NCBI GenBank assembly: GCA_003165335.1
Contig: PLTD01000175.1
Coordinates: 1-64,000 of the forward strand
From: Rhodospirillales bacterium
Lineage (GTDB): Bacteria > Pseudomonadota > Alphaproteobacteria > BOG-932 > Roseiterribacteraceae
DNA: 64,000 nt
Reading direction: 5' to 3'
Part shown: in pieces, positions 1 through 64,000 of the stretch
Numbering within the stretch: the first letter of the stretch is position 1
Layout of the letters: every line of letters begins with the position of its first letter
Notes under the pieces: generated by a model
Told to the model about the DNA's origin: nothing
Seen by the model: the letters and a program-made list of their open reading frames with translations, nothing else
The model's database searches: none
Made by a program: the position numbers and the translations under genes

Positions 1-207
1 TTCAGCCGGGGGAAGATGTTAAAATTCTTCAAATCGAACAGATGGCCGGCCAGGCCGGTTGATCGCGCCGGTTCCTGGGGCTCAAAGGTAACTCACCCGC
101 CAAGGCATCGCGTTGTCGATCTCCCCTCAGGGTGGGCGAAGGGGTCAGGGGCTTATGGCGTTTGCGCAGACGCTTGCAGCCCTTCCAAAGGCCACTAAAC
201 TCCGCTT

Positions 208-966
208 ATGAGCAAAGCAGCAGTTATCACCGGCGCGGCGAAGCGTGTCGGGCGGGTTATCGCCGTCGAACTGGCCAGGGCCGGGTACGATATCGCCATC
301 CATTTTCATGGGTCGCAGGCCGAGGCCGAGACCTTGGCGCAGGAGATCGAGGGGATCGGGCGGCGGGCCGCGCTGATCCGGGCCGATTTGGCCGACGAAG
401 CGGCGGTCGAAGCCATTCTGCCCGAGGCGGTCCGGCAATTGGGCCCGGTTACGGCACTGGTCAATAATGCCAGCCTGTTCGAGAGGGACGAGGCGCTCGA
501 CGTCACCCGCGAAGGCTGGGACAGGCAGATGGCGGTCAATCTGCGGGCGCCGTTCGTGCTGATGCAGGGGTTCGCGCGGCTTCTGCCGGCGCAGGGCGAG
601 GGGGCAATCGTCAATCTGCTGGATCAGCGGGTGTGGAATCTGACGCCCTATTTCGTCAGCTATACGGTCTCCAAGGCCGGGTTATGGACGCTCACCCAGA
701 CGATGGCTCTGGCGCTGGCGCCGCGCATCAGGGTGAATGCGGTCGGCCCCGGTCCGATCCTGCCGAACGACAACCAAAGTGCCGCTCAGTTCCGGACCCA
801 TTGGTCCAGCCTGCCCTTGCCGCGGATCATACAGCCGCAGGAGGTGGCCAGAACGGTCCGGTTTCTGATCGAATCGCCGGCGCTGACCGGTCAGATGATT
901 GCGGTGGACGGCGGAGAGCATCTGGCCTGGGCGCAACCCAAGCGTGGGGTGGTTCCACCCGAATAG
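208..966 (+). CDS. SDR family oxidoreductase, FolM/pteridine-reductase-like
   Basis: A 252-residue short-chain dehydrogenase/reductase, predicted to be a soluble NAD(P)H-dependent carbonyl or pteridine reductase. The N-terminal nucleotide-binding motif is TGAAKRVG; the TGxxxRxG form, with Arg in the glycine-rich loop, is typical of FolM and pteridine reductases and suggests NADPH. The VNNAS segment lies near residue 90, and the catalytic YTVSK (YxxxK) near residue 153. The C-terminal GQMIAVDGG motif is the usual SDR ending. Length fits the family. The ATG has only a weak ribosome site. It is followed by a 400-base AT-rich gap before uvrC, so it is probably a separate transcript. The substrate is inferred, not shown. 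Confidence 0.85.
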   Translation: MSKAAVITGAAKRVGRVIAVELARAGYDIAIHFHGSQAEAETLAQEIEGIGRRAALIRADLADEAAVEAILPEAVRQLGPVTALVNNASLFERDEALDVTREGWDRQMAVNLRAPFVLMQGFARLLPAQGEGAIVNLLDQRVWNLTPYFVSYTVSKAGLWTLTQTMALALAPRIRVNAVGPGPILPNDNQSAAQFRTHWSSLPLPRIIQPQEVARTVRFLIESPALTGQMIAVDGGEHLAWAQPKRGVVPPE

Positions 967-973
967 GACGATT

Positions 974-998
974 GAACAAAATAAATGTAATTTTGTTC
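974..998 (+). terminator. Inverted repeat downstream of the SDR gene
   Basis: GAACAAAAT, a 7-base loop, then ATTTTGTTC form a perfect 9-bp stem starting 8 bases after the SDR stop codon. The position fits a transcription terminator. However, the stem is AT-rich and the nearest T-run comes about ten bases later, so it could instead be a protein-binding site. Confidence 0.35.
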
Positions 999-1276
999 CG
1001 ATCTACGCTTTTTTATGTAGTCCAATGGGATAGAGCAGGTCGTTGCCATAGAGCCGCATATACCGCATCGCAAAAGTTGTGCACAAGACAATCGGATTCC
1101 CGCAGAGGCCAAATCCGGCGATTAAAATTAATTGCGGGTAAAGTTCGAAATGCGATTGACTTTCAATTACCTAAACAAAACAGATGGTTACAAGAAGTGC
1201 CTAAATTTTGGGCAAACCATTCAATTGCTTGATTCCCCGCGGGTTGCGGATTGCGGGCGATATATTACCCACATAG

Positions 1277-1285
1277 TTATCCACA
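1277..1285 (+). promoter_or_regulatory. Consensus DnaA box TTATCCACA
   Basis: TTATCCACA matches the DnaA 9-mer consensus exactly. It starts 4 bases after a one-mismatch copy (TTACCCACA) and lies about 80 bases upstream of the uvrC start. The left arm TATCCAC pairs with GTGGATA at 1292-1298. A single 9-mer can occur by chance; the pair in an AT-rich spacer is what makes it worth recording. Confidence 0.35.
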
Positions 1286-1367
1286 GTTTCCGTGGATAGA
1301 TGTCTGAAGGGCTCGGAACGCCTAGGGTTGGGTTGCGCCGACCGGTTTTTCGAGCGAGAAAACGCCC

Positions 1368-3275
1368 ATGTCACCGAATAAGACTCCCGCAGCCTCCACG
1401 ATCAACGGCATCGACGTGATCCGCGACTTCGCCAAGGCGCTGCCAAATGCGCCCGGCGTCTATCGCATGATGAACGGCGGCGGGGACGTGCTCTATGTCG
1501 GCAAGGCGCGCAGCCTGAAAAAGCGGGTGACGACCTATACCCAGCCGGCGAAGCTGCCGATCCGCATCCAGCGGATGGTGCACGAGACCCGCACCATGGA
1601 GTTCGTGCGGACCCGCAGCGAGGTCGAGGCCCTGCTGCTGGAATCGAATCTGATCAAGCGGCTGAAGCCGCGGTACAATGTGTCGCTGCGCGACGACAAG
1701 TCGTTCCCCTATATCGAGCTGAGTTCCACTCATGCATTTCCGCGGCTGTCCAAGCATCGCGGCAGCCGTGCGGAAGGCACCTATTACGGCCCCTTCGCCT
1801 CGGCCGGGGCGGTGGACCGCACGATCGTGGCGCTGCAGCGGGCCTTTATGATCCGCAGCTGCGCCGACACGGTGTTCTCCACCCGGTCGCGCCCCTGCCT
1901 GCAGTATCAGATCAAGCGCTGCACGGCGCCTTGCGTCGGGCTGGTGACGCCGGAGTCTTACGGGGCGCAGATCGAGGAGGTGAAAGGCTTCCTGGCGGGC
2001 AACAGCCGGGACGTGCAGGCCAGTTTCGTGCGCGAGATGAAGGAGGCGTCGGACAGTCTGGACTTCGAGCGGGCTGCTCGGTTCCGCGACCGGATCCGGG
2101 CGTTGGCCTCGATCCAGGCGCATCAGGACATCAACAGCGCGGATCTGGGCGACGCCGACGTGATTGCCGCCTATCAGGACGGGGGACAGACCTGCATCCA
2201 GGTCTTCTTCTTCCGCGCCGGGCGCAACTACGGCAACCGGCCCTATTTCCCCGCGCACGACCACAGCGTGCCGGTGGAGGAGGTGCTGGCCGCCTTTATC
2301 GCCCAGTTCTATGAGGATAAGGCTCCGCCCAAGCTGGTGCTGCTCAGCCGCGAGATCCCCGAACAGGCGCTGATCGCCGAGGCTCTGGCGGTCAGGGCGG
2401 GGCGCAAGGTCGAGTTGACCGCGCCTCAGCGGGGCGACAAGAAGCGGCTGATCGAACATGCGCTGACCAATGCCCGCGAGGCGCACGGTCGGCGTATGGT
2501 GGAAAGCGCCTCGCAGCGCGACCTGCTGAAAAAGCTGGGCGAGGCCTTCGGTATGGACGGGCCGCCGGAGCGGATCGAGGTTTACGACAACAGCCATATC
2601 CAGGGCGCCCATGCGGTGGGCGCGATGATCGTGGCCGGGCCCGAAGGCTTCATCAAGAACGCCTATCGCAAGTTCAATATGAAGGCCCCGCTGACCCCCG
2701 GCGACGATTACGCGATGATGCATGAGATGTTGACCCGGCGCTTTGCCCGGGCCGTCAGAGAGGATCAGGGCGAGGGCGAGAACGCGTCGGAGAGCAGCGG
2801 CGCGGCCTGGCCGGACCTGGTTCTGATCGACGGCGGACAGGGGCAGCTGCAGGTGGCGCTGGATGTCATCGCCGAGCTTGCCATCGCAGCGCCGCCGCCC
2901 ATCGTCGGTATCGCCAAGGGGCCGGACCGCGATGCCGGGCGGGAGAAATTCTTCATGGTGGATGCAGAGGGAAAGATCAGGCCGCCCTTCACCATGACGC
3001 CCAACGACCCGGTGCTCTTCTTCCTGCAGCGGCTGCGGGACGAATCACACCGCTTCGCGATCGGCACCCATCGGGCCAAGCGGCAGAAGGCGATCGGCGT
3101 GTCGCCGCTGGACGAGATCGCCGGCATCGGCCCGTCGCGTAAGCGCGCGCTGCTTCATCACTTCGGTTCGGCCAGGGCGGTGGGTAATGCCGGGCTGGAA
3201 GACCTGCTGGGGGTGACGGGGATATCCAAGTCGGTCGCGCAGAAGGTCTATGACCATTTTCACTCTCGCCCATAG
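1368..3275 (+). CDS. uvrC: Excinuclease ABC subunit C (UvrC)
   Basis: The dual-incision nuclease of nucleotide excision repair, acting with UvrA and UvrB in the cytoplasm. The 635 residues show the GIY-YIG domain at the N terminus (PGVYRMM...VLYVGKA, residues about 28-50), a UVR motif that binds UvrB near residues 220-255 (SLDFERAARFRDRI), an RNase H/EndoV-like second nuclease domain (IEVYDNSHIQG near 405, then the LVLIDGGQGQL segment), and C-terminal helix-hairpin-helix repeats (IAGIGPSRKRALL). Length is normal. The 3' end overlaps the convergent DUF1643 gene by 16 bases. A 450-residue antisense ORF over it is a shadow. Confidence 0.98.
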   Translation: MSPNKTPAASTINGIDVIRDFAKALPNAPGVYRMMNGGGDVLYVGKARSLKKRVTTYTQPAKLPIRIQRMVHETRTMEFVRTRSEVEALLLESNLIKRLKPRYNVSLRDDKSFPYIELSSTHAFPRLSKHRGSRAEGTYYGPFASAGAVDRTIVALQRAFMIRSCADTVFSTRSRPCLQYQIKRCTAPCVGLVTPESYGAQIEEVKGFLAGNSRDVQASFVREMKEASDSLDFERAARFRDRIRALASIQAHQDINSADLGDADVIAAYQDGGQTCIQVFFFRAGRNYGNRPYFPAHDHSVPVEEVLAAFIAQFYEDKAPPKLVLLSREIPEQALIAEALAVRAGRKVELTAPQRGDKKRLIEHALTNAREAHGRRMVESASQRDLLKKLGEAFGMDGPPERIEVYDNSHIQGAHAVGAMIVAGPEGFIKNAYRKFNMKAPLTPGDDYAMMHEMLTRRFARAVREDQGEGENASESSGAAWPDLVLIDGGQGQLQVALDVIAELAIAAPPPIVGIAKGPDRDAGREKFFMVDAEGKIRPPFTMTPNDPVLFFLQRLRDESHRFAIGTHRAKRQKAIGVSPLDEIAGIGPSRKRALLHHFGSARAVGNAGLEDLLGVTGISKSVAQKVYDHFHSRP

Positions 3276-3757
3276 GGGATCGGAGTCCGGTCATAGGACA
3301 GATAGAGGGGATGGGCGGGCTCTCCGGCGCGGGTTACGCCGAGGCAGTGGAGGCTGCGAGGCCCGAGCAGGGTGAGGACCGCCTGGGCGCGTGCGTGGAG
3401 CGTTCCCAGTGCACCCCAGGCGCACAGGACCATATCGGCCCCAGCGGCGCTCTGAAGCAGCCTGGCGTCGTTCTGCGGGCCGACTGGGTCCTCGGCGATG
3501 CGCAGGGCCTTGGGGTAGGGCGAACTCAACGCGAAGAGATTGGCCACCTCCATCCGTCCGAACCCCCAGGCGGCCGAGCGCCGCTCGCAGCGCTCGATCG
3601 TCGGGTCGTTGTTGCCCAGGTGATCGGCGCGGGAGGGATTTAACATGATCCACAGGATCGTGCCATCACCATTGCCCCAGGTACGCCAGAGGCTGTATCG
3701 ATAGAGGCCGCAGGGTGAATAGGCCGCTCCGAAGCGTCGGTCATCCATCTGCGGCAC
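3260..3757 (-). CDS. DUF1643 domain-containing protein
   Basis: A 165-residue protein recognised as the DUF1643 family, whose function is not established. The sequence shows the family's conserved core: YRYSLWRTWG, then ILWIMLNPSRADHLGNNDPTIER, a RMEVANLFALSSP segment, and a C-terminal LHCLGVTRAGEPAHPLYL. There is no signal peptide or membrane segment. It runs convergently into uvrC with a 16-base overlap, so each gene's end lies in the other's coding DNA. Members are often single genes without conserved operon partners, so context gives no functional clue here. Confidence 0.88.
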   Translation of the reverse strand: MPQMDDRRFGAAYSPCGLYRYSLWRTWGNGDGTILWIMLNPSRADHLGNNDPTIERCERRSAAWGFGRMEVANLFALSSPYPKALRIAEDPVGPQNDARLLQSAAGADMVLCAWGALGTLHARAQAVLTLLGPRSLHCLGVTRAGEPAHPLYLSYDRTPIPYGRE

Positions 3758-3871
3758 CGAGGGAGTGGGGTTGGGGCAATCCTGCCTGTAGCCAAAGGAT
3801 ACCCGACCGGCTATTGGCTATAGCAACGATAGAAATTGGTAGTCCGCGAACCATGTCGACACGATAACGCC

Positions 3872-4408
3872 ATGTCTACCAATATACCCAATCTGCTGAC
3901 CGTCGGCAGGATCGCGCTCATCCTCCCTTTTGCGATTCTGTTTTTCCACGGTTCCCAGATCACCCGCTGGGAGTCGCTCGCGCTCTTCCTGCTTGCGGCG
4001 GCGACCGATTGGTTCGACGGCTATATGGCGCGCCGTCTCAACCAGGGGTCGACGCTGGGCCGGATGCTGGACCCGATCGCCGACAAGCTGCTGGTTGCGG
4101 CGGCGATCATTCTGCTGGTCGCAACGGGGGGCATCACAGGCTGGCCGATTGCCGCGGCTTTGGCCATTTTGATGCGGGAGATCGCCGTGTCGGGGTTTCG
4201 CGAACATCTGGCGCCGCTGGGTGTAATCGTTCCGGTCAGCCGACTAGCCAAATGGAAGACGGCGAGCCAGTTGGTGGCGATGGTGGTACTGATCGCCCCG
4301 GTCGAAAGGCTGCAGCCCTTCGGCGTCGCGCTGCTGTGGATTGCAGCGGCAGTGACGGTGGTGACCGGCTGGAACTATTTTAGGGCGACGGTGAAAAGCC
4401 TCGGCTGA
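3872..4408 (+). CDS. pgsA: CDP-diacylglycerol--glycerol-3-phosphate 3-phosphatidyltransferase
   Basis: Makes phosphatidylglycerol phosphate from CDP-diacylglycerol and glycerol 3-phosphate in the inner membrane, the committed step to phosphatidylglycerol and cardiolipin. The CDP-alcohol phosphotransferase signature DG(x)2AR(x)8G(x)3D(x)3D is intact in FDGYMARRLNQGSTLGRMLD, then PIADK. Several hydrophobic segments span the 178 residues. I chose the ATG at 3872 (MSTNIPNLLTVGR, the usual PgsA start) over the upstream TTG at 3836. It ends directly against the convergent glycosyltransferase, with no spacer between the two stop codons. Confidence 0.96.
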   Translation: MSTNIPNLLTVGRIALILPFAILFFHGSQITRWESLALFLLAAATDWFDGYMARRLNQGSTLGRMLDPIADKLLVAAAIILLVATGGITGWPIAAALAILMREIAVSGFREHLAPLGVIVPVSRLAKWKTASQLVAMVVLIAPVERLQPFGVALLWIAAAVTVVTGWNYFRATVKSLG

Positions 4409-7141
4409 TCACTCAGCTGCGGAGGCCGCACCTTCGGGGTGGGGCGCGGGGCGGTTGAACAGCATCGGCAGTGCGTTGCACATCGAAGTGATGAGCGCAG
4501 CCGCGAAGGGTAGGGCCTGAACCAGAACGGCCGTGCTCCACAGCAGCGCCTCCTGATTCTGCATCGTGAAGTTCCACAAAACGGCGATTGCAACCGCTAC
4601 GAGCATTACCAACCAGATGATCTCGTCGCGGGCCATCAGGAAGCCTTGCATCAATGCCGGCTGGTCGGCGCATTTGGGCGTCCGCACGAACGGCCGGCCC
4701 GAGGTGAATATGCCCTGCCAGATCGCCCGGCCGACGGTGTGGGTTAGCGCCATTCCGGCGATGGCCGCGCCGACCTTCTGCAGCGGGCTGCATTTGATGC
4801 GCACTGTATAGACCCAGAAGCCGGCGATCAGCTTGAAGGAGAAGGCCAGGATGGTCGGGATCATGAAGGCCATCGGCGGGAAGCCGAATTGCTCGCCCAC
4901 GACATGTTCGATCTGGAAGTAGATCGGGTGATCCGGCTTGTAGTTGTCACCCCACATCCGGGTGCCGAGCCAGTCGAAGAACGGGTAGGAAAGCATCCCC
5001 AGAGACCAGACGATGGAGGCGGCGGAAAACAACAGGTGAGCGGCGTCGGCGAACCAAGGTATCCACCCGGCGACGAAGTGGTAGCGTTGGCCGGGGGTCA
5101 GCACCTTGCTGCCGGGCAGGAAATTGCGCCAATGGTGCTTCATAATCTGCACCGCGCCATAGGCCCAGCGGTGACGCTGGGTCTTATAGGCTGAGAAGCT
5201 GTCGGGGATAAAGCCGCGGCCGAAGCTGTCGGGCGCATAGAGCGCCTCCCAGCCTTGCTCGAACATCGTCAGCCCCAGGTCGGCATCCTCGGTGATACAC
5301 CATTCGGCCCAACCGCCGGCCTGCTCAAGCGCAGTTCTGCGCATCATCGTCATCGTCCCGTGCTGGATGATGGCGTTGCGCTCGTTGCGGGTGATCATGC
5401 CGATATTGAAGAAGCCGGCATATTCCCAGTTGCACATCGTCTTGAAGAGATCGCCCTTCCAGTCGCGGTAATCCTGCGGCGACTGGACCAACCCGACCTT
5501 CGGATTGGCGAAATGCGGTACCATTGCCGACAGCCAGTCCGGGTCGACTGTATAGTCGCTGTCGATGACGGCGACGATTTCGGTGTCCGAAGCGCTCTCG
5601 CGCAACGCGAAATTGAGCGCACCCGCCTTGAATCCGGGCCAGTTGGCCAGATGAAAAAAGCGGAAGCGCGAACCCAGCGTGGCGCAATGCGCCTCCAGCG
5701 GCCGCCAAACGGCCTCGTCCTTGGTGTTGTTATCGATCACCAGCACTTCGAAATTATCGTAGTCGAGGCGGGCCAGCGCATCGAGCGTTTCGATGACCAT
5801 GTGGGGCGGCTCATTATAGCACGGGACATGGACCGAGACCTTTGGCCCGCCCACCATCGGCATGCCGCGGCGCGGTTTGATCAGCCGGCGCCAGTTCGAC
5901 CGGAACAGCAACTCGGTGATCTCAAGCCCGTCCGACAGGATGACGCCGAACAGGATGACTTGCATGCTGATCATCACGTACCAGACGGCACGCAGGCCAG
6001 GGTCATAGGCGGCCTGGTTGACCTGGAACCAAGTCCAGACCAGTAGCGAGGCCACCGCCTGAATCAGAAGCGGGAAGAAGATCAGCCCGCCGGCATTGAT
6101 GTCTTTGCGACGCCATAGGAACCACCCTACGATCGGCAGGGCCAGCAACGAGGAATAGCCGCAGAGTTCCTTCCAGTTGCGGATCTCGACCAGCGATCCG
6201 GTCATCGCGAATTTTGGATTGCGCTGGGCATCGAACAGTCCCCAGCTGTAAGCCTGTTCGTCGGCGCGCTTCCAAGGCTGGTCGAATGCTTCCACCACAT
6301 TATAGCCAGGTATGCCCTGGATCGGTTCGTCCAGCAGTTCCTCGCGAGCCCGGTTGAGGAAGTTGCGGATGAAGGTGGCCTGGTTGACCTGCGACGGCTC
6401 GGCTCCGCCTAGCCAGGGACCGTCGGACGGCCAGCCGACTTCGCCCAGGATGATTGGCTTGCCGGGATATTTGTCCGCGAGCATCTTGCGCACTTTGAAG
6501 ATCTGGTCGATTGCCTGATCGACCGGGATGCTGTCCCAATAGGGAAGGATGTGGACGCAGATGAAATCGCTTGCAGCGACCAACTCCGGGTGAGCCAGCC
6601 AGGCAGCGCTATTGTCGCAGGTGAAGACCGGGATCTTTCCCCAGCGCCTGTTGCGTGTGGAATCCCGAACTTTCTTGATCATAGAGATCAGTTGGTCGGC
6701 GGTCAGGCCGTTAGTCAGAATTTGCTCATTGCCGACGATCAGCGCCTTTACATCCTTATTGCGCTTGGCGATGTCGATCAGGCTGGAGAGCTCCAAGTCG
6801 TCATGATTGGGGCCATCTTTGTCGCCGTTGACGGCGGCGCCGGCGATGACATTAAGCTCGTATTTTGCTGCGATCCGCGGGATGTTCTCGAAACCATTCA
6901 AGGCGTCGTAAGTCCGAACGCCGTCGGCGATACGCGAAACGAGCGCCATGTCGTGATCGATCTGATCGACGCTGGGATATTTCTTGTCGTGCGGCGATTG
7001 GTCTGCCTGATAGGGCGTGAAGGATACGCTCGCGATCATTCCGTCCCAGGACCGCTGAGCCACCGGGCGGTTCAGCAGATACCAGGCAGCGAAGTTGACG
7101 GCGATTACGATCGCCAGAGCCGCTAACGCCTTTATGCGCAT
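4409..7141 (-). CDS. Membrane beta-glucan synthase: GH17 domain fused to GT2 glycosyltransferase
   Basis: A two-enzyme fusion of about 910 residues. After an N-terminal membrane anchor, residues about 35-310 form a GH17 (beta-1,3-glucanase-like) domain with both expected acids: VGNEQIL (acid/base) and LGEVGWPS (nucleophile). Transmembrane helices follow, then a processive GT2 domain with HVPCYNEPP, DSDYTVD, TEDADLG and QRHRWAYG (the D, DxD, TED and QxxRW motifs), and C-terminal membrane helices. The same architecture occurs in the NdvB-type synthases of Pseudomonas and Bradyrhizobium, where the GH17 domain acts as a periplasmic glucan transglycosylase; a periplasmic or exported beta-1,3/1,6-glucan product is inferred. 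I prefer the ATG at 7141; a GTG at 7168 adds nine residues. It is a single gene. Confidence 0.9.
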   Translation of the reverse strand: MRIKALAALAIVIAVNFAAWYLLNRPVAQRSWDGMIASVSFTPYQADQSPHDKKYPSVDQIDHDMALVSRIADGVRTYDALNGFENIPRIAAKYELNVIAGAAVNGDKDGPNHDDLELSSLIDIAKRNKDVKALIVGNEQILTNGLTADQLISMIKKVRDSTRNRRWGKIPVFTCDNSAAWLAHPELVAASDFICVHILPYWDSIPVDQAIDQIFKVRKMLADKYPGKPIILGEVGWPSDGPWLGGAEPSQVNQATFIRNFLNRAREELLDEPIQGIPGYNVVEAFDQPWKRADEQAYSWGLFDAQRNPKFAMTGSLVEIRNWKELCGYSSLLALPIVGWFLWRRKDINAGGLIFFPLLIQAVASLLVWTWFQVNQAAYDPGLRAVWYVMISMQVILFGVILSDGLEITELLFRSNWRRLIKPRRGMPMVGGPKVSVHVPCYNEPPHMVIETLDALARLDYDNFEVLVIDNNTKDEAVWRPLEAHCATLGSRFRFFHLANWPGFKAGALNFALRESASDTEIVAVIDSDYTVDPDWLSAMVPHFANPKVGLVQSPQDYRDWKGDLFKTMCNWEYAGFFNIGMITRNERNAIIQHGTMTMMRRTALEQAGGWAEWCITEDADLGLTMFEQGWEALYAPDSFGRGFIPDSFSAYKTQRHRWAYGAVQIMKHHWRNFLPGSKVLTPGQRYHFVAGWIPWFADAAHLLFSAASIVWSLGMLSYPFFDWLGTRMWGDNYKPDHPIYFQIEHVVGEQFGFPPMAFMIPTILAFSFKLIAGFWVYTVRIKCSPLQKVGAAIAGMALTHTVGRAIWQGIFTSGRPFVRTPKCADQPALMQGFLMARDEIIWLVMLVAVAIAVLWNFTMQNQEALLWSTAVLVQALPFAAALITSMCNALPMLFNRPAPHPEGAASAAE

Positions 7142-7262
7142 GTAAGTTCTATAGTTGACACCGACCACCCCGTTTCAATGAAAACCGCGTAGATTCTAGG
7201 GCCGGAACGATTACAACCGCATTATGGCGAATGATGGGCGGATTGAACACGGCAGAGTGCCT

Positions 7263-8591
7263 CTAAGTCTCGACAATCTCGTAGAGAAACCCTGCTTCCC
7301 CAATTTTCTGCCCGACAGAATCGCGGTGATGCGCATCGCGCGTTTCCACTGTGATATCCACAACCGCGTTCTTGGCTGAAATCGCAGTCGATAGGCGGTT
7401 GTGCAGGACTTCAATGATATTGCCTCCCGCCTCGCCGATCACGGTGGCGATCTTTGCGAGCGAGCCTGGGCGGTCGGTGAGTTCGACATGGAACACAGAT
7501 ATCCTGCCGCCGCGCGACAGTTCGCGTAAAATGACCGATGCCAGGAGCCGGGAGTCTATGTTGCCGGCTGTAAGGACCAGCCCGACTTTGCGCCCGTGAA
7601 ACCGCTCTGGATTTTGCAGCAACGCCGCCAAACCTGCCGCAGCAGCGCCTTCAACCACCGTCTTTTCGACTTCCAATAAAAGCGCAACCGCGTGTTCGAT
7701 GGCAGCCTCATCGACCAGGAATATTTCACTGACCAGAGCGGCAATGATCTTTTTAGTGCGATCGGAAACGTTCTGGACTGCGATACCCTCGGCAACTGTC
7801 GCGCCGCCCGATGGGCCTGTTTCGCCGCGGATGGCACGGTACATGGACGGATAGAGCGCTGTCTGGACACCGACAATGTCGATTTCGGGCTTCTTTGCCT
7901 TAGCTGCAGTCGCAATGCCTGCGATCAGACCGCCGCCACCGATTGGAACAATGATCGTGTCGAGCTCTGGTGCCTTTTCCAGCATTTCCAATGCGACCGT
8001 GCCCTGTCCGGCAATGATCTTTGCGTCGTCATAGGGGTGAACGAAGGTCAGCTCTTCCTCGGCACAGAGGCTCTCTGCAAATCGCTGTGCGTCGGCCAGC
8101 ATTTCGCCTTCGACGATCACGCGAGCGCCATGATCGCGTGTATGCTGGATCTTGTTGAACGGCGTACCCGCGGGCATCACGATCGTGGCCGGTATGCCAA
8201 GACGCTCTGCGTGATAGGCGACACCCTGCGCATGATTGCCGGCGGACATCGCGATCACCCCTTTGGAGCGCTCCTGCTGCGTCAGACTCAGCAGCTTGTT
8301 TAGCGCGCCGCGTTCTTTAAACGAGGCGGTGAACTGCAGATTCTCGAATTTCAGCCAAACGTCACAGCCAGCGATGCTGGATAGGGTCCGCGACAGTCGC
8401 ATCGGCGTTCGCATGACTTGCCCATCGATCGCCGAGGCAGCTTGTTCGACATCGGCGAGAGTGACGGGATCGTCTGCGGACGCGGCGACTTTATGCCTCC
8501 GCGGTCTTAGCCGCCCGTTTGCGCATATTGGGGTCGAGTTCGCGCTTACGCAGCCGGATAGACTTTGGAGTAACTTCGACCAGCTCATCAT
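7263..8591 (-). CDS. ilvA: Threonine ammonia-lyase (threonine deaminase)
   Basis: A PLP enzyme converting threonine to 2-oxobutyrate, the entry to isoleucine synthesis, and also used in threonine breakdown. The PLP lysine lies in TASFKERGALNKL, the Asn-containing AMSAGNHAQGVAYH segment follows, and the phosphate-binding glycine loop is PIGGGGLIAG. The C terminus carries an ACT-like regulatory domain (ISVFHVELTDRPGSLAKI). The true start is unclear. The conserved protein seems to begin around PVTLADVEQAA, where no ATG, GTG or TTG exists. The only in-frame ATGs upstream (8591, 8588) lie inside typA and would give a roughly 101-base same-strand overlap and an atypical leader of about 40 residues. 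Confidence 0.93.
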   Translation of the reverse strand: MMSWSKLLQSLSGCVSANSTPICANGRLRPRRHKVAASADDPVTLADVEQAASAIDGQVMRTPMRLSRTLSSIAGCDVWLKFENLQFTASFKERGALNKLLSLTQQERSKGVIAMSAGNHAQGVAYHAERLGIPATIVMPAGTPFNKIQHTRDHGARVIVEGEMLADAQRFAESLCAEEELTFVHPYDDAKIIAGQGTVALEMLEKAPELDTIIVPIGGGGLIAGIATAAKAKKPEIDIVGVQTALYPSMYRAIRGETGPSGGATVAEGIAVQNVSDRTKKIIAALVSEIFLVDEAAIEHAVALLLEVEKTVVEGAAAAGLAALLQNPERFHGRKVGLVLTAGNIDSRLLASVILRELSRGGRISVFHVELTDRPGSLAKIATVIGEAGGNIIEVLHNRLSTAISAKNAVVDITVETRDAHHRDSVGQKIGEAGFLYEIVET

Positions 8592-10311
8592 CGCCGATAT
8601 AGGCGATCGCCTTTTCCAGGGTCATACGGATCGGCGGGGTCAACCTGACCGCTTCGTCCTTGCCGGCGGCACGGATATTGGTCAATTGCTTCCCCTTGAT
8701 CACGTTCACTTCGAGATCGTTCTCGCGGGTATGTTCACCGATGATCATGCCTTCGTAAACATCGACCTGCGGTTCGATCATCATCGGACCGCGATCTTCC
8801 AGGTTCCACATCGCATAGGCGACTGCAACGCCGGGCGCGTTGGCGATCAGCACGCCGGTACGCCGGGCAGGAATATTTCCCTTGTAGGGCGAATAGGCGT
8901 GAAACAACCGGTTCATGACGCCCGTGCCGCGCGTGTCGGTCAGGAACTCGCCATAATAGCCGATCAATCCGCGCGATGGGGCGTGGAAGACGAGGCGCAG
9001 CTTGTTGCCGCCGGACGGCTTCATTTCGACCAGATCGGCCTTGCGTTCGGAAAGCTTGCTAACGACAGTGCCGGAGAATTCCTCATCGACATCGATGACG
9101 ACTTCCTCGATCGGCTCGAGCCGCTGACCGGTTAGTGGATCGTTCTGGTAGACAACTCGCGGGCGGCTGATCGACAACTCGTAGCCTTCACGGCGCATCT
9201 GTTCGATCAGGATCGCAAGCTGGAGCTCGCCGCGGCCGGCAACCTCGAACGCGTCCTTGGCCCCGGTCTCGCTGATACGCAGAGCGACGTTGCCCTCGGC
9301 TTCCCGCAACAGGCGGTCGCGGATCATGCGGCTGGTCACCTTGTCGCCTTCGCGGCCGGCCAGCGGGCTGTCGTTGACCGAGAAGGTCATGGTTATGGTC
9401 GGCGGGTCGATTGGCTGGGCCGGAATCGGCTCATTGGCGGCCGGGTCCATGATCGTGTCGGCAACCGTCGCTTTGGACAGACCGGCCAGCGCAACGATGT
9501 CGCCAGCCTGGGCTTCGTCGACCGGAACGCGTTCCAGCCCGCGGAAGGCCAGTATCTTCGTGATACGGCCGTTCTCGACCAGCGTGCCGTCGCGCGACAG
9601 TGCCTTGACCTGCATGTTGGTGCGGACAGTTCCTGACTGGATGCGGCCTGTCAGCAATTGACCAAGGTATGGGTTGGCCTCGAGGATAACGTTCAGCATC
9701 GCGAAAGGCTTGTCCGGATCGACTGTCGGCGGCGGCACATGCTTGACGATCAGGTCGAATAGAGGTGCCAGATCCTTATGTTCGCCATCGATTGTCTCAG
9801 ATGCCCAACCTTGGCGGCCGGAAGCAAACAGCGTCGGGAAATCGAGTTGCTCGTCGGTGGCGTCTAGCGCTGCGAAGAGGTCGAAAACCTGGTCGTGGAC
9901 GACGTGCGGCTGACCGTCGGGACGATCGATCTTGTTGATGACGACGATCGGCTTCAATCCGCGCTTGAGCGCCTTGCCGACGACAAATTTCGTCTGCGGA
10001 AGTGCGCCCTCGGCAGCATCTACCAGCACTACGCAGCCGTCGACCATCGAGAGGATGCGCTCGACTTCGCCGCCGAAATCGGCGTGTCCGGGCGTATCGA
10101 CAATATTGATGCGTGTGCCGTGCCAAAGCACCGAAGTGCATTTGGCCAGGATGGTGATCCCGCGCTCACGCTCCAGCTCATTGGAGTCCATGGCGCGCTC
10201 CATGACCTTTTCATTTTCACGGAACACGCCGGACTGCTTCAGCAGCATGTCGACGAGAGTGGTTTTACCATGATCGACGTGAGCGATGATGGCGACGTTA
10301 CGCAATTCCAT
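8491..10311 (-). CDS. typA: Ribosome-associated translational GTPase TypA/BipA
   Basis: A 606-residue translation factor GTPase of the EF-G superfamily that binds ribosomes and affects ribosome assembly and stress or cold responses. G1 is [10 protein letters not shown]2 lies in RERGITI, G3 is DTPGHADF and G4 is NKIDRPD. EF-Tu domain 2, EF-G domains III and V and the BipA-specific C-terminal part (ending in the [17 protein letters not shown] segment) follow in order. Start: the ATG at 10311 ([17 protein letters not shown]) is preferred to a TTG at 10344. Its last 40 bases contain the GGAGG that could serve ilvA. Confidence 0.97.
8496..8500 (-). promoter_or_regulatory. Shine-Dalgarno-like GGAGG before ilvA, with no normal start codon after it
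   Basis: On the minus strand, GGAGG sits at the end of typA, a few bases before its TAA. The in-frame ilvA codons that follow are CAT, AAA, GTC, GCC and so on; none is ATG, GTG or TTG before the conserved protein begins. Either a non-canonical start is used, or initiation is at the upstream ATG inside typA. Confidence 0.35.
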
Positions 10312-10607
10312 CGGGCAGGCGGCTTTCAGCTGAAATGGGGGCAACGCTCAAATGGGCGCGGCGTCGCGGATTGCTAGACGAATCGGAGCAGAAAGTCACG
10401 GTTGCACTGCAACAACCCTGCTATGAGGGGAATTTAGGGGCTGTCAGAGGGTATTCGCAGGCGGATTGGTTGCCTTTCCTAAACGCCAGCCTCAAAGGGC
10501 TCGCCGCCCTAATCGCCCCGGCTGAGAGGGATCAATCGTCGCTGTCTCGGGTTATCGAGGCATCGTTTCGGATCACTTGATCGCAAAGGATCGAACAGGA
10601 GATGTTT

Positions 10608-10874
10608 ATGTCTTTGACGCCATCGGCGCGCGACATCGTGGCGGCTTTCGTCGCCGACCTCAGCCAAGGCAACCACGCCGAGGATCCCGCTCTTGCCGCG
10701 ATCCTGCTGGAGCATCTTTTATTGCAGGGCGGGTTCAAGATGGTTCCGCGCCAACCCAATGAGCTCATTGTCCTCGCCGGCTCGCGTGCAACAGCGCCCG
10801 ACGACATCTGGCGCGAAATGTGGGACGCAGCCGGTATCTATGACCCAGAATCGGAAAATTATACGCCAGCCTGA
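10608..10874 (+). CDS. Small hypothetical protein
   Basis: An 88-residue soluble protein that I do not recognise. It is Ala/Leu-rich and helical in the first half (SARDIVAAFVADLSQG), with an acidic C terminus (DAAGIYDPESENYTPA). There is no signal peptide or membrane segment. An AGGAG six bases before the ATG at 10608 makes that the better start than the ATG at 10602. It stands alone between typA and the dienelactone hydrolase, with a hairpin over its stop codon. The strong ribosome site and clean termination support a real gene. Confidence 0.65.
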   Translation: MSLTPSARDIVAAFVADLSQGNHAEDPALAAILLEHLLLQGGFKMVPRQPNELIVLAGSRATAPDDIWREMWDAAGIYDPESENYTPA

Positions 10875-10881
10875 GGCGTAT
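10861..10881 (+). terminator. Hairpin at the end of the small hypothetical gene
   Basis: ATACGCC and GGCGTAT form a 7-bp stem around a 7-base loop that includes the stop codon; a moderately T/C-rich stretch (ATTCTCCCC) follows. It is a plausible but weak Rho-independent terminator, because no proper T-run is present. Confidence 0.35.
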
Positions 10882-11048
10882 ATTCTCCCCTCGTTCGTCG
10901 CCGGAAACGATTAAGTGGTCGAATAGGTCGTTTGTCGGCCGAATTGGCAGGTCGTTCGCCAAATGCAAAAGTTGGACGCCATCCGGTCCAATTCCGCGTT
11001 ATACTCTGCGGGAGAATGCCATCTTAAATGTCGACAGGGGAACGAGAC

Positions 11049-11939
11049 ATGACTGACAGCAGAAAATCGAACGAGCGCCAGTCAAAGTTGTCGCGGCGTC
11101 AATTCGGGGCTGTGTCGCTCGCCGGCGGATTGGTCGCGGCGACCGGCTCCGTGACGACTGCCGCGCCGGCCTTGCCGGTGATCGAAACCGATGTCGAGAT
11201 TAAGACGCCCGACGGAACCAGCGACTCGGTTCTGATCCATCCCGCCACCGGCTCCTATCCCGGTGTCTTGATCTGGACCGATGCCTTCGGGCTGCGCCCT
11301 GCCTTCCGCGAGATGGGCAAACGCCTGGCCTCAGAGGGCTATACGGTGCTTATCCCCAACCCATATTACCGCACCACTAAGGCCCCCGGCGTCAGCAAGG
11401 ACCTGAATTTCTCGGACCCGACCGACCGGGCGAAATTGATGGCGGTGATGAGCTCTATAACTGCCCCCGGCGCAGCTGAGCGCGATGCCGTCGCCTATGT
11501 TGCCTTTCTCGATACCCAACCCCAGGTGCGGAAATCGGCCAAGATCGGCACCAACGGTTATTGCATGGGCGGGCCGCTGACCATGCGCACTGCGGCGGCC
11601 GTACCCGACCGAGTCGGCGCCGGCGGCTCGTTCCACGGCGGCGGGCTGGTGACGGACCAGCCCGGAAGCCCGCATCTGCTCGTGCCTAAGATCAATGCCC
11701 GCTTTTATTTCGGCATCGCCGAAAGCGATGACAAAACCCAGCCCGACGCCAAGGACAAGCTGAAAGCCGCCTTTGCCGCGGTGAACAAGCAGGCCACGAT
11801 CGAGGTCTATCCCGGCTCGATCCACGGCTGGTGCGTACCCGACATGCCCGCCCGCGACGGCGTGCCGATCTACAACCAGGCATTGGCCGAACGCGCCTGG
11901 TCCAATCTGCTCAGCCTATACAAAACCGCACTGGTTTAG
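11049..11939 (+). CDS. Tat-exported dienelactone hydrolase family protein
   Basis: An alpha/beta hydrolase of the dienelactone hydrolase family. The 296 residues begin with a twin-arginine signal (LSRRQFGAVSLAGG, residues about 15-40), so the enzyme should be periplasmic and exported folded. The nucleophile is Cys in GYCMGG, Asp in the ESDD segment and His in SIHGW, so the Cys-Asp-His triad typical of this family is complete. The second ATG (11049, MTDSRKS) is chosen over 11028 because of the GGGGA-type site before it. Related Tat-borne proteins are common in Sphingomonads, but the substrate is unknown. Confidence 0.88.
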   Translation: MTDSRKSNERQSKLSRRQFGAVSLAGGLVAATGSVTTAAPALPVIETDVEIKTPDGTSDSVLIHPATGSYPGVLIWTDAFGLRPAFREMGKRLASEGYTVLIPNPYYRTTKAPGVSKDLNFSDPTDRAKLMAVMSSITAPGAAERDAVAYVAFLDTQPQVRKSAKIGTNGYCMGGPLTMRTAAAVPDRVGAGGSFHGGGLVTDQPGSPHLLVPKINARFYFGIAESDDKTQPDAKDKLKAAFAAVNKQATIEVYPGSIHGWCVPDMPARDGVPIYNQALAERAWSNLLSLYKTALV

Positions 11940-12094
11940 CCGGCGTTCCTAGACGCTTGTTCGCTATCGCGGGCAATGGGTGGGCTCCCCGAGCGCGGTC
12001 TCAGCCGTGCCGGAGAGCCGCATCGGCTCAAGACTCAATAGCGCGTAGTCTGCGCGCAACTGAGTTGGTTGCTCAGTCGAGGGGCAGGGACGAA

Positions 12095-12943
12095 ATGGAA
12101 ATACTACCAACAGGCGGCGGGCTCGGTGCTCAGGTCTGTGGTGTCGACCTCAGGCATATCGGAGACTCTGGCTTTGCTGAGATTAGGCAAGCCTGGTTTG
12201 ATAATCTTGTTCTTCTGTTCCGCGGGCAGACCCTGACGGACGCAGAGTTGATTGTTTTCAGCAAACGCTTTGGCGCACTCGACCTGGCACCTATTCAGGA
12301 AACTGGGCGGCGCTTCGTCGACGGGCTGCCGGAACTCTATGTTGTTTCAAACGTGATGAAGAATGGCGAGCCGATCGGAAGTCTGGGAAGTGGCGATGCT
12401 GTATGGCATACCGACATGTCCTATCTGCCTGAGCCGCCCAAGGCGAGCCTGCTCTATGCATTAGAGATTCCCCCGACGGGTGGGGATACCGGCTTTATTA
12501 ATATGTACTCTGTCTATGAGGCTTTGCCCGACCGGCTGAAACAGCGAATCGCTGGGGTGCGGATCAAGCACGACGGCACCTATAATAGCGGCGGCTATGT
12601 CCGTCAGGGCGTTACCGCGACCGATGACCCGCGTGCTGCGCCCGGCGAATATCACCCGCTAGTCTGCACTCATCCGGACACCGGTCGCCGGATGCTATAC
12701 CTTGGCCGACGGCGAAACGCCTATCTGGAGAATTTGGATCTGGCTGAGTCAGAGGCTTTGCTGGACGAGCTGTGGTCTTACTGCGACCGCGACGACTTCG
12801 CTTGGTACAACCGGTGGAAGGTGGGCGATCTTGTCTTATGGGATAATCGTTGCACCATGCACCGCCGCGATTCATTCGACCCGAACTCACGTCGGGTCAT
12901 GCACCGCACGCAGGTTAAGGGTGTGAGCCCGCCGGCGGCGTAA
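12095..12943 (+). CDS. TauD/TfdA family Fe(II)/2-oxoglutarate dioxygenase
   Basis: A cytosolic, 2-oxoglutarate-dependent non-haem iron oxygenase of 282 residues. The iron triad is visible as WHTDMSY (HxD, near residue 109) and the distal His in NRCTMHRRD; RRVMHRTQV supplies the 2-oxoglutarate-binding Arg. The ORF track extends 88 codons upstream, but the ATG at 12095, preceded by AGGGA, matches where TauD proteins start (MEILPTGGGLGAQV). Family members hydroxylate taurine, aryloxyalkanoates, carnitine precursors or other acids; which one cannot be told. The last 29 bases overlap the convergent permease gene. Confidence 0.9.
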   Translation: MEILPTGGGLGAQVCGVDLRHIGDSGFAEIRQAWFDNLVLLFRGQTLTDAELIVFSKRFGALDLAPIQETGRRFVDGLPELYVVSNVMKNGEPIGSLGSGDAVWHTDMSYLPEPPKASLLYALEIPPTGGDTGFINMYSVYEALPDRLKQRIAGVRIKHDGTYNSGGYVRQGVTATDDPRAAPGEYHPLVCTHPDTGRRMLYLGRRRNAYLENLDLAESEALLDELWSYCDRDDFAWYNRWKVGDLVLWDNRCTMHRRDSFDPNSRRVMHRTQVKGVSPPAA

Positions 12944-14294
12944 GGCGAGCGGCTGGACGGCTGAGGCTTAGGCGTTTGACGGCATAGCCGAGGGCAATTG
13001 CAGCCAAGCTTGCCACACCCATAATCAGAGGAAGACACTGATCGGGTATGAAGGCCATGCCGGTCAAAATTGTGAGCATCGCAATTATCGCGCCATAGGT
13101 CAGGTAAGGATAGCCCCACATCTTGGCGTTAAGCACGTGCGATTTATCTCGTTCCAATCTGCCGCGAAGGCGCAGATGTGCCACGGCAATCAGCAGGTAG
13201 ACGAAAAGAGCCACGGTTCCGTACGAATTGACTAGAAAAGCGAAAACCCTGTCCGGCGATATGTAGGACATTAAGATCGCGCCATAGCCGAATACCGTTC
13301 CTAATAATATTGCTCGAACCGGCACGCCGTTGCGGCTGACGCGCGCAAGCGTACTGGGCGCGTCACCGGTTTTTGTAAGCGCAAACAGAATGCGCGATGA
13401 GGCATAAAGACCCGAGTTAAGAGCCGACAAAACGGCGGTAAGAATGACGGCGTTCATAATTTGCGCTGCCGCCGGGACTCCCATCATCTTCAATGCGCTG
13501 ACGTAAGGGGTTGTAATCTCCGCCCTGTTCCAGGGTACGATGGCGACAATCAGAAGGATTGAGCCCACGTAGAATATCAAGACGCGCGCAATAACCGAAT
13601 TTGTTGCATTTGCTATGGCTTTGGCAGGCTCGGCCGCTTCGGCGGCGGCGACCGTCACAAGTTCCGCGCCGAAATAAAAGCCGGTCGCAGCCACTGCGCC
13701 CGTTAGAACCGGCAAATAGCCGTTAGGCGCAAAGCCGCCGAATGCCACCAGATTGTGAAGGCCAGGCGTTGCGATAGGCCAGAGACCTATTGTGAAAAGG
13801 AATCCCAAGAATAGGAACACAACAATTGCTGCCACCTTCACTGAGGCAAACCAAAACTCTGCCTCACCGTAGGTGCGTACCGACATCAAATTGCACAGGG
13901 TGAGAAGTGCCATAATGCTGAGGCTGCCGATCCACAGCGGCAGATCGGGCAACCAAAAGCGGAGCAACTGCGCGCCGGCTATGGCTTCGATGCCGATCAC
14001 GATTACCCAGAAATACCAATACATCCAGCCGGTTAAAAAACCGGCCATGTCACCGACGGCGAACCTGATGAACTCGTAGAACGACCCGACGCCAGGCAGA
14101 GCCACAGCCATTTCGCCCAGCATCTTCATAACCAAAACGACAAGTAGCCCAGTAATAAGAAACGAGATAACCGCGGCCGGTCCCGCGGCCTTGATTACCA
14201 CGCTGCTGCCGACGAAAAGTCCTGCCCCGATCACTCCGCCAAGCGCGATCATTGTCATGTGGCGCTGCTTCAGTGTGTGGCGAAGGCCGTTCAA
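12915..14294 (-). CDS. Amino acid permease (APC superfamily, GabP-like)
   Basis: An inner-membrane amino acid:proton symporter of about 459 residues with 12 predicted helices. The N-terminal signature is TLKQRHMTMIALGGVIGAGLFVG, characteristic of the AAT/GabP family, and the NSGLYASSRILFAL segment of helix 8 is present. The only start codon available upstream of the conserved block is a TTG at 14294, five codons after an in-frame stop; ribosome-site support is weak. It is convergent with the TauD gene and ends inside it, so the two may form a functional pair for uptake and oxidation of an amino acid or amine. That link is inference from position only. Confidence 0.88.
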   Translation of the reverse strand: MNGLRHTLKQRHMTMIALGGVIGAGLFVGSSVVIKAAGPAAVISFLITGLLVVLVMKMLGEMAVALPGVGSFYEFIRFAVGDMAGFLTGWMYWYFWVIVIGIEAIAGAQLLRFWLPDLPLWIGSLSIMALLTLCNLMSVRTYGEAEFWFASVKVAAIVVFLFLGFLFTIGLWPIATPGLHNLVAFGGFAPNGYLPVLTGAVAATGFYFGAELVTVAAAEAAEPAKAIANATNSVIARVLIFYVGSILLIVAIVPWNRAEITTPYVSALKMMGVPAAAQIMNAVILTAVLSALNSGLYASSRILFALTKTGDAPSTLARVSRNGVPVRAILLGTVFGYGAILMSYISPDRVFAFLVNSYGTVALFVYLLIAVAHLRLRGRLERDKSHVLNAKMWGYPYLTYGAIIAMLTILTGMAFIPDQCLPLIMGVASLAAIALGYAVKRLSLSRPAARLTPPAGSHP

Positions 14295-14425
14295 GTCCGC
14301 CGAAGGGGTTCAAGGTCGATTGTAGCCTCCTGGAGGGTGGGCGAGGAAACGCTCCCGTCTAGAACACTACAACTAAATGAAGCAATTGCCCTGTGTCGAA
14401 GCGTCCGGCCGCCGACAAGGGGTGT

Positions 14426-15583
14426 CTAGCCGAAACGCCGCCTCAGCCGCGCCGTCGCCTCGTCAAGTAACGCGTCCGGCTTGGCAAAGCAGAAGCGGGC
14501 AAAGCGAACCTCCGGCGAGCCGGCATAAAAAGCGCTGAGCGGTATCGCGGCGACGCAGGCGGTTTCAATGATATCGCGGCAGAAATCGGCGTCGTCTCCG
14601 TCGAAGCCGACCGAGCCGATGTCGACATTGACGAAATAGGTACCTGCGCAAGGCGCGACGGCGAAACCCGCGCGCTCCAGCCCGCCGACCAGCCGGTCGC
14701 GCTTGGCCTGCATGCCGGCGGTGAAGTCGGCGAAGAACTGGCGGTCCTTGCCCAACCCAAAGGCGACCGCGCTCTGCAGGTTGGGCGGGGTGGTGAAGAC
14801 GAGAAACTGGTGCGCCTTCACCACCTGCCGGATCAGCGCGGGCGCGGCGGAGATATAGCCGACCTTCCAACCGGTTAGCGAGAATGTCTTGCCGGCAGAG
14901 CCGACGCGGATGGTGCGCTCGCGCATGCCGGGCAGCGTGATCAGCGGAATATGCGCCAGCCCGTCGAAGGCCAGATGTTCATAAACCTCGTCGCAGATCG
15001 CATAGGCGTCATACTTAGCGACCAGGCCTGCGATGGCGTCCAGTTCGGCGCGGGTAAAGACCTTTGCCGTCGGGTTCATCGGGGAGTTGAACAGGATGAG
15101 CTTGGTCTTGTCGCTGAAGGCCGCCGCCAATCTGTCGAGCGGCAGGTGCCATTCCGGCGGCGACAGGCGGACGATCTTCGGCACGCCGCCCGCCAGCTCG
15201 ATAATCGGCAGATAGGTGTCGTAGATCGGCTCGATCACCACCACCTCGTCACCCGGGTCGATCAGCGCGAACAGTGCTGCGCCCAGCGCCTCGGTGCCGC
15301 CCGACAAGACCAGAGTCTCGGTCTGCCAGTCCAGCTCCAGCCCATAGAATTCCCGGTCATGCGCCGCGACCGCCTGACGTAGCGCCGGCAGTCCGAACAT
15401 CGAGGGATACTGGTTGCTCTCGTTCAGCAACGCCCAGGCCGCCCGCTCGACGATCTCGCGCGGCTCGCACCCCTCGGGGAAACCCTGCCCCAGATTGATC
15501 GCATTATGCTTCTGCGCCAGTGCCGACATAGTGGCGAAGATGGTTTCGCCGTAACGGCTGAGGACGGTGTTCGCGGATTTCAT
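14426..15583 (-). CDS. Class I/II pyridoxal-phosphate aminotransferase
   Basis: A fold-type I aminotransferase, 385 residues, cytosolic. The features seen are an N-terminal INLGQGFPEG, a PSMFGLPALR segment, the NSPMNPTAKV substrate/PLP-binding motif, CDEVYEHLAFD with the PLP-ring Asp, and the Schiff-base Lys in SAGKTFSLTGWKVG (near residue 230). The FPEG and SLTGWKVGY segments resemble methionine/glutamine-phenylpyruvate (YbdL, KAT-like) aminotransferases, so broad-specificity amino acid:oxo-acid transamination is likely. It is a single gene with a 130-base spacer from the permease on the same strand. Confidence 0.92.
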   Translation of the reverse strand: MKSANTVLSRYGETIFATMSALAQKHNAINLGQGFPEGCEPREIVERAAWALLNESNQYPSMFGLPALRQAVAAHDREFYGLELDWQTETLVLSGGTEALGAALFALIDPGDEVVVIEPIYDTYLPIIELAGGVPKIVRLSPPEWHLPLDRLAAAFSDKTKLILFNSPMNPTAKVFTRAELDAIAGLVAKYDAYAICDEVYEHLAFDGLAHIPLITLPGMRERTIRVGSAGKTFSLTGWKVGYISAAPALIRQVVKAHQFLVFTTPPNLQSAVAFGLGKDRQFFADFTAGMQAKRDRLVGGLERAGFAVAPCAGTYFVNVDIGSVGFDGDDADFCRDIIETACVAAIPLSAFYAGSPEVRFARFCFAKPDALLDEATARLRRRFG

Positions 15584-16141
15584 GGCTTTTGCTCAGTATG
15601 GGGCTGGGATGTCTGCGATTTCATCTCAAGTGGCATTTTAAAATCGTGTATCTATTAGATTCAGGTGCCGTCTTTCCCGCAATGATACCCGCGCCGGTAC
15701 GCCGGATTTGGGCGAGCGGGTGCGGGTGGCAGTGAACGACGGAGGCTATAGGCCGTACTGCCACCGCGTCTAGGCCGGCGTCTTTACGCGCAGCTCGTGC
15801 AGCTTCGTCCGGCCCAAGTCCGTGGCCTCGCATGCTTCGACGATGGTGCATTTAAGGCGATGGGCGAAGGGAATTGCCATTGCGTTAGGCGAGTTCTGGA
15901 TTGAGGGCTCATGCGGGTTTTACCTGGCCACGTGGCTGTGGTGGCGACCGCAACGCATTTCCAGACCCTTTAAATGTCGGTCTGCGAGAAGAATCGGAAT
16001 TGAGATTGGCCTGTCGCCAGGTCAATGGGGATATAGATTTCAATTCAGTCGTTAAGGCACATCACAGCGCACTAAGGAAGGCTCGGAGCGGCTAGAGTGC
16101 ATCTGGGGATAGGGTAGGTGGTGTGTTTTTTCGCTGCCCCA
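15584..16141. other. 558-base stretch without a recognisable gene
   Basis: No ORF here is convincing. Short ORFs on both strands (76, 77 and 64 codons) have no recognised motif, no good ribosome site and compete in the same DNA. The stretch borders a damaged toxin-antitoxin locus, so it may be gene debris. I found no tRNA, repeat or integrase remnant in it. Confidence 0.5.
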
Positions 16142-16492
16142 TCAAGCGTGCGCTTCGCCGACAACGCGGATGCGGCCCTGCGCGCGATTACGCGGCTTCG
16201 TTCTGACGGTGATTTCCACGTCTTGGCCCAGCACAGTCAAGAGGCGCATCAGGCGTTCGCTGGAGAAGTTCGCAAGACGTCCGTTGAGCAGCGCCGACAC
16301 CTTAGGCTGATCGATGCCCATGATCCCCGCAGCCGCCACTTGGGTCAAACGCAGCCGCTTGATCACCTGCCGGATATGGCTGGCAAGCTGCGCCTTGGTC
16401 AGTTCCTCGTCGGCCTCCGGCAAACCCACGTCCGCAAAGACGTTGCCGCTTCCCTCGGTCACCGAGATATCGGTTTCTCGCTTCTTGAGCAT
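16142..16492 (-). CDS. XRE-family antitoxin (HigA-like)
   Basis: A 116-residue DNA-binding protein. The helix-turn-helix lies near residues 45-80 (LRLTQVAAAGIMGIDQPKVSALLNGR), preceded by a charged N-terminal arm and followed by a short tail (LGQDVEITVR) seen in HigA antitoxins of the HigBA group with Gp49-type toxins. It overlaps the end of the toxin-like gene by 34 bases, the usual toxin-first operon order. It would bind and silence its partner toxin and repress the operon, but the partner here is truncated, so it may survive only as a repressor or orphan. Confidence 0.82.
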   Translation of the reverse strand: MLKKRETDISVTEGSGNVFADVGLPEADEELTKAQLASHIRQVIKRLRLTQVAAAGIMGIDQPKVSALLNGRLANFSSERLMRLLTVLGQDVEITVRTKPRNRAQGRIRVVGEAHA

Positions 16493-16722
16493 TGCTCGTA
16501 ATCCTCTCTCGCTCGCCTGAGCCGTTGATCGATTAAGTCCAGTTCGGTTCTCGGCGTCGCAGCGCCGCGTTTGGATTTCTTCTGGAAGGCATGCAGCACA
16601 TAGACGGCCTTGGCAAAGCGCAGGGTGTAAACGGCCCGGAACGTATCGCCGTCGTAGTCATCGACGATTTCCAGTACGCCGGCGTCGATGGAAACTAAAT
16701 TCAGATACTCCGGGATGGGCAA
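16459..16722 (-). pseudogene. N-terminally truncated HigB/Gp49-type toxin
   Basis: The 87 codons match only the C-terminal two-thirds of a HigB/RelE-type (phage Gp49-like) mRNA interferase: an RAVYTLRFAKAVYVLHAFQKKSKRG core, then a helical tail. Family members are usually 100-115 residues and have an N-terminal helix region before this. Here the frame opens with a TTG, two codons after an in-frame TAG, and the divergent XRE gene begins at the very next base. About 30 N-terminal residues appear lost, so the toxin is probably inactive. The junction suggests a deletion or recombination event. Confidence 0.7.
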
Positions 16723-16962
16723 GTGCTAACGACGGGAAACCAACTAAAAGCGGGGCGCGCGTTGCTTGGCATGGGGCAATCGGAGCTTGCGAAGTGCGCT
16801 GGGCTGAACGTCAATACCATTCGGAGCATGGAAAGTTCAGGGACCGGACCCATCGCTGGTCGGGCTAAAAACATCCGGTCGGTGCAAGAGGCTTTAGAAT
16901 TCGCTGGCATTCAGTTCCTGAACGACGGCGAGCCAGGCGTACGGCTGCGGAAGTCCAAGTGA
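16723..16962 (+). CDS. Small XRE-family transcriptional regulator
   Basis: A 79-residue helix-turn-helix protein: QLKAGRALLGMGQSELAKCAGLNVNTIRSME is the HTH, followed by a short beta-like tail ending PGVRLRKSK. Such mini-regulators occur as single genes in many alphaproteobacteria. The GTG start abuts base-for-base the TTG of the truncated toxin on the opposite strand, leaving no independent promoter or ribosome site of its own between them. The regulator may be expressed through upstream transcription, or its real start may lie a few codons in. Targets are unknown. Confidence 0.72.
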   Translation: MLTTGNQLKAGRALLGMGQSELAKCAGLNVNTIRSMESSGTGPIAGRAKNIRSVQEALEFAGIQFLNDGEPGVRLRKSK

Positions 16963-17035
16963 TCTAACATTGTCGCATGGGTATTAGATTTCCTTCCCAA
17001 GTGCTGTCATTGAGAGTTCCGGGACACAATGTTCC

Positions 17036-17815
17036 CTACTGCATCGACCAGCCGTGGCTGACCACCAGCGACTGGCCGGTCAGCGCATTGGACGGGAAGC
17101 CGGCGAAGAAGATCGCGGCCTCGGCGACATCTTCGAGCGTGGTGAACTCCCCGTCGACCGTATCCTTCAGCATGATCTTCTTGATGACGTCCTCTTCCGA
17201 AATGCCGAACTGCGCGGCCTGTTCTGGGATCTGCTTTTCTACCAGCGGCGTCAGCACGAAGCCCGGGCAAATGACGTTGGCGCGGACCTTGTGTTTCGCG
17301 CCTTCCTTGGCGACGACCTTTGCCAAGCCGATTAGCCCGTGCTTTGCGGTGACGTAAGGCGCCTTCAGCATCGACGCCTCTTTGGAATGGACCGAGCCGA
17401 TATAGATCACGCTGCCGCCCTCGGGCTGGGCGTACATCTGGCGCAGCGCCGCCCGCGTAGTCAGGAAGGCGCCGTCCAGGTGGATCGCCAGCATCTGCTT
17501 CCATTTGGCGAATTCGAACTGCTCGACAGGGGCGACGATCTGGATGCCGGCGTTGCTGACTAGAATGTCCAGCCGGCCGAAGGTATCGATGACCTTCTGC
17601 GTGCCTTCGTCGACTTGCGCCTCGCTGGTCACGTCCATCGCGATACCGATCGCATGGTCGGGGCCGCCCAGTCCGGCGGCGACTGTCTCGGCGGCCTGTA
17701 GGTTCAGGTCGGCGATGGCGACCTTGGCCCCTTCGCGGACGTAAGCCGCGGCGATTTCCTTGCCGATGCCGCTTGCTGCGCCGGTGACGATGGCAACCTT
17801 GCCCTGAAGACGCAT
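17036..17815 (-). CDS. bdhA: 3-hydroxybutyrate dehydrogenase (SDR)
   Basis: A classical SDR of 259 residues oxidising D-3-hydroxybutyrate to acetoacetate with NAD+, the last step of PHB breakdown. [10 protein letters not shown] binds the cofactor, VSNAGIQ follows, Ser lies in [10 protein letters not shown] and YVTAK is the catalytic Tyr/Lys. The HSKEAS...[12 protein letters not shown] stretch and the VEKQIPEQA lid segment are characteristic of BdhA. A CTGC-type palindrome lies about 33 bases upstream of its ATG. It is the last of three same-strand genes (GST, FAH, bdhA), but the 76-base gap with its own palindrome suggests its own promoter. Confidence 0.88.
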
Positions 17816-17847
17816 GATGAGACTCCGTGATCGAATAGAATAGCGAC

Positions 17848-17864
17848 CTGCTGCACTGCAGCAG
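17848..17864. promoter_or_regulatory. Palindrome CTGCTGC-ACT-GCAGCAG upstream of bdhA (candidate PhaR site)
   Basis: CTGCTGC and GCAGCAG are perfect inverted arms around ACT, so the core reads CTGC-N3-GCAG. That is the TGC-rich form I recall for PhaR, the PHA-responsive repressor of alphaproteobacteria. It lies about 33 bases before the bdhA start, a repressor position. A related palindrome precedes phaZ. The assignment rests on the remembered consensus, not a search. Confidence 0.5.
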
Positions 17865-17891
17865 AGTTTTATCCTATCAAAACGCGGTCGG

Positions 17892-18725
17892 CTAGCGCCC
17901 TTCCACGACCGTGTTCTTCAGCGTGCCGATGCCGTCGATGCTGGCTTCGACGATGTCGCCGGGCTTCAGGAACCGTCCGCTGGCCCAGGCGACGCCCTCG
18001 GGCGTGCCGGTATAGACCACGTCGCCGGTCTGCAGCGCCGCGCGCTGGTCGACATAGGGCAAGATGACGTCCAACTTCCAGGTCATCTCCCCGGTGCGGG
18101 CATCCTGCCGCGTCTCGCCATTCACCTTGAGCGACAGGCGGACGTCGGGCGTATCGTCGCCGAACTCGTCGCGGGTCACGATCCAGGGGCCCAGCCCCGT
18201 GGTCTTGTCCAGGCTCTTGGACGAGAACAGGTCGAAGCCGATGCCGCTGCGCTGCAGATCCCGGGCGCTGACGTCGTTGCCGACGGTATAGCCGAGCACG
18301 CTGGCGATCGGGTTGGCGCGGTCGGCGATGGGCAGGCCGATCACCGCCACCAGCTCGACCTCGTAATCCAGTTGGCTGGTCAGCGGCGAGTGGTGGATCT
18401 GGTCGTTGGCCCCGATCAGCGCACGGTTCGATTTCAGGAAGGCGATGGGCGCCTTGGGCGGCTCCATCTTCAGCTCCTGCAGATGTTTCAGATAATTTGC
18501 GCCGACCACGAAGACTTGGGCGGTAGGTTCAATCGGCGGCAGCAGCCCGACCTCACTCAACGCAATGCTGTTGCCGGAGAATTGGAGTGCGTCTTCTCCC
18601 GCGCCTTGGGTCAGCTTCGGCGCCCAATCCGAGAACGAGTTCGCAACGGGCCTGAATTCGTCTTTGCCTAAGTCGACGACGCCCCAGAAGATGCCCCCGT
18701 TACGGACGCAGCGCGCGAGTTTCAT
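17892..18725 (-). CDS. Fumarylacetoacetate hydrolase family protein
   Basis: A 277-residue metal-dependent C-C bond hydrolase or isomerase of the FAH superfamily. The metal-binding acids are in [12 protein letters not shown], and [14 protein letters not shown] plus the [15 protein letters not shown] segment near the C terminus are family hallmarks. Members cleave fumarylacetoacetate, acylpyruvates or other ring-fission products of aromatic degradation. It lies between a GST gene (26 bases upstream on the same strand) and bdhA; a maleylacetoacetate isomerase-like GST plus FAH pairing would be consistent, but homogentisate genes are not in view. Ribosome site GGAGG before the ATG. Confidence 0.9.
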
Positions 18726-18751
18726 CCTGCCCTCCCATTTATGCGATAGGG

Positions 18752-19378
18752 CTAGCGGACGCGGCCGATTTTGTCATCCGTGATCTGTACGTGATTTGGC
18801 TCTGCGGCAACACGGTTTAGCCAATTCTGGATGGCCGGGAAGGGCGACAAGTCAAATCCACCCTCGTGCGCCACATGGGTATAGGCATACAGAGCCATGT
18901 CGGCGATCGAATAGGCCGTCCCGACGAACCATTCGCGATCGGCCAGATGCTGTTCCATTACGTTCAGCGCGGCAACTCCGTCTTCGCGCTTAATCGGTAG
19001 GGCCACTCGGCGATACTCGGTCATTTCGACCTTATGAGTAATCCAATAGCGGACGGTCGCAATATTGGGTTCGTGGCTATATTGCTCGAAAAAAAGCCAC
19101 TGCATCGTCTGGGCGCGTTGGAGCCGGTCGGCGGGCAGGAAATGAGTGTCCTCCGCCAGGTAGCATAGAATGGCGTTGGATTCTGCCAAGAACCGGCTGG
19201 GCGTCAGTTCGAGCACCGGGATTTTGCCATTTGGGTTCTTTTTCAGAAATTCCACGGTGCGCGTTTCGCCGCGATCTGTGTCATAGGCGATTCGCTCAAA
19301 AGGAATACCCAACTGGCTTAAGATCAGCCTCACCTTATAGGCGTTCCCTGAGGCGAGATTGTCGTGCAGCCGATACAT
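18752..19378 (-). CDS. Glutathione S-transferase family protein
   Basis: A 208-residue cytosolic GST. The thioredoxin-fold N-terminal domain has MYRLHDNLASGNAYKVRLIL with Ser/Asn in the catalytic-loop position, the cis-Pro segment NGKIPVLEL, and the glutathione gamma-Glu-binding ESNAILCYLA. The helical C-terminal domain contains YSIADMALYAY. The start at 19378 is chosen because the 13 upstream codons do not fit the GST fold. It is probably co-transcribed with the FAH-family gene, and so may be an isomerase or glutathione-dependent step in the same catabolic route; this is inference. Confidence 0.88.
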   Translation of the reverse strand: MYRLHDNLASGNAYKVRLILSQLGIPFERIAYDTDRGETRTVEFLKKNPNGKIPVLELTPSRFLAESNAILCYLAEDTHFLPADRLQRAQTMQWLFFEQYSHEPNIATVRYWITHKVEMTEYRRVALPIKREDGVAALNVMEQHLADREWFVGTAYSIADMALYAYTHVAHEGGFDLSPFPAIQNWLNRVAAEPNHVQITDDKIGRVR

Positions 19379-19530
19379 CTGAATGCTCCAGCGAGTTGTC
19401 ACCGGATTGAACTCCATGGAATTCGATCATTCAATGCAGATGTTGGTCTGCGCAATGCGCGCTCAACGCGGGCCGCTTGCCGAGCAATAGCCTATCTGCC
19501 ACTGTGCTTTGTCAGTTCGGAGCCAACTCA

Positions 19531-20892
19531 ATGTCCGTAAGCCTCTCTTCGCGCAGGCGTTTCCTTGGTCAGGCCGCGGCAGTGGGGCTTGTTTCATCAT
19601 GGCCGGCTTGGGCGCAAGATCAACCCGCTAAGGCACCGGTGACGCCGCCGCCGCCCTCGCCTGACAGTGGTCCCCCGCCGGATGCGCCTTCACCTCCTGT
19701 GGCCGAAGCACCGGTCGAACCTCCACCTCCACCCCCTCCAGACCCAACCAGTGTGACGCTGCCGCTTGCCGGCGGCCCGAAGGACCGGCCGATTACTAAG
19801 GATTTTCCTCAAAAGGGGATGATGGTCCTGCAGTCGACCAGGCCGCCTGTTCTGGAAACGCCATTCGATGTTTTCGACAAAGGTCCGATTACGGCGAACA
19901 GCCAGTTTTATGTCGACTGGCAGACCGGTTCTCCGCCCGCGATGGTTAATACTGCCGCCTTCAGGCTCGCGGTACGCGGAAATGTCTCCCAAACGCTCTC
20001 TCTACCGCTCAGCGAGATCATGAGCGCTTTCCCGAAAGTTGAGATCGTTGCCGTCGATCAGGAGGCAGGCAATTCGCGTGGTCTATTTCAGCCAAGGGTT
20101 CCCGGCGTGCAGTGGGGGCACGGGGCCATAGGCAACGCCAAGTGGACCGGCGTGAGGTTGAGCGACATTTTAATGCGGACAGGGGTTAAGCCCGGCACGA
20201 TCCAAGTGCGCTTTAGCGGAATGGATCAGCCCACCCCTGGTGCGCCCAAGTTGATGATGTCGCTCGATCTCGCCCATGCTCGGGATGGCGAAGTGATTGT
20301 TGCTTACGCGATGAACGGCGAACCTTTGCCTCTGCTAAACGGATTTCCGCTACGCCTCATCGTCCCCGGCTGGTATGCGCCCTACTGGGTCAAGATGCTG
20401 AATGATATTGAGTTGCTAACCACGCCGGACGACAATTATTGGACCGCAACGGCCTATCGTGTGCCGGCGACGCTCCATGCTGACGTCGCTCCTGGGGCGT
20501 CTGGCTATAAGACTGCACCACTCTCTCGGATGGTGCCGCGCGCATTTATTACCAATATTATGCCAGGTCAGAAACTGGCTCCAGATACATTGACCTTGGC
20601 GCGTGGCCTCGCTTTCGGCGGTGATAACGGCGTCGCTCGTGTCGATTTCAGCTTTGACGGCGGTCGAAGCTGGTCACCTGCAAAGTTGGGAAAGGATCTT
20701 GGCAAATATAGTTTTCGTCAGTGGGAGACACAATTCAAACCTGCTGCTGGTGCACTCACGCTGATGGCGCGCTGTACCAATACCAGCGGCGTGACACAGG
20801 CTGAAACACCCAACTGGAATCCCGGGGGCTTCGCGCGAGACGCGATAGAAGCGCTCGACGTAACGGTTGGAGGCGATGATGCGTCCCAATAA
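19531..20892 (+). CDS. Sulfite-oxidase-like molybdopterin protein lacking the Mo-binding cysteine
   Basis: A 453-residue periplasmic protein of the sulfite oxidase/SorA family. It has a Tat signal (SSRRRFLGQAAAVG), then an unusual proline-rich linker of about 45 residues (PPPPSPDSGPPPDAP, later a run of seven Pro). The Moco domain follows (NSRGLFQPRVPG, NGEPLPLLNGFPLRL, VPGWYAPYWVKML) and a C-terminal Ig-like Mo-co dimerisation domain (VDFSFDGGRSWSPAKL). The cysteine that binds molybdenum should lie in a QCSGNSRG-type motif, but the sequence reads DQEAGNSRG, with Glu at residue 178. GGAG nine bases before the ATG at 19531 fixes the start. The next gene, a cytochrome c, overlaps it, as in sorAB. 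Catalysis of sulfite oxidation is doubtful. Confidence 0.88.
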   Translation: MSVSLSSRRRFLGQAAAVGLVSSWPAWAQDQPAKAPVTPPPPSPDSGPPPDAPSPPVAEAPVEPPPPPPPDPTSVTLPLAGGPKDRPITKDFPQKGMMVLQSTRPPVLETPFDVFDKGPITANSQFYVDWQTGSPPAMVNTAAFRLAVRGNVSQTLSLPLSEIMSAFPKVEIVAVDQEAGNSRGLFQPRVPGVQWGHGAIGNAKWTGVRLSDILMRTGVKPGTIQVRFSGMDQPTPGAPKLMMSLDLAHARDGEVIVAYAMNGEPLPLLNGFPLRLIVPGWYAPYWVKMLNDIELLTTPDDNYWTATAYRVPATLHADVAPGASGYKTAPLSRMVPRAFITNIMPGQKLAPDTLTLARGLAFGGDNGVARVDFSFDGGRSWSPAKLGKDLGKYSFRQWETQFKPAAGALTLMARCTNTSGVTQAETPNWNPGGFARDAIEALDVTVGGDDASQ

Positions 20893-21259
20893 GCTGAATA
20901 CTCGACTAGCCGTAGTCGCATTGGCTGTTGCCGCTGCCTTCGTGCTGTTTTCCCAATCGGCAATGGCCAAGAAAAGGGCTCTGCCGGCGCCCGCATTGTT
21001 GTCACAGACGGTCGAGTTGCCGGCCGGCGACGATGTCTTTCCCGACCGGCCTGGCGCGGAGACGGCCGACCGAAATTGCCTCTCATGCCATTCGGTCGAT
21101 ATGGTTCTGAACCAGCCGGCACTGCCCAGGGAAACTTGGGCTGGGGAGATCGAAAAAATGCGGAGCGTTTATAAGGCTGCCGTCGATCCCGGAGATATCG
21201 ATGCGATCTTGGATTATCTGACGGCGATCAGGGGTGAAAGCCGTCGCAGTTGGCGGTGA
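20879..21259 (+). CDS. Monohaem c-type cytochrome, SorB-like
   Basis: A 126-residue exported cytochrome: signal peptide ([21 protein letters not shown]), then one CxxCH haem site (NCLSCHSVD). A Met ligand may be supplied by the EKMRSVYK segment, and LDYLTAIRG ends the domain. The start overlaps the last 14 bases of the molybdoprotein, with GGAGG five bases before the ATG at 20879, so translation is likely coupled. In sorAB pairs the cytochrome takes electrons from the molybdenum subunit. That the pair is kept although the molybdenum Cys is gone suggests the partner still has a role. Confidence 0.88.
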
Positions 21260-21274
21260 CCATTTTGCTCGGGA

Positions 21275-22849
21275 TCAGTGCCGGAAGTGCCTGATCCCGG
21301 TGAAGACCATCGCTAGCCCACGTTCGTCTGCGGCGGCAATGACTTCGGCATCGCGCATCGAGCCGCCGGGCTGAATAATCGCTGTGGCCCCGGCGTCAGC
21401 CGCCGCGATCATGCCGTCGGCAAAGGGGAAAAAGGCATCCGACGCAACGACCGAACCGTTGGTCAGCGGTGCAGCCAGTTTGGCGGCGGCCGCAGCTTCG
21501 CCTGCTTTCCATGCCGCGATGCGGCTTGAGTCGACGCGGCTCATCTGACCGGCGCCGATACCGACTGTAGCGCCGTCCTTGGCATAGACAATCGCATTAG
21601 ACTTTACGTGCTTGGCGACGCGGAACGCGAACAGCATATCTGCTAGTTCTGCATTGGTCGGCGCCCGTTTGGTAACAACTTTGAGCGACTGAAGTGTGAT
21701 ACGGCCTGTGTCGCGCGACTGCAGTAGGAAGCCGCCGGCGATTGCCTTGACAATCAGTCCGGGCTGCGCGGGGTCGGGCAGGGTTTCGGTCGCCAGAACG
21801 CGCAGATTCTTCTTGGTGGCGAGCACAGCCTGCGCCTCGGCGGAGATCGACGGCGCGACGATCACCTCGGCGAACAGCTTGGCGATTTCCTCGGCGGTTT
21901 CGGCGTCAAGTTCCTGGTTCACAGCGATGATGCCGCCGAACGCGCTGACCGGGTCGCATGCTAGCGCTCGAGCATAGGCCGCGCCGATGGACATCCCCTC
22001 TGCAACGCCGCAGGGGTTGGCGTGTTTGATGATGGCGACGGCCGGCCGCTCGAACTCGGCGACTAGCTCCAATGCCGCGTCGGCGTCGGCCAGATTGTTG
22101 TAGCTGAGCTCCTTGCCCTGAAGCTGTCGGGCGGTGGCGACGCCGGGGCGGCGACTGCCGTCACGATAGAGGGCCGCCTCCTGGTGCGGGTTTTCGCCAT
22201 AGCGCATGCGCTGCTGCAGCACGCCGGCAAGTGCGAAACGTTCGGGCATGGTTTCGCCCTGCTGAACGGCAAACCAGGCTGAGATCGCTGTGTCATAGGC
22301 CGCGGTGCGGGCGAAAGCCTTTGCGGCCAGACGGCGCCGTGTCGCTAGGGTGGTTTGGCCTCGATGCAGCACAAGTTCTGCCATCACAGTTTCGTAATCG
22401 GCCGATTCGACAACGACAGTCACGAAATCATGGTTCTTGGCAGCCGAACGAATCATCGCCGGCCCACCAATATCGATGTTCTCTACGCAATCCTCGAACG
22501 GTTTGCCCGCCGCAACTGTTGCCTCGAAGGGGTAAAGATTAACCACAAGCAGGTCGATCGGCGGAATATCGTGGTCGCGCAGCGCCTGGGCATGATCGTC
22601 ACGGCGCGCGAGCAGGCCACCGTGGATACGGGGGTGGAGGGTTTTAACCCGACCGTCCATCATCTCAGGGAAACCGGTATGGGCTGACACCTCGGTAACT
22701 TCGATGCCGGCTTCTTGGAGTGCGCGAAAGGTGCCGCCGGTCGACAGAAGTTCGACATTTTGCTCGCGCAGGGCACGGGCGAAGGGGATAAGGCCTGTTT
22801 TGTCCGAGACGGACAGTAGGGCGCGGGTTATCGAAACCGTATCGATCAT
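21275..22849 (-). CDS. purH: Bifunctional AICAR transformylase / IMP cyclohydrolase
   Basis: The last two steps of de novo purine synthesis: formyl transfer from 10-formyl-THF to AICAR, then ring closure to IMP. The 524 residues are normal length. The IMP cyclohydrolase domain starts with [11 protein letters not shown] and [12 protein letters not shown]; the AICAR transformylase domain has the KHANPCGVA catalytic Lys-His segment near residue 270. The C terminus ends [11 protein letters not shown]. It is upstream of the heparinase-like gene's end on the same strand (13-base gap), an arrangement common in Sphingomonadales, so one transcript from rpe to purH is likely. Confidence 0.98.
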
Positions 22850-22861
22850 GATGTGTTGGCT

Positions 22862-24481
22862 CTAAGCACTAGGGGTCGCAGAACGTTTCTCGCGGCGGAA
22901 TGCCCACCGGACGATTGTGTCGCCTCGGCCTTCGGTTTGCCCCGACAACACGATCACATTGCTGCGCCGTGGCGTGCCGGTTCCGAAATAGACGCTGTCG
23001 TCCAAAGCAATGGCGTCGGTGTCAGAGCGGAATCGCCATCCGGTCCCGTCGCCGAGCCGTAAAAGCGCTGTTCGCCCATTCCCTGTCAAGGAGACGTGAA
23101 CGTCCGGGTGTAGATGGAATCGGATGGCGAAGCGTTGAGGCGTCGTCCCGATTAGCGAATCTTCGCCTCGGAAATCCTCGCCGCCATCGCCCAGAAACAA
23201 GCGGCGTCGGTGGGTAACGCCGAGCCCGCAATAGCCGCTGTGCGTAATCTCGACCAAAGTGCCATCGGCGCTGTCATCTCGGTGCGATTCGACTTTGGGT
23301 GGACGCCGCCGCACTCCGCCGCCTTCCAGCAGTTCGACTTGATTTGTGTCAGCAACGGTTAGTGTCGAATGGGCTGCAGTGGCGGCGAGCGCGGTGCGCC
23401 AGGGGCTTAACCCGGGATGAGCACCACAATTGACGATGAAACGTTCCCGCCCGACCGACATCTCGAAACTCGCGATTCCTGCATGTGCGCGGTTGTCTAA
23501 TTTGACGGGGGCTGGCGCGCCGCTATCGACGATGATGACGGTCCGACCGAGCGCGACACGATCGAAACCGGCCTGCGGCGCGCGTTTCAGTGGCCTGCCG
23601 CGAGCGTCAGCTTGGGTTACAATAGTATCCAGCAAAAGAGCTTCGCCCTGCTGGCTTCCATTGAACAATGCCAGCCCGCCATCGCCATGACGAAAAAAAC
23701 GCAATGCCGGGGTCATGCGATCGATCGTGTGTTGCAGAACCTCCGGCATCGCATATCGAGCTGCTTTGTAAAGTGCTCTGATGTCGATCAACGCGCCCAG
23801 TATCGTGGCCTGAACGGTGGGATTGCGCTCGGCATGGCACCCGTCAGCCAGGATTTGGCGTGGCAGTTCCCGCAGCAACAGCTTTTCAGCTTGTAGGAAC
23901 CTCGGTTCACCCGATTCTAAGCAGGCCCCGCTGGCAAGTAGCCCCTTGATTGCGAGCAAAAGCGGTGCACCGGTCAGATCGCCTGGAAGGGCCCGCGCCA
24001 GACCGCGCGCCTGCAGGGCCAGCGACCCGAAGAGTCTAGAGCGAAAGCCGTCGTCGGCGCTGGCGCAGAAGAAATCATGGAATGCGATCCAATTGGCGAC
24101 ACGCGCACCCATGACGTCTGCGCGCCCGGATATGTCGCCTCGCTTTGGCCGCCTATCCAGCCATTGGCTGGTAAGCAGCCGTGCATGCCGCCGCGCCGCG
24201 TCTCCCCCGACGGCGCGCAGATCGCGCAGCCACTCGAAACTGTGCATGGCGGCGAACCAGGGTTCGTGCGCTCGAGCGCTCCAGGGTGATCCGTTAACCA
24301 TGACCGTCTCACCAGCCAGCGTAATCACGTTGGTCAGCATTATGCGGCCGCGTGTAGCGTCGCCCGGCCAGGGGTTGGGTGGTACAAGGGAAAGAGACGA
24401 GGGAGCAGAGCCCTGCAACGGGCTCGCGAAACGAAAGGCCCTGAGCGCACGGCCGAATCCGGCTTCGCTCATCCCCGTCAT
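22862..24481 (-). CDS. Heparinase II/III family protein
   Basis: A 539-residue protein of the heparinase II/III-like family: an N-terminal alpha/alpha toroid (residues about 60-290, [23 protein letters not shown], then [16 protein letters not shown] with conserved His/Glu/Asn), and a C-terminal beta-sandwich domain ([27 protein letters not shown]). No signal peptide is seen, so the protein seems cytosolic, unlike secreted polysaccharide lyases. It is found next to purH and rpe in many sphingomonads; the substrate is not known. Its ATG overlaps the rpe stop codon (ATGA), showing translational coupling. Confidence 0.9.
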
Positions 24482-25137
24482 CCTCGCAGATCTGCGATCG
24501 CCTGAGCGTAGTGATTGGCTCCGCCGGAAAACACCGCCGTGCCAGCAACCAGCACGTCGGCGCCGGCGGCAATGACGCGGGGCGCCGTATCGTGCGCGAT
24601 GCCGCCATCCACTTCGAGATCGATTGGGTGTGATTGCCTATCGATCAGATTACGCACCTGGGCGATTTTGGATTCGAGCGGTATGAACTTTTGGCCGCCG
24701 AAACCAGGATTGACCGTCATCACCAGAACGAGATCGATCAGATCCATTACAAATTCCAGTCGATCGACCGGGGTGGAGGGGTTCAACGCTACGCCGGCCT
24801 TTTTCCCCAGAGACTTGATTAACTGCAGCGAGCGATGGAGATGCGGGCCGGCTTCTTCGTGAATCGTGATGATGTCTGCCCCTGCGTCCGCAAACAGGGG
24901 AATGAAATAATCCACTGGCTCAATCATCAAATGGACGTCGAATGGCTTGCGTGAATGCGGACGAAGCGCCTTGACCACCGCTGGACCGATTGTAAGGTTC
25001 GGCACATAGTGCCCATCCATCACATCCACGTGAATATAGTCTGCCCCGGCATCATCGACCGCATGCACCGCCTCGCCCAAGGCGGCGAAGTCGGCGGAGA
25101 GAATCGAAGGGGCGATGCGGATGGTTTGTTGCACCAC
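24478..25137 (-). CDS. rpe: Ribulose-phosphate 3-epimerase
   Basis: Interconverts ribulose 5-phosphate and xylulose 5-phosphate in the pentose phosphate pathway. It is a 219-residue TIM barrel. Metal and catalytic residues are visible: [13 protein letters not shown] at the N terminus, [14 protein letters not shown] (metal His/Asp), [19 protein letters not shown] (phosphate loop) and EVDGGI (second catalytic Asp). It is in a same-strand run with rsmB upstream (53-base gap) and overlaps the heparinase-like gene by 4 bases. Confidence 0.98.
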
Positions 25138-25190
25138 CGATTCCTATCAATTACCCGGGCTGCCCGCAATGAATTCGGGCCTTTAAAAAA

Positions 25191-26543
25191 TCATTCTTTT
25201 CGAATCAGCCTGCTCGCGAAAAAACCGTCCATACCACCTGCTGGCAACCAGTGACTGGGCAATGTTCGAATATCGCCGGTTGAGGTAATCGCTTCAGATA
25301 ACCCGGCGAGTTCATTGGGTGCGACAGGCTGGCGCTGCCATCCGGCGTGCTCCGCGAGGAAGCGCTCAACCTGCATTTGGCCTTCTTCCGGTTCCAACGA
25401 ACAGGTGCAGTAAATCAGCAAGCCACCGGGCCGGACCAGCAATGCTGCTCGATCCAGCAAATCCGCCTGCAGCCGAGTTAGCTGCGCCAGATCCTGTGGG
25501 CTTTTCGTCAGTGGAATATCGGGATGACGGCGGATGGTCCCGGTCGCTGTACAGGGGGCGTCGAGCAGGACACCATCTACGAGTGTCCCGCCGGCTGGTT
25601 TCCAGACCAATGCATCTGCAGCAACCAGTGAGGCTGATAGGCCGAGACGTTCAAGATTTTTCGCCACGATCGCAAGTCGTGAAGCCGATCTGTCCACCGC
25701 AGTTACGCGCGCGCCGGCGGCGGCGAGTTGCATCGACTTGCCACCGGGCGCTGCACACAGATCGACAATGACTTGATCTCGCAATTCACCGAATAGTCGT
25801 ACCGGAATGGCCGCCGCTGCGTCCTGAACCCACCACTTGCCTTCGGTAAAGCCTGGCAGGATCTCAATTCGGCCGCCTGCCGCGCGGCGCAGCGTACCTG
25901 TCGGAAGGATCGTCGCCTCCAGCGCTTGCGCCCAGAACGCGGCATCCTCACCGTGTTTTAGTGTGAGATCGAGCGGCGGTTCTTCGAGATGTTGGGCGGT
26001 AATGGCCCGAACAGTATCTTCGCCATAGGCTTGCACCCAACGACGCCATAGCCAATCGGGAAGGTTGAGACGCGGCGCATCCTGATCTGCCTCGATTGCC
26101 TCGCTCTCGCGCGAAAGGCGTCGCAATACGGCATTTGCCATGCCTTTGCCCCGACCAAGCCCGATTGCTTGTGCCAGATCGACAGCAGTCGCCACGGCGG
26201 CGTGAGGCGGAGTCTTTAAAAACATCAACTGAGCCGCGCCGAGGCGTAACAGATTCATCAATGCTTCCGGGCGGAGAGGCAGTTTGGTGTCGGTAAGCCG
26301 GCTGAGTGCATCGTCGATCTGGCCCAAGCGTCGGATGGTGGTCGTCGCTGCGAGGCGGGCGAATGCACGGTCTCGGGGGTCCATCTGCGATTTGCTCAGC
26401 GCTGCGTCGACGGCCTCGTCAAGCGGCCGTTTGCGGTCGAGAACAAGCGCCAAAATCTCAAGTGCCGCATTTCGGCTTGCGAGGGCTGGTACAAGAGAGC
26501 GGTGGCCATTGGCCGGTTTACGAATTGCCTGCTTCACCACCAC
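25191..26543 (-). CDS. rsmB: 16S rRNA (cytosine(967)-C(5))-methyltransferase RsmB family
   Basis: A SAM-dependent m5C methyltransferase of about 450 residues. A NusB-like RNA-binding domain comes first (residues about 25-160, DRAFARLAATTTIRRLGQID), then the catalytic domain with SAM loop DLCAAPGGKSMQLA, the DAPCTATGTIRRHPD motif and the catalytic-Cys motif YCTCSLEPEEG. The start is inferred as one of three consecutive GTG codons (26543, 26540, 26537) overlapping the stop of the small membrane protein upstream; a TTG at 26558 is also open. The overlap suggests coupled translation. Confidence 0.93.
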   Translation of the reverse strand: MVVKQAIRKPANGHRSLVPALASRNAALEILALVLDRKRPLDEAVDAALSKSQMDPRDRAFARLAATTTIRRLGQIDDALSRLTDTKLPLRPEALMNLLRLGAAQLMFLKTPPHAAVATAVDLAQAIGLGRGKGMANAVLRRLSRESEAIEADQDAPRLNLPDWLWRRWVQAYGEDTVRAITAQHLEEPPLDLTLKHGEDAAFWAQALEATILPTGTLRRAAGGRIEILPGFTEGKWWVQDAAAAIPVRLFGELRDQVIVDLCAAPGGKSMQLAAAGARVTAVDRSASRLAIVAKNLERLGLSASLVAADALVWKPAGGTLVDGVLLDAPCTATGTIRRHPDIPLTKSPQDLAQLTRLQADLLDRAALLVRPGGLLIYCTCSLEPEEGQMQVERFLAEHAGWQRQPVAPNELAGLSEAITSTGDIRTLPSHWLPAGGMDGFFASRLIRKE

Positions 26544-26794
26544 CCACCAAAAAGCCAACTCTCGAACGCAATCTTATGTATGCCTACGTTATAGATGAGA
26601 CTGGGTAACCATGCGAATGCGCGTAGGACACCAACCACAGTTGCCATCAGGAGATTGATCAGCAGCGATCTGATTTGTGCTGCGCCACTGGGAACGGGAT
26701 GCCCAAAAAGAGCCGTGAACCAGAGCGGGCCAGCGAGGATGGTTCCAAATATCGCACCGACGGTCATATATATTTGTACGAAATTTCTGCGCAT
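26534..26794 (-). CDS. Small hypothetical membrane protein
   Basis: An 86-residue protein with two predicted membrane helices (IYMTVGAIFGTILAGPLWFTALF and SLLINLLMATVVGVLRAFAWLPSLIYNVGI) and a Trp-rich C terminus. AAGGAGG eight bases before the ATG is a strong ribosome site. I do not recognise a family. It overlaps the rsmB start (a GTGGTGGTGA string carries its TGA stop), and diverges from the SDHAF4-type gene with only 39 bases between the two start codons, so the two promoters must be close or overlapping. Confidence 0.78.
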   Translation of the reverse strand: MRRNFVQIYMTVGAIFGTILAGPLWFTALFGHPVPSGAAQIRSLLINLLMATVVGVLRAFAWLPSLIYNVGIHKIAFESWLFGGWW

Positions 26795-26833
26795 GACTTA
26801 CGCCTCCTTGGCGAGGAGGAAACTGCCTGCCAT

Positions 26834-27013
26834 ATGTTGCATATGGCTGACGAAACAAATCCTCCCGTCTCAAACCCCCCAGCGACATCTAAAGTGCCCG
26901 AATCGCGCATAGAAGATTCGCCGCCCAAACCGCGTGAAATAGGTGGTCCGAAAGGTCCCGAGCCGACCCGTTACGGGGATTGGGAAGTCGGAGGGAGATG
27001 TACTGATTTTTGA
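26834..27013 (+). CDS. DUF1674 / succinate dehydrogenase assembly factor 4 family protein
   Basis: A 59-residue protein whose C-terminal GGPKGPEPTRYGDWEVGGRC is the signature of the DUF1674/SDHAF4 family. In eukaryotes the family protects and delivers the flavinylated SdhA subunit during assembly of succinate dehydrogenase; a matching role in bacteria is likely but inferred. The N-terminal 35 residues look disordered (Pro/Ser-rich). The ORF track reports a longer frame; the start is taken at 26834 (alternative 26843), after GAGGAGGA. It is often next to rsmB in Sphingomonadales. Confidence 0.88.
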   Translation: MLHMADETNPPVSNPPATSKVPESRIEDSPPKPREIGGPKGPEPTRYGDWEVGGRCTDF

Positions 27014-27020
27014 GCGCTAA

Positions 27021-27806
27021 TTAGAGATCCACCATTACGGGCACATGGTCCGACGGTTGGAGCCATTCTCTTGTTTCCTTGGCGACCTGCGCTCCGATCA
27101 GGCGGTCGGCCAGCGGCGGCGTGACCCATATGTGGTCCAGACGGCGTCCGCGATCCGAGATCTTCCAATCCAGGTTGCGATAGCTCCACCAAGTGTAGAG
27201 CTTCTGATCGGCGGGTACGAAATGGCGAACGGCGTCGACCCAGCCGATCGAGTTCTGCATTGCAGTCAGCTTTTCGACCTCGATAGGCGTGTGGGACACG
27301 ATCTTCAGAAGCGCCTTATGCGACCAGACGTCATGTTCCAGCGGCGCGATATTCAAATCGCCGACCAGGATCATCGGGCGGGCGGAAGACCGTTCCGCGG
27401 GCCACCACGCTGTCAGCTCATCCAGGAATTGCAGCTTATGGGCGAATTTATCATTGACCGCCGGATCGGGAATATCCCCGCCCGCCGGAATATAAAGGCA
27501 GTGGATTTCGATACCGTCTTCGGTCGTTGCGACGATGTGGCGGCAGTCTTCCTTTTGGCACCAATGGCGCACCTCGCGCGCGCCCAGCGGAATGCGGGAG
27601 ATGATCGCGACACCGTTATAACTTTTCATCCCGGCGATATGCATATGGGCATAGCCGTGGGCGGCGAAAGCCTCGTTCGGGAAGAACTGGTCCTGGGTCT
27701 TGGTTTCCTGCAGGCAAAGGACGTCAGGTTGATATTTGTCGAGAAACTCCAGCACGCTCGGCAGCCGCAGCCGGACGGAATTGATGTTCCATGTGGCGAT
27801 TCTCAA
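27021..27806 (-). CDS. xthA: Exodeoxyribonuclease III
   Basis: An EEP-superfamily AP endonuclease and 3'-5' exonuclease for base excision repair, 261 residues. The motifs are ATWNINSVRLRL (Asn), LQETKTQD (metal-binding Glu), GVAIISR, VGDLNIAPLEHDV (catalytic Asp-Asn), RRLDHIWVTP and the final SDHVPVMVDL (catalytic Asp-His). The start codon is TTG, with GAGGAAG upstream. It is convergent with the SDHAF4-like gene (7 bases between stops). A 334-residue plus-strand ORF over it is a shadow. Confidence 0.97.
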   Translation of the reverse strand: MRIATWNINSVRLRLPSVLEFLDKYQPDVLCLQETKTQDQFFPNEAFAAHGYAHMHIAGMKSYNGVAIISRIPLGAREVRHWCQKEDCRHIVATTEDGIEIHCLYIPAGGDIPDPAVNDKFAHKLQFLDELTAWWPAERSSARPMILVGDLNIAPLEHDVWSHKALLKIVSHTPIEVEKLTAMQNSIGWVDAVRHFVPADQKLYTWWSYRNLDWKISDRGRRLDHIWVTPPLADRLIGAQVAKETREWLQPSDHVPVMVDL

Positions 27807-28080
27807 AATGTGCTTCCTCGAGCAGCGGGCGGGTCGCCTCTTCTGCCGGGCTTTTGCGGTCAGCGCAATCGAAGGATGATTGCCTTAACACCCGGGTTTT
27901 TGCTGCTTGCCGCATCGGACGCGGTCAAAGCTCGCTGTCGTCAGAAGGAAAATTGCGACCCGCAGCGAAAGCCCGCCGGCGCCGGGCACCGGCGCGCCCT
28001 GAAGCTGGATGTCGGAATAGAACAGGCTGCTGGGGAACAGGTTTCGTAATGTGCCGTTTTCAGTGCCGAGGGCAGGTCGA

Positions 28081-28404
28081 TCAGAATGGCAGCTTCATCC
28101 CGGGGGGAAGGGGGAGGCCACCCATCATCTTCTGGGTTTCGCCCGCGACATAGGCCTCGACCTTAGTCTTTGCATCGTTAACGGCGGCGATGATCAGATC
28201 TTCGAGGATTTCGACGTCCTCCGGATCGACCGCCGCCTTGTCGAGCGTAATCTTCTTCAACTCGCCCTTGCCGTTCATGACCGCCACGACCATGCCGCCG
28301 CCCGATTGCCCGCTCATCTCGACCTCGGCGAGCTTGGCTTGCATCTCCGCCATGCGGGTCTGCATCTGCTGGGCCTGTTTCATCAATTGGCCGATGTTCT
28401 TCAC
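28081..28404 (-). CDS. YbaB/EbfC family nucleoid-associated protein
   Basis: A 107-residue DNA-binding protein found next to dnaX in most bacteria. It has an N-terminal coiled-coil helix (IGQLMKQAQQMQTRMAEMQAKL), a beta hairpin (GGMVVAVMNGKGELKKITL), then the DPEDVEILEDLIIAAVNDA helix. It forms dimers that bind DNA with low specificity; a role linked to recombination or DnaX function has been proposed. The GTG start overlaps the dnaX stop codon (GTGA), so translation is coupled. Confidence 0.95.
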   Translation of the reverse strand: MKNIGQLMKQAQQMQTRMAEMQAKLAEVEMSGQSGGGMVVAVMNGKGELKKITLDKAAVDPEDVEILEDLIIAAVNDAKTKVEAYVAGETQKMMGGLPLPPGMKLPF

Positions 28405-30287
28405 GGCTCGTCTCCGGGTTCTAAGGATAGGTCGCCGACATCGGCGGGGTAGTTTGGATCGCCCATATCCTCCACGGGAACGGCGGTCGGGGCAAGATCG
28501 CGCACGTCTGTGATCACCGCGCCGGGAAAGGCTTCCATAAGTGCCTGCACAGTCGGGCTGGCGCGCGCGGAATCCAAGGCGGCATTTCGTTGGGCTTGAT
28601 CGGCTTCAGACAGCGTCGGTTCACCAACGGCCGATGAGATGCCGATCACCCAACGTCTGCCAGTCCATTCCGAGAGAAGACTCCCCACGCGGTTGGCAAG
28701 GTTGGGAGGGGCGCTAGGCAGCGTGTTGAGTTCGATGATGCCGGTTTCGAATCGTACGAGACGCACACTGCTTGCCAGATGGTACTCCAGAATACCTTCC
28801 TTCTTTTCGGAAAACAGTCGCACCAGGTCGCGGTAGTTTTTCGGATCAGGGAGTACATCGGGCAAGGTCGTGGGCTCGACGGCCTGGACCTCCATCACGA
28901 GCGGCAGTGCAGATACATCTTGTATCTCCACCGGTCGCTCACGCGCCAAGACAGTCATGGAACTTCCGCGCATCGCCGGGGAATCCTGTCGATGGGCGGA
29001 TGGCTGAGCCGATCGCCCATTCTCGCCTCTCGGGGCGGGCGCGGAAGGGGTGGCTGCACCGCTCTGAATTTGTCGAACCAGATCGCCGGGCGTGGGCAAA
29101 TCAGCGGCATATACCAGGCGCAAGACGATCATTTCGGCTGCAGCGTGTGGGTTTGGCGCAATTTGTATCTCGCCCATACCCTTTAGCAAAAGCTGCCAAG
29201 TTCGGGTCAGAACCGGCATGGATAACTTCTCGGCCAGGGTCCCGCCGCGCTTCAATTCCAGGTCTGCGCGCGTCCCGGAACTTCCGGGCGCAAGCCGCAG
29301 ACGCGTTAATGCATGCGTGAGGTCGAGCAGATCCTCGACGATAGTGCTGGGGTCGGCACCTGCCGAGTGGAGTTTTCCAAGAATCTCCAGCGATGCCTTT
29401 GCCTCGCCGCTCATTGCAGCCTCGAAGAGATCAAGAACGACGGCATGATCGGCAAGACCCAGCATGTCGCGAACCTGATCGGCGGTGACGATGCCGCCGC
29501 CACGTGCGATGGCCTGATCCAGAAGAGACAGGCCGTCGCGTGCCGATCCATCCGCGGCACGCGCAATCAAGGCCATCGCCGCAGGTTCGATTGTGACGTT
29601 CTCTGCGTCGGCAATGCGATTGAAATGTTCGCTCAGCAGACCGGAATCGATTCGGCGCAAATCGAAGCGCTGGCATCGCGACAGAACAGTGACGGGAACC
29701 TTGCGGATTTCCGTGGTCGCAAAGATGAATTTTACGTGCGGTGGCGGCTCTTCGAGTGTTTTCAACAATGCATTGAACGCCGCCTTTGACAGCATATGCA
29801 CTTCGTCGATGATGTAGATCTTGTAGCGCGCGGCTGCCGGAGCATAGCGTACTCCGTCGATCAACTCGCGTATATCGTCGATGCCGGTGCGTGATGCCGC
29901 GTCCATTTCCTGGACGTCGACATGGCGGTCGGCGGCTATTGCGACGCAGTTCTCGCATACTCCGCAGGGAGTAATGGTCGGGCCGCCTTTGCCGTCGGGT
30001 CCCAGGCAATTCAAGGCGCGCGCGATGATGCGTGCCGTTGTCGTTTTGCCGACCCCACGCACGCCGGTCAGCATAAAGGCATGGGCTATACGGTTTTGCG
30101 CGAAGGCGTTGGTCAGTGTGCGGACCAGCGCGTCCTGACCGATTAGCTCGGCGAATGTTGAGGGACGGTATTTGCGCGCCAGAACGCGATAGGGCGCAGC
30201 CGCCTGCGCCGCTGTTAGATCGGGCGGCGTCGGGTCGAGAAAAAGGCTGCCGCTATCGATGTCGCTCAAGCGCTCTTCCAAAGGCAA
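28401..30287 (-). CDS. dnaX: DNA polymerase III subunits gamma/tau
   Basis: The clamp-loader motor of the replisome, 628 residues. The AAA+ domain has Walker A GVRGVGKTTTAR, the zinc module (CLGPDG...CGVCENC), Walker B IIDEVHMLS and the SRC arginine finger (VLSRCQRFDLRR). Domain III and a less conserved C-terminal tau region (from about residue 370) that binds DnaB and alpha follow. No slippery frameshift signal was noticed. The start is TTG; no ATG lies between the SRP RNA and the conserved core. The SRP RNA gene ends about 18 bases upstream, so both may be on one transcript. Confidence 0.95.
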   Translation of the reverse strand: MPLEERLSDIDSGSLFLDPTPPDLTAAQAAAPYRVLARKYRPSTFAELIGQDALVRTLTNAFAQNRIAHAFMLTGVRGVGKTTTARIIARALNCLGPDGKGGPTITPCGVCENCVAIAADRHVDVQEMDAASRTGIDDIRELIDGVRYAPAAARYKIYIIDEVHMLSKAAFNALLKTLEEPPPHVKFIFATTEIRKVPVTVLSRCQRFDLRRIDSGLLSEHFNRIADAENVTIEPAAMALIARAADGSARDGLSLLDQAIARGGGIVTADQVRDMLGLADHAVVLDLFEAAMSGEAKASLEILGKLHSAGADPSTIVEDLLDLTHALTRLRLAPGSSGTRADLELKRGGTLAEKLSMPVLTRTWQLLLKGMGEIQIAPNPHAAAEMIVLRLVYAADLPTPGDLVRQIQSGAATPSAPAPRGENGRSAQPSAHRQDSPAMRGSSMTVLARERPVEIQDVSALPLVMEVQAVEPTTLPDVLPDPKNYRDLVRLFSEKKEGILEYHLASSVRLVRFETGIIELNTLPSAPPNLANRVGSLLSEWTGRRWVIGISSAVGEPTLSEADQAQRNAALDSARASPTVQALMEAFPGAVITDVRDLAPTAVPVEDMGDPNYPADVGDLSLEPGDEP

Positions 30288-30304
30288 ATCGACAAAATTG
30301 AAGG

Positions 30305-30403
30305 TGGGAGGCTGGAACGACGACCCGAACCGAAACTCGTTACGGCTGCTTCCTCTCGGACCTGACCGGGTTGGCGAGGAGCCCGTCCATCGCCAACCTC
30401 CCG
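30305..30403 (-). ncRNA. ffs: Bacterial small signal recognition particle RNA (4.5S type)
   Basis: On the minus strand the sequence contains GGTCAGGTCCGAGAGGAAGC, the apical SRP RNA core: domain IV's asymmetric loop, symmetric loop and a GNRA-like tetraloop, where Ffh binds. The 5' GGGAGGTTGGCGA and 3' CCAGCCTCCC arms pair to close a hairpin of about 97 nt, the usual length for the short bacterial form. Placement directly upstream of dnaX is common. The RNA pairs with Ffh to target nascent membrane proteins. The ORFs reported across it are spurious. Confidence 0.95.
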
Positions 30404-30413
30404 CTGCATCATA

Positions 30414-31328
30414 TCAGGCTTTGGGGGGCAGGGGGCAAGGGGGCGTTTGCGCGTGAATGCCGCCAAAGAATCCTGCGATCTCGTCCGCGGCGCGGTCGGG
30501 GTCTTCCCGATGAGGGAAATGGCCGACTCCTGCCATCGGCGCGAATTCCAGATCGGTGAAATATTCCCCCAGCCGGTCACCCCATTCCGCCTTGATTACC
30601 CGGTCTTCCTCTCCCCAGCACACCCGCGTTGGCACGGTAATCGGTCTCACAGGCGGCGCATTGCCCTGCATGATGGCGATTCGCGCCGCATTGTTGCTCA
30701 GGTACCAGTTGAAGCCGCCCTGCAGATTGCCGCGGGCCATGAAGTTATCGACCCAGTCCTCCAGCACGTCGTCGAACGCGTCCGGCCGGACCGACCAATG
30801 GCGAAGGAAATGGGCAAAATAGGTGCGGCATGTATCGCGCGATGCACCAACGAGAGAGGCTGCCATCGGTTGCTGGTGGAAAGACTGGTACCAGATTTCC
30901 TTCAGATGCTCCGGTTGAGTCCAGCGGCCGCCGACGCCCGGGTATGGGCAGTCGAAGAAGAACAGGCCGGCTAGCCGCGCTGGGTCGCTCCGCCCCAATA
31001 TCTGCGCGATATAGGCCCCGACATCGTGCGAGACAATGCCGACCTTGCCCAGGCCCAGCGCATCCAGCAATCCGACGAGGTCTTGTGTATGCACCTCCGG
31101 CCCCACCTTGTCCGACGGCGCCGGGTCGCGATGCCCGCTTTGGCCGAAACCCCGCAGATCCGGCGCGATCAGGTCGAACCGGTCCGCCAGCCGCTCCATC
31201 ACCGGCTTCCAGGTCAGCCAGAACTCCGGCCAGCCGTGCAGCAGGACCAGGGGTTCGCCCTGGCCGCAGCGGGCGTAATGGATCGGCGTGCCGTCGATCC
31301 GCAGCGTATCGTGCTCGATTTTTGCCAC
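30414..31328 (-). CDS. Alpha/beta hydrolase, epoxide-hydrolase-like
   Basis: A 304-residue alpha/beta hydrolase. The oxyanion-hole motif HGWPEFWLTW and the nucleophile elbow SHDVGAYIAQ, with Asp as nucleophile, are those of epoxide hydrolases and fluoroacetate/haloalkane dehalogenases; the catalytic His lies in GVGHFPHREDP. DLRGFGQSGHRD is the standard strand-4 region. An Asp nucleophile excludes simple esterases. It ends 11 bases before the SRP RNA on the same strand and diverges from nudC (67-base gap). Substrate unknown. Confidence 0.88.
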   Translation of the reverse strand: MAKIEHDTLRIDGTPIHYARCGQGEPLVLLHGWPEFWLTWKPVMERLADRFDLIAPDLRGFGQSGHRDPAPSDKVGPEVHTQDLVGLLDALGLGKVGIVSHDVGAYIAQILGRSDPARLAGLFFFDCPYPGVGGRWTQPEHLKEIWYQSFHQQPMAASLVGASRDTCRTYFAHFLRHWSVRPDAFDDVLEDWVDNFMARGNLQGGFNWYLSNNAARIAIMQGNAPPVRPITVPTRVCWGEEDRVIKAEWGDRLGEYFTDLEFAPMAGVGHFPHREDPDRAADEIAGFFGGIHAQTPPCPLPPKA

Positions 31329-31395
31329 GACGTATTCCTAGGATGGTGTGCGGTTCCCAACTATAACGGGCGAAGCACAATCCGAGATATCCCAA

Positions 31396-32346
31396 ATGCC
31401 CCAGTTCCGGCAGATCAGACCCAACCCGCTCTCCGATCCCGATTTCGACCGCGCCTCGCATCGGCGGCTGGACGAGGGGTGGCTGGCAGTGACGCGCGCC
31501 TCCGCCGAGGCGCAGGTCGTTCCGGTGTGGCGCTCCAAAGGCCTGGTTGTGCCGGGCGAGGATTTTCGCCGCGCGGTAACGATCACCGCCGACCGGTTCG
31601 ATTGGGATGCCGCCCTCGACACCGTGTTTCTCGGCTTCACCCGCGGCCAAGCCCATTTCGCCGCCGACATATCCGGGCTGGCGCCCGAGGATATCGCGGG
31701 GCGCTTCGGCAGCCTCGGCATCTTCGAGGATATGCGCATGGTGGGCGCCGTGCTGCCGGCCGATGAGGCGGCGCTGCTGGCCTATGCCAAGGGCATACTT
31801 TGGTGGCATGAGCGGCACCGCTTCTGCGGCGTTTGCGGGCACAAGACCGCCTCGGTCGACGGTGGTCACCGCCGGCTCTGCACCAACGATGCCTGCAAGG
31901 CCGAGCAGTTCCCGCGCAGCGACCCTGCCGTCATCATGCTGGTCGAACATGACGACCGCTGTCTGCTGGCGCGCGGCGCGCGTTTCCCGGCCAATTTCGT
32001 CTCGGTGCTGGCCGGCTTCGTCGAGCCCGGCGAAAGCCTGGAGGATACCGTCGCCCGCGAGGTCTATGAGGAATGCGGTGTGCGCGTGCACGATATCGCC
32101 TATGCCTCGTCACAGCCCTGGCCGTTCCCGTCCTCGCTGATGCTGGGCTTCCGGGCCAAGGCCAAGGACCCGACGCTGAAGCTGGACCCTGCTGAAATTC
32201 TGGAGGCGGATTGGTACACGCGCGATCAAGTGCGCGCGATCGCCGCCAACGGCCCGATGTCGATGGAGCCGGGCGGCCCGCTCAGAATTCCGCCCCCATT
32301 TTCCATTTCCAGACGTTTGATCGACGACTGGCTCGACGAAGTTTGA
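31396..32346 (+). CDS. nudC: NAD(+) diphosphatase / NADH pyrophosphatase
   Basis: A Nudix hydrolase of 316 residues, cleaving NADH (and NAD caps of RNA in characterised homologues) into NMNH and AMP. A four-Cys zinc ribbon lies near residues 150-180 (CGVCGHKT...CTNDACKAEQFPR), then the Nudix box GFVEPGESLEDTVAREVYEE, and the NudC-specific SQPWPFPSSLM just after it. The ATG at 31396 is preferred to the GTG at 31348. The aldo/keto reductase follows 10 bases later on the same strand, so the two are probably co-transcribed. Confidence 0.96.
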   Translation: MPQFRQIRPNPLSDPDFDRASHRRLDEGWLAVTRASAEAQVVPVWRSKGLVVPGEDFRRAVTITADRFDWDAALDTVFLGFTRGQAHFAADISGLAPEDIAGRFGSLGIFEDMRMVGAVLPADEAALLAYAKGILWWHERHRFCGVCGHKTASVDGGHRRLCTNDACKAEQFPRSDPAVIMLVEHDDRCLLARGARFPANFVSVLAGFVEPGESLEDTVAREVYEECGVRVHDIAYASSQPWPFPSSLMLGFRAKAKDPTLKLDPAEILEADWYTRDQVRAIAANGPMSMEPGGPLRIPPPFSISRRLIDDWLDEV

Positions 32347-32356
32347 AGGACGGACG

Positions 32357-33412
32357 ATGAAACTCGACAGCTACACCACCCTAGGCCGCTCGGGCCTGCG
32401 CGTCAGCCCGCTGTGCCTGGGCGCCATGACCTTCGGCAACGGCGAGGGCTCGAACGCGGATGAGGCGACCTCGCGCCGGATGTTCGACATGTATGTCGAA
32501 CGGGGCGGCAATTTCGTTGACACCGCCGACGGCTATACCGGCGGCGTCAGCGAGGTCCATGTCGGCAAGTTCATCGCCGACACCAAGTCGCGCGACAAGA
32601 TCGTGCTGGCGACGAAATTCACCTTCGCGGTGGAGCAGGGCAACCCCAATGCCGGCGGCAACGGCCGCAAGAACATCCTGCGCGCGGTGGAGGCGTCGCT
32701 GAAGCGGCTCAAGACCGATTACATCGACCTCTACTGGCTCCATGCCTGGGACATGTTGACCCCGGTGGAGGAGGTGCTGTCGACCATCGATACGCTGGTG
32801 CGTGACGGCAAGGTTCGCCATTTCGGCCTCTCCGACGTGCCGGCCTGGTATGCGGCCCGGGCGCAGACCATCGCCGAGCTGCGCGGGACAGAGCGGATCG
32901 CCGCCTTCCAGCTTGAATATTCCCTCGTCCAGCGCGACATTGAACGCGAGCATATTCCGCTGGCCCAGGAACTCGGCATCGCGCTCTGCCCCTGGAGCCC
33001 GCTTGGCAGCGGTTTCCTCACAGGCAAATATCGCGGAACGGCCAAGGCTGGCGAGGTCCGGCGACTCGACGCCTTCGCCGGCACGCCCTTCGCCCGCTTC
33101 GACACCGAACGCAACCGCGCCATCGTCGAAGTGCTGGTCAAGATCGCCGAAGAACTGGGCCGCCCGCCGGCCGAGGTCGCGCTGAACTGGGTTATGGGCC
33201 GCCCTGCCGTCACCTCGACCATCCTCGGCGCGTCGAAGCCCGATCAGTTGGTCTCCAACATGGCCTCCTTGGAATTCGAAATCCCGGCGGAACTGCGCCA
33301 GCGCCTGGACGAAGCCAGCGCCACCGAAACAGGCAACCCCTACCGGTTTTTCCAGCCGCATATGCAGGCGATGATGCGCGGGGGGACGGATATCAGGAAG
33401 TGGAGAGCGTAG
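32357..33412 (+). CDS. Aldo/keto reductase
   Basis: A (beta/alpha)8 NADPH-dependent oxidoreductase of 351 residues. The catalytic tetrad is visible: Asp and Tyr in FVDTADGYTGG, Lys in VLATKFTF, His in LYWLHAWD. GASKPDQL near the C terminus belongs to the NADPH-binding site. It resembles the yeast/YghZ-type reductases that act on aldehydes and sugar-like carbonyls. AAGGACGG lies before the ATG. It is in an operon with nudC and is followed by the second TauD after 64 bases. Confidence 0.93.
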   Translation: MKLDSYTTLGRSGLRVSPLCLGAMTFGNGEGSNADEATSRRMFDMYVERGGNFVDTADGYTGGVSEVHVGKFIADTKSRDKIVLATKFTFAVEQGNPNAGGNGRKNILRAVEASLKRLKTDYIDLYWLHAWDMLTPVEEVLSTIDTLVRDGKVRHFGLSDVPAWYAARAQTIAELRGTERIAAFQLEYSLVQRDIEREHIPLAQELGIALCPWSPLGSGFLTGKYRGTAKAGEVRRLDAFAGTPFARFDTERNRAIVEVLVKIAEELGRPPAEVALNWVMGRPAVTSTILGASKPDQLVSNMASLEFEIPAELRQRLDEASATETGNPYRFFQPHMQAMMRGGTDIRKWRA

Positions 33413-33476
33413 GGCTATTAAGTGGTCAGACGTCGAGCGAAAACAAGAAACGCCCGGGCAGCATCGAGGGGGATAT

Positions 33477-34418
33477 ATGGTTACCAATATCAAGCCGCTA
33501 GGGAAAAATTCCGGGCTTGAGGTCAGCGGCGTCGATCTCGACATGCCGTTGGATGCCGACACTCGAAAGGCGCTTCAAGATGCCTTCTTGGCCGCCGGGA
33601 TACTTCTGTTTCGGCGCGCCGCGAGCGGTCCGGAGGCGCACCTGTCGCTCAGCCGCTGCTTCGGAGAACTGCAGCGTCATCCGGTGAGGGAGAATTGGGC
33701 GGCCGGCTATCCCGAATTGGTCGACATATCCTATCGCCCCGCCATTCAGGGCGAGTCCAGCGTGGCACTCTATGAGGTGGACGGAAAACGCCGCGGCGGC
33801 TGGCTGCCGTGGCATTCTGATCTCAGATATATGAGCAAGATCAATCGGGGCGGGATCCTGCGGTCGATCACGCGCCCGAGCGAAGGCGGCCGAACCGGCT
33901 TTATCGATCAGATTGCCGCCTATACCACGCTGCCCGAATCGCTGAGGCGGCAGATCGAGAATCTTCACGTCGTCTATCAGCTGCGTTCGGACTTCACGCA
34001 GGAGAAGTTCGGCAAGCCCGAAAGCCTGAGGCTGGTCACCAATGCGGCGGCCTTGAGCGCGATGGCGGCCCGCATCGACCGGGACTTCCCGCCTGTTGTT
34101 CATCCGATGGTCTACGTTCAGCCGGAAACCGGCCGCAAGGTTCTCAACGTCTCGCCCACGTCTGCGGTCGGCATCCATGAGATGCCGAACAGCGAAGGCG
34201 ACGCGTTGCTGGAGGAGGTCCTATCCTATGCCCTCAACCCCGCGCTGGCTTACTACCATGATTGGCAGGAGAACGACCTGGTTCTCTGGGACAATTGGCG
34301 GACCTTGCATTGCGCCGAGGGCGTTCCGGAGGACTGCGTTCGGGAAATGCAGCGCACGACAATCGCTGGCGATTATGCGCTGGGGCACCGATTGTCGGAA
34401 TTCGAAACGCGAGGGTAG
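33477..34418 (+). CDS. TauD/TfdA family Fe(II)/2-oxoglutarate dioxygenase
   Basis: The second TauD-like oxygenase here, 313 residues. The iron ligands are in LPWHSDLRY (HxD, near residue 115) and RTLHCAEG; MQRTTIAGDY carries the 2-oxoglutarate-binding Arg. N-terminal GLEVSGVDLDMPLD is the usual family start, with GAGGGGGA before the ATG. Sequence outside the motifs differs clearly from the gene at 12095, so they are not recent duplicates. An SDR follows after 79 bases on the same strand; together they could hydroxylate and then oxidise one substrate, but that is inferred. Confidence 0.9.
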   Translation: MVTNIKPLGKNSGLEVSGVDLDMPLDADTRKALQDAFLAAGILLFRRAASGPEAHLSLSRCFGELQRHPVRENWAAGYPELVDISYRPAIQGESSVALYEVDGKRRGGWLPWHSDLRYMSKINRGGILRSITRPSEGGRTGFIDQIAAYTTLPESLRRQIENLHVVYQLRSDFTQEKFGKPESLRLVTNAAALSAMAARIDRDFPPVVHPMVYVQPETGRKVLNVSPTSAVGIHEMPNSEGDALLEEVLSYALNPALAYYHDWQENDLVLWDNWRTLHCAEGVPEDCVREMQRTTIAGDYALGHRLSEFETRG

Positions 34419-34497
34419 GGCGTTTTCCATCTAGACTGCGTTGCGGAGGGAATGAATGTTGGGACAGAAGCGATTCTGAGGGGGAGAACAGAACATC

Positions 34498-35424
34498 ATG
34501 ATAGCTCAGCAAATGCGGTACGACGGTGAGGTGATTGTCGTCGCGGGCGGGGGCGGCGCGATCGGGGGCGCCGCGGCTGAGCTGTTCGCGGCGCGCGGGG
34601 CAAAGGTCGTGGTCAACGACATCAGCGAAAACGCCCATGCTGTATGTGAGAGTATCAACGCCGCTGGGGGTACTGCGATAGCCTCCATCGCGTCGGCGGT
34701 GACCGAGGCCAAGCTGATCGTTCAGACCGCGCTTGATGCCTTCGGCCGGATCGACGTCGTGCTGAATACGACGGGCCTGACCCATGTTGGCCTGTTCCAC
34801 ACGATTTCGGCCGAGGACTGGGACCGCTCATTCGATTCGCATTTTACCTCGACGCTGGAACTGGCGCGGGCGGCCTGGGCGGCGCTTTCGGCATCGGGCA
34901 ACGGACGCCTGATCAATTCCTCATCGACCACGATTTTCGGCGGCGAATATTGCAGCCCCTATATCGCGCCCAAGGGCGCCATATTCGCGGCCGGCAGGGC
35001 CTGGGCGCTGGAAGGCCGATCGCAAAATATCCGGGTTAATACGATCATGCCGACCGCGATCAGCCAGATGAACGACAACTTGCCCGATCCTGTGCTGGTC
35101 CAGGTCTACCGCGAATATTTTCAGCCTGAAAAGGTTGCCGGCTTCCTGGGCTGGCTGGCTCACAAGGACAACACGCTGTCGGGCCACACTTTCGTCGTCG
35201 GCGGTGGCCAGGCCGCCCATGTCTATCTCGTGGAAGCCGCGCCTGTGTTCGTGGCAAACCCCGAAAGTCCCGAGGCCTGGGCGCAACACGCGGCGGCTCT
35301 CACCTCGAAAGTCCAGGCCGTGGCGCCGGACAATGTGGCCGATGAAATGCGTCTTCGCCTCGAGGCGATGGGCTTGCCCACGGGTAACTTGGCGAATCAC
35401 GCCGGTTGGGCGTCCCAGGAGTGA
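34498..35424 (+). CDS. SDR family oxidoreductase, atypical
   Basis: A 308-residue short-chain dehydrogenase, longer than the usual 250, with about 60 extra C-terminal residues beyond the GHTFVVGGG end strand. The cofactor loop is AGGGGAIGG rather than TGxxxGxG, and the normal NNAG stretch reads NTTGLTH. The active site is conserved: Ser in LINSSSTT and Tyr/Lys in YIAPKG. VVNDI after beta-2 suggests NAD(H). Related enzymes include hydroxyacyl-CoA and hydroxysteroid dehydrogenase types. Likely start 34498; the ATG at 34513 is possible. Downstream of the TauD gene. Confidence 0.85.
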   Translation: MIAQQMRYDGEVIVVAGGGGAIGGAAAELFAARGAKVVVNDISENAHAVCESINAAGGTAIASIASAVTEAKLIVQTALDAFGRIDVVLNTTGLTHVGLFHTISAEDWDRSFDSHFTSTLELARAAWAALSASGNGRLINSSSTTIFGGEYCSPYIAPKGAIFAAGRAWALEGRSQNIRVNTIMPTAISQMNDNLPDPVLVQVYREYFQPEKVAGFLGWLAHKDNTLSGHTFVVGGGQAAHVYLVEAAPVFVANPESPEAWAQHAAALTSKVQAVAPDNVADEMRLRLEAMGLPTGNLANHAGWASQE

Positions 35425-35613
35425 AGTTGGGATAAATCTCATTCTGCTGGTTACTCGCTCATTCAATCGAGTTTGTCCGTTCGAGGCGGGTCCGGCTGAA
35501 CCAGAAAAGCTCTCAAGCGCGACCCCAACCCGATTTTATCCCCGCGTCAGCAGCTGGTCGTTGGGTTGGATAATGGGCGATGGAACCCACGCTTGGCGCG
35601 GGAAGTCCGCTTC

Positions 35614-36462
35614 TTAGTCGCCGCGTCGGCTTGGGTCGCCGGGAAATGTGCCCAGCACGACGATCGAGTGCCCGAAGAATCTGAGTTCTTCAAAGGCCCG
35701 GGCCATGGCCGGGTCGTCCATCCGTCCTTCCACCTCGGCATAGAACTGCGTGGCATTGAACGAACCATTGAGCATATAGCTCTCCAGCTTCGTCATATTG
35801 ATCCCGTTGGTCGCAAAGCCGCCCATGACTTTGTAGAGCGCAGCCGGAATATTGCGGACTTCGAAGACGAAGCCGGTGACCGCGACCGGACAGTCCGCTG
35901 GTAAGGGCAATTCGGCCTGCGACATGATGAGGAAGCGCGTCGTATTGTTCGGCGCATCCTCGAGATTGCTTTTCAGAATATCGAGACCGTAAATCTCGGC
36001 CGCCAGCGACGAGGCGATGGCCGAGCGCGTCGGGTCGCAGGCGCGCGCAACTTCCTCTGCTGCACCGGCAGTGTCATAGAATGTAACCGGGGCAATACCC
36101 AGGGCCCGCAGGTTGTTGCGGACCTGTCCGAGCGCCTGGATGTGACTCAGCGCCTCGCGAATTCTGGAAAGCGTCGCGCCGCGAACGCCCAACAGGCAGT
36201 GATGTACCGGTTGGAAATGCTCACCGACGATCTTCAAACCACCGCCGGGCAGTAAATGGTGAATGTCCGCGACCCGACCGTTCTGAGAGTTTTCAACCGG
36301 AATCATAGCCCGCTCAGCGCGGCCTTCGCGTACTGCGGCAAATACATCCTCGAATGCCACGCAAGGCATGGTCGGGATGCCGGGAAATACCTGACGGCAG
36401 GCGAGGTCGGAATTCGCGCCGAGCGCGCCTTGAAACGCTATCGGTCCTTTGATGCTCGTCAT
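35614..36462 (-). CDS. pheA: Prephenate dehydratase
   Basis: Converts prephenate to phenylpyruvate in phenylalanine synthesis, 282 residues, monofunctional (no chorismate mutase domain). The catalytic domain has [24 protein letters not shown] and the Thr motif NTTRFLIM; an ACT domain follows ([29 protein letters not shown]), which in the family binds phenylalanine as feedback inhibitor. The ATG overlaps the kdsB stop (ATGA), so the two are coupled. The last residues read DPSRRGD. Confidence 0.97.
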
Positions 36463-37211
36463 TTTAACTCCAACAGGGCTCGCGCCCGCTCCAAGTCGGC
36501 ATGTGTGTCGACTCCCAGTGGCACCGTATCGACCACTGTGACGGAAACGTTCATACCCAGAGCGAGGGCGCGAAGCTGTTCCAGCTTTTCCCGCTTTTCT
36601 AGTACGGACTGGGGCGCAGCGACAAATGCGTCAAGGGCTTCCCGGCGATAAGCATAGAGACCGATATGGTGATAGAGCGGTCCAGGTCCGCTAGGCGCTG
36701 GCAACCGCGTGAAGTAGAGCGCCCTGCCATACCGCTCGCCAATAGGTTCGAATACGGCCTTGACGACGTTGGGATTGTCTCTTTCATCCTCTGCCGCGAG
36801 CGCTACCGGCGTAGCGATGTCAACCGACGGATCTGCAAGAAGGCGGTAGGGGGCCCGAATGGTCTGCGGGTCCAGTACGGGGAGGTCGCCTTGCACGTTA
36901 ATGACCGCGTCATGCCGTCGCTCGGGGTCCAGTTCTCGCAGCGCTTCGGCGATGCGGTCCGACCCGGACTCATGATTATATCCGGTTCTTTGAGCACGGC
37001 CGCCGGCGGCCTCGATCGCATCGATAATCTCCTGGTCGGGCGTGGCCACGACGACTGGTCCTATTTCGGCCTCCATGGCTCGGCGCCAAACATGGACGAT
37101 CATCGGCTGACCGGCGATGTCGAGCAGAGGTTTTCCCGGCAGTCGCGTTGCCGCGAGACGGGCCGGGATCAGGATGATCGGATTTGTCGGGGGATCTAGG
37201 GAAACAGCCAT
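36459..37211 (-). CDS. kdsB: 3-deoxy-manno-octulosonate cytidylyltransferase
   Basis: Activates KDO as CMP-KDO for lipopolysaccharide inner core; a 250-residue cytosolic nucleotidyltransferase. [15 protein letters not shown] is the nucleotide-binding signature, ATPDQEI and [16 protein letters not shown] follow, NVQGDLPVL holds the metal-binding Asp, and [13 protein letters not shown] is conserved. Start at the ATG at 37211 (MAVSLDPPT); a TTG at 37217 is the alternative. It is coupled to pheA downstream and diverges from the membrane cytochrome c. Confidence 0.96.
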
Positions 37212-37426
37212 TCTCAAGCTTCGTAACCTTCACAGTGGCGCTGTCAAGTCGGCCTCTGCGACATTCGGTCCGCCAACCAAGTGCGGTTATGACCGCGATT
37301 GAACCGTCAAAAGCCTTCGCCTTCGCACGCGCTTTGGTTATAGAGGCGGGTAGCTGGGGATTCGAACCAGCTTTGTACATATCGTCGGCCGATCGTTTCG
37401 GCCCTTACGCCTCGGACGGTTCGCTT

Positions 37427-37963
37427 ATGGAAAGCAATAAATTCTACGCCGCGATACTCGTGGCTGGTGTTCTTGCGATGATTTCGATCATTGCGTCCGG
37501 AATGCTGGTCGAGCCGGTACAGCTCGCCAAGCCTGCCTACCCGATCGAGGGGGCGGCCGAAGCATCCGCAGGCGCCCCGGCAGCAAAACCTGCCGAAACT
37601 GAGCCGGTGTCGCCATTGCTCGCGAAAGCCGACGTCGATCATGGCGCTCAAATTGCCCGCCAGTGCATGGCTTGCCACAACTTCGCCAAGGGTGGCCCGA
37701 ATATGGTTGGGCCCAACCTGTGGGGAGTTGTTGGTGGCCCGCACGATCATAAGGCGGATTATTCTTACTCCGATGCCATGAAGAACTTTGCGGGCAATTG
37801 GGACTTTGAGGCGATCAACAAATTCATCGAGCATCCGCAGGCTTATGTCCCAGGTACGAAAATGGGCTTCGCCGGTCTGAAAAAAGCTCAGGATCGCGCT
37901 GATGTAATCGCATGGCTGCGTCAACAGTCCGATAGTCCGGTGCCACTGCCCGCGGACAAATAA
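37427..37963 (+). CDS. Membrane-anchored cytochrome c (CycM-like)
   Basis: A 178-residue class I cytochrome c with an uncleaved N-terminal anchor (FYAAILVAGVLAMISIIASGML), a Pro/Ala-rich linker, then the haem domain with QCMACHNFAKGG and the Met ligand in GTKMGFAGL. In alphaproteobacteria such CycM proteins carry electrons from the bc1 complex to terminal oxidases, at the periplasmic face of the inner membrane. The ORF track starts 81 codons earlier over non-coding sequence; the ATG at 37427 gives the normal anchor. The hisN-like gene follows after 31 bases. Confidence 0.93.
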   Translation: MESNKFYAAILVAGVLAMISIIASGMLVEPVQLAKPAYPIEGAAEASAGAPAAKPAETEPVSPLLAKADVDHGAQIARQCMACHNFAKGGPNMVGPNLWGVVGGPHDHKADYSYSDAMKNFAGNWDFEAINKFIEHPQAYVPGTKMGFAGLKKAQDRADVIAWLRQQSDSPVPLPADK

Positions 37964-37994
37964 GCGCGGATGAAGCCTTCACCGGAGTACCCCG

Positions 37995-38765
37995 GTGATT
38001 GATTTAGATGATGCGATTGCGCTGGCGGAGCGTCTTGCCGCCGCCGCCGCCGCCGAAATACGACCGCGTTTTCGTCAGGTTATCGCGACAGAACGTAAGG
38101 CCGATGTCAGTCCGGTGACGGAGGCCGATCGCGCTGCCGAATTGGCGATCCGCACAATACTGTCTGTGGAGCGTCCGACAGATGGGATTGTAGGCGAAGA
38201 ATTTGGGAGCATCAGCGGTTCGTCCGGTCTAACCTGGGTGATCGATCCCATCGACGGCACCAAAGCCTTTATGACAGGGCGGTCTACATTCGTGACCTTA
38301 TTGGGTCTGCTGGACGGCGACGTACCGTTACTTGGCGTGATCGATCAGCCCATCACCGGTGACCGCTGGGTAGGAGCGGCAGGAAGACAGACTCTTCATA
38401 ACGGGCTGGCTGTGCGGACAAAGCCGAATGCCGATTTGGATGCCGCGATATTTAGTACAACCGATCCCAATCTGTTTCCGGGAACGGATGGCGAGATCTA
38501 TCGACGCCTATCGTCGGCGGTGGGGATGCGGACTTATGGCGGAGATGGACTTGCCTATGGTTTGCTGGCCTCGGGCTGGATAGACACAGTGCTAGAATCG
38601 GGCCTTAAGTTGCATGATTTCGCGGCACTGGCACCGGTGGTCGAGGGTGCCGGCGGGGTGATCACCGATTGGTCGGGCAAAAGGCTCAACGCCAACTCTG
38701 ATGGTCGTGTTTTGGCCGCTGGCAATGCCGAGTTGCATAAGCAATTGTTGTCGCTGATTCGATGA
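37995..38765 (+). CDS. Inositol monophosphatase family; histidinol-phosphatase (HisN-like)
   Basis: A 256-residue Mg2+-dependent phosphatase. The metal sites are visible: VTEADRAAE, GEEFG, WVIDPIDGTKAF and the C-terminal LKLHDFAALAPVVEGAGG. The IDPIDGTKAFMTGR and LKLHDFAA segments favour HisN-type histidinol-phosphatase over inositol monophosphatase, though specificity is not certain. GTG start with GGAG seven bases upstream. An Ala6 tract near residue 16 is encoded by repeated gcc codons. Probably co-transcribed with the cytochrome c gene. Confidence 0.88.
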   Translation: MIDLDDAIALAERLAAAAAAEIRPRFRQVIATERKADVSPVTEADRAAELAIRTILSVERPTDGIVGEEFGSISGSSGLTWVIDPIDGTKAFMTGRSTFVTLLGLLDGDVPLLGVIDQPITGDRWVGAAGRQTLHNGLAVRTKPNADLDAAIFSTTDPNLFPGTDGEIYRRLSSAVGMRTYGGDGLAYGLLASGWIDTVLESGLKLHDFAALAPVVEGAGGVITDWSGKRLNANSDGRVLAAGNAELHKQLLSLIR

Positions 38766-38851
38766 GCGGCGCAAGATACTGTCGGTAGTGCCGTAAACAA
38801 CGCGAGTCGAGCTGCGGGTTAAATGAAAATTTCGGCAATTTGGGATTGGCG

Positions 38852-40792
38852 ATGAAGCGATTCAGTGCACGCTTCGACCATATTCTTCCGTGGCTGGCGT
38901 TCCTGCACGATACGGTGATGGCGGGACTCGCTTTCGCTTTGGCCATGTATCTTCGCGTCGGTGGCGCAGTTCTTGATACTTATCGGCTACCTCTGGAAAC
39001 CGGTTTACCGATTTTCATGTTGTCCGCAGCTATTTCATTTCGGCTGCTCGGACTTTATCGCGGTCTATGGCGCTATGCGTCGGGACGTGATTTGACCTCG
39101 ATCGTCAAGGCCGTACTTCTAGCCCTGCTGATATTTCTGCCATTGATGTTCCTCAAGGACCGCTTGGAGCTATTCCCGCGGCAAGTTCTGCCGATTCTGG
39201 CTATGGTGCTGCTCGTACTTCTGGCCGGTCCTCGGCTTTTGTACAGAATGGCCAAGGATCATTTTGCAGGCGGTCGTATCGAGCATTCGAGACGTACGCC
39301 GGTATTGCTGATCGGTGCCGGTGACGGCGCTGAGCTTTTTATACGGGCGATGGCGGGGAATGCTGCTCACCCATACAGGGTTGTGGGCGTGCTGGACGAT
39401 GTGAAACGCAATCTTGCCGGCCGCCAGATACGCGATATCAAGATCCTGGGCCATGTCGACGATCTCCCTGCCGTCATCGAGCGGCTTGGTCGTCAGGGTG
39501 ACAGACCACAGCGGCTGATAGTGACGCGTCCATCAGCTGAACTCGATGGTGCCGCCATGCGACGTCTGGTCGACTTGGCGCAGCCCTTCGGCTTCACAAT
39601 CGCTCGCCTTCCCGCCTTAACCGAATTTCGTGACGCGGTCGCCGACGGCAGGCTGAAATTGCAGCCGATTGAAGTAGTCGATCTTCTCGGTCGGCCTCAG
39701 GTCGTGCACGATATTTCGGCGTTGCGGGCAATGGTCGCCGACCGAAAGGTTCTCGTTACCGGAGCCGGGGGGACGATCGGCGGCGAACTGACAAGGCAGC
39801 TTGCCGCATTATCACCGTCGCGACTTGTGTTGGTAGAACACGGTGAGTTCGCCCTTTACAACATCGGCCAGGCGATCGGTCATGAGCACCCCGGCCTCAA
39901 TTTTGCGACCCATTTGGGCGATATCCGCGACCGGGCACGCATAATGACGATTATCCTCGACGAACGACCCGATATCGTCTTTCACGCTGCGGCGCTGAAG
40001 CATTTGCCGCTGGCTGAAATTAACCCTTCCGAATGTGTTCTGACCAACGCGATCGGAACGCGCAATGTCGCCGACGCTGCACGAGCCGCAAGTGTTAAGG
40101 CGATGGTCATGATCTCAACTGATAAGGCGGTCCATCCCTCAAGCATCATGGGTCTGACCAAGCGGATAGCTGAAACCTACTGTCAGGCCGTCGATGTGGA
40201 TGGCGACAGGCAGACGCGGTTCGTCACTGTGCGATTCGGCAATGTCTTGGGGTCGACAGGGTCTGTTGTGCCACTGTTTGAACGTCAGCTTGCTGCCGGC
40301 GGTCCGCTGACCGTGACCCATCCCGATGTCGAACGTTATTTCATGACTTGCGGGGAGGCAGTTCAGCTTGTGCTTCAGACTGTGGCTCATGGCTTCAGCG
40401 GGGCAGGCGAACGCGGTCGGATTTTCGTATTGGACATGGGCGAGCCGGTGAAAATCGTTGATTTGGCTCGTCAGATGATCCGCTTGGCTGGTTTGGAGCC
40501 GGACCGCGATATCGAAATCAAATTTACCGGGTTGAGAGCGGGCGAGAAGCTGACAGAGCGTTTGTCCGACGAGGATGAACCACTTCTGCCGACTGAGCTT
40601 CCGGGAATTCTAACGACTTCTCCGCAACTCGTTCCATATTCAGTCATCACGGCATTCCTGGATCGATTGGCGGATGCGGCGAAGGCCGGCAGCAAATCAC
40701 CGGAATTGATGGCGCTTTTGGATCAGGCACGACGAAACGCTTTGGCAGATCCGGTGCAAAGCGAACTTCGCAAGCGCCTTCGCCCGGTTTAG
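38852..40792 (+). CDS. Polysaccharide biosynthesis nucleotide-sugar epimerase/dehydratase (CapD/WbpM-like)
   Basis: A 646-residue membrane protein. Four hydrophobic segments lie within the first 140 residues (LPWLAFLHDTVMAGLAFALAM onward), then a CoA-binding-like domain (PVLLIGAGDGAELFIRAM), then an extended SDR domain with VTGAGGTIGGEL and the STDKAVHPSSIMGLTKR active-site region. This is the WbpM/CapD/FlaA1 family, which makes UDP-4-keto-6-deoxyhexoses or their 4-amino derivatives for O-antigen, capsule or glycans. ATG at 38852 is chosen over a TTG at 38840. The end overlaps the convergent transglycosylase by 4 bases. Confidence 0.93.
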   Translation: MKRFSARFDHILPWLAFLHDTVMAGLAFALAMYLRVGGAVLDTYRLPLETGLPIFMLSAAISFRLLGLYRGLWRYASGRDLTSIVKAVLLALLIFLPLMFLKDRLELFPRQVLPILAMVLLVLLAGPRLLYRMAKDHFAGGRIEHSRRTPVLLIGAGDGAELFIRAMAGNAAHPYRVVGVLDDVKRNLAGRQIRDIKILGHVDDLPAVIERLGRQGDRPQRLIVTRPSAELDGAAMRRLVDLAQPFGFTIARLPALTEFRDAVADGRLKLQPIEVVDLLGRPQVVHDISALRAMVADRKVLVTGAGGTIGGELTRQLAALSPSRLVLVEHGEFALYNIGQAIGHEHPGLNFATHLGDIRDRARIMTIILDERPDIVFHAAALKHLPLAEINPSECVLTNAIGTRNVADAARAASVKAMVMISTDKAVHPSSIMGLTKRIAETYCQAVDVDGDRQTRFVTVRFGNVLGSTGSVVPLFERQLAAGGPLTVTHPDVERYFMTCGEAVQLVLQTVAHGFSGAGERGRIFVLDMGEPVKIVDLARQMIRLAGLEPDRDIEIKFTGLRAGEKLTERLSDEDEPLLPTELPGILTTSPQLVPYSVITAFLDRLADAAKAGSKSPELMALLDQARRNALADPVQSELRKRLRPV

Positions 40793-42528
40793 TCGGTCGG
40801 CGGTCCAAGCTGGACGGTCGCCGGACCAAAAGTCACAGGCGTTTCCGCAATATTGTCTACCCACCGATAGATCGGCCAGCGCCCGTCCGCGAGCTCTGTT
40901 AGGGACGATGTGTCGCCGCCGAGGCGCGCTCGATAGATCCAATAATTTGCCAGTACGTGCTCGATGAAGCCCCGTGTCTCTTCAGTCGGCAAACTCTCTA
41001 CCGCCAAGAGCGGGTCGTCGTGGTCAAGCATCTGGCGAAAGCGCGACGGGTTGCCCGCACCACGATTATAAGCAACTGCAAGCAGCAGAAGATTCTCACC
41101 GATATTCGGATCGCGCATAAGAGTGCGCAGATAGCGTTGGCCCAGGTCCAGGTTTGTCGAAGGGTCGAAAAGCGATTTTTGCCGGTTTGGCGATATCGCA
41201 TCCGCCGTGCCCGGCATTATCTGCATAAGTCCGGCCGCGCCGGCTGGGCTCACGGCTTTGGGGTCGAATTTTGATTCCTGACGTGCGACTGCATAGACCA
41301 AGGCCGGGTCGACTTGAAAGCCGCCGCGTGGTTGCCAGGCTGGAAGAGGAAAATGCATGCTGGCATCGCCTGCCGGTTGCGCGATGCGCTGGGCGAGGTT
41401 AGCGGATAGATCGCCCAGATGCGCCGCATCGGCAGTCACGATGACCGCTTCTTCGAGTTTGGGGTTTCCGGCGGGATCGATCCGTTCCAGCTCTAATGCT
41501 GCCAGATCGCGGCGCCCGATTTCGAGGAGAGCGATTGCCCGGTAACCTGCAGGCGTCTCCGCCAGAATGTCCAGGTGTTCTGTTGTTAGCGATGCGGCCG
41601 ATACTTCTTCGGCGATGTCCAGTCCGAGCTTTCGCATCGCGAGCATGCCGTAGAATGTTGTTGGATAACGGCTCGCGTCGGTAAACCATTTGGACGCGGC
41701 TGCCGCGACACCATTGTGCTCATCAACTCGTCCTGCCCAATAGGCGCCTGCCGCCTGCATCCAGCCGGACGCGGTAGGTGACGCTGCTAACGCGACAAAG
41801 TGCCGGCCCGCTTCCTCAAATTGGCCAAGTCGCCATGCCGCCAATCCCGCGATCCAGTGAGATGTTGATGCTCGGTTGCCAAGCAGATTGATTGCCCGGA
41901 TAGCGTCAGCGAGCGCTCCCTTGTCATCGCGCGAAAAGAAGTGGCCGAATGCGTGTTCGCCGGCAACTGTATGCGGCTCTGCCGATGCGATACCGTCATC
42001 GGTATCATTGTCGGTAGCCAAGGCCTGAGCTGATCGCGGGAGTGGAAGAGACGCGTCGTGCGGCTTTTGGGACAAAGCTAAACGATAGATGTCGTCCGCT
42101 TCGGGCAAATCCGCGTAAAGGTCCATCCAAGCGCGCAAGTCGGAAAAAGGCACGTCTGAACTGGGCGATAGATAGCGGGTCGCCAGAACATGTCCAACTA
42201 AACGGCGATCCTGAATTTGCAGCGCCGTTGCCTCAACCGCAGCCCAATCAGACGAATCTGCGGCGCTGAAGGCCCGTCGGTAGCGTTCTAGGTCGCCGGG
42301 GGACAGACCGTAGCGCATTCCGGCCAATGCATCCTTCAACAGCCGACTAACGCCTGTGCCAGGCGTTATCGCCGGTTGCATTGCGACCGAAGCGGCATCG
42401 GAAGTAATGCGCTTTTGGGCAAGAAGCACTAGCGGGAGTGTAATCCCGGCGAGGAATAAGGCACGGGTGAATTTCCGTGCTGCGGACTTGGCCGAGGACG
42501 GCCTATCCGTGTCCTGTGAGGTAAACAT
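40789..42528 (-). CDS. slt: Soluble lytic murein transglycosylase
   Basis: A periplasmic Slt70-type enzyme cleaving peptidoglycan with formation of 1,6-anhydro-MurNAc; 579 residues from the ATG at 42528. An N-terminal signal or anchor (ALFLAGITLPLVLLAQK) precedes a long alpha-helical superhelix, then the catalytic domain at about 405-540: RQESKFDPKAVSPAGAAGLM with the catalytic Glu, IMPGTA, and AVAYNRGAGN. The ORF-track start 21 codons upstream is less likely. A palindrome lies about 90 bases upstream of the start. It overlaps the CapD-like gene end by 4 bases. Confidence 0.93.
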   Translation of the reverse strand: MFTSQDTDRPSSAKSAARKFTRALFLAGITLPLVLLAQKRITSDAASVAMQPAITPGTGVSRLLKDALAGMRYGLSPGDLERYRRAFSAADSSDWAAVEATALQIQDRRLVGHVLATRYLSPSSDVPFSDLRAWMDLYADLPEADDIYRLALSQKPHDASLPLPRSAQALATDNDTDDGIASAEPHTVAGEHAFGHFFSRDDKGALADAIRAINLLGNRASTSHWIAGLAAWRLGQFEEAGRHFVALAASPTASGWMQAAGAYWAGRVDEHNGVAAAASKWFTDASRYPTTFYGMLAMRKLGLDIAEEVSAASLTTEHLDILAETPAGYRAIALLEIGRRDLAALELERIDPAGNPKLEEAVIVTADAAHLGDLSANLAQRIAQPAGDASMHFPLPAWQPRGGFQVDPALVYAVARQESKFDPKAVSPAGAAGLMQIMPGTADAISPNRQKSLFDPSTNLDLGQRYLRTLMRDPNIGENLLLLAVAYNRGAGNPSRFRQMLDHDDPLLAVESLPTEETRGFIEHVLANYWIYRARLGGDTSSLTELADGRWPIYRWVDNIAETPVTFGPATVQLGPPTD

Positions 42529-43042
42529 AATTCGTCCTCTAAACGATCGCGTAGTGAACTGCAATAGCGGCGACCTGTGTGGCAAGCACAAAAAATCCCC
42601 CGCCAGATCATCTAGGTGAGAATCAATTCTCAGCTGTAAATATCACTATACCATTATGACTATGGCAATTTTATGTGCTGTTAATTGGTATTAATCAATT
42701 ATGCGATGCACAAGAATCTTTGGGTTATATTGCACATCAGGAGGAATTGCTAAATCACTGTAAACACAAATGATTCTGCAGTTATGCAGCATCACTTCTG
42801 TGGTAATCGTTCATGTGGCGTCGCAACGAGGCTGAATTGGAGTTCAAAGACCCAATTGCTCGAAAAAATCATACTGAATCGCTCGGTCGTGCGAGGCGAA
42901 AATGCCTGAAGCTAACGAGGCATAAAATAAATCCTACAATCGACGAATTCTCTTTCAGACCGATGGCATTGGCCGGGACAGGTTCAAGACTCGGGTGCGT
43001 ATTGCCGAGGCATCGGTGCCGATCGTCCGACGCCAAGCTCGC
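42529..43042. other. AT-rich 514-base intergenic region
   Basis: No convincing gene is present; the 118-codon ORF from 42813 has no known motif and runs antisense into the GST gene. The stretch from about 42620 to 42960 is strikingly AT-rich for this genome. It contains the palindrome TGAGAATCAATTCTCA, ATTGGTATTAATCAAT, and the inverted repeat CTGCA-GTTA-TGCAG (42776-42789). It presumably holds the slt promoter and perhaps other signals. Confidence 0.5.
42617..42632. promoter_or_regulatory. Palindrome TGAGAAT-CA-ATTCTCA upstream of slt
   Basis: Two perfect 7-base arms surround a 2-base centre, about 90 bases upstream of the transglycosylase start. The arms resemble half-sites of Fur-type operators (TGAtAAT...ATTaTCA), but Fur sites have a 1-base centre and no iron gene is adjacent, so only a generic dimer-binding site is claimed. 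Confidence 0.35.
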
Positions 43043-43720
43043 CTATGCAGCCTTTCTTTTGAAGCTCATCTTAGGTCCAAGGCGAGGCAGCAACCATTCC
43101 AGAGGCTTGCTCTGGCCCGCGGGCATCGACTTCTGGAACGCCGGGCGAGCCCAAATGCGATCGAAATAAGCCTGGACGTTCGGGTGCGCGTCTAGTTCTA
43201 CGAATGCAGTCACGAAATATACCGAGAATCCCAGGCTGGTGTCGGCGCCTGAGAACCCGCCGGGCAGTATATAATCCTGGTTCGCAAGAATATTCTCGAG
43301 CATATCCAGCCCCTTGCCGATGCGTCGGGATTCCAAATTGATGACGACTGGCGAACGCTCCGCCTCTGAGACGAAAATATATTGCTGAACCAGGTTCTGA
43401 CCATGAACCAGCAGAGTCTCGGCATAATGGATCCATTGCAACCAATGCGGCCTCTCGGGATGACCGACAGGGCGGTTGAGCGGGCTTTCGTATTTCTCGC
43501 AGAGATACTCGCAGATAGCGCCGGATTCGAACAATGTGAGATCGCCATCAACCAGAGCCGGAATCCGGCCCAGAGGATGGATCGCCAGATATTCCTTGGC
43601 CCGCAAGAATTTATGGTCGAACGGCATGCTGACCAGTTCGAACGGCACACCCAGTTCGTTCAGCAGCCAGAGAGACCGCATCGAACGGGTTTCGGGGCAA
43701 GAATATAGGGTCAAGGACAT
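43043..43720 (-). CDS. Glutathione S-transferase family protein
   Basis: A 225-residue GST. The N-terminal thioredoxin-like domain begins MSLTLYSCPETRSMRSLWLL (catalytic Ser/Thr/Cys loop CPETRS), with LGRIPALVDGD (cis-Pro) and FESGAICEYLCEKY (glutathione-binding Glu-Ser). The C-terminal helical domain includes FSGADTSLGFSVYF. The sequence differs from the GSTs at 18752 and 47988. It is divergent from the Rieske oxygenase gene, 192 bases away; a glutathione-dependent detoxification or isomerisation role next to that oxygenase is plausible but unproven. Confidence 0.9.
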   Translation of the reverse strand: MSLTLYSCPETRSMRSLWLLNELGVPFELVSMPFDHKFLRAKEYLAIHPLGRIPALVDGDLTLFESGAICEYLCEKYESPLNRPVGHPERPHWLQWIHYAETLLVHGQNLVQQYIFVSEAERSPVVINLESRRIGKGLDMLENILANQDYILPGGFSGADTSLGFSVYFVTAFVELDAHPNVQAYFDRIWARPAFQKSMPAGQSKPLEWLLPRLGPKMSFKRKAA

Positions 43721-43912
43721 GGGGAGGGCTCATGAAATTCGAAATGCTAATTGACTATAACAAGCACGCTATTGAGCCGCGATCAACGTAGATCAATGTT
43801 CCGACTCTTAGACTAGACGACCTGTTCGCGCCTGGTAGGCAGGCCGAGGTTTTTCGGCTATCTTCTCGGTGGAACAAAATTTACCGCCGCAGGCGGTTAG
43901 CGGGAGGACTGC

Positions 43913-45100
43913 ATGGAAAAGTCGGAACGGATCGCGATCGCCAAACATATCTTGGCCCTGATTGACTCGGAAAAGCCCTATATGGGCGAAGAGGCGTGGG
44001 AGGCGGATATCGGTCGTTTTGTCGATCAGGACAGATTCGACCTGGAGAAGCGCAAGCTGTTCCTGGAGCGTCCGCAGTTGATTGCCTTATCAGCGGACAT
44101 TCCCAACCCGGGTGACTACTACGCCACTGATATCGCCGAAAGGCCGATTCTGATTGTTCGCGGCAAGGACGGTGTAGCCCGCGGCTTTCTTAACGCTTGC
44201 CGCCATCGGGGCGTCAAACTCGCCGAAGGCTGCGGTCACGCCAAAGGATTTACTTGTCCCTATCATGGTTGGACTTTCAGCACCGACGGCGAGTTGATCT
44301 CCGTGCCCAGCCGTCAGGCGTTCGATCCTGAGCAAATGCGTGATCTGATCGCGTTGCCGACACATGAGGAAATCGGCGTCATTGTCGTTCATCCAGATCC
44401 TGAAGGGCAGCTCGATTTTGATGCCTTCCTGGGGCCAATGAAGGGTGTTCTGGAGGATATGGAGCTTGGTTCCTACAAGCTGGTTCACCAACATCGCGAA
44501 CCGGCGCGGATAAATTGGAAACACGCGGTAGACGGCGGGATGGAGGCTTACCATGTTCCGTTCTTGCACCCGACGACCTTTGGGACCGATGGCGGCGGTT
44601 ACCTGCCGCATATGCAGTTCGGCGACCATCACGCTTTCATCACTTCCGGTCCGGACATCAGATCGCTGAAGAACCTTCCCGAATCCGAATGGCCGCATTC
44701 CTGCCACTGGGGCTCTGTGAACGCGATATTCCCCAATACGGTGATCGGCGGCGGCAACCGGCAGGCTATTTTGTTTTTCCAACGAACCGAACCGATGGAT
44801 AAGCCTGGAGTGTGCAATTACAATTATCGTCTGTACGCCCAACCCGAAGTCGCAGAAAACGAGAAAGTCTTATCGGACGCGATTGCGCTGTTCATGAAGG
44901 TGGCGTTTGAAGAAGATCTGCCGACGCAGGTCAGTTCCCAGATCATGATGGAATCAGGTGCGGTCAAATCAGTCGTTTTCGGCAAACGCGAAGCCTGCTT
45001 GACCGGGATGCATAAGGGTTACGACGCTGCTATCGGGCATGATTCGGACGCAGCTGTCCGGAGCAACTCGGCGCGAATGGGTATTTCGTCGACCCGTTAG
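43913..45100 (+). CDS. Rieske-type aromatic ring-hydroxylating oxygenase alpha subunit
   Basis: A 395-residue terminal oxygenase component. The Rieske [2Fe-2S] domain shows CRHRGVKL and CPYHGWTF (CxH...CxxH) near residues 97-120. The catalytic domain has DGGMEAYHVPFLHP, giving the two His of the mononuclear iron and the bridging acid; a later Asp/Glu would complete the triad. No beta subunit, ferredoxin or reductase gene is adjacent, so reductants must come from elsewhere. GGGAGG lies before the ATG. Substrate unknown; ring-hydroxylation or demethylation are the family's reactions. Confidence 0.92.
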   Translation: MEKSERIAIAKHILALIDSEKPYMGEEAWEADIGRFVDQDRFDLEKRKLFLERPQLIALSADIPNPGDYYATDIAERPILIVRGKDGVARGFLNACRHRGVKLAEGCGHAKGFTCPYHGWTFSTDGELISVPSRQAFDPEQMRDLIALPTHEEIGVIVVHPDPEGQLDFDAFLGPMKGVLEDMELGSYKLVHQHREPARINWKHAVDGGMEAYHVPFLHPTTFGTDGGGYLPHMQFGDHHAFITSGPDIRSLKNLPESEWPHSCHWGSVNAIFPNTVIGGGNRQAILFFQRTEPMDKPGVCNYNYRLYAQPEVAENEKVLSDAIALFMKVAFEEDLPTQVSSQIMMESGAVKSVVFGKREACLTGMHKGYDAAIGHDSDAAVRSNSARMGISSTR

Positions 45101-45115
45101 CACCGGAGAACACAC

Positions 45116-45430
45116 TCATCCATCCGGTTTGTTCGGCCATTGTCGCAAAGTTGAGATCAACGAAGAGGAAGGAGCAGTTCGTGCTCTTTCCTCTGGCGAC
45201 AATCCGCGCCATCTGATCTGATCGACCATCTCCACCAGGAGGCCCAGCGATGCGAGTTCCAGGCTCGTAGCGACCATGCTCCTGATGGTGAGCCATGTGT
45301 TAAATAAAATTACATTCGGATCGACAACTCGGCCTCGCGGCAGGGCGAACAGCAAAACGATCTCGATTAAGACAAACGCCCCAGCGACCACCCAAAGCAA
45401 GAATGCGAACCGATGGATCGGTTTCTTCAT
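45116..45430 (-). CDS. Hypothetical membrane protein
   Basis: A 104-residue protein not assigned to a family. Two predicted membrane helices are visible: FAFLLWVVAGAFVLIEIVLLF near residue 10 and IRSMVATSLELASLGLLVEMV near residue 55, followed by a charged, probably cytosolic tail (RWRGLSPEERARTAPSSS). The ATG at 45430 (MKKPIHRF) with a GGGGG-type site is preferred to the upstream start. It is convergent with the Rieske gene (15 bases) and in the same direction as the regulator/membrane-protein pair upstream. Confidence 0.65.
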   Translation of the reverse strand: MKKPIHRFAFLLWVVAGAFVLIEIVLLFALPRGRVVDPNVILFNTWLTIRSMVATSLELASLGLLVEMVDQIRWRGLSPEERARTAPSSSLISTLRQWPNKPDG

Positions 45431-45499
45431 TGTGCGTCCCCCTAATAGACCCAAGGAAGATACGCGGGGCGGCCTATTCGCCCTGCGTTGGGGGTTAGC

Positions 45500-45787
45500 C
45501 TATCCGCGGCCTTCGATGATGTCGCGGAGAAACTCGACGTGGCGGGCAAATTCGCGTCGGCCGACGGGGGTCATCCTGATGCGGGTTCGCGGCTTCTTCC
45601 CGAGGAAATCCTTCTCGGTCGCGACATAGCCGGCTGTCTCAAGTGTGGCAATATGGGCGCCGAGATTGCCGTCCGTCGCCTCGACGATGGATTTCAAGCG
45701 CGGGAACTCGATAGCCTGCCCGCCGGGCAGCGCATTTAGCGCCGCCATGATCTTGAGGCGCATTGGCTGATGGATGATCTCGTCCAT
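45500..45787 (-). CDS. Winged-helix transcriptional regulator
   Basis: A 95-residue winged-helix DNA-binding protein of the MarR/ArsR-like 'HTH_34' type: HQPMRLKIMAALNALPGGQAIEF, then LKSIVEATDGNLGAHIATLETAGYV (recognition helix) and VATEKDFLGKKPRTRIRMTPVG (wing). It has no ligand domain. It begins 4 bases after the stop of the membrane protein gene upstream (45792-46349), so the two are one operon; such pairs (multi-pass membrane protein plus small winged helix) recur in proteobacteria, the regulator probably controlling its own operon. Confidence 0.85.
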   Translation of the reverse strand: MDEIIHQPMRLKIMAALNALPGGQAIEFPRLKSIVEATDGNLGAHIATLETAGYVATEKDFLGKKPRTRIRMTPVGRREFARHVEFLRDIIEGRG

Positions 45788-45791
45788 GACC

Positions 45792-46349
45792 TCACGCTCC
45801 CCGCAGCCACAGGCCGGTCAGAGTCAGCGCGCCGCCGCCGACAAAAGCCATCCACAGCAGGAAATGCGCGGGCAGGAAAAAATAACCGCCCATGGTCAGG
45901 ACGGCGATGCCGACACCGATCGCCGAGTAACGCCAGCCGGTCCACAGTCCCAGAATCGTGTACATCGCCGCGACCAGCATCGGTACGAACGCGCCCATCT
46001 CAGCGCCACGCGGCCGCATGATCGCGACGGTGCTGAAGATGAAGACTGTGAAGGTCAGATAGATGACCAGGAAACGCCATGCTTGGCCTTTGTTACCTGC
46101 AGCGGCCTTCTGTGTGGACCGGCGGCTGAACAGGAAACTCAATATAAACCAGGCGACGCCGATAGCACCCCAGATGGGACCGCCCTTGGTCGGCATCAGG
46201 TCGCTCGCGCCATAACCGATGAACCAGAAGATGCCCCACATGATCACCTGCGGGGACGATACACGGTAGGAATAGAACGCGATGCTGCGGCTGCGGGCCC
46301 GCTCGACATCGCGGAGCGCTTCGACGGCCTGATCTGGAGTGAGCGACAT
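45792..46349 (-). CDS. Hypothetical multi-pass membrane protein
   Basis: A 185-residue protein starting MSLTPDQAVEALRDVERA, an amphipathic N-terminal helix, followed by about five or six hydrophobic segments (VIMWGIFWFIGYGASDLM, IGVAWFILSFLF, FLVIYLTFTVFIFSTVAIM, FVPMLVAAMYTILGLW, FLLWMAFVGGGALTLTGLWL). AGGAGG upstream of the ATG at 46349 fixes the start; the longer ORF is not supported. I do not know its function. Operon partner: the winged-helix regulator 4 bases downstream. Confidence 0.82.
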   Translation of the reverse strand: MSLTPDQAVEALRDVERARSRSIAFYSYRVSSPQVIMWGIFWFIGYGASDLMPTKGGPIWGAIGVAWFILSFLFSRRSTQKAAAGNKGQAWRFLVIYLTFTVFIFSTVAIMRPRGAEMGAFVPMLVAAMYTILGLWTGWRYSAIGVGIAVLTMGGYFFLPAHFLLWMAFVGGGALTLTGLWLRGA

Positions 46350-46533
46350 GCTATGCCTCCTGTTACGATAGAGAGCTCTGTAATGCAGAGTGGTCTGCGT
46401 GGCAAGAGAGTTTGTCTGAGCTTGGCACAGGGCACAGGGGATGCTAGGCACCGGCGGTCGCTTCGGTGTAACTATCCACTCCACACCGGCAGCCATCGCC
46501 TGAGCAGCGTACTGCCTTGCGGGAAGGCCTATC

Positions 46534-47991
46534 ATGCTGCGCGGCCAAACCAATCTTCAAAGCGATCCCGCCGCACCGGCGCGCGCGCGCGCGCCACAGG
46601 GCCAGCGGGCAAGGCCGGTTTTGACCGAAGGGCCGATCGCGCGGACCCTCTTGCTGTTTTCGCTGCCGATCCTGGGCAGCAGCGTCCTGCAGTCGCTCAA
46701 CGCCTCGATCAACGCGATCTGGATCGGCCGGCTGATCGGCGCGAACGGGCTCAGCGCCAGCGCGAATGCAAACAGCCTGATGTTCTTCCTGATGAGCCTC
46801 GGGCTCGGGCTGGGGATGGCCGCCACGATCCTGGTCGGCCAGGGGCTGGGCGCGCGCGACATGGTCCAGGTCAAGCGTTCGGTCGGCACCACGCTCGTGT
46901 TCTTCACGCTCCTGTCGCTTGTGATCGGCACTGCGGGCTTCATCGCCGCGCCCCGCCTATTGATGGCGATGGGGACGCCGCCTGACGTGCTGGGGCTGGC
47001 TGCCGCCTATCTCAAGGTCATCTTCCTCGCCCTGCCGGCGATCTATCTCTACACCTTCGTCATGATGGCGCTGCGCGGCGCCGGCGATTCAACTACGCCA
47101 TTCATCTTCCTGGCGATTTCCGCCGCGTTCGATGTCGGGCTCAACCCGGTTCTTATCCTGGGCTTCGGTCCGGTCCCGGCTCTTGGGATCGCCGGCTCGG
47201 CGCTGGCAACTCTGATCTCCCAATGGATCGGGTTGGGCGCCGTGGTTATCTGGCTGTACCGAAGCCACCATTTCCTGCGTCTGACGCGCGCGGAATTCCA
47301 CTATCTGCGGCTCGACGGTGAAATCCTGCGGGCGCTCGTCGCCAAGGGCCTGCCGATGGGCCTGCAGATGATCGTCATGTCGTCGTCGATGCTGGTGATG
47401 ATCAGCCTGGTTAATCGCTATGGCGCTACCACGGTCGCGGCCTATGGCGCCTGTTTTCAGCTGTGGAACTATATCCAGATGCCGGCCATGGCGGTGGGCA
47501 TGGCTGTGTCGTCAATGGCGGCCCAGAACGTCGGCGCGCGCCTGTGGGACCGCGTATCGCGGATCGCCGGCATCGGCGTGTTCTTCAACGTGCTGCTGAC
47601 CGGAGTACTGGTGCTGCTTGTTACTGCGATCGACCGCGATGCCTTCGCGATATTCCTTGGGTCGGATAGCCCCGCGGTGGATATCGCGCGCCATATCCAT
47701 TCGGTCGCGTCCTGGTCGTTTATTCTGTTCGGTGTGGCCTTCGTGCTGTCCAGCGTGGTGCGGGCCACCGGCGCGGTGGTGCCGCCGCTGATCTTCCTGT
47801 TCGTCGCCATGTGGCTGGTGCGCCTGCCCTTCGCCTGGCTGATGTCGGCCCGACTCGGCGCCGACGCGATTTGGTGGAGCTTCCCGATCGGCTCAGCGAC
47901 CTCGATGCTGATGCTGCTCGTCTATTACCGGCTGGGCACCTGGAAAAAAGCCCACATGCTGGCGCATGACGCCGCCGTGGATGCGGTTTAG
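46534..47991 (+). CDS. MATE family efflux transporter
   Basis: A 485-residue cation-coupled multidrug/toxin exporter (NorM/DinF-like) with 12 predicted inner-membrane helices in two homologous halves: PIARTLLLFSLPILGSSVLQ opens the first half and ALVAKGLPMGLQMIVMSSSM the second. The N-terminal cytosolic region (residues about 12-28) is Ala/Arg-rich and encoded by a (GC)8 run. GGAAGG lies before the ATG. It overlaps the convergent GST gene by 4 bases at the 3' end. Substrate unknown. Confidence 0.94.
   Translation: MLRGQTNLQSDPAAPARARAPQGQRARPVLTEGPIARTLLLFSLPILGSSVLQSLNASINAIWIGRLIGANGLSASANANSLMFFLMSLGLGLGMAATILVGQGLGARDMVQVKRSVGTTLVFFTLLSLVIGTAGFIAAPRLLMAMGTPPDVLGLAAAYLKVIFLALPAIYLYTFVMMALRGAGDSTTPFIFLAISAAFDVGLNPVLILGFGPVPALGIAGSALATLISQWIGLGAVVIWLYRSHHFLRLTRAEFHYLRLDGEILRALVAKGLPMGLQMIVMSSSMLVMISLVNRYGATTVAAYGACFQLWNYIQMPAMAVGMAVSSMAAQNVGARLWDRVSRIAGIGVFFNVLLTGVLVLLVTAIDRDAFAIFLGSDSPAVDIARHIHSVASWSFILFGVAFVLSSVVRATGAVVPPLIFLFVAMWLVRLPFAWLMSARLGADAIWWSFPIGSATSMLMLLVYYRLGTWKKAHMLAHDAAVDAV
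46579..46594. repeat. (GC)8 dinucleotide repeat inside the MATE gene
   Basis: Sixteen alternating G and C bases lie near codon 16-21 of the transporter gene. Such a run is prone to slippage and Z-DNA formation; a change of one unit would shift the frame at the start of the protein. There is no direct sign of phase variation. Confidence 0.6.
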
Positions 47992-48641
47992 AACTCGACG
48001 TCCAACTCTTCCATCTCTTCGGGTTCCTTCAGGGCCGCTTCGACCCATTCCTTCATCGGCGGCCATTCCATGATCGTGTCGCAATAGGCCTTGGAAACCG
48101 CGGTGATCGGCACGTTGTAGGTCAGGAAGCGGGTACAGACGGGCGCGAACATGGCGTCGGCAATGGTCGGCGTTCCGAAGAGGAACGGGCCGCCGTAGCG
48201 CTCGATACATTCAGCCCAGATAGCCTGGATGCGGTTGATGTCGGGCTGGGCACCGGCGAAGATTTTGAAGTTTTTGTGATGCGCCTTGAGGTTCATTGGT
48301 AGGGCCGAACGCATATTATGAAAGCCGGAATGAATTTCGCCCGAGATTGAACGGCAATGGGCTCGGGCGAGCCGGTCCTTCGGCAGCATACCCTTCTTGG
48401 GAAAAAGCTCCGCCAGATATTCTGCGATCGCGAGTGTGTCCCACACACTTGCCCCGTCGTGATTAAGGCGCGGCACAAGAACTGAAGGTGCCAGCAACAG
48501 CAATTCCGCGCGGTTCGTAGGGTCGTCGATCGATACCACCTGCTCCTCGACTTCAAGCCCCGCCAGCTTGCACAGCAACCAGCCGCGCAGGGACCAGGAG
48601 GAATAGTTCTTGCTGGAAATGGTCAGCACGGGACGCGTCAT
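47988..48641 (-). CDS. Glutathione S-transferase family protein
   Basis: A 217-residue GST: TISSKNYSSWSLRGWLLCKLAG with the SS catalytic loop, APSVLVPRLNHDG (cis-Pro strand), VWDTLAIAEYLAELFP (glutathione-binding), and the C-terminal TIADAMFAPVCTRFL. The N-terminal YSSWSLRGWLL pattern matches the YfcF/'GST-like' group seen in many proteobacteria. GGAGCG precedes the ATG. It overlaps the convergent MATE gene end by 4 bases; no catabolic partner is adjacent. Confidence 0.9.
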   Translation of the reverse strand: MTRPVLTISSKNYSSWSLRGWLLCKLAGLEVEEQVVSIDDPTNRAELLLLAPSVLVPRLNHDGASVWDTLAIAEYLAELFPKKGMLPKDRLARAHCRSISGEIHSGFHNMRSALPMNLKAHHKNFKIFAGAQPDINRIQAIWAECIERYGGPFLFGTPTIADAMFAPVCTRFLTYNVPITAVSKAYCDTIMEWPPMKEWVEAALKEPEEMEELDVEF

Positions 48642-48692
48642 GGCCGCTCCTTATCCAATAGATACAATTTTACCGCTCGAGCGCAGCTAACG

Positions 48693-48709
48693 ATATTGCA
48701 GCGCAATAT
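48693..48709. promoter_or_regulatory. Palindrome ATATTGC-AGC-GCAATAT upstream of phaZ (candidate PhaR site)
   Basis: Perfect 7-base arms surround AGC, about 90 bases before the phaZ start. The core TGC-N3-GCA is shared with the palindrome before bdhA and matches the core of the TGC-rich PhaR operator as I remember it. It would suit repression or derepression of PHB breakdown. Confidence 0.45.
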
Positions 48710-48801
48710 AAAAAGCACTAGCGTTCATCACGAAACTTTTGCGTTCGACGGATAGAAAGACATTCGGCGGCTTCATTAAACGAGATCGGACGCCAATACG
48801 C

Positions 48802-50019
48802 ATGCTCTACCAAGCCTATCAAGCCTATGCTGACGCCTCTGAACCAATCCGCGCCATGGCCCGCGCCGGCTTGAGTTTCAGTAAGATATTCAATAGCTTC
48901 GGTGGTTCCAGCATAGGACAGGATTGGGCGGCCGCTCTGGAATTGACGGCTCGAAGCGGAATGAGCCACACGAGGCCTCCTTACGCTATAGACAAGGTAT
49001 TGGTCGGAAATCGCGAAGTGGCAGTGCGCGAAGAGGTCGTATTGTCGCTCCCCTTCTGCAATTTGTTGCGCTTCGCCAAGGACGACATTGCTACGCCACA
49101 ACCGAAGATGCTTGTGGTGGCTCCGCTTTCAGGACATTTCGCGACACTACTACGCAACACGGTCGAAACGCTGTCGCGTGACCACGATGTCTATATTACC
49201 GACTGGAAGAACGCGCGCGACATTCCACTATCGGATGGTGCGTTCGGGTTTGATGACTACGTGGACTATGTCATCAGGTTCCTGGAAACTCTGGGCCCGG
49301 GCTCTCATGTCCTGGCAGTTTGTCAGCCGTGCGTCCAAACGCTGGCGGCGGTGTCGCTGATGGCGGAGGATCGCAATCCGGCTCAACCGCTCAGCATGAC
49401 TTTGATGGCGGGGCCGATCGACACAAGGATCAGTCCGACAGCGGTCAATGAATTGGCGACATCTCATCCGCTCGATTGGTTCAAGAATAATCTCATTTAT
49501 CGTGTTCCCTTCAGACTGCCCGGAGCCGGGCGCAAGGTATATCCCGGCTTCATACAGCTGATCGCTTTCATGTCGATGAACATGGAACGTCATACCGCTG
49601 CTCACCGCGACCTGTACTTCCATCTTGCCAATGGGCGGATCGAAGAGGCCGAAAAGATCATGAGTTTCTATGACGAGTATTTTGCCGTGCTGGATCTGGC
49701 AGCCGAGTTTTATATCGAGACCATCGACAAGGTGTTTCAGCGGGCACTCCTGGCGAAGGGCGAATTGACCTATCGCGGTCGCAAAATCAATCCCAGCTCA
49801 ATCCGCCGCACCGCGCTTCTGACCGTAGAGGGGGAACGCGACGATATCTGCTCAGTCGGCCAGACTGCGGCAGCCCACGATCTTTGCAGTACACTGCGCC
49901 CTCACTTGAAGCGCCACCATCTTCAGGCCGGAGTTGGCCATTACGGGACCTTTAGCGGCAAGCGATGGAACGGACAGATTTATCCTCAAATCCGCAATCT
50001 GGTGCTGGCGGTCAGCTGA
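48802..50019 (+). CDS. phaZ: Intracellular polyhydroxybutyrate depolymerase
   Basis: A 405-residue intracellular (signal-less) PHB depolymerase that mobilises stored granules. It belongs to the PhaZ1 type with a Cys nucleophile: VCQPCVQ replaces the lipase box GxSxG. PLSGHFATLLR, DVYITDWKNA, and the C-terminal GVGHYGTFSGKRW (catalytic His) are family hallmarks. The ATG at 48802 (MLYQAYQAYADASEP) matches the typical N terminus; the ORF-track TTG upstream is rejected. Products feed 3-hydroxybutyrate dehydrogenase (17036 here). A palindrome lies about 90 bases upstream. Confidence 0.95.
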   Translation: MLYQAYQAYADASEPIRAMARAGLSFSKIFNSFGGSSIGQDWAAALELTARSGMSHTRPPYAIDKVLVGNREVAVREEVVLSLPFCNLLRFAKDDIATPQPKMLVVAPLSGHFATLLRNTVETLSRDHDVYITDWKNARDIPLSDGAFGFDDYVDYVIRFLETLGPGSHVLAVCQPCVQTLAAVSLMAEDRNPAQPLSMTLMAGPIDTRISPTAVNELATSHPLDWFKNNLIYRVPFRLPGAGRKVYPGFIQLIAFMSMNMERHTAAHRDLYFHLANGRIEEAEKIMSFYDEYFAVLDLAAEFYIETIDKVFQRALLAKGELTYRGRKINPSSIRRTALLTVEGERDDICSVGQTAAAHDLCSTLRPHLKRHHLQAGVGHYGTFSGKRWNGQIYPQIRNLVLAVS

Positions 50020-50106
50020 TCGCTGCAAATGGATAGATAAAGCGAAGAAATAGGGAGGAAGCGCAGGGCGTGCGATCGGGGGAAGCCTGACGCAAGGAGA
50101 GTTCCT

Positions 50107-50529
50107 ATGACAGAAGCTGGCGTAACCGAATTTTCTCATGTCACACCTGCCGATACGGATTATGAGGACGGCGGCCTTAGGGGGTTTTTCCAGTATCGCG
50201 ATCTTGGGGTCGCCGAGGCGACACACGGCAAGGTCGTGGCCCACTTGGTAAAGGCGAAATTGCCGCCAACTGACGGCACCGGATGGCACAAGCACATCGC
50301 CGATTTCCAGATCGTCATCATGATGAAGGGATGGGCCAAATTCATGTATGAGGACAAGGTGACCTTGGTCGAAGTGGGCGACTGCGTCCACCAGCGGCCC
50401 GGGATAACCCACTACCTGTTTGATTATTCCCCGGACATGGAATATCTCGAGATTGTCAGCCCAGCGGATTTTAAGACAGTCGAAGCCGTCGGGCCGTGCG
50501 ATGTTCCCGGTGTCACGCCCTGGACTTGA
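50107..50529 (+). CDS. Cupin domain-containing protein
   Basis: A 140-residue single-domain cupin. Motif 1 is visible as GWHKHIADFQIVIMMKGWAKF (HxH plus later Glu/Gln positions) and motif 2 as HQRPGITHYLFDYS. It is probably a metal-binding small enzyme or ligand-binding protein; function unknown. AAGGAGAG lies before the ATG, 87 bases after phaZ on the same strand, so co-transcription is possible. Its last 17 bases overlap the convergent hpnN gene. Confidence 0.85.
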   Translation: MTEAGVTEFSHVTPADTDYEDGGLRGFFQYRDLGVAEATHGKVVAHLVKAKLPPTDGTGWHKHIADFQIVIMMKGWAKFMYEDKVTLVEVGDCVHQRPGITHYLFDYSPDMEYLEIVSPADFKTVEAVGPCDVPGVTPWT

Positions 50530-53149
50530 CCGAGCGATCCCATACGGTCATCAGGGCTGGCTGTATGAACAGCGTGCAAAGCAGCACGTAGCCCAGAGCG
50601 ATCATTAGGAATCGGCCCAGGCTCGCGGTTCCAGCATGCGGAGATAGAGCCAAGCTGCCGAAAGCGGTGAGAGTGGTGAGTGCGCTGAATACCACGGCGC
50701 GTGCGGTCGCCGTTTGTAGCAGCGCAACGGGACCGCGTGATCCTCGCCAGGCCATGACGAAATAAATGTCAAAGGCCACGCCGATTCCCAATAGCAGTGG
50801 GACAGCAATGATGTTGAGAAAGTTGAAGGGCATTCCCGCTACAACCGCGGTTGCCAGAGAGAAGAGTCCGGCAAGCAACAGAGGGATCATTACGACAAGC
50901 ACGTCACGTAGTCGGCGCAATATGACACTAAGGAACAGCGTGATCGCCACGAGTGCTAGGGTAGAGGCCCTAAGAAAGGCTCTACCCACAGTATCGCCCG
51001 CCTCGAAAATATTCACCGGCGTTCCAGTGGCACTTGGTGAAACGCTTCGAACTGCATCGACGAAGTCCTTGAGCTGCTTCGGTTCGCGCATATCGCCCTT
51101 CGGGAAAACCGCAATCCGCGCACGACCGTCGGTAGCGATCCAGCCATCTTTGATATCCGCGGGAAGGTTCCCAATTGAAATCAACGACGCTGACATCGCA
51201 TGGCGCAGCGCAGAAACCGGGTGAGCAAAGCCAATCAGTAAAGCGTGACGCAGCGCAACTACGTCGCCGCCGCCCGGGCTCGCCAGAAACGAGTCTAATG
51301 CCGCGGACAGGGCATGTCCGGCCGTCCCTAGCTTGACGCCAGTCTTCGCGGCTAAAGCTGCCTTCATGTGGGCAGCGAAGGTCTGGGTCGCGTCGTGCTC
51401 TTGCTGGTCGCTTGGCGGCTTGCGCTTTTCCTGTCCGTCGAGCAAGGGCCCGAGCAGGAAGCGGGTTTGCTCGATCAAGTCCAGCTTGGCCGGTTGGTCG
51501 GTCGGTACGAAGCTGTCCAAGGTCATGACCTGACCGGCTTGCGGCAGCTTTACCAACCGATCACGCAACGCGTTAGCCTCGGCCAAGTCGCTGGCGACTA
51601 TGTCGATACGGTATGGCGTGGCCGAAGGATCGTCGATCAGTGCGCGGGTCACCACCACCGATTCCTTGTGCGGGTCTTTTAAATTCAGGGGGTCACCGTC
51701 GAAACGGACGTGTCCGACTGTAACGAGTGCTGCCAGCGCCGCCAGCGCCGCCAGCACTAGGATCGGTTTTGCCCAACGCGCGAGATTGACGTCGATTGGT
51801 GCTGCCCAGCGGAAACCCGCGGCCTCAGGCCGGCCACGCGCCGGCATTAGCGTGAGCAACGCCGGCAGCAGAGTGAGGCTGGTCAACAAAGCGATGATCA
51901 TGCCGCCGCCGGCGATCAATCCCAGTTCCGAAACACCGCGGTAATCGGTTGGAAGGAATGCGAGAAAGCCCATAGCGATTGTCAGGCCAGCGATGCCCAG
52001 GGGCTCGACTATCGCATGCGCGGCCCGTGATAAAGCTTCGGCATTTGTGGCCGGTCGGTCCGTCGCCTGAATGCCGCCGGTAAGCGTGAACAGTTCGGCA
52101 CGAAACCGCATGGTGAACTGAATGCCGAAATCGACGCCTATGCCGATGAACAAGACGGCGAAGGCGACGGAGATGACGTTCAGCGATCCGACTGCGGCCG
52201 CGGCGAATGCAGCGGTCAAAATCAGCCCTACGCCGAGTGTAACGATAATAGCAAGGATGAGACGGGGCGCACGCAAACCGAGCAGGAGCAGAACGATCAC
52301 GAGTGTAAGCGATACCGACGTCTCGACCCCTGCACCCTCCGTGACACTGGCGAACTCTTCGTCCGCAAGGGGAACCTCGCCTGTCAATCTAAGGGTTAGG
52401 CCGCGCTCACCGAAGTGTAAGTCCTGAGCTGAGGCGCGAATAGCCGCGCTCGCTCGCGCTCCAGGTTGCAGCGCTCCGTAATCGAGATCGGGCTGTACCA
52501 GAATGAAATGACGCAGTTCCTCCGGTCGTGCTGGACCTCCGGCCATCAGTGCGCCCCAGTCCAGCGGGTGCGGTACTGCGGCGACCACCGAGTTGGTGGT
52601 ATTGGCGAATGCGTTAAGCGGTCCAAGCAGCGCATCGCCGGTCGCCGTACCGTGTTCGACGTCACTAAGAGCCTGATCCAAAACGCCGAACAGGCCACGC
52701 AAACTGGGGTCGGCGTCAAGGGGGCTGATCAGCGGCTGCGCCTGCGCGATCTTGTCGGAAAAGTCAGCCAATTCGCTGGTGCTAAGGAACAGCAGAGCGT
52801 GTGTGTCGAAAAATGGGCCGCTGTCGGGTCGTTGTACGGACTTAAACAAATCGGTCCTCTTCTCGAGGGCCATTGCCAGGTCATCTGTGCCGCTATCGAC
52901 TTCGTCGGAGGATTTGCCCTCGATAACGATGGCGGTTTGCATCACGGTAAGGGGAAAGGCCTGATTGAACGCCGCCTGAGCCTTTTGCCAAGGCAAATCC
53001 GGCGAGAACAGTTTGTCGGTGTCAGCGACAAGGCCAAGATTGTTTGCGGCAAACCACCCTGCTGCACCCGCCGCAAAGAGGCCGATCAGCAAAACGAATC
53101 GGGCGCTGCGTTGGCAAAATTCGACGAGCCCGACCAAGAGTGCGACCAA
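50513..53149 (-). CDS. Hopanoid-associated RND transporter HpnN-like (MMPL family)
   Basis: An RND/MMPL-family protein of about 878 residues with 12 predicted helices and two large periplasmic loops. The N-terminal ADTDKLFSPDLPWQKAQAAF segment is typical of HpnN, which moves hopanoids to the outer membrane. The two helix bundles each contain the GIGVDFGIQFTMRFRAE and GIGVAFDIYFVMAW type motifs. The start is inferred as the TTG at 53149, with GGAG six bases upstream; the ORF's TTG at 53197 adds a doubtful leader. No hopanoid synthesis gene lies next to it. Confidence 0.88.
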   Translation of the reverse strand: MVALLVGLVEFCQRSARFVLLIGLFAAGAAGWFAANNLGLVADTDKLFSPDLPWQKAQAAFNQAFPLTVMQTAIVIEGKSSDEVDSGTDDLAMALEKRTDLFKSVQRPDSGPFFDTHALLFLSTSELADFSDKIAQAQPLISPLDADPSLRGLFGVLDQALSDVEHGTATGDALLGPLNAFANTTNSVVAAVPHPLDWGALMAGGPARPEELRHFILVQPDLDYGALQPGARASAAIRASAQDLHFGERGLTLRLTGEVPLADEEFASVTEGAGVETSVSLTLVIVLLLLGLRAPRLILAIIVTLGVGLILTAAFAAAAVGSLNVISVAFAVLFIGIGVDFGIQFTMRFRAELFTLTGGIQATDRPATNAEALSRAAHAIVEPLGIAGLTIAMGFLAFLPTDYRGVSELGLIAGGGMIIALLTSLTLLPALLTLMPARGRPEAAGFRWAAPIDVNLARWAKPILVLAALAALAALVTVGHVRFDGDPLNLKDPHKESVVVTRALIDDPSATPYRIDIVASDLAEANALRDRLVKLPQAGQVMTLDSFVPTDQPAKLDLIEQTRFLLGPLLDGQEKRKPPSDQQEHDATQTFAAHMKAALAAKTGVKLGTAGHALSAALDSFLASPGGGDVVALRHALLIGFAHPVSALRHAMSASLISIGNLPADIKDGWIATDGRARIAVFPKGDMREPKQLKDFVDAVRSVSPSATGTPVNIFEAGDTVGRAFLRASTLALVAITLFLSVILRRLRDVLVVMIPLLLAGLFSLATAVVAGMPFNFLNIIAVPLLLGIGVAFDIYFVMAWRGSRGPVALLQTATARAVVFSALTTLTAFGSLALSPHAGTASLGRFLMIALGYVLLCTLFIQPALMTVWDRSVKSRA

Positions 53150-53293
53150 TACGATCTCCAGGACAACGCAGGATTTGCGCAAATCTACCGTTCGCAAACT
53201 CGCACGATCCGGTCACCGCGAAAAGTCGCGGGAGGTTTGCCTCGGTCGATTGCCGAAAATAAACTTCGCCGACGCTCACTGTGGAAAACAGGT

Positions 53294-54050
53294 ATGAGCG
53301 GAATGATCAGGGTCGGCGTGGGCGGCTCGACGTTCGAGCCATGGCGCGGCGTGTTTTATCCCGACGGATTGCCGCAAATAATGAACTAGGCTTTGCTTCG
53401 CGCGCGCTAATGTCGATTGAAATTAACGGAATGTACTATTCAACTTTGAAGCCGCAGAGTTGGCGTGAATGGCACAATGATACGGCCCGACAACATCGTT
53501 TTCTCGGTGAAGGCGTGGCGCTTTTGCACTGATCGTCGGGTATTGGCGGACGCAGGTGATTCGATTGCTAGTTTCTCGGCCAAGGCCTCACCAAATTAGG
53601 TTCGAAACTAGGGCCGATCAATTGGCAATTCATGGTGACCAGAAAGTTCGATGCCCGAGGATTTCGGCTCCTTCCTGGCACTTCTTCCAAAGCAAAAGAA
53701 TGGCGTTCCCTTACGCCATGCCGTCGAGGTCGGTAATCCTGCGTTCGCATGTCCGGCCTTCTACGGTTTGGCGCGTCGGCATGGCACTGCGATAGTCTAT
53801 GCGAAGGACGAGGATTTTCCGGAGATAGATGAGCAAACGGCTGACTTCACCGATGCGCGGCTAATGACGAGCCGAGAAGATATGTCGACCAGTACGACCA
53901 AGAGCGAGGTCAACGGCTTTGCAAGACAGGCGGCTGAATGGGAAAAATGGTGATGTGCTCGTCTACTTCATCCCGGGTGCAAAGGTGCGAAATCCCACCG
54001 CCGCTCAGGCGCTGATCGCTAAGCTCGACAGACGCCGTTCCAGCGAAATA
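53294..54050 (+). pseudogene. DUF72 (YecE-like) pseudogene with several frameshifts
   Basis: Reading across frames recovers one DUF72 protein in order: MIRVGVGGSTFEPWRGVFYP, then FASRALMSIEINGMYYSTLK in a second frame, NIVFSVKAWRFCTDRRVLAD in a third, LGQGLTKLGSKLGPINWQFM in another, PEDFGSFLALLPKQKNGVPL onward, and finally VYFIPGAKVRNPTAAQALIA. At least four or five small indels separate these pieces, so no single ORF exceeds about 100 codons. The family (YecE) is of unknown function. The broken gene is flanked by hpnN and the exported protein gene. Confidence 0.85.
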
Positions 54051-54058
54051 CGCCTTGG

Positions 54059-54682
54059 CTATTGCTTAATCAGAGAGCTTCGGCGCCCCAGGACAAAGCC
54101 ACCGGCTGCCGCGAGAATAAGCGCACCGAGCAGCAGCAAGATATCTGTCGTGCTCCATGACGCATGTTCCGGCTGCTGCGGGCTCGCTAATTGGGTCGGT
54201 GCCGTCGGCGTCAGGGCCGTCGGCGATGAGGTATCGATTGCCGCCGGCGTGGTGGATGTTTCGCTCTGCGGGGATGGGGCATCGCTCGGCTGTGCGCCAG
54301 TACCGTCGACCAGTTGATCGACACGCAGATAGTATGTCCCCGGTGGACCGATTGTCCCTGCATAGTCCATCAGTGCGACGTCACCGGATCGAGACACCAG
54401 ACGCCACGGGCTTTTCGGTGTAATCGAAACGCAATGTCCATCATTGAATACCGATTTGAACCAGGCAGGATTTGCGCGCCTCGACTCAGTCGGATCGGTG
54501 AGCGCACGGGTAGCGCCCGGCTCGCTACACCCGAATGTGTCTGCTGTTGTGTGGTATAAAACAGGTGCTGTCTCCGCCATCGACGCACAAGGCGCGATGA
54601 TGATAAACACGGCGGCCGGCACAATGCCCGAAACGAACCTGCGCGCGGTCGAAGTCAAACTTTTCCGATAATGGGCTATCAT
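54059..54682 (-). CDS. Exported hypothetical protein with C-terminal membrane anchor
   Basis: A 207-residue protein with an N-terminal signal peptide (RFVSGIVPAAVFIIIAPCASMA), an N-terminal globular region with two Cys (TFGCSEPG, DGHCVSI), a low-complexity Ser/Thr/Pro/Ala linker (residues about 125-170), and a C-terminal membrane helix (TTDILLLLGALILAAAGGFVLG) followed by RRSS. The topology would place the Cys domain in the periplasm, anchored at the inner membrane. I do not recognise a family. It is separated from the DUF72 debris by a few bases. Confidence 0.72.
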   Translation of the reverse strand: MIAHYRKSLTSTARRFVSGIVPAAVFIIIAPCASMAETAPVLYHTTADTFGCSEPGATRALTDPTESRRANPAWFKSVFNDGHCVSITPKSPWRLVSRSGDVALMDYAGTIGPPGTYYLRVDQLVDGTGAQPSDAPSPQSETSTTPAAIDTSSPTALTPTAPTQLASPQQPEHASWSTTDILLLLGALILAAAGGFVLGRRSSLIKQ

Positions 54683-54730
54683 CGCGTCAATTCCCCCAAC
54701 GCATAGTGCCGCGGAATTGGATTCGTTCCC

Positions 54731-55060
54731 TCAGGGTCTTTGGGAAATGTTGAAAACCAGTCCGAACGGATCGCGGAGATAGCAACGCGGGACTGATGGG
54801 GCTTCATTCTCAATCCGGCAGCCGGCAGTGATCAGGCGTGACTTGGTGGACTCCAAGTCAGGCACGATGAATTCAAAGACAGGCCCATAGGCCTCTCCGC
54901 GGTCAAGAAACAGCCGGAATGCGCCGGTTTCCAAGCCGATTATCGTTTCGCTGCGGTGAAACACTGCCAGCCCGAACTCTTTTTCGTAAAACTCGGCTGC
55001 TGCTTCGATGGTCTCGGTTTGGAGCAGCACATCGCGTGTAGAGGCAATGTTTTCCGGCAT
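54731..55060 (-). CDS. VOC family protein (glyoxalase/dioxygenase fold)
   Basis: A 109-residue single VOC domain: TETIEAAAEFYEKEFGLAVF, then FRLFLDRGEAYGPVFEFIVPDLES and YLRDPFGLVFNISQRP, the usual beta-alpha-beta-beta-beta repeat ending. Candidate metal residues (Glu in FEFIV, no clear His pair) are incomplete, so it may bind rather than transform its ligand. It diverges from the M14 carboxypeptidase, 72 bases apart. Confidence 0.85.
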   Translation of the reverse strand: MPENIASTRDVLLQTETIEAAAEFYEKEFGLAVFHRSETIIGLETGAFRLFLDRGEAYGPVFEFIVPDLESTKSRLITAGCRIENEAPSVPRCYLRDPFGLVFNISQRP

Positions 55061-55132
55061 GGTGGCACCCCGCTTTCGTGCAACTTATGCTATTGGCTGC
55101 AATATACATTGCGAAACCGTAGCGAGGAGTCG

Positions 55133-56248
55133 ATGGGGCTTAAGATCGACTGTGCGTTCGATGGTGGTAACATCAATGTCGAAAGCATTGGACCTGAGGC
55201 GGTAAATCTATCGATCAGGCAGGACTCGAACGGGTCTTGGTTCCAGTGGTTTTACTTTCGCGTCGTCGGCGCGGCCGGTCTCGAATTGGTACTGAGGATC
55301 GTTAATGCCGGGGCCTCAGCCTATCCCGATGGTTGGCACGGTTATCGCGCTTGCGTCAGCAGCGACAATGAAACATGGCGCCGCACGGAAACCCATTTCG
55401 ACGGCGAGATCTTGGAAATTCGGTATCGCGCGGAAGTGGACATCGTCTGGTTCGCCTTCTTCGCACCATACGATCTAACTAGATACGAGAGATTTTTACG
55501 ATCGGCGGGATCGAACTGCGCAGTAGCAGTTTGTCGGATCGGCCGCTCGGTTGATGGCCGGGAGATCACAACACTCAGCATAGGTGAGGGCACCCGTCAG
55601 GTCTGGTTGATAGGCAGGCAGCATTCCGGCGAGACGATGGCCAGTTGGTGGATGGAGGGGGCTCTCGACAGGTTGTTGGACGAAAGCGATCAGCTCGCCC
55701 GACGGCTTCGCAATATCGCGCGGATTCACTTAGTGCCGTTGGTCAATATCGACGGGGCTGCGCGCGGCAATCTGCGGGGCAACGCCGCCGGGATCGATCT
55801 CAACCGACAATGGAGTGCACCCGATCCGGATAAGGCTCCAGAGGTGGTAGCGGTGCTGTCAGCAATGGAGCGGACCGGAGTCGATCTCTGCCTCGATGTC
55901 CACGGCGACGAGACCATACCCCATGTCTTTGTCGACGGCTGCGACGCCGATCCCCTGGCGACCCCTGGACAAATTGCCGGAGTTGCATCGTTCAAATCCG
56001 CTTTGATGAAGGCGAACAGAGCCTTTCAGACAACAGTCGGTTATCCGATCACCTACGGCGGGGAAGGCGCACCTGGAATGTGCAATCGCGCGGTCGGCCG
56101 CCGGTTCGGCGGCATAGGTCTGACCTTAGAGATGCCATTCAAGGATAGTCTTGAGGTCCCCGACCAGATCGAGGGTTGGTCGCCACAGGCATCAGCCCAG
56201 ATGGGACGCGACTGTCTGGACGCGATTGTCGCGGTACTCGAAGGCTAA
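55133..56248 (+). CDS. M14-family zinc carboxypeptidase, cytosolic carboxypeptidase (CCP)-like
   Basis: A 371-residue metallocarboxypeptidase without a signal peptide. Residues about 1-125 form the beta-sandwich domain seen in cytosolic carboxypeptidases (WFQWFYFRVVGAAG, WFAFFAPYDLTRYERFL). The catalytic domain has GRQHSGETMASWW (HxxE zinc motif), the DLNRQW segment (substrate-binding Asn-Arg), DVHGDE (third zinc His) and TLEMPFKD with the catalytic Glu. Family members in eukaryotes trim glutamates from tubulin tails; bacterial substrates are poorly known. GAGGAG five bases before the ATG sets the start, far downstream of the ORF-track start. Confidence 0.92.
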   Translation: MGLKIDCAFDGGNINVESIGPEAVNLSIRQDSNGSWFQWFYFRVVGAAGLELVLRIVNAGASAYPDGWHGYRACVSSDNETWRRTETHFDGEILEIRYRAEVDIVWFAFFAPYDLTRYERFLRSAGSNCAVAVCRIGRSVDGREITTLSIGEGTRQVWLIGRQHSGETMASWWMEGALDRLLDESDQLARRLRNIARIHLVPLVNIDGAARGNLRGNAAGIDLNRQWSAPDPDKAPEVVAVLSAMERTGVDLCLDVHGDETIPHVFVDGCDADPLATPGQIAGVASFKSALMKANRAFQTTVGYPITYGGEGAPGMCNRAVGRRFGGIGLTLEMPFKDSLEVPDQIEGWSPQASAQMGRDCLDAIVAVLEG

Positions 56249-56255
56249 GCTTCGG

Positions 56256-57320
56256 TTAACGCGCGATATTTGACGTCGAATTTGTCCTGTTGGCGCGCAG
56301 GTCGGCAAACCGAACCATTTGCCGGTTGGTTTCATCCCATAGCGCGAGTCGAACGGCTTTTAAGCCATCAAGCCAACTTAACGGGGGAACTACCTGGAGC
56401 GCCGGAATGGCATTGTGACAATCCTCAAGCCGGTAATTTGGCACGCGTGGACTTAGATGATGGATGTGATGGAAGCCTATGTTGCCGGTAAACCACTGAA
56501 ACAGTCGCGGCAGCTTGAAATAGGAGGATCCCTCAAGCGCGGCTTTAGTAACAGTCCACTCGTTTTGTCGTGCCCAAACAACACCTTCATAGCGATGTTG
56601 CAGTGAGAATAGCCCGACCCCGATCATGGCAGTCAAAGCGATTACGGGAACTTGGACGAGCAGAACCTGCCAGACACCAAGGAAAGACATCAGAGTGGCA
56701 ACCAGCGCCAAGACTGACAAATTGGTCAAATAAACGGACCGGCGCTCGCGAATCCAGCTCTTCGGCGTATCGAAAGGAACGCGATACAAGAAGATAAAGA
56801 CCAGCGGCGGAATGATCACATGGGCAATGAGCGGATGGTGCATGAGCCGGAATTTTATCCGCGCCCAGCGCGACAGCGCCCGGTACTCTTCGACGGTCGT
56901 ACATGTCGAGTACATATCCAGGCCGGATAAGCGGCGATCGAGATTGTTCCAATTGCCGTGGTGGTCGTTGTGCTGGCGGCGCCACTGGGCATAGGGCGTG
57001 AAGGTGAGAAGGCTGCAGAATCTGCCGACCAGATCGTTCGTCATACGCGAACGAAAGAACGCACCATGTCCGCAATCATGCTGAACGATGAAAACGCGGA
57101 CAAGAAGGCCGGCCGTCGGAAGGGCGAGCGCCAATGTCAGCAGGTAGGAAATGTGAAGGGACCAATACATTCCGGCGCAGGCCGCCAGGAATAGGCCAAT
57201 GGAGGTAACAATCTGGAGCATGCTTTTCGACAGGCTGGGCCTCTCGTAAGCCTTAACGAGCGACCTCAGTCCAGGCTGAGGGTCCACACCGATTTGCGGC
57301 GCAGAAGAAATATAGGACAT
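56256..57320 (-). CDS. Membrane fatty acid desaturase family protein
   Basis: A 354-residue membrane-bound diiron desaturase/hydroxylase. The three His boxes are HDCGH (near 81), HNDHH (near 117) and HHIHH (near 280), with hydrophobic segments before and between them. GFHHIHHLSPRVPNYRLEDCH is close to acyl-lipid desaturases such as DesA-type enzymes. It acts on acyl chains of membrane lipids using O2 and an electron donor (ferredoxin or cytochrome b5 type), not encoded nearby. It is followed on the same strand, after 8 bases on the map, by the convergent carboxypeptidase's stop. Confidence 0.92.
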   Translation of the reverse strand: MSYISSAPQIGVDPQPGLRSLVKAYERPSLSKSMLQIVTSIGLFLAACAGMYWSLHISYLLTLALALPTAGLLVRVFIVQHDCGHGAFFRSRMTNDLVGRFCSLLTFTPYAQWRRQHNDHHGNWNNLDRRLSGLDMYSTCTTVEEYRALSRWARIKFRLMHHPLIAHVIIPPLVFIFLYRVPFDTPKSWIRERRSVYLTNLSVLALVATLMSFLGVWQVLLVQVPVIALTAMIGVGLFSLQHRYEGVVWARQNEWTVTKAALEGSSYFKLPRLFQWFTGNIGFHHIHHLSPRVPNYRLEDCHNAIPALQVVPPLSWLDGLKAVRLALWDETNRQMVRFADLRANRTNSTSNIAR

Positions 57321-57404
57321 GGGGCAGTCTAACCTTGGGAGCGCAACTCCCGTCGGCCGTCAAAGATCTGTCGGCCCTGTGGATCGCGGATGGTCGAGTT
57401 GGCC

Positions 57405-57424
57405 GCCGCCGACTGAGCGGCGGC
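57405..57424 (-). terminator. GC-rich hairpin after cspA
   Basis: GCCGCCG and CGGCGGC form a 7-bp stem with a 6-base loop, 17 bases after the cold-shock gene's stop codon on the minus strand. There is no T-run after it, so termination would be weak or Rho-assisted. Confidence 0.35.
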
Positions 57425-57440
57425 AGCCATCATCGGTCGA

Positions 57441-57647
57441 TTATGCGCTTTGCAGATCGACGGCCGACATTTTGCCGTCGCGGCCGGACTCGATCGTGTA
57501 AGCGACCTTCTGTCCTTCGTTGAGCGAACCTAGGTTCGAACGCTCTACCGCCGAGATGTGTACGAAGACGTCCTTCGTGCCGTCATCGGGCTGAATGAAG
57601 CCGAAACCCTTGGTCGGGTTGAACCATTTAACAGTACCTTGAGCCAT
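57441..57647 (-). CDS. Cold-shock protein (CspA family)
   Basis: A 68-residue single-stranded RNA/DNA-binding OB fold. [20 protein letters not shown] carries RNP1 and [15 protein letters not shown]2, the CSD signatures. AGGAGAA lies before the ATG at 57647; the ORF track's extra 17 codons are leader. As a cold-shock gene it probably has a long regulatory 5' leader; about 220 bases of non-coding DNA lie upstream. It acts as an RNA chaperone. Confidence 0.97.
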
Positions 57648-57869
57648 AATATTCTCCTGATAGAGAGTGGCAGCCTGCCGATTGGCGGGCTGAATCAAAT
57701 TTCATTTCGGGAGAACCTAGGCAGTCGAGCTGTAGAAGCGGCGATTACGGGATAGCCCTAACGGAACGTGACGCCACTGTTACATAGCTATGAGCGGCGC
57801 ATATTGATAGGGGCGACGCCGAATTTGCCGTTTTGAACGATTGTCAGTGTCGATTCCGTACTGAAAATC

Positions 57870-59390
57870 CTAAGGCGTAACGCCGGCGACCATCACCGGG
57901 GAAGCGACTGCGCCGTCGCGGCCCTGGGCTAGTTCCAGACCCAGAAGCAGGGCATTGCGAAGGTCGCGGGGATCGATAACGTCGTCGAAACCCAACCGGT
58001 CCGCGATATGGAACGCACCACCGGCTTGCTCGGACGCAATGCGCGTGCGCGTCTCGTCGTCGAGTTTGGCCGAGGCAGCAGCGCTCGCGACGGGCATGGC
58101 GCCTAAGCTTGCTCCGGGAAAGGCCAGCGTTATCGTTTGGCCGTCGAATGGGTTCATCGCCATGATCGACGAGCCGAATCCGAAGGCCTTGCGCAGCGTT
58201 ACGTGCAGCTTAGGCACATTAAGCCGGTGCTGAGCGACGAACATCCGCGCCGCGTGCCGTAGGATTCCGCTCTTCTCCGCCGCCGTTCCGACCATCACCC
58301 CGGGGTTGTCGGCCAGGAAGACGACCGGCAGATGGAACGCGCCGGCCACATCGATGAAATGCGCCGCCTTATCGGCTGCTTCGGCATCTATTGCTCCCGC
58401 TCCATGGCTCGCATCGTTGGCGACGATTGCTACCGCCCGCCCGCCCAGCCGAGCCAGCGCCGTGACAATCGACCCGCCGAACTGCGGCTGGACCTCGAAC
58501 AGGCTGTCTTTGTCGGCCAGCATTTCAAGCACACCGCGCATTTCGAACGGGATGCGCGGGTCGGGGTCGATCAGGCCGAGGATCCCATCCAGTCTGCGTG
58601 GACCCGTATCGGGGCCGTCGCATCGCCCAGTGCGCGTCCAAGCGTTCAGCGGGAAATAGGACAGGTATCGCCTGGCTACATCGATCGCCGCTTGGTCGTT
58701 GACCACCAGATTATGTGCGACCCCCGACTGAACGATATGGACCTGTGGGCCGCCCAGCTGTTCCTTAGTGACGATCTCGCCGATGGCGCCCTTCACCAGC
58801 GGCGGGCCGGCGGTGAACAGCGACGCGGCCTCGGTCATGACAACGAAATCCGACAACGGTGCGGTTAGCGCCCCGTGACCGGCGGATGCGCCCATCACCA
58901 GACAGACGATGGGAACCTGCCCCGACAGTTCCGCCAGACCCTGCAGGTCGTTCGGGCGGCGTCCGGAGTGGCTGTTGGTCAGGCGGTGGCCTGCACCCTC
59001 CAGCATGAAGACCAGCGGTACGCGCTCCTGCGCCGCTAGCTGGACCAGCCGGTAGCGTTTGTCCGATCCGCCGTCGCCGATTGAGCCACCCAGAACGGTG
59101 AAGTCCTCGGCCCCGGCCAGCGCTGGCCGCCCGTTGATTTTGCCGAACCCGGCCACCAACCCATCAGCCGGCGTGGGCGCTTGGTCGGGGCCGCTTAAAC
59201 CGCCGACAAACGCGCCGATCTCGACGAATCGGCCATGGTCGAACAGATGAGCAATACGCTGTCTTGCGTCCAGCTTGCCGGCCGCGCGATGCCGGGCGAT
59301 CCGCTCTTGACCGCCCATTTCCTGACTTGCGTCGCGCCGCCTACCCAGTTCAGAAAGTAGGGCTTCCCATCGTCCGAGGCCTGAAGTCAT
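57870..59390 (-). CDS. Acyl-CoA carboxylase carboxyltransferase (beta) subunit
   Basis: A 506-residue carboxyltransferase of the acetyl/propionyl/methylcrotonyl-CoA carboxylase beta type, with both crotonase-fold halves: GGLSGPDQAPTPADGLVAGFGKING...DFTVLGGSIGDGGSDKRYRL in the first and LADNPGVMVGTAAEKSGILRH with KAFGFGSSIMAMNP in the second. The biotin carboxylase/biotin carrier subunit that must supply carboxybiotin is not next to it. It starts 10 bases after the MDR gene's stop, so it is the last gene of a tetR-MDR-carboxylase operon. Substrate could be a branched acyl-CoA from terpenoid-type catabolism; that is inference. Confidence 0.92.
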   Translation of the reverse strand: MTSGLGRWEALLSELGRRRDASQEMGGQERIARHRAAGKLDARQRIAHLFDHGRFVEIGAFVGGLSGPDQAPTPADGLVAGFGKINGRPALAGAEDFTVLGGSIGDGGSDKRYRLVQLAAQERVPLVFMLEGAGHRLTNSHSGRRPNDLQGLAELSGQVPIVCLVMGASAGHGALTAPLSDFVVMTEAASLFTAGPPLVKGAIGEIVTKEQLGGPQVHIVQSGVAHNLVVNDQAAIDVARRYLSYFPLNAWTRTGRCDGPDTGPRRLDGILGLIDPDPRIPFEMRGVLEMLADKDSLFEVQPQFGGSIVTALARLGGRAVAIVANDASHGAGAIDAEAADKAAHFIDVAGAFHLPVVFLADNPGVMVGTAAEKSGILRHAARMFVAQHRLNVPKLHVTLRKAFGFGSSIMAMNPFDGQTITLAFPGASLGAMPVASAAASAKLDDETRTRIASEQAGGAFHIADRLGFDDVIDPRDLRNALLLGLELAQGRDGAVASPVMVAGVTP

Positions 59391-59400
59391 CGCGCGATCC

Positions 59401-60384
59401 TCAAAGGATCATAACAGTCCGACCTAGCTGGCCATCAGGTAGTATCTGGAGCGCATCGGGTACCTCGTCGAAGCCGATGGTACGGGTGGTTAATGAGCGG
59501 ATCTTGCCTTCCTTGTAGAGTTCCATCAGCCCGTCGTGGATGTGGCCGTGAACGTCGCCGCCGTAGGATCGGCCGGCATAGACACCGACCAAGGAGCAAT
59601 TGCGGATCAGCGTTTTCCAAGCGGGGATGTCCGGCCAGCGGCCGCAGGCCCAGCCGACCAGCAGGAAGCGACCCTGCATGGCGATCGCCTCGAACGCCTC
59701 TTCGCCTGCCGTTCCGCCGACCGGGTCGTAGATCAAGTCGGCGCCTTTGCCGCCGGTCAGCCGCATGACGGCCTCAACGACATTCTCCTTGGTGCGGTCG
59801 ATGACCTCGTCGGCGCCCAGTTTGCGGCAATATTCGATCTTCTGCGGGCTGCTCGCGACCGCAATCACCCGAGCGCCCAGCGCCTTGCTGAGCTCGATCG
59901 CCGCGGCGCCTGTGCCGCCCGCCGCGCCGAGCACTAACACTGTCTCTCCGGGTTGGGTCTTCCCGTTGGTGACGAGCCCCACCCAGCCGGTGTGATAGGC
60001 GATCCGCAGCCCCGCCGCCGCGTCGTCGCTGATGAAATTGGGGGCGGGGTTCACCTCGTCTTCTTTGACTATACATTCTTCCGCTAGGCTTCCGTAACCG
60101 CGCCAGAAGTCGGTCATGCCCATAACCCGCGTGCCGAGCGGCGTCTTCACGCCTGGTCCGACTGCAATCACAATGCCCACAACCTCACCTCCGGGGGTGA
60201 AGGGCCCGTCCTTAGGGTTGGCGGGATATTGGCCGGTACACATGAAATAGTCGGGCAGTCCCAAAGCCGCCGCTGCGACCCTGACCCGCATTTCACCGGG
60301 GCCCAGAGCCGGAAGATCGGTCTGGGCAGGTCTCAATACGTCACGCGGCTGCCCCTCGGCATGAATTTTCCAGGCCTTGAACAT
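59401..60384 (-). CDS. NADPH:quinone oxidoreductase family protein (MDR)
   Basis: A 327-residue zinc-independent medium-chain dehydrogenase/reductase. The catalytic GroES-like domain comes first (ALGLPDYFMCTGQYP, PGGEVVGIV), then the NADPH fold with VLGAAGGTGAAAIELSKALGA (AAxGGxG). There are no zinc-binding Cys/His of alcohol dehydrogenases. Family members reduce quinones or the double bond of enoyl-CoA/enones. Operon: 44 bases after tetR and 10 bases before the carboxylase; its place between them suggests a shared catabolic pathway. Confidence 0.93.
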   Translation of the reverse strand: MFKAWKIHAEGQPRDVLRPAQTDLPALGPGEMRVRVAAAALGLPDYFMCTGQYPANPKDGPFTPGGEVVGIVIAVGPGVKTPLGTRVMGMTDFWRGYGSLAEECIVKEDEVNPAPNFISDDAAAGLRIAYHTGWVGLVTNGKTQPGETVLVLGAAGGTGAAAIELSKALGARVIAVASSPQKIEYCRKLGADEVIDRTKENVVEAVMRLTGGKGADLIYDPVGGTAGEEAFEAIAMQGRFLLVGWACGRWPDIPAWKTLIRNCSLVGVYAGRSYGGDVHGHIHDGLMELYKEGKIRSLTTRTIGFDEVPDALQILPDGQLGRTVMIL

Positions 60385-60428
60385 GAACGAGTCCCCATTG
60401 GAAGACTGCCGCGTGGGCCGCCTTGCGC

Positions 60429-61091
60429 TTATTCGTTATCCGAGATGAAACTAACCAAACTTTCAGCCAGATAATCCACGCCGGCTTCGACATTGATCTT
60501 CCAGCCCTTGGAAACGACACTGTTGGCGAATCCGTATAAATGGAAGACTTGCAGATGTGCCAGCACATAGAGGCGCGATTCCGGCCCGCCGGCCAACGCC
60601 CGGGCGAAAACTGGAATACGTGCGCCAAGACGCACCAACAGACCGTCGTGTATAGCCATCATATTGGGGAAGAAATCCGGTTCGCTCCCGCTGACTTCGC
60701 CCAAGAGGCAGGTAAATTGCCGGTTCGCTTCGTAGAGTTTCAAAAGCGCGTAGAGAAATTCCTTCGCTTCCGGAACAGTGGGTCTGTCGGGCAGAGCATC
60801 GAATAATGAATCGAGCTTGGGAATAAACAGGTCCAGAAGGCCCTTGGCGACGTCGAAGCGATTGGTGAAGTACTTGTAGAAAGTTGCCCGGCTGACCCCC
60901 GCGATGGTGATGATCATGTCGACGGTAGTCGCGACGTAAGAATTGCGGGTGAAAGCTGTCTCTGCCGCCGCCAGGATGCGGTTGCGGCTGTCTTCGATCT
61001 GCTCGTGGTGCAGCGCCGACAGGCCGCGCGGACGGGTTCGCCGCGCCGGAGCCGCCGTTTGTTCGGTTTGCTGCAGGTGCGCTTTCGTCAT
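60429..61091 (-). CDS. TetR-family transcriptional regulator
   Basis: A 220-residue TetR-type repressor. The HTH lies at about residues 35-80: RILAAAETAFTRNSYVATTVD, then ITIAGVSRATFYKYFTNRFDV (recognition helix). The remaining helices form the ligand and dimer domain (LFIPKLDSLFDAL, FTCLLGEVSGSEPDFF). AGGGGA sits close before the ATG. It heads a minus-strand operon with MDR and carboxylase, and faces the PQQ dehydrogenase promoter across 303 bases; a palindrome there sits between -35 and -10, fitting repression of the divergent genes. Ligand unknown, perhaps an intermediate of the pathway. Confidence 0.92.
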   Translation of the reverse strand: MTKAHLQQTEQTAAPARRTRPRGLSALHHEQIEDSRNRILAAAETAFTRNSYVATTVDMIITIAGVSRATFYKYFTNRFDVAKGLLDLFIPKLDSLFDALPDRPTVPEAKEFLYALLKLYEANRQFTCLLGEVSGSEPDFFPNMMAIHDGLLVRLGARIPVFARALAGGPESRLYVLAHLQVFHLYGFANSVVSKGWKINVEAGVDYLAESLVSFISDNE

Positions 61092-61236
61092 ATCCCCTGG
61101 GTTCCCGTGAGTCTGCAGCCAACCTTGCCGAACGAGGCGTCCAAGACAAGGGCTTTCACCGCTAGACCCGTTTTTTATCAGAACGACGCATGTCCCAATA
61201 TCGCTTCGTCAGAATGAAATTCGTACCACAGTCAGA

Positions 61237-61265
61237 TTGACCGAACAAATAGTTCGCTCTTTAAT
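61237..61265 (+). promoter_or_regulatory. Promoter TTGACC-N17-TTTAAT toward the PQQ dehydrogenase
   Basis: TTGACC (61237-61242) and TTTAAT (61260-61265) each match the sigma70 hexamers in five of six bases, and the spacer is exactly 17. It lies about 130 bases upstream of the PQQ gene, leaving a leader of about 120 bases. The palindrome inside the spacer supports the call. Without expression data it remains a prediction. Confidence 0.5.
61242..61256. promoter_or_regulatory. Palindrome CGAAC-AAATA-GTTCG, candidate TetR operator
   Basis: Perfect 5-base arms around a 5-base centre lie almost entirely between the -35 and -10 elements of the PQQ gene promoter, where repressor binding would exclude RNA polymerase. 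The divergent tetR gene is the obvious candidate binder. Confidence 0.45.
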
Positions 61266-61394
61266 GGCGCAAATCTTATAAGCGAAGCTGGATCGTCGGC
61301 AATGTCCGTGTTCAATTCGTCGTGACCGCGCCTGGTGGACCTACTCCACCGCTGCGCAGACAGCAGTCTGAACTGCGATTATTAGGGAGGAAAC

Positions 61395-63398
61395 ATGTCC
61401 GTTCGTGTCGTCACTATCGCGCTGGCGACTGCCGCGCTTCTAGCCGGAACCAGCACTTACGCAGCGACATCGGACCAGGGCTGGACCACCAACGGCGGCG
61501 ATGCGAACAACGACCGTTACGCGCCGCTGACCGGCATCACCCCCGAGAACGCAAAAACACTGGGTGGGGCCTGGCGCACTGAACTACCGGGCGCCAGTTC
61601 GAAGGCGTCGCCGATCATCGATAACGGCGTCATGTATGTCGCGGCAGGCGGCGGCGCCATCCAGGGCGGCGGCGGAGGCGCGGTCTACGCGCTCGACGCC
61701 AGGACGGGCGCGATCAAATGGACCTTTTCGCCCCAGGGCGCGGGCATCTCCGCGCTGAACAAGGGGGTCGCCATCGGCGACGGCAAGGTTTTCGTCGGGC
61801 TGTCGAACGCCCATGTCGCGGCCATCGATATGAAAACAGGACAGCTTGTTTGGGACGGACTTGCAGGCGAGGACCCGCCGGCTGCCGGCCAGTTTATCTC
61901 GGTGGCGCCAGTGGTTGCCGACGGCAAGGTTTTGGTCGGCGTCGGCAGCGGCGATGCCGGCTTTCGCTGCCGTCTGGTGGCGCTCGACGTCAAGACCGGC
62001 AAGCAGGTCTGGAGCTTCATTTCGATTCCCGGTCCGGGCGAGCCCGGCCATGAAACCTGGCCTGCCGAGGGCGACGCCTGGCAACATGGCGGCGGCGGCG
62101 TGTGGGCAACCCCTGCAGTCGACAAGGAATTGGGACTGGTTATTTTCGGCACCGGCAGCGCCTATCCGCAATATGGCGGCGACGTTCGCCCCGGCGCCAA
62201 CCTCTACACCGCCTCGGTCATGGCGGTGGACCTCAAGACCGGCAAATATCGCTGGCATTTCCAGACAGCCCATCACGAAATCTGGGAAAGCGATGTCGGT
62301 GGCCCTGAGGTTCTCTATGACGCCAAAGTGAACGGCAAGACGGTTAAGGCGGTCGCGGCGTTGCGTACAGACGGCTATCTGTTCCTGCTTGACCGTAAGA
62401 CTGGCAAGCCAATCTTTCCGGTCGAGGAACGGCCGGTGAAACAGAACGAGCGGCTGAAGACCTGGCCGACCCAGCCCTATCCGGTGGGCGCGGACAAAGT
62501 CGGGCCCAACTGCGTCGAGCAGGACGCGCTGCCGGCGGGCTTTGTTTCCGGCTGCTTCTGGGAACCTGTGGATTACGATCAGCCCAATGTTGTTTCACCG
62601 ATGTCGACGCGTTTCGCCCCGACATCCTACGACCCGAAGAGCCGGCTGTTCTTCGTCTCCGGCGGCGCGGACGCCCACTGGGCGCGCCGCCAGCCGAACC
62701 CCTATTTTTTCAATTTCACCAGCACTGCGCCTGGCATCAAGAGCTACGGTCTGCTGACCGCTTTTAACGCCGATACCGACAAGATCGTCTGGCAGGATCG
62801 TCTGCCCTGGCCGATAGCGTTTGGCGGCGGTTCGACTGTGACGGCAGGCGGCGTGCTATTTCACGGTCAACCTGATGGCAACGTCCAGGCCTATGTAGCC
62901 CAGACCGGCCAAAAGTTATGGGAATTCCAGACCGGCGCGCCGGCAATCGGCGCGATCACCGCCTATCGGCTGGACGGGAAGGATTATGTCTCGCTCGTCG
63001 CAGGTGGGAATGTCTGGTCTTTCACCCTGGACGGTAAGGTGGCCCCACTGCCGGCGCCGCCCGCCCCGCCGACGGAATCCCAATTCTCCGGCCGCATCGT
63101 AACGACCAATCAGGTCTCGATGTCGAACGAGATCGAGAACAACGGCATACGGGCCGATCTGAAATATGTCGACGAATATGCGCTGAAGCCGGTCCGGGCG
63201 AAGGTCAAGGTTGGCGATAGTGTGACCTGGACCAACAACGGCAAGGTTGTTCATACCATCGCAGCGCGCGACGGCTCTTGGACAACCGGACCGGTTCAAC
63301 CGGGTCAGACCGGCACAGTCAAATTCGACAAGCCCGGAACCTATACTTACGCCGACACGGGCCATCTTTGGATGGTTGGCCAGTTGATCGTCGAGTGA
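61395..63398 (+). CDS. PQQ-dependent dehydrogenase with C-terminal cupredoxin-like domain
   Basis: A 667-residue exported quinoprotein. A signal peptide (VTIALATAALLAGTSTYA) precedes a beta-propeller with repeated TGKxxW-type motifs (LDARTGAIKW, LDVKTGKQVW, VDLKTGKYRW) and the active-site region HHEIWESDVGGP. Residues about 590-667 are a cupredoxin-like domain (VKVGDSVTWTNNGKVVHTIA). Copper ligands expected are His, Cys, His, Met; His620, His657 and Met660 are present but the Cys position is Asp654 (YADTGHLWMVG). The domain may not hold a type-1 copper. GGGAGG before the ATG. It would oxidise an alcohol or related substrate in the periplasm. The Rieske oxygenase follows. Confidence 0.93.
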   Translation: MSVRVVTIALATAALLAGTSTYAATSDQGWTTNGGDANNDRYAPLTGITPENAKTLGGAWRTELPGASSKASPIIDNGVMYVAAGGGAIQGGGGGAVYALDARTGAIKWTFSPQGAGISALNKGVAIGDGKVFVGLSNAHVAAIDMKTGQLVWDGLAGEDPPAAGQFISVAPVVADGKVLVGVGSGDAGFRCRLVALDVKTGKQVWSFISIPGPGEPGHETWPAEGDAWQHGGGGVWATPAVDKELGLVIFGTGSAYPQYGGDVRPGANLYTASVMAVDLKTGKYRWHFQTAHHEIWESDVGGPEVLYDAKVNGKTVKAVAALRTDGYLFLLDRKTGKPIFPVEERPVKQNERLKTWPTQPYPVGADKVGPNCVEQDALPAGFVSGCFWEPVDYDQPNVVSPMSTRFAPTSYDPKSRLFFVSGGADAHWARRQPNPYFFNFTSTAPGIKSYGLLTAFNADTDKIVWQDRLPWPIAFGGGSTVTAGGVLFHGQPDGNVQAYVAQTGQKLWEFQTGAPAIGAITAYRLDGKDYVSLVAGGNVWSFTLDGKVAPLPAPPAPPTESQFSGRIVTTNQVSMSNEIENNGIRADLKYVDEYALKPVRAKVKVGDSVTWTNNGKVVHTIAARDGSWTTGPVQPGQTGTVKFDKPGTYTYADTGHLWMVGQLIVE

Positions 63399-63459
63399 TG
63401 TGTGATAATTAACCAGCACACGCCGCGAGACGCGCAGGCATCACCAGGGAGCGAATGCT

Positions 63460-64000
63460 ATGAATGTCATGACGGGGAATATTTCGACCGACGGCTCCAG
63501 CGCCTGGGGCACCCGTTATCCGTTCCACCCTTATCCGACTGGCTGGTTCATGGTCGGCTTCTCTGAGGATGTCGCGCCCAAGGGCGTGAAGCCCCTGCGC
63601 TATTTTGCGCGCGACCTGGTGCTGTTCCGTACCGAGGAGGGCAAGGCCGTGGTCGCCGACGCGCACTGCCCGCATCTGGGCGCGCATTTGGGTTATGACA
63701 GCAAGGTCGAGGGCGACACGATCACCTGCCCGTTCCACGCTTGGCGCTATAACAGCGCCGGCAAATGCGTCCATGTGCCCTTCACCAAGATGATCCCGCC
63801 CCAGGCACGGATCAACGTGTGGCCGACGGTTGAACGGAGCGGCATAATCTTCGCCTGGCATGACCTGGACGGGCGCGAGCCCTCCTGGCAGCTGCCGGAT
63901 TACGACGAGAGCACGCGGCGCGAGGGCACCGGCTTCCACCGGCTGCATGACGATTTCGGCGGCGCGCATCCCCAGGATATTTTCGAGAATGCGGTCGATT
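63460..64000 (+). CDS. Rieske [2Fe-2S] oxygenase, KshA-like (cut by window end)
   Basis: The first 180 codons of a Rieske oxygenase; the gene continues past the window, which is why the ORF track misses it. TRYPFHPYPTGWFMVGF leads into the Rieske domain: CPHLGAHLGY and CPFHAW (CxH...CxxH). The CPHLGAHLG and ITCPFHAWRY style, and the start MNVMTGN...WGTRYPF, are most like 3-ketosteroid 9-alpha-hydroxylase (KshA) and related sterol-type oxygenases. The catalytic iron domain has just begun (GGAHPQDIFENAVD). Start ATG at 63460, 61 bases after the PQQ gene, so probably co-transcribed. Substrate inference is weak. Confidence 0.9.
   Translation, partial: MNVMTGNISTDGSSAWGTRYPFHPYPTGWFMVGFSEDVAPKGVKPLRYFARDLVLFRTEEGKAVVADAHCPHLGAHLGYDSKVEGDTITCPFHAWRYNSAGKCVHVPFTKMIPPQARINVWPTVERSGIIFAWHDLDGREPSWQLPDYDESTRREGTGFHRLHDDFGGAHPQDIFENAVD

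Follow-up and report, generated by a model that had tools for sequence, protein, structure and literature searches.

Can a SorA-like protein that carries glutamate in place of the molybdenum-ligand cysteine still act as a sulfite dehydrogenase, has it gained another metal site or function, or has its gene begun to decay? The question is raised by a gene at 19531..20892 (+) in the window, by which we mean the whole stretch of 64,000 nucleotides that was analyzed, from a genome referred to here as G000. The Mo-ligand cysteine counts as an unvarying feature of both sulfite oxidases and assimilatory nitrate reductases, and a natural lineage without it offers a ready test of what the thiolate does, be it in cofactor binding, in folding, in export, or in catalysis.

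The locus encodes a SorA-like protein and a SorB-like cytochrome

The sorA-like gene is in frame from end to end and specifies a product of 453 residues, predicted to be a Tat-exported protein of the SUOX fold. Pfam places a molybdopterin-binding domain (PF00174, 4.5e-48) and a dimerization domain (PF03404, 7e-5) in the one protein, and its best solved relative is SorA of Starkeya novella (PDB 2blf, E 4e-98). With the NCBIfam models for SorAB (NF052245/NF052246), the SorA equivalog score was 454.6 bits for the window protein and 505.7 bits for its ortholog in a second genome of the same genus (G002, ortholog at L086:1501-2871), both below the cut-off of 600; because Cys-bearing alphaproteobacterial relatives also miss this cut-off (550.5 and 564.4 bits), the low scores are weak evidence. 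An identity as MsrP/YedY was ruled out by an NCBIfam MsrP score of 26.4 bits against a cut-off of 207.

A Tat-type signal (SRRRFLG...AWA, residues 1 to 28, 19531..19614 (+)), kept in the G002 ortholog, is followed by a Pro-rich linker at residues 29 to 73 (19615..19749 (+), 49% Pro). The earlier note had singled out a linker of about 45 residues after the signal as unusual, and comparison bears this out: the linker is present in the G002 ortholog, is absent from ordinary SorA, and is thus a trait of the two Cys-less proteins, whose N-terminal regions measure 82 to 85 residues versus 43 to 50 in those canonical sequences whose start is plausible. The linker may hold the protein at a distance from the membrane or from a partner. 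Its sequence is poorly conserved between the two proteins (19615-19749 in the window and the N terminus of L086:1501-2871). The Mo-co dimerization domain, recognized by Pfam and in the sequence, spans residues 341 to 430 (20551..20820 (+)) and holds the only cysteine of the protein, Cys415.

A sorB-like cytochrome c gene lies at 20876..21259 (+), matches the NCBIfam SorB model at 1.1e-20, and carries a CLSCH heme motif at 21077-21091; its score of 73.5 bits falls below the cut-off of 93, as does that of an ordinary relative (83.7 bits). The sorA-like and sorB-like frames overlap by 14 to 17 bases (window 20876-20892), and sequence and domain matches agree with the earlier description of the Tat signal, the dimerization domain, and the overlapping cytochrome c gene as intact and in frame. 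The overlap appears in G002 as well. MoeA-type genes were found in both G000 and G002, which makes a supply of Moco plausible.

The gene order FAH, glutathione S-transferase (GST, divergent), sorA-like, sorB-like, and a convergent gene that is probably purH, by our assumption, is common to G000 and G002. The GST gene (18752..19417 (-)) is 80% identical and the presumed purH gene (21275..22849 (-)) 93% identical between the two genomes, each in the same place. Conserved neighbors were considered as a clue to function and rejected, as FAH and purH were matched only at the locus of the Cys-less clade, and GST and SDR elsewhere gave distant matches only; FAH, purH, GST, and SDR look like chromosomal background.

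Glutamate occupies the molybdenum-ligand site

Glu178 (GAG, 20062..20064 (+)), in the motif DQE178AGNSRG, was aligned onto Cys104, the Mo ligand of Starkeya SorA (2blf), with no gaps nearby. This alignment, the GAG codon, and the presence of Cys in relatives confirm the claim that the Mo-binding Cys is replaced by Glu. The refuting alternative, in which the Mo-binding Cys lies elsewhere in the protein, was also checked; a search of the window protein for another pocket Cys found none, the single Cys being residue 415 of the dimerization domain.

PMC10574614 reports the Cys to be without exception among the sulfite oxidase and nitrate reductase sequences that had then been compared. In a collection of 84,980 genomes, each of the 80 closest genome-contig loci had Cys at the Mo-ligand site, as did all 33 canonical rows of the alignment. 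The scan of the collection looked for exact matches to 8-residue peptides taken from the query and is blind to the G002 ortholog, so the clade may have further members. A DNA pattern for Asp-Gln-(Ala/Asp/Glu)-Ala-Gly-Asn-Ser-Arg-Gly matched only G000 and G002 among 385 genomes of the class, and a wider non-Cys pattern matched only G000 and two chance sites among 399 genomes of the phylum. Patterns that allow any residue, run on two alphaproteobacterial orders, returned Cys in 7 of 7 matches and, in the second set, 22 Cys and 3 non-Cys matches; all 29 real SorA motifs carry Cys. Candidate Cys-less sites were rejected in G739 (a stop inside the match), in G741 (no similarity to SorA), and in G844, G963, and G1036 (surrounding sequence without similarity to SorA). 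Plasmid relatives were all below 60% identity to the window protein. A description of a natural Cys-less family member was not found in the open-access literature.

Loss of the cysteine is shared by two species

The syntenic ortholog in G002 is about 67 to 68% identical to the window protein over its full length, Pro-rich linker included, and has Ala (GCT) at the Cys site. In the tree the two Cys-less proteins form one clade (support 100/100, on a long stem of 0.4 changes per column), a clade defined by only two sequences. Because the syntenic ortholog likewise lacks the Cys, the loss, judged from these sequences, is a lineage trait seen in two species and not a base error. To the question raised in the earlier note, whether the Glu is shared by a clade, the answer is divided: loss of the Cys is shared with the G002 ortholog, but the Glu itself is not. 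With Ala in the sister protein, a carboxylate Mo ligand is not a common theme, and the idea of Glu as a new metal ligand finds no support as a conserved feature.

Other catalytic residues are replaced while cofactor anchors are kept

The earlier note took the rest of the Moco pocket to be intact, which did not hold. At the sites of SorA Arg55 and His57 the window protein has Asp129 (GAC, 19915..19917 (+)) and Gln131 (CAG, 19921..19923 (+)), where the G002 ortholog has Ser and a retained His. The equivalent of Arg109, Arg183 (20077..20079 (+)), is conserved in both, and that of Tyr236, Tyr309 (20455..20457 (+)), is retained in the window protein and replaced by Asp in G002. Neither pocket is fully stripped, as the Tyr236 equivalent stays in the window protein and that of His57 in G002. 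Across 91 sites that are near-invariant in Cys-bearing relatives, the window protein differs at 12, including three of five catalytic positions (p 0.015), and the G002 ortholog at 6, also including three of the five (p 0.0016), by an enrichment test that is post hoc, having been devised after the data were seen. Ordinary SorA relatives differ at 0 to 3 of these sites, with the exception of a single Bradyrhizobium betae protein (L031) that differs at 7.

In chicken sulfite oxidase, the cofactor phosphate is held by His283, Arg288, and Lys301 (PMC5856855), which map by alignment to Asn270, Arg275, and Lys288 of the window protein. These three residues are the same in the two Cys-less species and throughout the 33 canonical rows; the alignment shows the whole anchor region (Asn270, Arg275, and Trp286-Val287-Lys288; 20338..20394 (+)) to be conserved. 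Conservation of the anchors could reflect structure alone.

The two-species lineage probably consists of SorA pseudoenzymes

At catalytic sites changed in both species the replacements are not the same, which points to loss and not to new conserved chemistry; a new ligand, if conserved, would be expected to be constant, and Glu in one species with Ala in the other makes a pseudoenzyme account the best supported. We consider it probable that these proteins form a two-species lineage of SorA pseudoenzymes for sulfite oxidation that keep the fold, the cofactor pocket, and the cytochrome. The suggestion of a changed metal site or new function stands in part, in that the Cys is truly replaced and selection is maintained, but the pattern fits lost sulfite chemistry with a retained fold better than a remodeled Mo site.

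Under the pseudoenzyme account, the locus would encode a periplasmic heterodimer derived from SorAB whose molybdenum subunit has turned pseudoenzyme for sulfite oxidation. The lineage has lost the catalytic Arg as well as the Mo-ligand Cys, together with His in the window species and Tyr in G002, while the Tat signal, the SUOX-family domains, the phosphate anchors, the dimerization domain, and the overlapping heme c partner are retained under purifying selection. The protein may still leave the cytoplasm carrying molybdopterin or Moco, with no protein thiolate on the Mo, and stay attached to the cytochrome. In that case it would serve the SorB-like cytochrome as a structural, cofactor-binding, or electron-relay partner, or at best retain some faint and altered redox activity, and would not oxidize sulfite at a normal rate. 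The protein clearly descends from SorA, but at the Mo ligand and the catalytic residues it departs from the features that define SorA, and to list it among the sulfite dehydrogenases would be a mistake. It is possibly the first pseudoenzyme in the sulfite oxidase family, and it carries a warning for annotation, in that a high-scoring SorA homolog need not oxidize sulfite, which bears on claims of sulfur oxidation from metagenomes.

An active enzyme with a thiolate-free Mo site, in which the metal would be held by the dithiolene alone or by Glu178 and a different oxo-transfer or redox reaction would be coupled to the cytochrome, accords with purifying selection, with the kept anchors and Arg183, and with the kept overlapping heme partner. 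A carboxylate ligand of Mo is also known in another family, as Asp in NarG, according to PMC9370002, where a C207S variant is discussed as well. We nevertheless regard such an enzyme as unlikely, as the ligand differs between species and the other catalytic residues have changed differently in each. NarG, of the DMSO reductase family, resembles the window protein as a natural Mo enzyme with a carboxylate in place of a Cys ligand, but it is nonhomologous, with a different fold and a bis-MGD cofactor, and the acid of the window protein is absent from its sister. Variants of SUOX with Cys changed to Ser or Ala are very poor enzymes, which also counts against catalysis without the thiolate. The chicken sulfite oxidase mutants C185S and C185A (PDB 3hbg, 3hbp, and 3hbq) share the fold and lack the same residue, and since they crystallized, the thiolate ligand is dispensable for the fold; they are laboratory mutants changed at the named residue alone, however, whereas the window protein is natural. 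The proposal of a natural, selected SUOX-fold protein that would bind molybdopterin or Mo without a protein thiolate (with Glu or water as ligand) and carry out a cytochrome c-coupled, non-sulfite reaction seems unlikely.

Both genes remain under purifying selection

For the sorA-like gene, dN/dS between G000 and G002 was about 0.09, compared with 0.11 for the neighboring GST gene and 0.04 for a partial purH, rough values given that synonymous sites are near saturation (dS about 2.6). Differences at codon positions 1, 2, and 3 amounted to 24%, 17%, and 59%. The earlier statement that the gene is not decayed is upheld by this ratio, which indicates purifying selection and argues against a decaying pseudogene. 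The sorA-like and sorB-like products diverge faster than their neighbors (67% and 52% identity versus 80 to 93%), and this faster divergence combined with a low dN/dS fits changed constraint without decay.

An early pseudogene, at a locus that has lost its function and in which decay is pending, could account for divergence of both genes beyond that of the flanking ones and for the disappearance of several otherwise invariant residues. It appears improbable, as both genes are open at full length in two species despite the high dS, the excess of third-position over second-position differences accompanies the low dN/dS, and the signal peptide and anchors are intact, as is the CxxCH motif of the sorB-like gene, which is open and about 51 to 52% identical between G000 and G002.

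Comparison with Starkeya SorAB

The predicted fold of the window protein matches SorA (Foldseek E 4e-42; E 7e-42 and 44% identity to 2blf). Residues 127 to 133 and 179 to 199 were modeled below pLDDT 50, and a canonical paralog modeled at the same depth was somewhat better in the pocket loops yet weak too; with these loops of low confidence and the control weak at the same loop, pocket geometry is unreadable from the model. The window protein shares with Starkeya SorAB its domain order, Tat signal, overlapping or adjacent sorB, anchor residues, and Arg109 equivalent, with 44% identity in the fold alignment. It differs in Cys104 (Glu; Ala in the sister), Arg55 (Asp; Ser in the sister), and His57 (Gln), the sister differs in Tyr236 (Asp), and the window protein has about 35 extra N-terminal residues as the Pro-rich linker. 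Deposited mutant structures exist at matching positions, namely, R55M, H57A, and Y236F of SorA, C185S, C185A, and R138Q of chicken sulfite oxidase, and R78K/Q of SorT.

An ordinary active sulfite dehydrogenase that would tolerate loss of the Cys is consistent with the predicted alignment to an active SorA and with the gene being the sole SorA-like one in G000, where three other PF00174 matches are short frames unmatched by the SorA query. This seems very improbable, as the Mo ligand and the equivalents of Arg55 and His57 are all gone, the Cys is described as invariant (PMC10574614), and G002 retains a separate canonical, Cys-bearing SorAB elsewhere, whose SorA falls in another part of the tree. 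A sequencing, assembly, or contamination artifact, to which a draft genome of 265 contigs with a contamination estimate of 4.5% lends some color, is refuted in substance, as turning GAG into a Cys codon (TGC/TGT) would take three base changes, so that no single base error accounts for Glu178, and the independent G002 genome carries a syntenic ortholog that also lacks the Cys.

Other SorA relatives

A SorA relative of Bradyrhizobium betae (L031:4911-6152) has likewise lost the Arg55 equivalent (Ser) and is changed at six other near-invariant sites; it differs from the Cys-less pair in retaining the Mo-ligand Cys, the His, and the Tyr, and the tree does not place it as their sister. It may represent a second lineage with an altered SorA. 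Two genomes of the same family as the window genome (G003 and G004, loci L087 and L088) hold only a distant SorA of about 41% identity with the motif C-x-C-SGNRRG, so the gene of the Cys-less pair may not descend from the family ancestor. At L087 the frame is open for about 500 codons ahead of the SorA part.
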